IMG/VR virus record: IMGVR_UViG_3300042401_000283
Coordinates: 1 to 20,334 of that record
Length of the DNA: 20,334 nt
DNA from: a virus
Direction: 5' to 3' (one strand)
Position 1 is the stretch's first letter. Every line of letters begins with the position of its first letter. Of the stretch, positions 1-20,334 are shown piece after piece. The position numbers and the translations under genes are program-made. The notes under the pieces were generated by a model. The model was not told where the DNA came from. It was given only the letters and a program-made list of their open reading frames with translations, and did not search any database.

Positions 1-297
1 GGTGATTCGGTATTATTATTTGAGTTTACAAATGAAACTACAAAAGAAGTTATTTCAAGAGAGCCTTATTTTTTAGATTTTCAAATGGATATAGCTTTTG
101 CATCTGTTGAAATATATGATTTTATTCAACCTGAAACATTTTATAATTTAAAAATAGTTTTTGGAGATGATTTAGAAAAAATATTATATAAAGATAGATT
201 ATACTGGACATCAAATTCAGAAATAAATACCTATTCTATTAACGAGGGTCAATATACTTTGCCAGAAATAGACAATAACGATTACATAACGATCTAA
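1..297 (+). CDS. 3' end of unknown late (probably virion) protein, truncated by window start
   Basis: An open frame enters from the window edge and ends with TAA at 295-297. At least 98 residues are visible and the first in-frame ATG (85) is probably internal. The visible C-terminus is acidic and aromatic-rich, with short beta-like segments and no recognisable motif, signal peptide or membrane segment. The stop overlaps the portal start by one base (TAATG), so the two genes are translationally coupled. The position directly before the portal gene suggests a virion or packaging-related protein, but the family is not recognised. Confidence 0.75.
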   Translation, partial: GDSVLLFEFTNETTKEVISREPYFLDFQMDIAFASVEIYDFIQPETFYNLKIVFGDDLEKILYKDRLYWTSNSEINTYSINEGQYTLPEIDNNDYITI

Positions 298-2126
298 TGA
301 AAAGAAAAATAAACAATAAAGGTGGAAGTATTTCAATAGTTAATTTATCCACTTACACAAGTCCTAAAATAGTAGAATTAAAGACACAAGAATGGGTATC
401 TTACGGGGTGGATAATAACTATTTTGGATACTTACAAGATAGAATAAATGGCTCACCTACAAATAATGCTATTGTAAACGGTATTAGTCAAATGATTTAC
501 GGTAAAGGATTAGACGCTACCGATGCAGAACTTAAACCAGAAGATTATGCTCAAGCGATGTTATTGTTTGATAATGATACAACAGAAAGACTTTGCTTTG
601 ATTTAAAAGCGATGGGTCAGTGTGCGGTACAAGTTGTTTATTCAATCGATAAAAGCCGAATAGTAGAATGCAACCACTTTCCTATTGAAACATTAAGAAG
701 CGGTAAATGCAATGAAGATGGCGAGATTGAGGCTTACTATTATGCAGACGATTGGACAAAGATAAACCGTTCAAATAAACCACTTGAAATACCCGCTTTT
801 GGATTTGGAAACGGTGGCGAAGAAATATTGTATATAAAACCTTACAAAACTGGTTTCTACTTTTATAGCCCCGTTGACAGTCAAGGAGGTTTGCAATACT
901 GCGAACTTGAAGAAGAAATAAGCAACTACCATTTAAACAACATAATGAACGGTCTGGCTCCTTCGATGTTAATCAATTTTTTAAACGGTACACCGACAGA
1001 GGACGAACAAAGACAGATTGAAAGAAATATACAAAATAAATTTGGAGGTACTTCAAATGCGGGTAAATTCATTTTAAACTTTTCAGATGGTTCAGATAGT
1101 GCTGCAACTATTACACCAGTACAATTAAGTGACGCACATAACCAGTATCAATTCCTTTCAGATGAGAGCATGAAAAAGATAATGGTTTCACATAGGGTTA
1201 TTAGTCCGATGCTATTAGGAATTAAAGACAATACTGGATTCGGTAACAATGCAGAAGAACTACAAACTGCAACTATCTTAATGGACAATACAGTTATTAG
1301 ACCATTTCAAAATTTACTAATTAAAAACTTCGATAAGATATTAGCGGTAAACGGTATTAGTTTAAATCTTTACTTTAAGACTTTACAACCTTTGGATAAT
1401 GAAAACGATTTAACGGTACTTGAAGAAATTAATCCAATAATCAAAAAGATAAACGATTTACCTACTGATTTAGCTAATAAAGCTATTGAGTCATTAACAA
1501 CTGATGAGATTCGTTCTTTGATTGGATTAAGTCCTACTATTGCAGAAATAGTACCGACAACAGATTTATCACAATACGGTCAAGAAATAGATTTAAACGT
1601 TTATGAATTGGTAAGTTCTGAACCAGTAGACTATGAAAACGAGGCAAGTTTAGACGACCAAATGAATAAGCTAAACGCTACTTATTTAGCAAGTGCTTCA
1701 ACTGGAACAGCAAGAACTAAAAGCCCATCGGAACAAGATAGCCCTTTATACATTACACGTTACAGATATGGCGGTAATCCTTCACCAGAACGTGAGTTTT
1801 GTAAAAAAATGATGAGTGCTAATAAACTATACCGAAAAGAAGATATAATGGAAATGAGTCAAAGAACAGTTAATCCTGGATTTGGTATGAGTCCAGACCC
1901 TAATGCTCCTTATGATATATTTTTATGGAAGGGCGGTGGCAAGCTTTCAGATGAATTTCCTAAAGGAACTTGTAAGCATTTTTGGATGCGTGAAATGTAC
2001 AGAAAAATAGGAAGCGGTAAGAATACAGCAGCACAACCTTCAAGTCCAGCAGATGTAAGAAAAGCGGGTGAAATAGCACCGACAAATGATAACCGAGTTT
2101 ACCAAGCTCCACACGATATGAAATAA
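297..2126 (+). CDS. Phage portal protein
   Basis: A 609-residue protein of the size expected for portal proteins, which form the dodecameric ring at the capsid vertex through which DNA is packaged and ejected. The N-terminal part has the usual opening: a region around GVDNNYFGYLQDR, then a segment with NAIVNGISQMIYGKGL near residues 57-72. The middle carries a helix and loop region (EEEISNYHLNNIMNGLAPSM, then FGGTSNAGKF) and SHRVISPMLLGI, which is typical of portal clip and wing regions in Bacteroidota phages. After about residue 440 there is an extra C-terminal domain with Cys, Trp and His (GTCKHFWMREMYRK) and a disordered Pro/Ala/Ser tail. The connector-like gene follows 2 nt later. Assignment rests on pattern recognition; the family is fairly sure, the role of the C-terminal domain is not. 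Confidence 0.85.
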   Translation: MKRKINNKGGSISIVNLSTYTSPKIVELKTQEWVSYGVDNNYFGYLQDRINGSPTNNAIVNGISQMIYGKGLDATDAELKPEDYAQAMLLFDNDTTERLCFDLKAMGQCAVQVVYSIDKSRIVECNHFPIETLRSGKCNEDGEIEAYYYADDWTKINRSNKPLEIPAFGFGNGGEEILYIKPYKTGFYFYSPVDSQGGLQYCELEEEISNYHLNNIMNGLAPSMLINFLNGTPTEDEQRQIERNIQNKFGGTSNAGKFILNFSDGSDSAATITPVQLSDAHNQYQFLSDESMKKIMVSHRVISPMLLGIKDNTGFGNNAEELQTATILMDNTVIRPFQNLLIKNFDKILAVNGISLNLYFKTLQPLDNENDLTVLEEINPIIKKINDLPTDLANKAIESLTTDEIRSLIGLSPTIAEIVPTTDLSQYGQEIDLNVYELVSSEPVDYENEASLDDQMNKLNATYLASASTGTARTKSPSEQDSPLYITRYRYGGNPSPEREFCKKMMSANKLYRKEDIMEMSQRTVNPGFGMSPDPNAPYDIFLWKGGGKLSDEFPKGTCKHFWMREMYRKIGSGKNTAAQPSSPADVRKAGEIAPTNDNRVYQAPHDMK

Positions 2127-2128
2127 TT

Positions 2129-2632
2129 ATGGCTACAACGCTTTTTATAACACCAAAAGACTTAAAATCAAACTCAATCCTTAATGGGAATGTTGACACA
2201 GATTTGTTTATTAACTTTATCAAGATTGCCCAACAAATGCACGTGCAAAATTATTTGGGTACAAAACTGTATGATGCTATTACTACCAAAATAACTACTT
2301 CAACGCTTACGGGTGATTATTTAGACTTGGTTACGGATTACGTTCAGCCTATGCTTATACATTTTTCTCTCATTGATTACCTTCCCTTCGCAAATTATCA
2401 AATTCGAAACGGAGGAGTCTTCAAGCATCGTTCAGAAAACAGTGAAAGCACTACAAAGGACGAATTAGACATATTAGTTCAGAAGCACAGAACCTTTGCA
2501 GACTTTTACGCTAAAAGGTTTGTTGACTACATGGCTATAAGTGCAAATACTCTATTTCCAGAATATTGGACAAATAGTAACAACGATATGTTCCCAGACA
2601 CTAATCCTAATCCAACTGGTTGGGTATTGTAA
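2129..2632 (+). CDS. Head-tail connector/adaptor-like protein (gp6-like)
   Basis: A 167-residue protein starting 2 nt after the portal gene. Its layout is that of head-tail adaptor proteins: an N-terminal stretch naming a sequence position (FITPKDLKSNS), then amphipathic helices (DTDLFINFIKIAQQMHVQNYLG, split here by the limit on quoting, roughly residues 23-45), a second helical bundle around residues 60-85, a small glycine loop (RNGGVF) and a final helix with an aromatic-rich tail. Such proteins form the ring between portal and tail. Gene order (portal then connector) supports this. No catalytic motif is seen. It may correspond to the small DUF proteins annotated next to portals in Bacteroidota phages, which I cannot verify here. 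Confidence 0.6.
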   Translation: MATTLFITPKDLKSNSILNGNVDTDLFINFIKIAQQMHVQNYLGTKLYDAITTKITTSTLTGDYLDLVTDYVQPMLIHFSLIDYLPFANYQIRNGGVFKHRSENSESTTKDELDILVQKHRTFADFYAKRFVDYMAISANTLFPEYWTNSNNDMFPDTNPNPTGWVL

Positions 2633-2684
2633 ATAAGCCTATTTAAGACACTATTTTTATTAATTGATAAGAATATATATTAAA

Positions 2685-2804
2685 ATGAAATTAAACAAGC
2701 AGAACGAACCAAAAGAACCTAAAAAGGTTAAAGTATATAAAATTAAAACAACTAACATTCAAAAAATGATTGAATATTTAAAAAAGCAAAACAATGACAC
2801 CTAA
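2685..2804 (+). CDS. Small basic protein, 39 aa, unknown
   Basis: The frame ATG 2685 to TAA 2802-2804 encodes 39 residues, very rich in Lys (EPKEPKK-type N-terminus, then KIKTTNIQKMIEYLKKQ). There is no membrane segment. It lies 52 nt after the connector gene and overlaps the next gene (start 2794) by 11 bases, which fits translational coupling and argues that it is a real gene. It could be a small nucleic-acid-binding or virion-associated peptide; no family is recognised. Confidence 0.5.
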   Translation: MKLNKQNEPKEPKKVKVYKIKTTNIQKMIEYLKKQNNDT

Positions 2805-2961
2805 AAATATAGAAGTATATGCAGTGAATGGCACTATTTTAGGTTTATCATTTACAAGTATTGAAAGCACAATGAAATTACTATTGCTAGCAATGTCAAT
2901 AGTATACACTGGAATAATGATTTATAAACTTTTAACAAAAAAAGAAGATGCAAATAAGTAA
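2794..2961 (+). CDS. Holin-like single-membrane-segment protein, 55 aa
   Basis: The frame ATG 2794 to TAA 2959-2961 encodes 55 residues. After a short polar N-terminus it has a hydrophobic segment (about residues 27-47, LLLLAMSIVYTGIMIYKLL) followed by a lysine-rich tail (TKKEDANK). This is the form of a small class III-like holin or another phage membrane protein. It overlaps the endolysin start (2948) by 14 bases and the upstream basic gene by 11. Placement just before a peptidoglycan peptidase is the main reason for calling it holin-like; the sequence alone would only support a membrane protein. Confidence 0.6.
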   Translation: MTPKNIEVYAVNGTILGLSFTSIESTMKLLLLAMSIVYTGIMIYKLLTKKEDANK

Positions 2962-3400
2962 ACATTTGAGTTTTGAAGAATGCACAAGATCGGGTACTGC
3001 CGATAAATTAGGGATAATTAACAATAATCCTAATGATTCAGTTATTGAAAATATGAAACTATTGGCAGAAAAGGTATTCGAGCCAATTAGGGAGCATTTT
3101 GGTAAGCCAATTCATGTGAGTAGTATGTTTAGAGGTTTGCCATTAAATCAAGCGGTAAAAGGTTCTATTACAAGTCAGCATTGTTCTGGTCAAGCTATGG
3201 ACATTGATATGGATTCAAAAGGTAAACCAACTAATAAAGAAGTATTTGATTTTATCAAAGCTAATTTAGAATTTGATCAGTTAATAAATGAATTTGATTA
3301 TTCTTGGATTCATGTATCTTATGTAAAAGGAAAAAACAGAAAACAAGTATTAAAAGCTAAAAAAGTAAACGGGAGAACAACTTATGAAACAATTAAATAA
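2948..3400 (+). CDS. M15-family peptidase endolysin
   Basis: A 150-residue protein of the peptidase M15A type (D-alanyl-D-alanine carboxypeptidase / L-Ala-D-Glu peptidase fold), a common phage endolysin that cuts peptide bridges of peptidoglycan at the end of infection. The zinc-site motif is visible as SQHCSGQAMDID, with His78 and Asp85 as likely zinc ligands, and WIHVSY near the C-terminus, with His122 as the third ligand. The acidic residue (Glu115) just before the last motif fits the catalytic base. Length matches stand-alone M15 endolysins, without a separate wall-binding domain. There is no signal peptide, so export would depend on the holin-like protein encoded just upstream. Confidence 0.9.
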   Translation: MQISKHLSFEECTRSGTADKLGIINNNPNDSVIENMKLLAEKVFEPIREHFGKPIHVSSMFRGLPLNQAVKGSITSQHCSGQAMDIDMDSKGKPTNKEVFDFIKANLEFDQLINEFDYSWIHVSYVKGKNRKQVLKAKKVNGRTTYETIK

Positions 3401-3584
3401 ATATTTAGATATGCCAAATTTAGACAAGATTCCACAACCGATTCAAGAAGTATTAGACGCAGCTGCTTATGAGTATTCAGTAAGTCCTGCAACAACAAAC
3501 GCAGGAAGGATATTAAGATTTATCAGTAGATTCTTTAAGCCAACAACTATAATTAAAATGTTTTCGCATAAATTAACAAAATAA
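3384..3584 (+). CDS. Small unknown protein, 66 aa, end of the lysis/late operon
   Basis: Starts inside the last codons of the endolysin gene (17-nt overlap) and ends with TAA at 3582-3584, right before a T-run and a promoter. The N-terminal half is acidic and helical (PQPIQEVLDAAAYEYSVS); the C-terminal half is basic and amphipathic (RILRFISRFFKPTTIIKMF), which could touch membrane or nucleic acid. No signal peptide, lipobox or clear transmembrane segment is present, so a spanin role is not supported. Function unknown. Confidence 0.65.
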   Translation: MKQLNKYLDMPNLDKIPQPIQEVLDAAAYEYSVSPATTNAGRILRFISRFFKPTTIIKMFSHKLTK

Positions 3585-3616
3585 TTTTTTTTATTAGAAA
3601 AACATTTATATCTTTG
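3585..3616 (+). promoter_or_regulatory. Bacteroidota-type promoter for the structured RNA
   Basis: The -7 element TATCTTTG lies at 3609-3616 and fits the TAnnTTTG consensus exactly. The -33 region is an 8-T run (3585-3592), a weak match to TTTG. The 12-base block TTTATATCTTTG is identical to the one at the 5817-5824 promoter. Transcription would start near 3619-3623. Confidence 0.65.
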
Positions 3617-3711
3617 GGGCTCATCAATTGGACTGAACCTATTGATTTAGGTTTTGACTAATTATAAAAGCCCAACCCTAATAAGATTCAGTCCCTTATT
3701 AGGGTTTTTTT
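3617..3711 (+). ncRNA. Compact structured small RNA, unknown class
   Basis: About 90 nt bounded by an exact TAnnTTTG promoter element and a perfect intrinsic terminator, with no open frame of note. A long hairpin is visible: 3626-3641 pairs with 3648-3663 (A-A-T-T-G-G ... AACCTA against TAGGTT ... AATT) with two mismatches and a 6-nt loop. GGGCT (3617-3621) can pair with AGCCC (3669-3673), although the start site may cut off its first bases. GGACTGAA (3630-3637) is perfectly complementary to TTCAGTCC (3687-3694), which fills the terminator loop, so an 8-bp kissing or switching interaction is possible. I recognise no known RNA family. It may act as a regulatory RNA, or as a leader whose folding controls termination ahead of the HNH region. 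Confidence 0.6.
3674..3711 (+). terminator. Strong intrinsic terminator
   Basis: The perfect stem CCCTAATAAG (3676-3685) / CTTATTAGGG (3695-3704) has a 9-nt loop and seven Ts (3705-3711). AA at 3674-3675 pairs with the first two Ts. It ends the small RNA and would also stop read-through from the late/lysis operon. Confidence 0.9.
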
Positions 3712-3948
3712 ATGAATTATAATTTAGAAAACATATTCGGTTAGATTTAAACGAGATTAGCTACTGCCAAAAGCTATTCAACGGTAAACTTATTATGTAG
3801 ATAATTTGGTTCGTGTAAATCATCTAATAAGATGAAAGAAATTCGGGGGGCTTTTTTCTTTTATCTTTTCTTTTTCTTTGACTTGTTTTTCTTTTCTATT
3901 TTCTTTTTGAAAGCAGTGAGATATTAAATAAATATAAAATAAATAAAT
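3712..3948 (+). other. Gene-free stretch with hairpins and a pyrimidine-rich tract
   Basis: No credible gene was found. Two hairpins are visible: TAGCT (3758-3762) / AGCTA (3772-3776) with a 9-nt loop, and TAGATAATTT (3798-3807) / AAATCATCTA (3817-3826) with one mismatch and a 9-nt loop. A run of six Gs (3844-3849 region) is followed by about 60 bases that are almost all T and C (about 3852-3909). The A-rich leader of the HNH gene follows. This may be a 5' untranslated region for that gene. No TAnnTTTG promoter is seen in it. Confidence 0.5.
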
Positions 3949-4731
3949 ATGCTAAAAACTTGTAGTACTTGTAAAATAGAAAAGGAATTAATTGAATTTA
4001 ATAAAAAAAAAGAATCAAAAGATGGTTTTAGTAGTAGGTGTTCAATTTGTCTTAATAATTATTCAAAAAATCATTATATTAAAAATAAAGAAAAAATAAA
4101 TAATAATCAAATAATTTATAGAGAAAATAATAAAGAAAAAATTAAAATAAATAGTAATATTTATAGAGAAAATAATAAAGAAAAAATTAAACAACATTGG
4201 TTTACTAATAAAGAAAAATTATCTTTAAAACAAAAAGAATATTATATATTAAATAAAGAAAAAATAATTTTACAAAATAAAGAATATAGAAAAAAAAATA
4301 TAGAAAAATCAAAACAAGCATATAATAATTGGAGGTCAAAAAATAAAGAAAGAGTTACGCAATATAATAAAATATATAAAAAAGATAGAAAATTAACAGA
4401 CCCATTATTTAAATTAAAACTTAATATAGGAGTTTTAATTAGAAATTGTATTAGAATACAAAAATATAGTAAAACATCTAAAACACATCAAATTTTAGGA
4501 TGCTCCTTTGAAGATTTTAAAACACACTTACAAAACCAATTTACAAAAGGAATGAGTTGGGAAAACGCTGGAGAATGGCATTTAGACCATATATATCCAG
4601 TATCACTTGCAAAAGATGAAGAAGAACTTATAAGACTAAACCATTATACTAATTTTCAGCCTTTATGGGCAAAAGATAATTTAAAAAAGAGCAATAAAAT
4701 AATAGACAATAAACAGCTAAAATTATTATAA
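3949..4731 (+). CDS. HNH homing-type endonuclease with zinc ribbon and NKEK repeat array
   Basis: 260 residues. The N-terminus has a four-cysteine zinc ribbon (C5, C8, C31, C34). Residues about 45-145 are tandem units of mostly 15 residues that each begin with NKEK or a variant; one unit is shortened to 11. Such lysine-rich arrays are probably DNA-contacting. The C-terminal nuclease domain shows WHLDHIYPVSLA (His211, Asp213, His214), then NFQPLWAKDNLKKSNK (from Asn235), which is the H-N-K pattern of HNH nucleases. This makes a free-standing homing endonuclease, or a nuclease helping packaging, likely. It is more A-rich than its neighbours and sits in an otherwise gene-poor gap, which fits an acquired mobile gene. 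Its stop overlaps the start of the mini-repeat gene by one base. Confidence 0.85.
   Translation: MLKTCSTCKIEKELIEFNKKKESKDGFSSRCSICLNNYSKNHYIKNKEKINNNQIIYRENNKEKIKINSNIYRENNKEKIKQHWFTNKEKLSLKQKEYYILNKEKIILQNKEYRKKNIEKSKQAYNNWRSKNKERVTQYNKIYKKDRKLTDPLFKLKLNIGVLIRNCIRIQKYSKTSKTHQILGCSFEDFKTHLQNQFTKGMSWENAGEWHLDHIYPVSLAKDEEELIRLNHYTNFQPLWAKDNLKKSNKIIDNKQLKLL
4115..4191 (+). repeat. Perfect 32-nt direct repeat inside the HNH gene
   Basis: Positions 4115-4146 and 4160-4191 are identical over 32 bases and spaced by 45 nt, exactly one 15-residue unit (YRENNKEKIK appears twice). The identity at DNA level points to a recent unit duplication within the repeat array. Confidence 0.9.
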
Positions 4732-4886
4732 TGGGAATATATATTTTAAAAACAACAAAAGAAGAAAGAGCAACTTATATGAGAGAATGGAGAGCAAAGA
4801 ATAAAGAAAAAGTAAAAGCTATAAATAAGAAATGGTGGGCAGAAAATAAAGAATATAGACAATTAAAAAAATCATTAAACAACTAA
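4731..4886 (+). CDS. 51-aa protein made of the same NKEK-type repeat
   Basis: The frame ATG 4731 to TAA 4884-4886 encodes 51 residues, overlapping the HNH stop by one base. It contains EWRAKNKEKVKAINKKWWAE followed by NKEYRQ, which is the same 15-residue unit as in the upstream endonuclease, but lacks both the zinc ribbon and the HNH motif. It is probably a DNA-binding peptide, or the remnant N-terminus of a second such endonuclease whose nuclease domain has been lost. The reading frame is intact and followed 10 nt later by the next gene. Confidence 0.65.
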   Translation: MGIYILKTTKEERATYMREWRAKNKEKVKAINKKWWAENKEYRQLKKSLNN

Positions 4887-4896
4887 AACCAAAATT

Positions 4897-5145
4897 ATGA
4901 GCAAAAAGAAAAACCAAGAAATTCACAAACTATACTGCATAAGTCAGTTGTTATTAGAAAGCCTTGACGAATTAAAACCAACATCAGCAAAGATGGTAAA
5001 ATTTAAAGACGATTTAATAGGATTATGTGAACAGATGAATAACGATGTAGCCGATACATATACGGTCCAAAAAAGCACTTACTTTCACGAATTAACACAA
5101 AAAATTGATACTTTAGTAAGACACCATTTTAATCCAAATATGTAA
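4897..5145 (+). CDS. Small helical protein of unknown function, 82 aa
   Basis: An 82-residue, mostly alpha-helical soluble protein (LYCISQLLLESLDELKPTS, then DDLIGLCEQMNND). It starts after a leader ending in ACTAAAACCAAAATTATG, the kind of A-rich leader seen before many genes here. The stop overlaps the ninG start by one base, so its product is made together with NinG. No motif is recognised. Confidence 0.75.
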   Translation: MSKKKNQEIHKLYCISQLLLESLDELKPTSAKMVKFKDDLIGLCEQMNNDVADTYTVQKSTYFHELTQKIDTLVRHHFNPNM

Positions 5146-5699
5146 TGAAAGATAAAAAGTGCAAAGTTTGTCAAGAAAAGTTTACACCGATTCAATTTGC
5201 CCAGAATGTTTGTTCGCCTATATGTGCTATTAAACATTCCAAGAACTTAAAACTTGCAAAAGAATTAAAAGACTGGAAGGTCGAGAAAGCCATTTTAAAA
5301 GACAAACTAAAAACACTTTCACAATATGAAGCAGAAGCAAAAAAGTCCTTTCAAAAGTACATTAGAATGCGTGATGCTTCGCTTCCTTGTATTTCTTGTA
5401 ACAATTCAAAAACAACTGATTGGGCTGGAGGACATTTTTATAGTGCAGGAATGTATAGCGGTTTAATGTTTGATGAAAGAAACTGCCATAAGCAATGTAA
5501 TACATACTGTAATAAACATCTTTCTGGTAATCTATTAGAATATAGAAAAGGATTGATAAATAGATACGGAAATGACTTTGTTGAGGCACTTGATAAAGTA
5601 TCTAATGAAAAGAGAAACTATAAATACAGCAAAGACGAACTAATTGCAAAAAAATTAAAATACGATATATTAATTAAAGAATTTAAACTATCTTTGTGA
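5145..5699 (+). CDS. ninG: NinG/Rap-type recombination protein
   Basis: 184 residues with the architecture of lambda NinG (Rap), a structure-specific nuclease that acts on recombination intermediates. The N-terminal zinc ribbon has C6, C9, C23 and C27. A basic coiled-coil linker covers about residues 34-65. The core motifs are SFQKYIRMRD (68-77), PCISC (81-85), an aspartate/tryptophan-glycine-His segment (WAGGHF, about 93-98), and the cysteine/histidine cluster NCHKQCNTYCNKHLSGN, then YRKGLINRYG (133-142), all typical of the family. It fits with the ERF and SSB-like genes downstream as a recombination set. It is the last gene before a strong terminator. Confidence 0.9.
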   Translation: MKDKKCKVCQEKFTPIQFAQNVCSPICAIKHSKNLKLAKELKDWKVEKAILKDKLKTLSQYEAEAKKSFQKYIRMRDASLPCISCNNSKTTDWAGGHFYSAGMYSGLMFDERNCHKQCNTYCNKHLSGNLLEYRKGLINRYGNDFVEALDKVSNEKRNYKYSKDELIAKKLKYDILIKEFKLSL

Positions 5700-5742
5700 T
5701 GTATAATTCTCATAATGTTATATGCTTTTAGTGATTAATTAG

Positions 5743-5775
5743 TCCCAGTCAAATATCGGCTGGGATTTTTTTTTT
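5743..5775 (+). terminator. Intrinsic terminator after ninG
   Basis: TCCCAGTC (5743-5750) pairs with GGCTGGGA (5758-5765), including one G-T pair, around a 7-nt loop, followed by ten Ts (5766-5775). It separates the HNH-ninG unit from the early operon. Confidence 0.9.
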
Positions 5776-5794
5776 AAAATAATTTACTTTTTAT

Positions 5795-5824
5795 TTTGTT
5801 ATTTAAAAAATGTTTATATCTTTG
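5795..5824 (+). promoter_or_regulatory. Bacteroidota-type promoter of the early operon
   Basis: TTTG at 5795-5798, an 18-nt spacer, then TATCTTTG at 5817-5824, both exact matches to the Bacteroidota primary-sigma consensus. It directly follows a terminator and precedes the long micro-gene, erf, ssb-like, helicase run. Confidence 0.85.
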
Positions 5825-5863
5825 TACAAGAATTAAAAACATAACCACTAAAAAATAAATATT

Positions 5864-6034
5864 ATGACACTTACAAAAAACAACAAAACAATTGTAATAG
5901 TAAAAATTCAAAAAGCTGGAACAAAAAGAATTTTCTTTTATCCAACTACAAAAGAAGGATTAAGATTAAACAGAACAAACTTTGCAAGACAATATGATGC
6001 TATTAATTTAGGAAGACAATACTTAAACAACTAA
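5864..6034 (+). CDS. Small basic protein, 56 aa, first gene of the early operon
   Basis: The frame ATG 5864 to TAA 6032-6034 encodes 56 residues (KTIVIVKIQKAGTKRIFFY then a helical basic tail). Its leader ACCACTAAAA ... ATTATG is shared with several operon heads. Being first after a strong promoter it should be highly expressed early. It could be a host-takeover or DNA-binding peptide; no family is recognised. Confidence 0.7.
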   Translation: MTLTKNNKTIVIVKIQKAGTKRIFFYPTTKEGLRLNRTNFARQYDAINLGRQYLNN

Positions 6035-6038
6035 AATT

Positions 6039-6116
6039 ATGAAAGCAAACACACAAATCAAAATAGGAGTTATTATAGCTGCTTATTTTATCATTAGAAC
6101 TTTAATTAATATTTAA
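6039..6116 (+). CDS. Putative 25-aa single-span membrane micropeptide
   Basis: A frame of 25 residues starting 4 nt after the previous stop, with a hydrophobic run from about residue 8 to the end (KIGVIIAAYFIIRTLINI). Regular spacing and an ATTATG start context support it, but such a short frame could be chance. Confidence 0.4.
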   Translation: MKANTQIKIGVIIAAYFIIRTLINI

Positions 6117-6134
6117 TCACTAAACACAAACATT

Positions 6135-6263
6135 ATGACAAATTACGATTTACCTCCAGAAGAAAAAGAAAACGAATGCGACTATTGCGGAGAACCTTGC
6201 GACAATAGTTTTTGCAACAGTGGATGCCGAAAAGCATACGACCAAGACATGGACGATGAATAG
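6135..6263 (+). CDS. 42-aa putative zinc-binding protein
   Basis: The frame ATG 6135 to TAG 6261-6263 encodes 42 residues with five cysteines (C15, C18, C22, C27, C31; CDYCGEPCDNSFCNSGC), a likely zinc knuckle, between acidic ends. The leader CACTAAACACAAACATTATG matches the shared leader type. It may bind DNA, RNA or a host protein. The next gene overlaps its last 8 bases. Confidence 0.7.
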   Translation: MTNYDLPPEEKENECDYCGEPCDNSFCNSGCRKAYDQDMDDE

Positions 6264-6417
6264 CGATGACTTAATAGCAATATACGAAGAAATGAAAGCC
6301 GTATTTGCAAGAGATAAAGATTTGACTCACATCGAGGTTATTTTTAAAATACAGCCCGTAAAAACAGAAAAGAAATTAGCACGTATAACCGTAACAACTT
6401 TTAAAGATGGACATTAA
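6256..6417 (+). CDS. Small unknown protein, 53 aa
   Basis: A start at ATG 6256 is chosen because it overlaps the previous stop by only 8 bases (ATGAATAG); the longer frame from 6220 would overlap by 44. The 53 residues contain a helix (SDDLIAIYEEMKAVF) then a beta-like strand pair (HIEVIFKIQP, ARITVTTFK). Unknown function. Confidence 0.65.
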   Translation: MNSDDLIAIYEEMKAVFARDKDLTHIEVIFKIQPVKTEKKLARITVTTFKDGH

Positions 6418-6592
6418 ATTAATTGATAACGTAGAATTTGGCGGAATAGTTTACGAATACAAAAATGACTATTCAGATATTTATGTAATATCAGCAGACT
6501 ATGACGGGTTACCTATGGATGGCGACCAATTAGACGAATTGAACCGCGATACACAAATGGTTTATGAATTATATATCGAATATGAAGACTGA
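6407..6592 (+). CDS. Small acidic protein, 61 aa
   Basis: 61 residues, strongly acidic (many Asp/Glu/Tyr; DYDGLPMDGDQLDELNRDTQ). Overlaps the previous gene by 11 bases. Acidic early phage peptides are sometimes DNA mimics, but nothing here proves that. Unknown family. Confidence 0.65.
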   Translation: MDIKLIDNVEFGGIVYEYKNDYSDIYVISADYDGLPMDGDQLDELNRDTQMVYELYIEYED

Positions 6593-6761
6593 TACAGAAG
6601 ACCGACAATGGGTATTATTAGAAGAAGGTTACCCGCACACTGTTTTACTAACTAAAGACGAAGCAGAAGTGCAAAAGCAAATACAACAAATGAAATTTAA
6701 GCATTTAGAATACAAAGTCTTTTACGATGCTTATTACGAATATTCAGAAATCACTAACTAA
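6582..6761 (+). CDS. Small acidic unknown protein, 59 aa
   Basis: The start at ATG 6582 (11-nt overlap with the previous gene) is preferred over the longer 6564 frame. 59 residues with YPHTVLLTKDEAEVQKQIQQ and an aromatic, acidic C-terminus (FYDAYYEYSEITN). Unknown function. Confidence 0.65.
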   Translation: MKTDTEDRQWVLLEEGYPHTVLLTKDEAEVQKQIQQMKFKHLEYKVFYDAYYEYSEITN

Positions 6762-6768
6762 ATTAATT

Positions 6769-6984
6769 ATGAAAAACAGAGACAACGAGAATTGGAGTAC
6801 AAAAGAATTGGTAAACTATTTAAACCAATCAAATTACGCATTAAGAATGGAAGTATCCAGACTTATGGACGAGAATGAAAGACTACTAAATAACATCGAA
6901 GTTATAGATGCAGAAGTAGTATCAAACGGAATGAATCACTATTATCAATTTATGAATAATTTTAATTACACACTTAAAAAATAA
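6769..6984 (+). CDS. Small helical, possibly coiled-coil protein, 71 aa
   Basis: The start at ATG 6769 is 7 nt after the previous stop, with an AATTAATTATG context; the longer frame from 6727 is rejected since it would overlap the previous gene by 35 bases. About residues 11-45 form a helix with heptad-like spacing (ELVNYLNQSNYALRMEVSRL, then MDENERLLNNIEVID). Unknown function. Confidence 0.7.
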   Translation: MKNRDNENWSTKELVNYLNQSNYALRMEVSRLMDENERLLNNIEVIDAEVVSNGMNHYYQFMNNFNYTLKK

Positions 6985-6989
6985 TAACA

Positions 6990-7157
6990 ATGGAAGAACT
7001 AATAGATTTAATAGCAATAGAAATAATGAAAATTTTAATTAAAGACAAAAACGAAAGCGGTAATAATATAAATGATTATACAACTTATATCTCAATTACT
7101 TCTTATAATTTAGCAAATGAAATGGTAAAAGCAAAAAATACAATTAATAAAAAATAA
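6990..7157 (+). CDS. Small unknown protein, 55 aa
   Basis: The frame ATG 6990 to TAA 7155-7157, 5 nt after the previous stop and 5 nt before erf. It starts with a hydrophobic amphipathic helix (MEELIDLIAIEIMKILIKD) followed by a polar Asn/Thr/Tyr-rich part. Unknown function; position supports it as a real operon member. Confidence 0.6.
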   Translation: MEELIDLIAIEIMKILIKDKNESGNNINDYTTYISITSYNLANEMVKAKNTINKK

Positions 7158-7162
7158 TAATT

Positions 7163-7732
7163 ATGGAAACAAAACAATTAGAACTAGGAGAAAAGCTATC
7201 AAACATACAGTTTGAATTCAAAGCACAAAAGAGCAATTATAATTCATTTGGTAAGTATAAATTTAGATCCGCTGAGGATATTCTGGAAGCATTAAAACCT
7301 TTTAACATTAAATACAAGGTTTACTTTACAATAAACGAAAGTTTAATAAATGCTAACCCACCAATTATGCAAAGCATAGCAACTATCTTTGATGTAGAAA
7401 GTGGAGCATCAATAGACGCACAAGCTATCGTTGAAGTAGACAAAGAACAGAAAGGTATGGCAATGCCACAGAGATACGGTTCTGCTTCTTCTTACGGTAA
7501 AAAATACGCATTAGGGAACTTATTATTAATAGACGACACAAAAGATGCAGACGCAACAAATACGCATGGAAATGTCCCAAAAAAGGAGCCAGTTGAAAAA
7601 CCTAATTTAGTAGAAGGAACGGAAGCATTTACAAAAGCAATTGATTATATTGCAGGAGGTGGCGACATAAAAATAATAGAAACTAAATATAATTTAACAG
7701 ACGAAGTAAAACAAAAATTAACAAATAAATAA
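7163..7732 (+). CDS. erf: ERF-family single-strand annealing recombinase
   Basis: 189 residues. ERF proteins (from phage P22) bind single-stranded DNA and anneal complementary strands, for homologous recombination and genome circularisation. The family signatures are FGKYKFRSAEDILEALKP (about residues 29-46) and QRYGSASSYGKKYALGNLLL followed by DDTKDAD (103-130). The C-terminal 50 residues are a variable linker and a helical end. The next gene, an SSB-like protein, starts 1 nt after the stop; annealing proteins and SSBs are commonly paired in phage operons. Confidence 0.9.
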   Translation: METKQLELGEKLSNIQFEFKAQKSNYNSFGKYKFRSAEDILEALKPFNIKYKVYFTINESLINANPPIMQSIATIFDVESGASIDAQAIVEVDKEQKGMAMPQRYGSASSYGKKYALGNLLLIDDTKDADATNTHGNVPKKEPVEKPNLVEGTEAFTKAIDYIAGGGDIKIIETKYNLTDEVKQKLTNK

Positions 7733-7733
7733 A

Positions 7734-8093
7734 ATGGATTTACAAGGAGAAATAATAGTAATAGGAGAAACCGAAACAATCGGAGCAAAAGGATTTAAAA
7801 AGCGTTTAGTAGTTATTAAGACAGACGAACAATATCCCCAGACAATACCAGTTGAATTTACACAAGACAAAACAAACTTATTAGACAACTATTCAATAGG
7901 TGATATAGTCAAGATAGGAATTAACTTGAGAGGATCTGAATGGAAAGGTAAATATTATGCTAATATAAACGGTTGGAATATAAACAAAGGCGAAAGAGAA
8001 AAAAGTGCCGATAGTTTTATGCCGGACAGACAACCGATAAACAATGCTTTACCGGAACAAGAAGAATCAGACGATTCTGGACTCCCATTTTAA
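7734..8093 (+). CDS. OB-fold single-stranded DNA-binding protein (DUF3127-like)
   Basis: 119 residues. The N-terminal 90 residues have the beta-rich OB-fold pattern of the DUF3127 family (GEIIVIGETETIGAKGFKKR, then IPVEFTQDKT, a GDIVKIGINLRGSEWKGKYY strand-loop, and NGWNI). The acidic linker ends in DDSGLPF, which resembles the SSB C-terminal tip (DDDIPF) that recruits partner proteins. Encoded directly after erf. It probably coats single-stranded DNA in replication and annealing and may recruit host SSB partners. Assignment to SSB function is from the fold pattern plus tail, not classic SSB sequence. Confidence 0.8.
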   Translation: MDLQGEIIVIGETETIGAKGFKKRLVVIKTDEQYPQTIPVEFTQDKTNLLDNYSIGDIVKIGINLRGSEWKGKYYANINGWNINKGEREKSADSFMPDRQPINNALPEQEESDDSGLPF

Positions 8094-8101
8094 ATTTAAT
8101 C

Positions 8102-8124
8102 AAAGGGGTGTAAAAGCCCCTTTT
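8102..8124 (+). terminator. Hairpin with short T-run, possible attenuator
   Basis: AAAGGGG (8102-8108) pairs with CCCCTTT (8117-8123) around an 8-nt loop, followed by TTTAAT. The T-run is short, so partial termination between the SSB-like gene and the helicase is more likely than a full stop, since no promoter is seen before 8143. Confidence 0.45.
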
Positions 8125-8142
8125 AATCACTAAAAACAAATT

Positions 8143-9054
8143 ATGTTAATAGACTACAAACAGCAACTCGATATAATACGAAATATCAGGAGTGGTAAAC
8201 TAAAAGAAGGATTAAAGTTAGACATACCCGAATTAGACGAATACATACGTTTTAAGACATCAAATTTCAATATAGTACTTGGACATGCAAACGTCGGTAA
8301 AACTACTTCTATTCTTTATCTAATGTTATGCTACTCGGTTAAGCATGGTTTAAGATGGTTAGTATGTTCAACCGAGAATGATTCTTACTCTTTAATTCGT
8401 AAATTAGTTGAGTTCTTGGATGAAACACCAATCAATCTAATAAGCGAAAGCAACTTTAAGACACATACCGAATTTATAAACAAACATTTTAAGTTCGTTG
8501 ATAATTCAGTTATGTATGATTATCACCAAGCACTTGTAATGTTTAAAGAAGTAAAAAAAGAATTCAACTACAATGGTATTTTATTAGACCCATACAATGC
8601 TTTGGTAAAAGACAACGAACAAATGAAAAATCTTGGTGGACATGAATACGATTATCAGGCTTGTACTGAAATGCGAATGTTCTGCAAAGAAAATAAAATA
8701 AGTCTATGGCTTAATACTCATGCAAACACAAATGCATTAAGAATGGTTTACCGAGCAGACCATCAATTTGCTGGCCATCCACTTCCTCCAATGGCAAGCG
8801 ATGTTGAAGGCGGAGGTAAATTTGTAAACCGAGCCGATGACTTTATAGTAGTACATAGATTAACTTTGCATCCGCAACTTTATACAACGACAATGATCCA
8901 CATTAGAAAAGTAAAAGAAATAGAAACGGGAGGCAGACCGACAAGTATTGATAATCCAATTCAAATCGTAGCTTTACAAAATAATGTTGGCTTCAGTATA
9001 AATGGAAAATCTATTTTAAGAACTATAAAAGAAAGCCAACTAAATTTTTTATAA
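8143..9054 (+). CDS. RecA-fold replicative helicase/ATPase (DnaB-like core)
   Basis: 303 residues holding one RecA/DnaB-type ATPase domain. Walker A is GHANVGKTT (47-55) and Walker B GILLDPYN (146-153), with an early acidic STEND segment near 77-81. WLNTHAN (a sensor-like strand) and a loop with HPLPPMASDVEGGGKFVNRA follow, the latter resembling the loop region of DnaB-like helicases. The short N-terminus lacks the DnaB primase-interacting domain. It may be a reduced replicative helicase or a RadA/KaiC-like ATPase. The leader CACTAAAAACAAATTATG is the shared type. It stands next to recombination genes and heads the operon part up to 11874. Confidence 0.75.
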   Translation: MLIDYKQQLDIIRNIRSGKLKEGLKLDIPELDEYIRFKTSNFNIVLGHANVGKTTSILYLMLCYSVKHGLRWLVCSTENDSYSLIRKLVEFLDETPINLISESNFKTHTEFINKHFKFVDNSVMYDYHQALVMFKEVKKEFNYNGILLDPYNALVKDNEQMKNLGGHEYDYQACTEMRMFCKENKISLWLNTHANTNALRMVYRADHQFAGHPLPPMASDVEGGGKFVNRADDFIVVHRLTLHPQLYTTTMIHIRKVKEIETGGRPTSIDNPIQIVALQNNVGFSINGKSILRTIKESQLNFL

Positions 9055-9055
9055 T

Positions 9056-9301
9056 ATGACACTAAAAGAAAAATTAAACGATAGCATTATTACAAACATT
9101 AATATTGTAGAATCTGAAAACAGAATGTGTTACGACTATAACCATTTAGAATTAGCAGAAGAATGCGAAAAAGTAGCAGAAGAATTTGCTATTGGATTTG
9201 CAGAGTGGAGAGTAAATGATTGGGTACACGATGAGAGATGGACTAAAATATCAGATATGAAAGAACTATTAGAAATTTATAAAAAAGAAAAAGGATTATG
9301 A
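9056..9301 (+). CDS. Small unknown acidic protein, 81 aa
   Basis: 81 residues starting 1 nt after the helicase stop. The N-terminus MTLKEKLNDS resembles the MTPKEK start of two neighbours. It contains ELAEECEKVAEEFAIGFAEW and a final helix. The stop overlaps the next gene in an ATGA arrangement. Unknown function. Confidence 0.7.
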   Translation: MTLKEKLNDSIITNINIVESENRMCYDYNHLELAEECEKVAEEFAIGFAEWRVNDWVHDERWTKISDMKELLEIYKKEKGL

Positions 9302-9519
9302 CACCAAAAGAAAAAGCAAAAGAGTTAGTAGATAAATTTATTTTTATTGATAATGGAGAAAAATTTCAAATTATATCAATAGCAGATGAAAAAAGAGCAA
9401 TACAATGTGCATTAATAGCAGTTGATGAAATGACAAAGTACATACCAAATATTTATCATAACGATATGGTAAAAGAGAAATACTGGCAAGAAGTTAAACA
9501 AGAAATACAAAACTTGTAA
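9298..9519 (+). CDS. Small phage protein of the KAKELxDKF...CALIAVDE type, 73 aa
   Basis: 73 residues: MTPKEKAKELVDKF, then CALIAVDEMTKYIPN, ending YWQEVKQEIQNL. It is clearly related to the product at 11273-11464 (KAKELIDKF, CALIAVDEL, YWIDVKQELEKL), with 26 identical bases in the core. This kind of small protein is, to my knowledge, frequent in Bacteroidota phages, but its role is unknown. ATGA overlap with the gene before. Confidence 0.8.
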   Translation: MTPKEKAKELVDKFIFIDNGEKFQIISIADEKRAIQCALIAVDEMTKYIPNIYHNDMVKEKYWQEVKQEIQNL

Positions 9520-10056
9520 ATGATATTAGATGTACTGGTTTTAAAGCACAATGTTTGGATTAACTATATGAAATCTTTTGGATGCCCAGAAGATATAGCA
9601 GAGGACTTTGTGCAAGAAATGTACATCAAAATATACAATTACAGTCAGCGAAAGGATAACGATCTAATGTACAACGAAACCGAAGCTAATTACTATTTTG
9701 TTTATGTTACTTTAAAGAACCTTTACACTGATAATTTAAGACGCAAAAAAAGAATATCCACAGTTGATTTAAGCGATGATTTTATACAAGACGAAACAGA
9801 ATATACCGAAGGGGATTTTGACGTACAAAACGAAGCCATGCAAGTTTGGATTGATAATTTAAACAAAGAAATAGAAAGCATTGAAGAATATAATAGACAT
9901 AAAGCAAATCTAACTTATATTAAATTCATATTTCAAAAGATATTTGTTGAGCATATACACATAAGCGTATTAAGTAGAGAAGTAGGTATTACGTATTGGA
10001 GTTTAAGAAACACAGTATTAATAATAAAAGACCAAATAAAAAATGAGATTAAGTGA
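9520..10056 (+). CDS. Phage sigma-70-like (ECF-type) transcription factor
   Basis: 178 residues. Residues about 8-80 match sigma region 2, which binds core RNA polymerase and the -10/-7 element: VWINYMKSFGCPEDIAEDFV then QEMYIKIYNY, and NYYFVYVTLKNLYTDNLRRK with the basic end typical of region 2.4. After an acidic linker, the C-terminus (about 145-175) has a helix-turn-helix like region 4 (HISVLSREVGITYWSLRNTV). It probably reprograms host RNA polymerase, for example to late genes. It could also be a recruitment-only sigma-like protein. It starts immediately after the previous stop and overlaps the next gene by 14 bases. Confidence 0.75.
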   Translation: MILDVLVLKHNVWINYMKSFGCPEDIAEDFVQEMYIKIYNYSQRKDNDLMYNETEANYYFVYVTLKNLYTDNLRRKKRISTVDLSDDFIQDETEYTEGDFDVQNEAMQVWIDNLNKEIESIEEYNRHKANLTYIKFIFQKIFVEHIHISVLSREVGITYWSLRNTVLIIKDQIKNEIK

Positions 10057-10225
10057 TCAATTTACACCAGAAGAAAGAGCAATATTATTGCTACATAAAT
10101 ACCCATTAGATTACGTAAAAAAAGTAGTTAACGGGAACATAAGTAAAAGCAAAAAAAATAACGAAATAGACATTTGTAATTATTGGAATGAAGTATCAAT
10201 AGAAATTAAAAAAAAAATAAAATGA
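10043..10225 (+). CDS. Small basic unknown protein, 60 aa
   Basis: 60 residues (MRLSDQFTPEERAILLLHKY, then a Lys-rich C-terminal half). Overlaps the sigma-like gene by 14 bases and the following gene in an ATGA arrangement. It may act with the sigma-like protein; no family recognised. Confidence 0.65.
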   Translation: MRLSDQFTPEERAILLLHKYPLDYVKKVVNGNISKSKKNNEIDICNYWNEVSIEIKKKIK

Positions 10226-10320
10226 AAAGACAAGATTTAATAATAGAGATAATGGCATGGTTAATAACCATTCTATTAGGAATTATGATAGTAACAACTG
10301 CAATAGCTATATTAGAATGA
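10222..10320 (+). CDS. 32-aa single-span membrane peptide
   Basis: The frame ATG 10222 to TGA 10318-10320 encodes 32 residues, almost entirely one hydrophobic segment (IMAWLITILLGIMIVTTAIA) after a charged start. Four-base ATGA overlaps at both ends support translation. Function unknown; a small phage membrane protein. Confidence 0.6.
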   Translation: MKRQDLIIEIMAWLITILLGIMIVTTAIAILE

Positions 10321-10484
10321 CACAAGAATTTAAAGACTATTGGAAAGAATTAAAATGGGGAGATAGGTTAGAATTCCTATTTAAAATTACAGGTATTAAA
10401 TGGATAGTAAAAAAGATTAATCCAAATTGTAATTGTGAAAGAAGAAAAGAATATTTAAACAACATTCAAATAAAAAGAAAATGA
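10317..10484 (+). CDS. Small basic protein with CxC motif, 55 aa
   Basis: The start at 10317 gives an ATGA overlap with the previous stop; the longer frame from 10257 would bury the upstream membrane peptide. 55 residues, including two Trp early (DYWKELKWGDR) and NCNCERRKEYLNN near the C-terminus. Unknown function. Confidence 0.65.
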   Translation: MTQEFKDYWKELKWGDRLEFLFKITGIKWIVKKINPNCNCERRKEYLNNIQIKRK

Positions 10485-10690
10485 GTAAAAAGATAAAAAA
10501 AGGACAAGAATTTGTTTGCATCAAAAAAGTAATAATGCATGAATCTAAAATTGAAGCATATTCAAAAGGATATATTTATAAATCAGAAATGGATTTATGC
10601 ATTACTAATAACGATAATGAAAAAAATCACAGCTGGACATCTTCAAATAAAACAACTAAAAAATATTTTTTAAAAATTAAAACAAAATGA
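10481..10690 (+). CDS. Small basic unknown protein, 69 aa
   Basis: 69 residues, beta-like and Lys-rich (GQEFVCIKKVIMHESKIEAY, then KGYIYKSEMDLCIT). The glycine and aromatic spacing resembles a small SH3-like barrel, but this is only an impression. ATGA overlaps at both ends. Confidence 0.65.
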   Translation: MSKKIKKGQEFVCIKKVIMHESKIEAYSKGYIYKSEMDLCITNNDNEKNHSWTSSNKTTKKYFLKIKTK

Positions 10691-10911
10691 CACAAGAAGA
10701 AAAACTATGGTGGTCTAATTTCAGAGAAGCAAACGTAAGATATTTTTCTAAAGAAATAGATAGTATGAACGTGCAAAATGATGAATATAGAATGATAGCA
10801 GAAATACATGCAAGAATAAAAGGACATAAAGTTGATTATCCTTGCAAGTGCAATCCAAAAAGAATTCGGACAATGATTGAAGAAATAAATGAAAAATTTG
10901 ATAAATTATGA
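10687..10911 (+). CDS. Small protein with CxC motif, 74 aa
   Basis: 74 residues, mostly helical: MTQEEKLWWSNFREANVRYF, then DYPCKCNPKRIRTMIEEIN. The CxC followed by a basic helix resembles the C-terminus of the product at 10317-10484, so the two may be distantly related. ATGA overlap on both sides. Confidence 0.65.
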   Translation: MTQEEKLWWSNFREANVRYFSKEIDSMNVQNDEYRMIAEIHARIKGHKVDYPCKCNPKRIRTMIEEINEKFDKL

Positions 10912-11288
10912 CACCAAAAGAAAAAATTATTAAAGATTTTTTTAATCTTTTAAAAACAGATGAAGGATATAGAATTGGATGGCAAGCTAATATAGCTATG
11001 GCTTTTAAAGATGTGTACGATTGGAGCGATAATAAAGAAGATATTCATACCATAGCTAATATGGCTTCTGATGCTTTTTTAAATACTCTTTTACAAAAAA
11101 AATGCGATTTCATGGATGTAGCTGAAAAGCTATATTATTTAAAAAACCCAAAAACCAAAATGGATGTTCCTTCTTCTGCATATGAACTTACAGAAAAATG
11201 GTATTATGAGTGGCAAAAAACTGAAGATGAAGATTTTTATAATTGGTGTATAAAAAATAAAACAACATTAATATGGAAGCAAGATTAA
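10908..11288 (+). CDS. Unknown acidic protein, 126 aa
   Basis: 126 residues beginning MTPKEKIIKD, sharing the first 18 coding bases with the gene at 9298. It is otherwise distinct: WQANIAMAFKDVYDWSDNKE, a helical middle and a tryptophan/tyrosine-rich C-terminus (WYYEWQKTEDEDFYNW). Overlaps the next gene by 16 bases. No family recognised. Confidence 0.7.
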   Translation: MTPKEKIIKDFFNLLKTDEGYRIGWQANIAMAFKDVYDWSDNKEDIHTIANMASDAFLNTLLQKKCDFMDVAEKLYYLKNPKTKMDVPSSAYELTEKWYYEWQKTEDEDFYNWCIKNKTTLIWKQD

Positions 11289-11464
11289 AAGCAAAAGAGT
11301 TAATTGATAAATTTGATAAGGCAGTAAACACACATACTAATACTCCATTAAAAAAATGTGCATTAATAGCAGTTGATGAATTAATTTATGAAACACAATT
11401 TGAAGTTCCAAATATTAGACAAAGATATTGGATTGATGTTAAACAAGAATTAGAAAAATTATGA
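11273..11464 (+). CDS. Paralogue of the 9298 gene product, 63 aa
   Basis: 63 residues with KAKELIDKF, CALIAVDEL and YWIDVKQELEKL in the same order as the product at 9298-9519. A 26-base segment (11355-11380) is identical to 9404-9429. The starts differ (MEARL against MTPKEK). Function unknown; duplication within the operon is the notable point. ATGA overlap with the next gene. Confidence 0.8.
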   Translation: MEARLKAKELIDKFDKAVNTHTNTPLKKCALIAVDELIYETQFEVPNIRQRYWIDVKQELEKL

Positions 11465-11874
11465 GCAACGAGACATCACATCACAAATGGGAGCAAGGAA
11501 TTATTCATTTGTTAAATTTAGACGGTTGGGAATTAGAATGGTGCGGAGGTGATACAGAACACTACGATGCAAAAGGAAAGACACCAAAAGGTTTTGACTG
11601 TGTAATTGAGTTTAAATTAAGACATGCATACTATCCAACCAAAATATTGGAACAGTTCAAATACAAGCATCTTATGAACGTTCCTGACTGCATGAAGTTT
11701 TATTATGTATTCGACTCAAGAGGAAACTATTTATATTTTTTAGACAAATTATGTCTTCCAGAAATAGAAATGATAAAAAGTAACTGCACCGAGAAGTTTG
11801 AAGACACATACAAAATGAACAAGCCAGTTTATATGTTAAGTGAAAGCCAAGCGAGTATAATAAATAAATATTAA
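11461..11874 (+). CDS. PD-(D/E)XK nuclease-like protein
   Basis: 137 residues. Residues about 14-55 read GIIHLLNLDGWELEWCGGDT, then DAKGKTPKGFDCVIEFKLRH. An acidic residue before a strand followed by E-x-K (Asp45 or an earlier Asp, then Glu49, Lys51) is the core pattern of PD-(D/E)XK nucleases, such as Holliday-junction resolvases, restriction-type nucleases and VRR-NUC proteins. A helix with KILEQFKYKHLMNVPDC and a beta strand (FYYVFDSRGNY) fit the fold. The role could be resolving recombination intermediates or degrading host DNA. Last gene before a promoter. Confidence 0.5.
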   Translation: MSNETSHHKWEQGIIHLLNLDGWELEWCGGDTEHYDAKGKTPKGFDCVIEFKLRHAYYPTKILEQFKYKHLMNVPDCMKFYYVFDSRGNYLYFLDKLCLPEIEMIKSNCTEKFEDTYKMNKPVYMLSESQASIINKY

Positions 11875-11877
11875 AAA

Positions 11878-11908
11878 TTTGTTTATAAGTAATAAAAGTA
11901 TATCTTTG
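11878..11908 (+). promoter_or_regulatory. Bacteroidota-type promoter of the exonuclease-modification-terminase operon
   Basis: TTTG at 11878-11881, a 19-nt spacer, then TATCTTTG at 11901-11908, both exact matches. The block AAATTTGTTTATAA is also found at the 18381 promoter. The leader with ACACTAAAATAATATTATG follows. Confidence 0.85.
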
Positions 11909-11933
11909 TAAAAAATAACACTAAAATAATATT

Positions 11934-12110
11934 ATGGAAAGAGAATTATTAGATTTTATTGAAAACGAAACGGGATTCAGAAACCATCCAATTACTGCGG
12001 CCATTAGAAAATACTTTTTTATTTTAGACAAGCAGAAAGACGAAAGACGAGAAGAGCAGTTTAAAAAGATACGAGAGAATATTGAAGAAATAACAAGACT
12101 AATATCATGA
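11934..12110 (+). CDS. Small charged helical protein, 58 aa
   Basis: The frame ATG 11934 to TGA 12108-12110 encodes 58 residues, highly charged and helical (FFILDKQKDERREEQFKKIR). First gene after the promoter; its stop overlaps the exonuclease start in an ATGA arrangement. It may be an accessory subunit of the exonuclease. Unknown family. Confidence 0.75.
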   Translation: MERELLDFIENETGFRNHPITAAIRKYFFILDKQKDERREEQFKKIRENIEEITRLIS

Positions 12111-12817
12111 TAGTATTAGTAGACGCAGACAGCCTTGTATGGTCAAGTTGTTACAGACAAAAAGAACACCCAGAAGATGACGGATTGAACACATTGCAGG
12201 AAGCAATAGGAAAGTTTGACGAGGTGTTTATGAAAATTATAAATACGATTGAAGAAACTTATAATTTAGAAAAAGTAATTGTATTTAATAACTCGATAGG
12301 TAATTTCAGAAAGCAAATATCGAAGACTTATAAAGCCAATAGAATAAAAAGAGATATTCCAGAAATATTATGGCAGTTACACGAACACGTTTCAAACAGT
12401 TATGAGTCTAAAAAAGGAATAGGAGTTGAAACGGATGACATAGTAGCCAGATACTGGAAAGAGTTATCAGATACATTCGGAAGGAACGAAGTAATAATAG
12501 TAAGCATTGACAAAGACTACAAACAACTTCCTTGCATCATGTATAATTATCATTCTAAACATCAATGCTTTTATGACATATCAGAAGCAGAAGCAAAGAG
12601 AAACTTTTATACTCAAATGATAGTAGGAGACACAGCAGACAATATAAACTTTTGTAAAGGATATGGAGAGAAGTATTGTTTAAACGCATTTAAAGACTGT
12701 TTAAGCGACTATTCTTATATTAAAGTAGTATTTGAACTTTACAAAAAATTACACAAAGGAAAGGCACGTGAGAGATTCATCCAATGCCACAGATTACTAA
12801 AATTAAAAACAGAATAA
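12107..12817 (+). CDS. 5'-3' exonuclease / flap endonuclease-like (PIN-FEN fold)
   Basis: 236 residues with the acidic residues of the FEN/T4 RNase H/T5 D15 group. VDADSL (Asp6, Asp8), YKANRIKRD (75-83, the arch region), GVETDDIVA (Glu108, Asp110, Asp111), SIDKDYKQL (Asp135, Asp137) and GDTADNI (Asp175, Asp178), then a helix-hairpin region (CKGYGEKY). These bind two metal ions that cut 5' flaps and RNA primers. It probably removes primers during phage DNA synthesis and resects ends for the ERF protein. Shorter than bacterial Pol I exonuclease domains, of phage size. Confidence 0.85.
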   Translation: MIVLVDADSLVWSSCYRQKEHPEDDGLNTLQEAIGKFDEVFMKIINTIEETYNLEKVIVFNNSIGNFRKQISKTYKANRIKRDIPEILWQLHEHVSNSYESKKGIGVETDDIVARYWKELSDTFGRNEVIIVSIDKDYKQLPCIMYNYHSKHQCFYDISEAEAKRNFYTQMIVGDTADNINFCKGYGEKYCLNAFKDCLSDYSYIKVVFELYKKLHKGKARERFIQCHRLLKLKTE

Positions 12818-12841
12818 AAACAAACCACTAAAACAAATATT

Positions 12842-14209
12842 ATGAATTATGTAGAATTTTTAGAACAAAAAAGACATTCAATAGGGAACTTTGGATTCGA
12901 AGCAAATTACATTCCAGATATAGCTTTTGACTTTCAAAGGTTTATTATTGAAAAAGCTATTTTAAAAGGTCGTACTGCAATATTTGCAGATACGGGATTA
13001 GGTAAAACTTTAATACAATTATCAATCGCTAAAAACATTGTTAACCATACGAATAAAAAAGTATTAATATTAACACCTTTAGCGGTTGCTTTTCAATTTA
13101 TTTTAGAAGCTGACAAATTAGGAATAGACGATATTGAATACTCAAAAGATGGTAAGCACACAAAAAAAATAGTTATTTGTAATTATGAAAGATTACACTA
13201 TTTTAATGAAAATGATTTTGTAGGAGTTATTTTAGATGAGAGTTCAATTCTTAAAAACTTTGATGGTAAAATCAAAAGTCAAGTAACTGCATTTATTAAA
13301 AAAATACCTTATAGATTTTTATCAACTGCAACTCCTTCTCCAAATGATTTTATAGAATTAGGAACAAGTAGCGAAGCATTAGGATACATGGGTTATATGG
13401 ATATGCTAGGCAAGTTCTTCAAGAACAATCAAAATAGTGTAGATAGTAATAACCGAAATATAGGAGAAAAGTTTTATTTAAAACCACATGCTGAAAAGGA
13501 TTTCTTTGCTTGGGTTAATCAATGGTCAATTATGGCTAAAATGCCAAGTGATTTAGGTTTTAGTAACGAACGTTATCAACTTCCTGAACTTATTGTAAAT
13601 AAACACGTAGTTAATAACGATAGTCAAATAGATATTGACGGACAATTACAAATGTTTAATATAGTGGCTAAAAACTTTAATGAAATTAGACACGAACAAA
13701 AGCAAACAGAAGAAAAAAGATGCGAGAAAGCTATTGAATTAGCACAAGATAAAACTTCTGTATATTGGTGTAATACAAATAACGAAAGTAGTATATTAAA
13801 AAATTCAGATAGCAATGCAGTTGAAATAATTGGATCTCAATCTATCGAAAGAAAAGAAGAAATACTATTAGCATTTGCAAAAGGAGAAATACCAAGAATA
13901 ATAACCAAAGCTAAAATGACTTCCTTTGGTTTAAATTGGCAGCATTGCAATCATAGTGTATTTTTTCCTACCTGGAGTTATGAGCAGTATTATCAATCTA
14001 TAAGACGTTTCTGGAGATTTGGTCAAACAAATGATGTAACTATTGATATGGTAATTTCAGACGGTCAAACAAGGGTTATAGAAGCATTACAACAAAAAAC
14101 ACAAAAAGCAATAGAACTACATAAAAACTTAACAGAAAACGTAAACAGAAGTTTTACAAATATTACAAAAGAATTTAACAAAGAAATCATTAAACCTAAA
14201 TTTATATAA
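12842..14209 (+). CDS. SNF2-type superfamily 2 helicase
   Basis: 455 residues with all main SF2 motifs: a Q-like start (DFQRFIIEKAI), motif I DTGLGKT (50-56), Ia VLILTPLAV, II DESS (132-135), III STATPSPND (161-169), and in the second lobe a motif V-like FGLNWQHCNH and motif VI QSIRRFWRFGQ (about 384-394). The acidic, Q-rich RRFWRFGQ end is characteristic of phage SNF2-like helicases that are often found beside DNA methyltransferases. It begins with a shared-type leader (ACCACTAAAACAAATATTATG) and its stop is 2 nt before the methyltransferase start, so they form a unit. It could help replication or modification of DNA, or be part of an anti-restriction module. Confidence 0.9.
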   Translation: MNYVEFLEQKRHSIGNFGFEANYIPDIAFDFQRFIIEKAILKGRTAIFADTGLGKTLIQLSIAKNIVNHTNKKVLILTPLAVAFQFILEADKLGIDDIEYSKDGKHTKKIVICNYERLHYFNENDFVGVILDESSILKNFDGKIKSQVTAFIKKIPYRFLSTATPSPNDFIELGTSSEALGYMGYMDMLGKFFKNNQNSVDSNNRNIGEKFYLKPHAEKDFFAWVNQWSIMAKMPSDLGFSNERYQLPELIVNKHVVNNDSQIDIDGQLQMFNIVAKNFNEIRHEQKQTEEKRCEKAIELAQDKTSVYWCNTNNESSILKNSDSNAVEIIGSQSIERKEEILLAFAKGEIPRIITKAKMTSFGLNWQHCNHSVFFPTWSYEQYYQSIRRFWRFGQTNDVTIDMVISDGQTRVIEALQQKTQKAIELHKNLTENVNRSFTNITKEFNKEIIKPKFI

Positions 14210-14211
14210 TT

Positions 14212-15231
14212 ATGAAAAACACAGTAAAAGATCAAATCGTAACAGAAAATTATGCAATCTACAATAGCGATTGTATGTTAGTATTACCAACGCTTGAAAA
14301 TGAAAGCATAGACTTAAGCGTATATAGTCCTCCATTTGCTGGACTATACAATTATTCAAGTTCAGAAAATGATTTTAGTAATTGCGAAAGCAAAGAACAA
14401 TTTTTAGAACAATACGAATTTTTAGTAAAAGAGATTGCAAGAGTAACAAAGCCTGGAAGGATAACCGCAGTTCATGCTACCGATGTATTTGACAATACTT
14501 GCAGACTTTGGGACTTTCCAAATGAAATAATAAGAATACATACTAAATACGGATTTGAATATCGTAACCGTATTACAATATGGAAAGAGCCTTTAAAAGT
14601 TCGTATGAGAACTATGGTTCAATCATTAATGCATAAGTTTATAGTTGAGGATAGTACAAAATGTTTTACCGCAATGCCTGACTATGTTTTAGTATTTACT
14701 AAAAAAGGAGAAAATCAAATACCAGTAACGCATCCATTTGGAATGAATCATTATGCTGGAGAAATACCAATTTTACCAAACATATTAAGAGCTTGGAATA
14801 ATGCCAATAACTCAAAATTAAATGAAGAGGAACTATGGGAACATTTAAACAATATTAATGAAGACGACAAAATAACTAAATTAAATCATTATGTATGGCA
14901 GCGTTATGCTTCAAGTGTATGGGACGATATTAGAATAGATAATGTTTTACCTTTCAGAGATAGTAAAGAGGAGGACGACGAAAAGCACGTACATCCTTTG
15001 CAGTTAGATGTTATTGATAGATTAATAGAATTATATAGTAATCCTGGAGAAGTTGTATTGACTCCATTTATGGGAGTAGGTAGCGAAGTGTTTAGTCCAG
15101 TATCAATGGGAAGAAAAGCAATAGGTATTGAATTAAAAGATAGTTATTTTAAACAAGCTAAATTGAATTTAAAAGAAGCCGAGAAAAGATTTAAAATGAA
15201 TACAGAACACAAACAAGAAAAACTATTTTAA
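14212..15231 (+). CDS. DNA methyltransferase, beta-class (N6-A or N4-C)
   Basis: 339 residues. The catalytic motif IV is SPPF (39-42; DLSVYSPPFAG), and the AdoMet-binding motif I, PFMGVGSE, lies at about 286-293, just before GIELKDSYFKQA. Motif IV before motif I defines the beta class. SPPF/Y is more common in N4-cytosine enzymes, but N6-adenine cannot be excluded. There is no nuclease domain and no restriction gene next to it, so this is an orphan phage methyltransferase, likely protecting the phage from host restriction. Coupled to the SNF2-like helicase, with only 2 nt between genes. Confidence 0.88.
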   Translation: MKNTVKDQIVTENYAIYNSDCMLVLPTLENESIDLSVYSPPFAGLYNYSSSENDFSNCESKEQFLEQYEFLVKEIARVTKPGRITAVHATDVFDNTCRLWDFPNEIIRIHTKYGFEYRNRITIWKEPLKVRMRTMVQSLMHKFIVEDSTKCFTAMPDYVLVFTKKGENQIPVTHPFGMNHYAGEIPILPNILRAWNNANNSKLNEEELWEHLNNINEDDKITKLNHYVWQRYASSVWDDIRIDNVLPFRDSKEEDDEKHVHPLQLDVIDRLIELYSNPGEVVLTPFMGVGSEVFSPVSMGRKAIGIELKDSYFKQAKLNLKEAEKRFKMNTEHKQEKLF

Positions 15232-15232
15232 A

Positions 15233-15607
15233 ATGAATAAAGCAAAATATATATGTGACTCCATAAATAAAATCTATGGAGTTAACATATACGAAAACAA
15301 AAGAACACAAGATTTAGTAGATATTCGCTCAATGGCTTGTTATATACTACACAAAGACTTAAAACTTACGTTACATAAGACAAAGGATTATTTTAATTCA
15401 AGAGGCAAAAAAATGACTCATTGCACTGTATTACATAATTTAAAAGTATTTGAACAAGCTAGAAAAATAAAACCAGAACTAGAAGCAGTTAGGGATAGTT
15501 TAATGACAAAGTTTGATCCGAAGTATTTACTATTAAAAAGAATACAAAACATCGAAGACATATCCAAAATAGAACAGATAACAAACTGCGTAAACCATTA
15601 TGAATAA
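15233..15607 (+). CDS. DnaA domain IV-like DNA-binding protein
   Basis: 124 residues. The central part (about 28-75) resembles the C-terminal DNA-binding domain of DnaA: VDIRSMACYILHKDLKLTLH, then KTKDYFNSRGKKMTHCTVLH, where MTHCTVLH corresponds to the DnaA signature RDHTTVLH with the TVLH part intact. It lacks the DnaA ATPase domain, so it could recognise DnaA boxes in the phage or host, as an origin-binding or regulatory factor, not a full initiator. The start is 1 nt after the methyltransferase stop and the end overlaps the ParB-like gene by 8 bases. Confidence 0.7.
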   Translation: MNKAKYICDSINKIYGVNIYENKRTQDLVDIRSMACYILHKDLKLTLHKTKDYFNSRGKKMTHCTVLHNLKVFEQARKIKPELEAVRDSLMTKFDPKYLLLKRIQNIEDISKIEQITNCVNHYE

Positions 15608-16133
15608 AACAGTAAAAATATCAGAAGTAAAAGTCAATCCAAACAATCCAAGATTAATAAAGGATGACAAGTTTAAAAAATTGGTCAATTCGATAAAAGA
15701 GTTTCCAGAGATGCTAAACATCCGACCTATCGTAGTCAATAAAGATATGGTCATACTGGGTGGTAATATGAGATACAAAGCTTGTCTTGAAGCTGGAATA
15801 AAAGAAGTCCCAGTTATCATCACAGACCTTTCAGAAGAGCAACAAAAAGAATTCTTGATTAAAGACAATGTCTCTGGTGGAGAGTGGGATTGGGATATGT
15901 TAGCTAATGAATGGAATACAGATGAGTTACAAGAATGGGGATTGGATTTACCTATTTATGATTTAGAGCCAAGTTATGAGGATTTAATAGGAGAGGAGAA
16001 AAATAAACCGGCTACAATGAAAATAACTTTTAAAACTGTTGAACAATTACAAGAAGCCGAAAACGATATCCAAGAATTAATTGACAGAAAATATAATGGT
16101 GCATTTTATTCAGTAAGTGCTGGCGAGATATGA
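15600..16133 (+). CDS. ParB-like (ParB/Srx fold) protein
   Basis: 177 residues. The first about 100 residues are the ParB N-terminal fold: KISEVKVNPNNPRLI, IRPIVVNKD, VILGGNMRYKACLEAGIKEV (the conserved nucleotide-binding G-x-x-R type region) and PVIITDL. A C-terminal region (about 125-177) carries an alpha-beta segment. Many phage ParB-like proteins are next to DNA-modification genes and may act as nucleotide-dependent DNA clamps or enzymes; the role here is inferred from context between methyltransferase and Mom-like protein. The stop overlaps the next start (ATGA). Confidence 0.8.
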   Translation: MNKTVKISEVKVNPNNPRLIKDDKFKKLVNSIKEFPEMLNIRPIVVNKDMVILGGNMRYKACLEAGIKEVPVIITDLSEEQQKEFLIKDNVSGGEWDWDMLANEWNTDELQEWGLDLPIYDLEPSYEDLIGEEKNKPATMKITFKTVEQLQEAENDIQELIDRKYNGAFYSVSAGEI

Positions 16134-16765
16134 GATTAGAAAAAGCATCTTATAAAGCAATTAAATATGCTTGTTTAAATTTTCACTATTCTAAAACGGT
16201 TCCAGCCTCTTCAATTTCTTATTCAGTTTTTAATGATAAAAATGAATGGTGCGGTATAGTTTCTTTTTGTTATCCATCTGGAGTAATGTTAGGAAAACAA
16301 TTTAATTTAGTTCAAGGTCAATTTATAGAATTAAATAGAATGGCTTTAAACGGAAAACAAACTTCAACAAGTAAAGTCTTATCTATTGCAATTAAATTAT
16401 TTAAAAAACATAACTCAACTGTAAAATTATTAATTTCATACTCAGATAAAGGAGAAAATCATTTTGGCACAATTTATCAAGCTACTAATTGGATATTTGT
16501 AGGAGAAAACGAAAGTAGTGGAAAAGATTATTTTTATAAAGGAAAATGGAGACACGACAGAACTTTAAACGAATATCCAAAAGATTTTTTATCAAAATTA
16601 GAAACACGAAAAAGAAGTGGAAAACGAAAATATTTATATCCTATTGATAAAAGTTTAATACCTTTATGCAAATCATTAAGTAAACCTTATCCAAAAAAAA
16701 TAACCTTACAAGATAGCAAGGTTATTAATGAGAGCGATATAATAGATTCGAACTTTACTTCTTAA
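16130..16765 (+). CDS. mom: Mom-like DNA-adenine hypermodification protein
   Basis: 211 residues. Its pattern is that of the Mom family: HYSKTVPASSISYSVFNDK, WCGIVSFCYPSG, FIELNRMALN, LLISYSDKGENHFGTIYQAT followed by NWIFVGENES, and RHDRTLNEYP. Mu Mom, a GNAT-fold protein, adds a carbamoylmethyl (glycinamide) group to N6 of adenine in phage DNA, which blocks many restriction enzymes. This gene follows the ParB-like gene (ATGA overlap) and precedes the terminase genes, so modified DNA would be made just before packaging. The last about 11 codons lie opposite the tRNA-like gene on the - strand, and the - strand terminator sits within the coding region. The C-terminus is basic. Catalytic residues are not claimed. 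Confidence 0.8.
   Translation: MRLEKASYKAIKYACLNFHYSKTVPASSISYSVFNDKNEWCGIVSFCYPSGVMLGKQFNLVQGQFIELNRMALNGKQTSTSKVLSIAIKLFKKHNSTVKLLISYSDKGENHFGTIYQATNWIFVGENESSGKDYFYKGKWRHDRTLNEYPKDFLSKLETRKRSGKRKYLYPIDKSLIPLCKSLSKPYPKKITLQDSKVINESDIIDSNFTS
16693..16726 (-). terminator. Intrinsic terminator of the tRNA-like unit (- strand)
   Basis: Read on the - strand, AATAACCTT (16726-16718) pairs perfectly with AAGGTTATT (16707-16699) around a 10-nt loop, followed by six Ts (16698-16693) after those already in the stem. On the + strand there is no T-run, so it works only for the - strand. It begins 6 nt after the tRNA-like 3' end. Confidence 0.8.
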
Positions 16766-16803
16766 CTGGAATGTTAAACGTGCAACCATTACACTAATAT
16801 CGC
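16733..16803 (-). tRNA. tRNA-Gly(UCC)-like RNA gene with irregular T stem
   Basis: 71 nt without encoded CCA. The 7-bp acceptor GCGATAT/ATATCGC is perfect; U8 and A14, the D stem GTGT/GCAC, loop AATGGTT with the conserved GG, and T loop TTCGAAT are all present. The anticodon arm TTAAC/GTTAA encloses ATTCCA, so the anticodon reads UCC (glycine, decoding GGA); the loop has 6 nt when the stem is fully paired, with one extra base before it. The glycine identity elements known from E. coli are met: G1-C72, C2-G71, G3-C70, C35, C36 and U73. The T stem TAAAG/CTATT is poor, with A-A at 51-63 and T-T at 49-65. The unit has its own promoter and terminator. It might be an active tRNA, a degraded one, or a specialised glycine carrier. 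Confidence 0.7.
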
Positions 16804-16813
16804 ATTTGTTTGA

Positions 16814-16843
16814 CAAAGATAAATAAAAAAATAACATATACAA
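16814..16843 (-). promoter_or_regulatory. Bacteroidota-type promoter of the tRNA-like gene (- strand)
   Basis: On the - strand, TTG (16843-16841), a 19-nt spacer, then TATCTTTG (16821-16814). Transcription would start near 16811, leaving an about 8-nt leader before the tRNA-like 5' end at 16803. The element lies in the 5' leader of the small terminase gene. Confidence 0.75.
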
Positions 16844-16845
16844 CA

Positions 16846-17214
16846 ATGAAACCAAAAGAGCAACACGAAACAGAAATACTAAAGCTAATAGTAAAGCATA
16901 AGATAATGAAGATTAATCATATCTTTCAACACTATACAGACTTACAACATTCACAGTTTTATAATTTAGGATTGGATAAATCGGAGAGTATTAAAGAAGC
17001 AATAGCAACTAATAAGAGCAAAGCAGTTTCTTATATGCTTAACAAGTGGGTAGGTTCAGATAATGCAACTTTACAAATATCAGCGTTTAAAGTTTTATGC
17101 GAAGATGAAGACAGAAAGAAACTATCAATGCAGTTCGTTGAATCAGAAAACACGCACCAAGTTAGAAAGTTTGAAGTTGAGATAATAGACAACAACCCCG
17201 ATGCCGAAAGTTAA
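16846..17214 (+). CDS. terS: Small terminase subunit
   Basis: 122 residues from ATG 16846 (the longer frame from TTG 16810 is unlikely because the extra part lies in the tRNA promoter). The N-terminal half is helical with a DNA-binding-like helix-turn-helix region (ILKLIVKHKIMKINHIFQHY, then SQFYNLGLDKSESIKEAIAT), followed by a basic/acidic C-terminal part (CEDEDRKKLSMQFVES) for assembly and TerL contact. Assigned mainly from position: it overlaps the large terminase start by 14 bases. TerS recognises the phage packaging site. Sequence is highly divergent, as is usual for TerS. Confidence 0.75.
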   Translation: MKPKEQHETEILKLIVKHKIMKINHIFQHYTDLQHSQFYNLGLDKSESIKEAIATNKSKAVSYMLNKWVGSDNATLQISAFKVLCEDEDRKKLSMQFVESENTHQVRKFEVEIIDNNPDAES

Positions 17215-18352
17215 TAAAGTATTCAAACATTTAGAAAAGTCAGACAAAAGAATAACAATAGAGCAAGGAGGAACCAGAAGCGGTAAAACTTATAATATAT
17301 TACTTTGGTTAATCTTTGGTTATGCTTTTAAGAATACTGGCAAGACAATAACTATTTGCAGAAAAACATATCCCGCACTTCGTTCCAGTTCGATGCGGGA
17401 TTTTTTCGATATATTAAAAGAGCATGATATATACGAAGAAGCAGAACACAACAAAAGCAATTCAGAATATAGACTTGAAGGCAATCTTTTTGAGTTTATA
17501 AGTTTAGACCAGCCACAAAAGGTTAGAGGTCGTAAAAGAGATGTATTATATATCAACGAAGCGAATGAGTTATACTTTGAAGATTGGCAGCAATTAATAT
17601 TTAGAACAACCGAGAAGGCAATTTTAGACTACAATCCTTCCGATGAGTTCCATTTCATTTATGAGAAGATAAAACCAAGAGAAGACGCAGACTTTTACAT
17701 TACAACTTACAAAGACAATCCATTCTTATCAGACGAGATAATAAGCGAAATAGAGCGTTTAAAGAACGTTGATGACAACTACTGGAAAATATATGGACTC
17801 GGACAAATTGGTTCATCACAAGCCCTTATATTTAGAATTAACGAGTGCGTTAGCATTCCAGAAGACGCAAAGTTTTTATCTTATGGAATGGACTTTGGTT
17901 TCACGAATGATCCAACTACATTGGTGGCTATTTATCAGCAAGGCGATAACATTTATTTAAAAGAGTTATTATACCAAACAGGATTAACCAATAGAGATAT
18001 AAACGACAAACTAAAACTAAACGAAGTAGAACGTAAGGAAGTATTTGCAGACTCAGCAGAGCCAAAATCAATAGAGGAACTTTATAGAATGGGTTGGAAT
18101 ATTAAACCAGCTACAAAAGGACAAGGAAGCGTTAACATAGGAATTGATATGATGAAAAGATACAACCTTTACGTTACAAAAGACAGCGTTAATATGATAA
18201 AAGAATTTAGAAACTATAAATGGCAAGAAGATAAGAATGGAAATATTTTAAACGTACCAGTTGATATGTTCAACCATACGATTGATGCAATTAGATACGG
18301 ATTATATGATAAACTAGCCAGACCGAATTACGGTAAATATGCAGTCAGATAA
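17201..18352 (+). CDS. terL: Large terminase subunit (packaging ATPase-nuclease)
   Basis: 383 residues of PBSX/Terminase_3-like type. The ATPase domain has Walker A QGGTRSGKT (22-30), the conserved TYPALRSSSMRDFFD segment (56-70) and Walker B VLYINEANE (115-123; Asp replaced by Asn-Glu-Ala as in this family). The RNase H-like nuclease domain starts with SYGMDFGFTNDPTT (Asp231), followed by VFADSAEPKS (about 283-292) and a final acidic position near DAIRYGLYD (about 364-372). TerL drives ATP-dependent DNA packaging and cuts concatemers. Length is slightly short but complete. A hairpin plus T-run inside the coding region is annotated separately. Confidence 0.95.
   Translation: MPKVNKVFKHLEKSDKRITIEQGGTRSGKTYNILLWLIFGYAFKNTGKTITICRKTYPALRSSSMRDFFDILKEHDIYEEAEHNKSNSEYRLEGNLFEFISLDQPQKVRGRKRDVLYINEANELYFEDWQQLIFRTTEKAILDYNPSDEFHFIYEKIKPREDADFYITTYKDNPFLSDEIISEIERLKNVDDNYWKIYGLGQIGSSQALIFRINECVSIPEDAKFLSYGMDFGFTNDPTTLVAIYQQGDNIYLKELLYQTGLTNRDINDKLKLNEVERKEVFADSAEPKSIEELYRMGWNIKPATKGQGSVNIGIDMMKRYNLYVTKDSVNMIKEFRNYKWQEDKNGNILNVPVDMFNHTIDAIRYGLYDKLARPNYGKYAVR
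17370..17406 (+). terminator. Terminator-like hairpin inside terL
   Basis: ATCCCGCA (17370-17377) pairs perfectly with TGCGGGAT (17394-17401) around a 16-nt loop, followed by six Ts (17401-17406). It encodes the conserved YPALRSSSMRDFF segment, so it could be chance from codon constraints. It is a GC-rich island in an otherwise AT-rich region, which makes partial termination or an mRNA structure plausible. Confidence 0.4.
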
Positions 18353-18380
18353 AAATAAATTAAAAATAAGTTATAAAAAA

Positions 18381-18413
18381 TTTGTTTATAACATTTATTT
18401 ATTTGTATATTTG
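18381..18413 (+). promoter_or_regulatory. Bacteroidota-type promoter after terL
   Basis: TTTG at 18381-18384, a 21-nt spacer, then TATATTTG at 18406-18413, which fits TAnnTTTG. The spacer is at the long end of the range. Drives two small genes that end at a terminator (18888-18914). Confidence 0.75.
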
Positions 18414-18451
18414 TACCAGCAATAAAGCGAAACACTAAAACAAACGATATT

Positions 18452-18625
18452 ATGACAACTTTAAAAGAACAATATTATAACCAAGCATTAATATATAATA
18501 GAAACTTAAAAGCTATTAAAAGACAATTAAACTCAAAACAATTATTTGATTTAAAAAAAGAGTATAATTGCACAGAAGATAGTCAATTAGCAAAAGTAAC
18601 AATGTTGAGGGGTATTCAATTATAA
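18452..18625 (+). CDS. Small basic helical protein, 57 aa
   Basis: The frame ATG 18452 to TAA 18623-18625 encodes 57 residues, helical and basic (LKEQYYNQALIYNRNLKAIK, then LFDLKKEYNCTEDS). The leader ACACTAAAACAAACGATATTATG is the shared type. First gene of a two-gene unit between promoter and terminator, separate from the terminase and tail operons, so it may be expressed at a different time. Unknown function. Confidence 0.7.
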   Translation: MTTLKEQYYNQALIYNRNLKAIKRQLNSKQLFDLKKEYNCTEDSQLAKVTMLRGIQL

Positions 18626-18652
18626 TTAATTAATCATTAAAAACTAAACATT

Positions 18653-18865
18653 ATGAACTTACTACAAAGACTAAAACCAGAAGTATTACAAGCAATGAAT
18701 ATAGATGAAGAAAAATATCCAACACTAATTGGAAGTTTAAAAAAAGTATTAGAGCAAGAAACAGGAAGTGCTATAAATTTATCTGTATTTGATGCCACTT
18801 ACATTTGTGGATATAATAATACAAATTTAGATATAGGCAATTTACTCGACTGCTTCAACAAATGA
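18653..18865 (+). CDS. Small acidic protein, 70 aa
   Basis: 70 residues (MNLLQRLKPEVLQAMNIDEE, YPTLIGSLKKVLEQETGS, then an aromatic/Asn-rich end). Preceded by a shared-type leader (AATCATTAAAAACTAAACATTATG region). Last gene before a strong terminator. No family recognised; not clearly structural. Confidence 0.75.
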   Translation: MNLLQRLKPEVLQAMNIDEEKYPTLIGSLKKVLEQETGSAINLSVFDATYICGYNNTNLDIGNLLDCFNK

Positions 18866-18887
18866 CCAAACATACATAATCATTTTA

Positions 18888-18914
18888 AGCACTCCTAACG
18901 GGGTGTTTTTTTTT
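18888..18914 (+). terminator. Intrinsic terminator before the tail operon
   Basis: CACTCC (18890-18895) pairs with GGGGTG (18900-18905), including one T-G pair, around a TAAC loop, followed by nine Ts (18906-18914). Confidence 0.85.
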
Positions 18915-18942
18915 GCTTATATATTTACTCGTAAAAACTATT

Positions 18943-18957
18943 TACTTTCGTTATAAT
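18943..18957 (+). promoter_or_regulatory. Possible atypical late promoter of the tail operon
   Basis: Because a terminator lies just upstream, a promoter is expected between 18915 and 18975. The best candidates are TACTTTCG (18943-18950, one mismatch to TAnnTTTG) and TATAAT (18952-18957). Neither has a good -33/-35 partner. It could be the target of the phage sigma-like protein, an inference only. Confidence 0.35.
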
Positions 18958-18974
18958 GGAAACAAATAAGTAAT

Positions 18975-19628
18975 ATGAAAGTAATAGTTCCAAGTTCGTT
19001 AGAAGATATAACACTAATTCAATACCAAGAGTATAACCAAGAAATTGAAGCAAGAAAAGATTTGCCAGATGCCGATGAATATTTAAGGATAAAAAAGATA
19101 GAGATATTTTGTAAGCTGACACGGGAACAAGTTATGATGATTGAGTATAGTTCAATCGATGACATATCAAACATATTAGACGAGATACTTCAAAGACAAC
19201 CAAGCCTAACTGAAAAGTTTACAACCGATGGAATAAAGTTTGGATGGCTTCCAGAATTAGACAAAATGACTTATGGCGAGTTATTAGATTTGAATAATAA
19301 TATATCGGATTGGAGTTCTATGCACGTTGCAATGGGTGTGCTATACAGACCAATAAAGAATGAAGCAAACGGATTATATAATATAGAAAAGTACGAAGGA
19401 GACAAATACCACAAGCAATTACGAAACATGCCTTTGAGTGCTGTAATAGGTTCGATGGTTTTTTTTTGGAATTTAGGAATGGATTGCACGACATATATCC
19501 TCAAATCTTTGGAGACGGAGACGGATTTTCAGAAGCAACTGAATTCGACAGAGTATGGAGTTGGTATACAACAATCGATGAACTCGCTGGTGGAGACATT
19601 ACAAAGTATGAAGCTATCGAACAATTGA
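18975..19628 (+). CDS. Tail assembly chaperone, short (gpG-like) product
   Basis: 217 residues, soluble, mostly helical (EDITLIQYQEYNQEIEARKD, LTREQVMMIEYSSIDDISN, and a middle Trp/Leu-rich part). It matches the size and place of lambda gpG-like tail chaperones, which coat the tape-measure protein during tail assembly. The strongest argument is the embedded slippery T-run at 19459-19467 and the long overlapping -1 frame, the hallmark of this gene pair. After the slip site the zero-frame continues for 53 residues and also looks protein-like (CTTYILKSLETETDFQKQLN), so both products may be functional. Confidence 0.7.
   Translation: MKVIVPSSLEDITLIQYQEYNQEIEARKDLPDADEYLRIKKIEIFCKLTREQVMMIEYSSIDDISNILDEILQRQPSLTEKFTTDGIKFGWLPELDKMTYGELLDLNNNISDWSSMHVAMGVLYRPIKNEANGLYNIEKYEGDKYHKQLRNMPLSAVIGSMVFFWNLGMDCTTYILKSLETETDFQKQLNSTEYGVGIQQSMNSLVETLQSMKLSNN
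19459..19467 (+). promoter_or_regulatory. Slippery T9 site for -1 frameshifting
   Basis: Nine Ts sit at the end of GTT-TTT-TTT-TGG in frame zero, containing the heptamer T TTT TTT (19460-19466). A -1 slip moves tandem phenylalanine codons and leads into the open -1 frame up to 19723. Transcriptional slippage adding one base at the T-run would have the same result. Confidence 0.75.
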
Positions 19629-19723
19629 ACATGCATAAGTGTTTGAACAATCTATGTTACAAAATAGACAAAAGAAAAAAGGAAGCAAACGAATTAAAAA
19701 AGATACAAAGAAATGGCAGATAA
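19466..19723 (+). CDS. -1 frame extension (gpT-like) of the tail assembly chaperone
   Basis: From the slip site, 85 codons follow in the -1 frame with no good own start (only TTG at 19466), ending with TAA at 19723. The extension is well formed: IYPQIFGDGDGFSEATEFDR, VWSWYTTIDELAGGDITKYE, then EAIEQLNMHKCLNNLCYKID. The W-Y-T-T-I-D-E-L-A-G-G-D region followed by a helical end is of the type seen in Bacteroidota phage tail proteins, according to my recollection. The fusion protein would have about 249 residues (164 + 85). The extension overlaps the next gene by 11 bases. Confidence 0.75.
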   Translation: MEFRNGLHDIYPQIFGDGDGFSEATEFDRVWSWYTTIDELAGGDITKYEAIEQLNMHKCLNNLCYKIDKRKKEANELKKIQRNGR

Positions 19724-20189
19724 TTTAAGAGGTGTAGAAGCGATTTACAGAGTCATAGACACAATAAAAGACGAATTAAACTCTAATCCCTTCTGCAATA
19801 AAGTTACGCTTGGAGAACTCACAGAAATAGACTTGTCAAAAATGACTATGTTTCCTTTGGCTAATATAACTTTGGATAACGTAACACACAAGGAAAATTC
19901 TTTGTCTTTTCAAATTACAGTTACTAATGTAGATATAGTAGACATTTCAAAAGATGTTCCAGTAGATGACATTTATGGGAATGATAATCTTGTTTACATT
20001 TGGACAAACCAATTATACGTAATTAATAGACTTGTTGCGAGATTAAGGGAGAGTTCAATCAATGATTATATTTGGGAATTAGACAATGATCCACAAAGTG
20101 ACTTTATCAATAAAGAAATGGAGAACATGCTTGCAGGATTCCAGACCACAATTAATTTGACAATACCAAACGACATAAATAAATGTTAA
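19713..20189 (+). CDS. Probable virion (tail-completion-region) protein, 158 aa
   Basis: 158 residues with alternating helix and beta strands (GVEAIYRVIDTIKDELNSNP, NITLDNVTHKENSLSFQITV, then NDNLVYIWTNQLYVINRLVA). It resembles in size and place the tail-completion or tail-terminator proteins encoded near the tail chaperone, but no motif proves that. It overlaps the chaperone extension (11 bases) and the following gp10-like gene (7 bases). Confidence 0.6.
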   Translation: MADNLRGVEAIYRVIDTIKDELNSNPFCNKVTLGELTEIDLSKMTMFPLANITLDNVTHKENSLSFQITVTNVDIVDISKDVPVDDIYGNDNLVYIWTNQLYVINRLVARLRESSINDYIWELDNDPQSDFINKEMENMLAGFQTTINLTIPNDINKC

Positions 20190-20334
20190 AGATTGACAAT
20201 CTAAAAGAAGCACTAAACGAGTTTAGCGATAACATTGTAAAAGATGCAAAAGCTAATTTAGAAAAGAGCGGAAAAGTAGATACTGGAAAGTTAAAAGACA
20301 CCTTAAAAAATATGGGTGCAAAGGTTTCTAAAAA
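20183..20334 (+). CDS. HK97 gp10-like protein, 5' part, cut by window end
   Basis: From ATG 20183 the frame remains open to the window end (50 residues visible). The pattern of an N-terminal helix with ALNEFSDNIVKDAKANL followed by KSGKVDTGKLKDTLKN is typical of gp10-like tail-completion/neck proteins (VDTG-x-L motif). The remainder lies outside the window. Confidence 0.65.
   Translation, partial: MLKIDNLKEALNEFSDNIVKDAKANLEKSGKVDTGKLKDTLKNMGAKVSK

Follow-up and report, generated by a model that had tools for sequence, protein, structure and literature searches.

A degenerate tRNA-Gly-like RNA accompanies phage mom genes and is a candidate glycine donor for DNA modification

Staphylococci use non-proteinogenic tRNA-Gly to feed FemXAB, a GNAT-fold aminoacyl transferase, for the cell wall, and these tRNAs are full cloverleafs expressed from host genes which are not fused to the gene of the enzyme. 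GNAT-fold enzymes that take amino acids from aminoacyl-tRNA are established more widely, and one review describes VlmA, DhpH-C and PacB as combining this fold with an aminoacyl-tRNA donor in natural-product pathways (PMC12945691); these enzymes differ from the phage DNA modification protein Mom in having the double-GNAT FemX architecture, small-molecule substrates and ordinary host tRNAs, and a term search of that review returned no mention of DNA modification or phage. The product made by phage Mu is α-N-(purin-6-yl)glycinamide (Swinton 1983, as cited in PMC3874153), whose composition is that of adenine with a single glycyl residue (C2H3NO) added. Mu differs from the locus described here in carrying no tRNA, and its donor is not established in the literature we searched, where glycyl-CoA has been suggested. 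That search, with most subscription papers and any paper on the Mu Mom crystal structure 8BV8 lying outside it, found no report of a tRNA for Mom.

The window (the whole stretch of DNA that was analysed, a virus record of 20,334 nt) has a mom-family GNAT gene at 16130–16765 on the plus strand. The initial annotation had called this 211-aa ORF Mom-like, and this was borne out by the Pfam profile PF25680 (E = 9.7e-33, with 114 bits compared to a curated cut-off of 27.1, covering residues 5–189), by PHROG 1384 (phrog_1384, 'Mom-like DNA modification protein', E = 6.5e-45) and by an AlphaFold2 model (pLDDT 89) which matches 8BV8 with a Z of 19.3 and an rmsd of 3.0 over 179 aligned residues. The next fold matches listed are acetyl-CoA GNATs with a Z of about 12. 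FemABX/FemX proteins are absent among the fold matches listed, an absence that excludes nothing, and Mom is a single GNAT domain while FemABX-type transferases have a double GNAT fold with a tRNA-binding helix. Besides family and fold, the window and Mu proteins share invariant residues (E67, L68, R70, S103, D106, G113, Y116 and A118 in window numbering), including the serine which is mutated in the inactive 8BV8 protein (S81, aligned with Mu S124). This serine sits in the loop where acetyltransferases hold the CoA pyrophosphate, and by inspection Mom has x-S-x-S-K/R where the acetyl-CoA loop Q/R-x-x-G-x-G/A is expected, with the usual glycines missing.

A ParB-like nuclease-domain gene lies at 15600–16133 on the plus strand (PF02195, E = 1.6e-11) and overlaps the start of mom by 4 nt, with a DNA methylase and a helicase also upstream, and mom appears to be followed by a terminase large subunit gene at 17201–18352. 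According to annotated neighbours, a ParB-like gene also adjoins mom in phiEf11 and in Arthrobacter and Microbacterium phages.

A tRNA-Gly-like RNA is found on the minus strand at 16733–16803, measuring 71 nt to the discriminator U73 at 16733; C74 at 16732 is also conserved and CCA is not encoded. ARAGORN places a tRNA at 16803–16732 (minus strand) and leaves its identity unnamed ('tc') because the anticodon loop has 6 nt. The Rfam tRNA model gave no match above the gathering cut-off in the window, the folding of the single sequence was weak and not significant (z of −1.75), and blastn of the RNA against phages produced no useful relative. That there is a tRNA-Gly-like RNA here, as first proposed from the window alone, is nonetheless confirmed by the ARAGORN call, by the family model and the association with mom described below, and decisively by covariation in the family. 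Within the cloverleaf, the 5′ strand of the acceptor stem (GCGATAT, 16797–16803) pairs with 16740–16734 (GCGAUAU/AUAUCGC), and the D arm at 16780–16794 (GUGU-AAUGGUU-GCAC) keeps G18G19 and has covariation-supported pairs. The anticodon arm at 16761–16778 has a 6-bp stem closed by C-G with covariation in helix 3, and a 6-nt loop, AUUCCA, which holds C35 and C36 at 16769 and 16768; the T arm at 16741–16756 has 4 bp, a bulged A (16743) in the 3′ strand and AA/UU in place of GG/CC. The glycyl-tRNA synthetase identity positions listed in the initial annotation (G1-C72, C2-G71, G3-C70, C35, C36 and U73) are all present. The T stem and the anticodon arm had to be corrected to the forms given here, and it is in the lack of a 5-bp T stem and of a 7-nt anticodon loop that the RNA departs from canonical elongator tRNA-Gly. 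The elbow (G18G19 with T54T55C56) is kept in the window and absent from about a third of the relatives.

A lack of association between mom and tRNA-Gly in other genomes had been named at the outset as evidence that would count against a joint function, and our searches of other genomes did not refute it in this way. Five Mom-driven searches gave 374 loci with sequence available 3′ of Mom, and 342 of these carry the RNA at the end of the gene, on one strand or the other. Some of these loci are overlapping contigs or repeated records, and therefore it is the clustered count that matters: 41 of the 43 Mom clusters formed at 60% identity carry the RNA. ARAGORN alone was insufficient for these searches, as in the first set of 60 viral contigs fetched with the window Mom it found tRNAs in about a quarter (all Gly or truncated 'tc', and all at the mom 3′ end), and in the remaining loci the RNA was detected only with a covariance model built on 41 sequences of bulged form. 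The family alignment has 98.3% of its cells paired and a covariation of 0.725 compared to 0.216 in shuffles, and the structure of the RNA is under selection. With the model, the RNA was located at the mom 3′ end in 57/60 of these window-like loci, and of the three exceptions two are cut by contig ends and one (L057) is a true absence. The RNA was likewise present in 78/80 loci of the Mu-like type II Mom set, 76/77 of the type I set, 76/80 of the Arthrobacter-like set and 52/80 of the phiEf11-like set. The background for the descriptor was two matches in approximately 679 kb of the loci; our first, strict descriptor had missed copies with degenerate T loops.

The association also holds in reverse. 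When all viral contigs were scanned for a T arm with a bulged A plus GCG/CGC ends, ignoring mom, Mom was found to adjoin the RNA in all but seven of at least 120 contigs matched, and in six of the seven the RNA is no more than about 250 bases from the end of the stretch, with the last (L170) being a chance match. A control pattern without the bulge matched 18 contigs with ordinary tRNAs or by chance, and Mom was present in none of them (0/18). Over 84,980 species genomes the bulged pattern identified six genuine RNAs, all six in Bacteroidota (Larkinella knui, Taibaiella lutea, a Saprospiraceae, a Chitinophagales and two other Bacteroidetes) and all six beside Mom. The RNA is tied to mom as a family-wide rule. 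Two further kinds of match in the species genomes were rejected: a seventh strong match to the model, in Roseomonas (L231), belongs to another kind of tRNA and comes without Mom, and pattern matches in Thermoplasmata look like repeated unrelated sequence with scores far below those of the true RNAs. It should be noted that a random sample of 395 Bacteroidota genomes contained two Mom genes above the cut-off, and so genome-wide counts add little.

Among Bacteroidota-type phages, two diverged Mom subfamilies show the pairing near-universally. It extends to other phages as well, with an unannotated RNA overlapping the end of mom in Arthrobacter phage BarretLemon, an annotated tRNA-Gly on the strand opposite mom in Microbacterium phage MenE, and an annotated tRNA-Gly with the bulged A beside mom in Salinibacter phage B2_17; forms of the RNA with no D arm also pair with mom. 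An adjacent tRNA was not found at the mom genes of Mu, Listeria A511 and LP-114, Salmonella, Proteus, Pseudomonas, ICP1, Enterococcus and Mycobacterium Rohr, and such an RNA was not found elsewhere in the genomes of Mu or most other tRNA-less Mom phages (Listeria A511 does have other tRNA matches, at genomic sites distant from mom). Searches of approximately 26 Firmicutes-type prophage Mom loci did not find the RNA, and we reject the suggestion that these loci hide an undetected copy. It is therefore not obligatory for a Mom phage to have a dedicated tRNA, since Mu and several others lack one; these would need to draw on host Gly-tRNA or some other donor.

We note three further features of these loci. 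Two Mom subfamilies that are only 23–27% identical share the bulged-A tRNA (L063, L067, L069, L091 and L156 compared to the window), which suggests exchange of either partner. In Firmicutes prophages without the tRNA, mom is followed by a hairpin and a shared CACGCGYGGATTTYCGA stretch (L510 at 3107–3230 and L517 at 3098–3220), which is perhaps a cos site. Enterococcus phiEf11 and relatives have another lone tRNA-like gene 1–2 kb upstream of mom (L199 at 2747–2819 and L510 at 1301–1367), and in phiEf11 this is Asn.

To assess conservation we compared 130 distinct RNAs drawn from the three Mom-driven sets of Bacteroidota type. All of them (130/130) have C35-C36 and the bulged A of the T stem, and 127/130 have G1C2G3/C70G71C72 (GCG..CGC) with U73, while the wobble base 34 varies (U in 112, A in 14 and C in four). 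The D-loop GG and T-loop TTC normally kiss, and in this set they are lost jointly, with both present in 77 RNAs, neither in 43 and one only in ten (counts uncorrected for relatedness). We considered whether the bulged A might be an artefact of the search pattern and rejected this, since it is also seen in 130/130 of the RNAs located through mom, though the model had been trained on bulged forms; the same model also detects unbulged relatives in actinophages, where copies have a normal 5-bp T stem, and the bulge is therefore not universal. Many copies in the other Mom sets have no D stem, encode CCA and have a 5-nt anticodon loop, NNCCN, and these forms retain the CC and U73. Mitochondrial tRNAs without D arms have similarly lost the D arm and elbow contacts, and they still decode in specialised ribosomes; the D-armless Mom RNAs differ from them in being phage-borne, for glycine only, and with a varying wobble base. 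Examples at the mom 3′ end are the RNAs of L435, L460, L465, L476, L485 and L546, which are approximately 67–70 nt long with encoded CCA, a 5-nt anticodon loop and T loops such as GGCAGCA and TGCAACA.

U73 is nearly confined to tRNA-Gly among bacterial tRNAs, and it protects the glycylated form against the deacylase DTD (PMC6097841). With the CC, acceptor stem and U73 kept, the wobble base varied and the elbow and D arm lost, the family has kept the marks of glycylation and shed features of translation. As judged from these sequences, selection would maintain what the synthetase reads and what retains glycine, and would release what the ribosome and EF-Tu need.

The RNA of the window has its own transcription signals. 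A promoter-like site on the minus strand at 16814–16846 has TTGTTG (16846–16841), a 19-nt gap and TATCTTTG (16821–16814), the last of which fits the TAnnTTTG type that is the Bacteroidota promoter consensus. The promoter first proposed at 16843–16814 is better read as a promoter-like site of this Bacteroidota type, with TATCTTTG as its element. The terminator claimed at 16726–16693 corresponds to an intrinsic terminator-like hairpin found on the minus strand at 16726–16699 (one found compared to 0.1 expected). Among antisense relatives of the RNA, TAnnTTTG occurs within the 45 nt upstream in 29/42 compared to 3.8 expected, and a terminator is present in 37/42. Sense copies from the same sets overlap the 3′ end of mom and have terminators in 6/95, which fits co-transcription with mom. 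The TAnnTTTG motif is also seen in the 45 nt upstream of sense copies in the type I and II Mom sets (39/95 compared to approximately one expected); here it falls in Mom codons and may reflect coding constraint. Antisense placement is not a defining trait, as the RNA occurs on both strands relative to mom and in most phages overlaps the end of mom in the sense direction. These differences in orientation and placement indicate that the RNA has moved more than once, changing strand and position without separating from mom, and the RNA overlap in the window involves only the predicted-disordered tail of the ORF (pLDDT < 50), since the Mom domain stops near residue 189 (16696).

This arrangement bears on the possibility that the RNA is a tRNA-like element, cut by RNase P/Z, which serves the processing or stability of the mom mRNA, or that it regulates mom as an antisense RNA. 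The sense overlap in most phages would suit the former and the position of the window RNA, antisense to the mom tail, would suit the latter, and there is a precedent for RNA-based control in the regulation of Mu mom by Com (PMC6483171). However, both orientations exist and the antisense copies have a promoter and terminator of their own, and neither role requires invariant C35-C36 or U73 amid the decay of the D and T arms. We regard this explanation as improbable.

An ordinary phage tRNA-Gly that aids the translation of glycine codons and lies near mom by chance is very unlikely. ARAGORN does name many copies as tRNA-Gly(ucc), phages often carry tRNAs, and some actinophage copies are near-normal in look, but the linkage to mom is exclusive in both directions and the RNA is usually the sole tRNA of the locus. 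A decoding function is also hard to square with the ACC anticodons, the anticodon loops of 5–6 nt, the bulge in the T stem, the joint disappearance of G18G19 and TTC, and the absence of a D arm in some forms. Host tRNA-Gly genes, taken from bacteria of the same kinds, show none of these defects: their T stems and elbows are normal and their anticodon loops have 7 nt.

We consider it very probable, on the sequence evidence, that the RNA serves Mom as a dedicated donor of glycine, a glycyl-tRNA that does not decode. The suggestion in the initial annotation that a phage tRNA might supply Mom with glycine is supported by the association with mom, and by a glycylation identity that is kept while decoding features are shed, a pattern more in keeping with a dedicated donor than with a tRNA for translation. 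Host glycyl-tRNA synthetase would read G1-C72, C2-G71, G3-C70, U73 and C35-C36 and load the RNA with glycine. Given its abnormal elbow, T stem and anticodon loop, the charged RNA is expected to bind EF-Tu and the ribosome poorly, and would form a pool reserved for Mom. Mom, which has a GNAT fold, would then capture the charged RNA and pass the glycyl group to adenine of the phage DNA. Simple aminoacyl transfer yields an isomer of the known product and so a rearrangement must be assumed; one possibility is that glycine is first joined to N6, after which an intramolecular (Smiles-type) rearrangement would move the glycine nitrogen onto C6. DNA modified in this way would resist host restriction. 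As proposed, the system resembles that of the staphylococci in joining a glycine tRNA exempt from translation to a GNAT-fold transferase, with DNA rather than the cell wall as the substrate. No DNA modification system described in the literature we searched joins an enzyme to an aminoacyl-tRNA of its own.

The RNA might instead be a scaffold or activator of Mom, with the chemistry drawn from another donor such as glycyl-CoA. Mom has been described as moving an acyl group from an acyl-CoA such as glycyl-CoA (PMC7824862), its fold neighbours bind acetyl-CoA, and Mu works without a phage tRNA; however, the acetyl-CoA loop is not visible in Mom by inspection, and the retained glycylation identity makes little sense in a scaffold, and we hold this to be highly unlikely. 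Least credible is that the RNA replaces tRNA-Gly, or acts as a decoy for it, when host defences attack tRNA-Gly, as does the toxSAS FaRel2, which selects tRNA-Gly and tRNA-Thr via the acceptor stem (PMC11559606), for while the acceptor stem is the most conserved part of the RNA, a counter-defence RNA need not adjoin Mom in 41/43 clusters nor retain C35-C36, and a replacement tRNA would have to decode.

A glycyl-tRNA donor may not be confined to Mom. A second, unrelated phage gene family, in which a DAM-like domain is fused to a GNAT domain (PF22555 with PF22559; phrog_7858), has a tRNA-Gly-like RNA in all three of the diverse members examined. In a Pseudomonadota genome (L603), a D-armless RNA at 2062–2126 lies approximately 480 bases upstream of the fusion gene (2606–3913), which is followed by a ParB-like gene. 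In Mycobacterium phage Megabear (L605), an annotated tRNA-Gly at 1893–1964 overlaps the start of the gene (1947–3335), and in Gordonia phage Clawz (L606) an unannotated RNA at 1823–1894 (E = 1e-4), ending in CGCUCCA, precedes the gene at 2001–3326. The Megabear and Clawz proteins have 27–28% identity with the Pseudomonadota relative, and the ParB-like neighbour is found in both L603 and L606. The family resembles Mom in its GNAT domain, ParB-like neighbour and adjacent tRNA-Gly-like RNA, and differs in that Pfam does not detect it as Mom and its tRNA is located upstream. A small CxxC zinc-finger ORF directly before the L603 RNA (approximately 1772–2032, or 1211–1471 in L598) is reminiscent of Mu Com. 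We think it likely that the use of tRNA-borne amino acids is a general phage strategy for DNA modification, in which at least two GNAT enzyme families, Mom and DAM-like–GNAT, each evolved with a dedicated, non-decoding tRNA-Gly, reduced in some cases to a D-armless mini-RNA that would only be charged and unloaded onto DNA.

The occurrence of a degenerate tRNA-Gly at the end of mom in hundreds of mom-carrying phages points to an unrecognised use of tRNA, and the pairing offers an explanation for puzzling lone tRNA-Gly genes in phages. The covariance model can find more such RNAs, and the family provides a natural set of minimal RNAs revealing what glycyl-tRNA synthetase needs. The product of Mom has been known since 1983 and its donor has only been assumed in the literature we searched, and a dedicated tRNA makes the question testable. 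If the proposal is true, then DNA joins the list of things modified by charged tRNAs.
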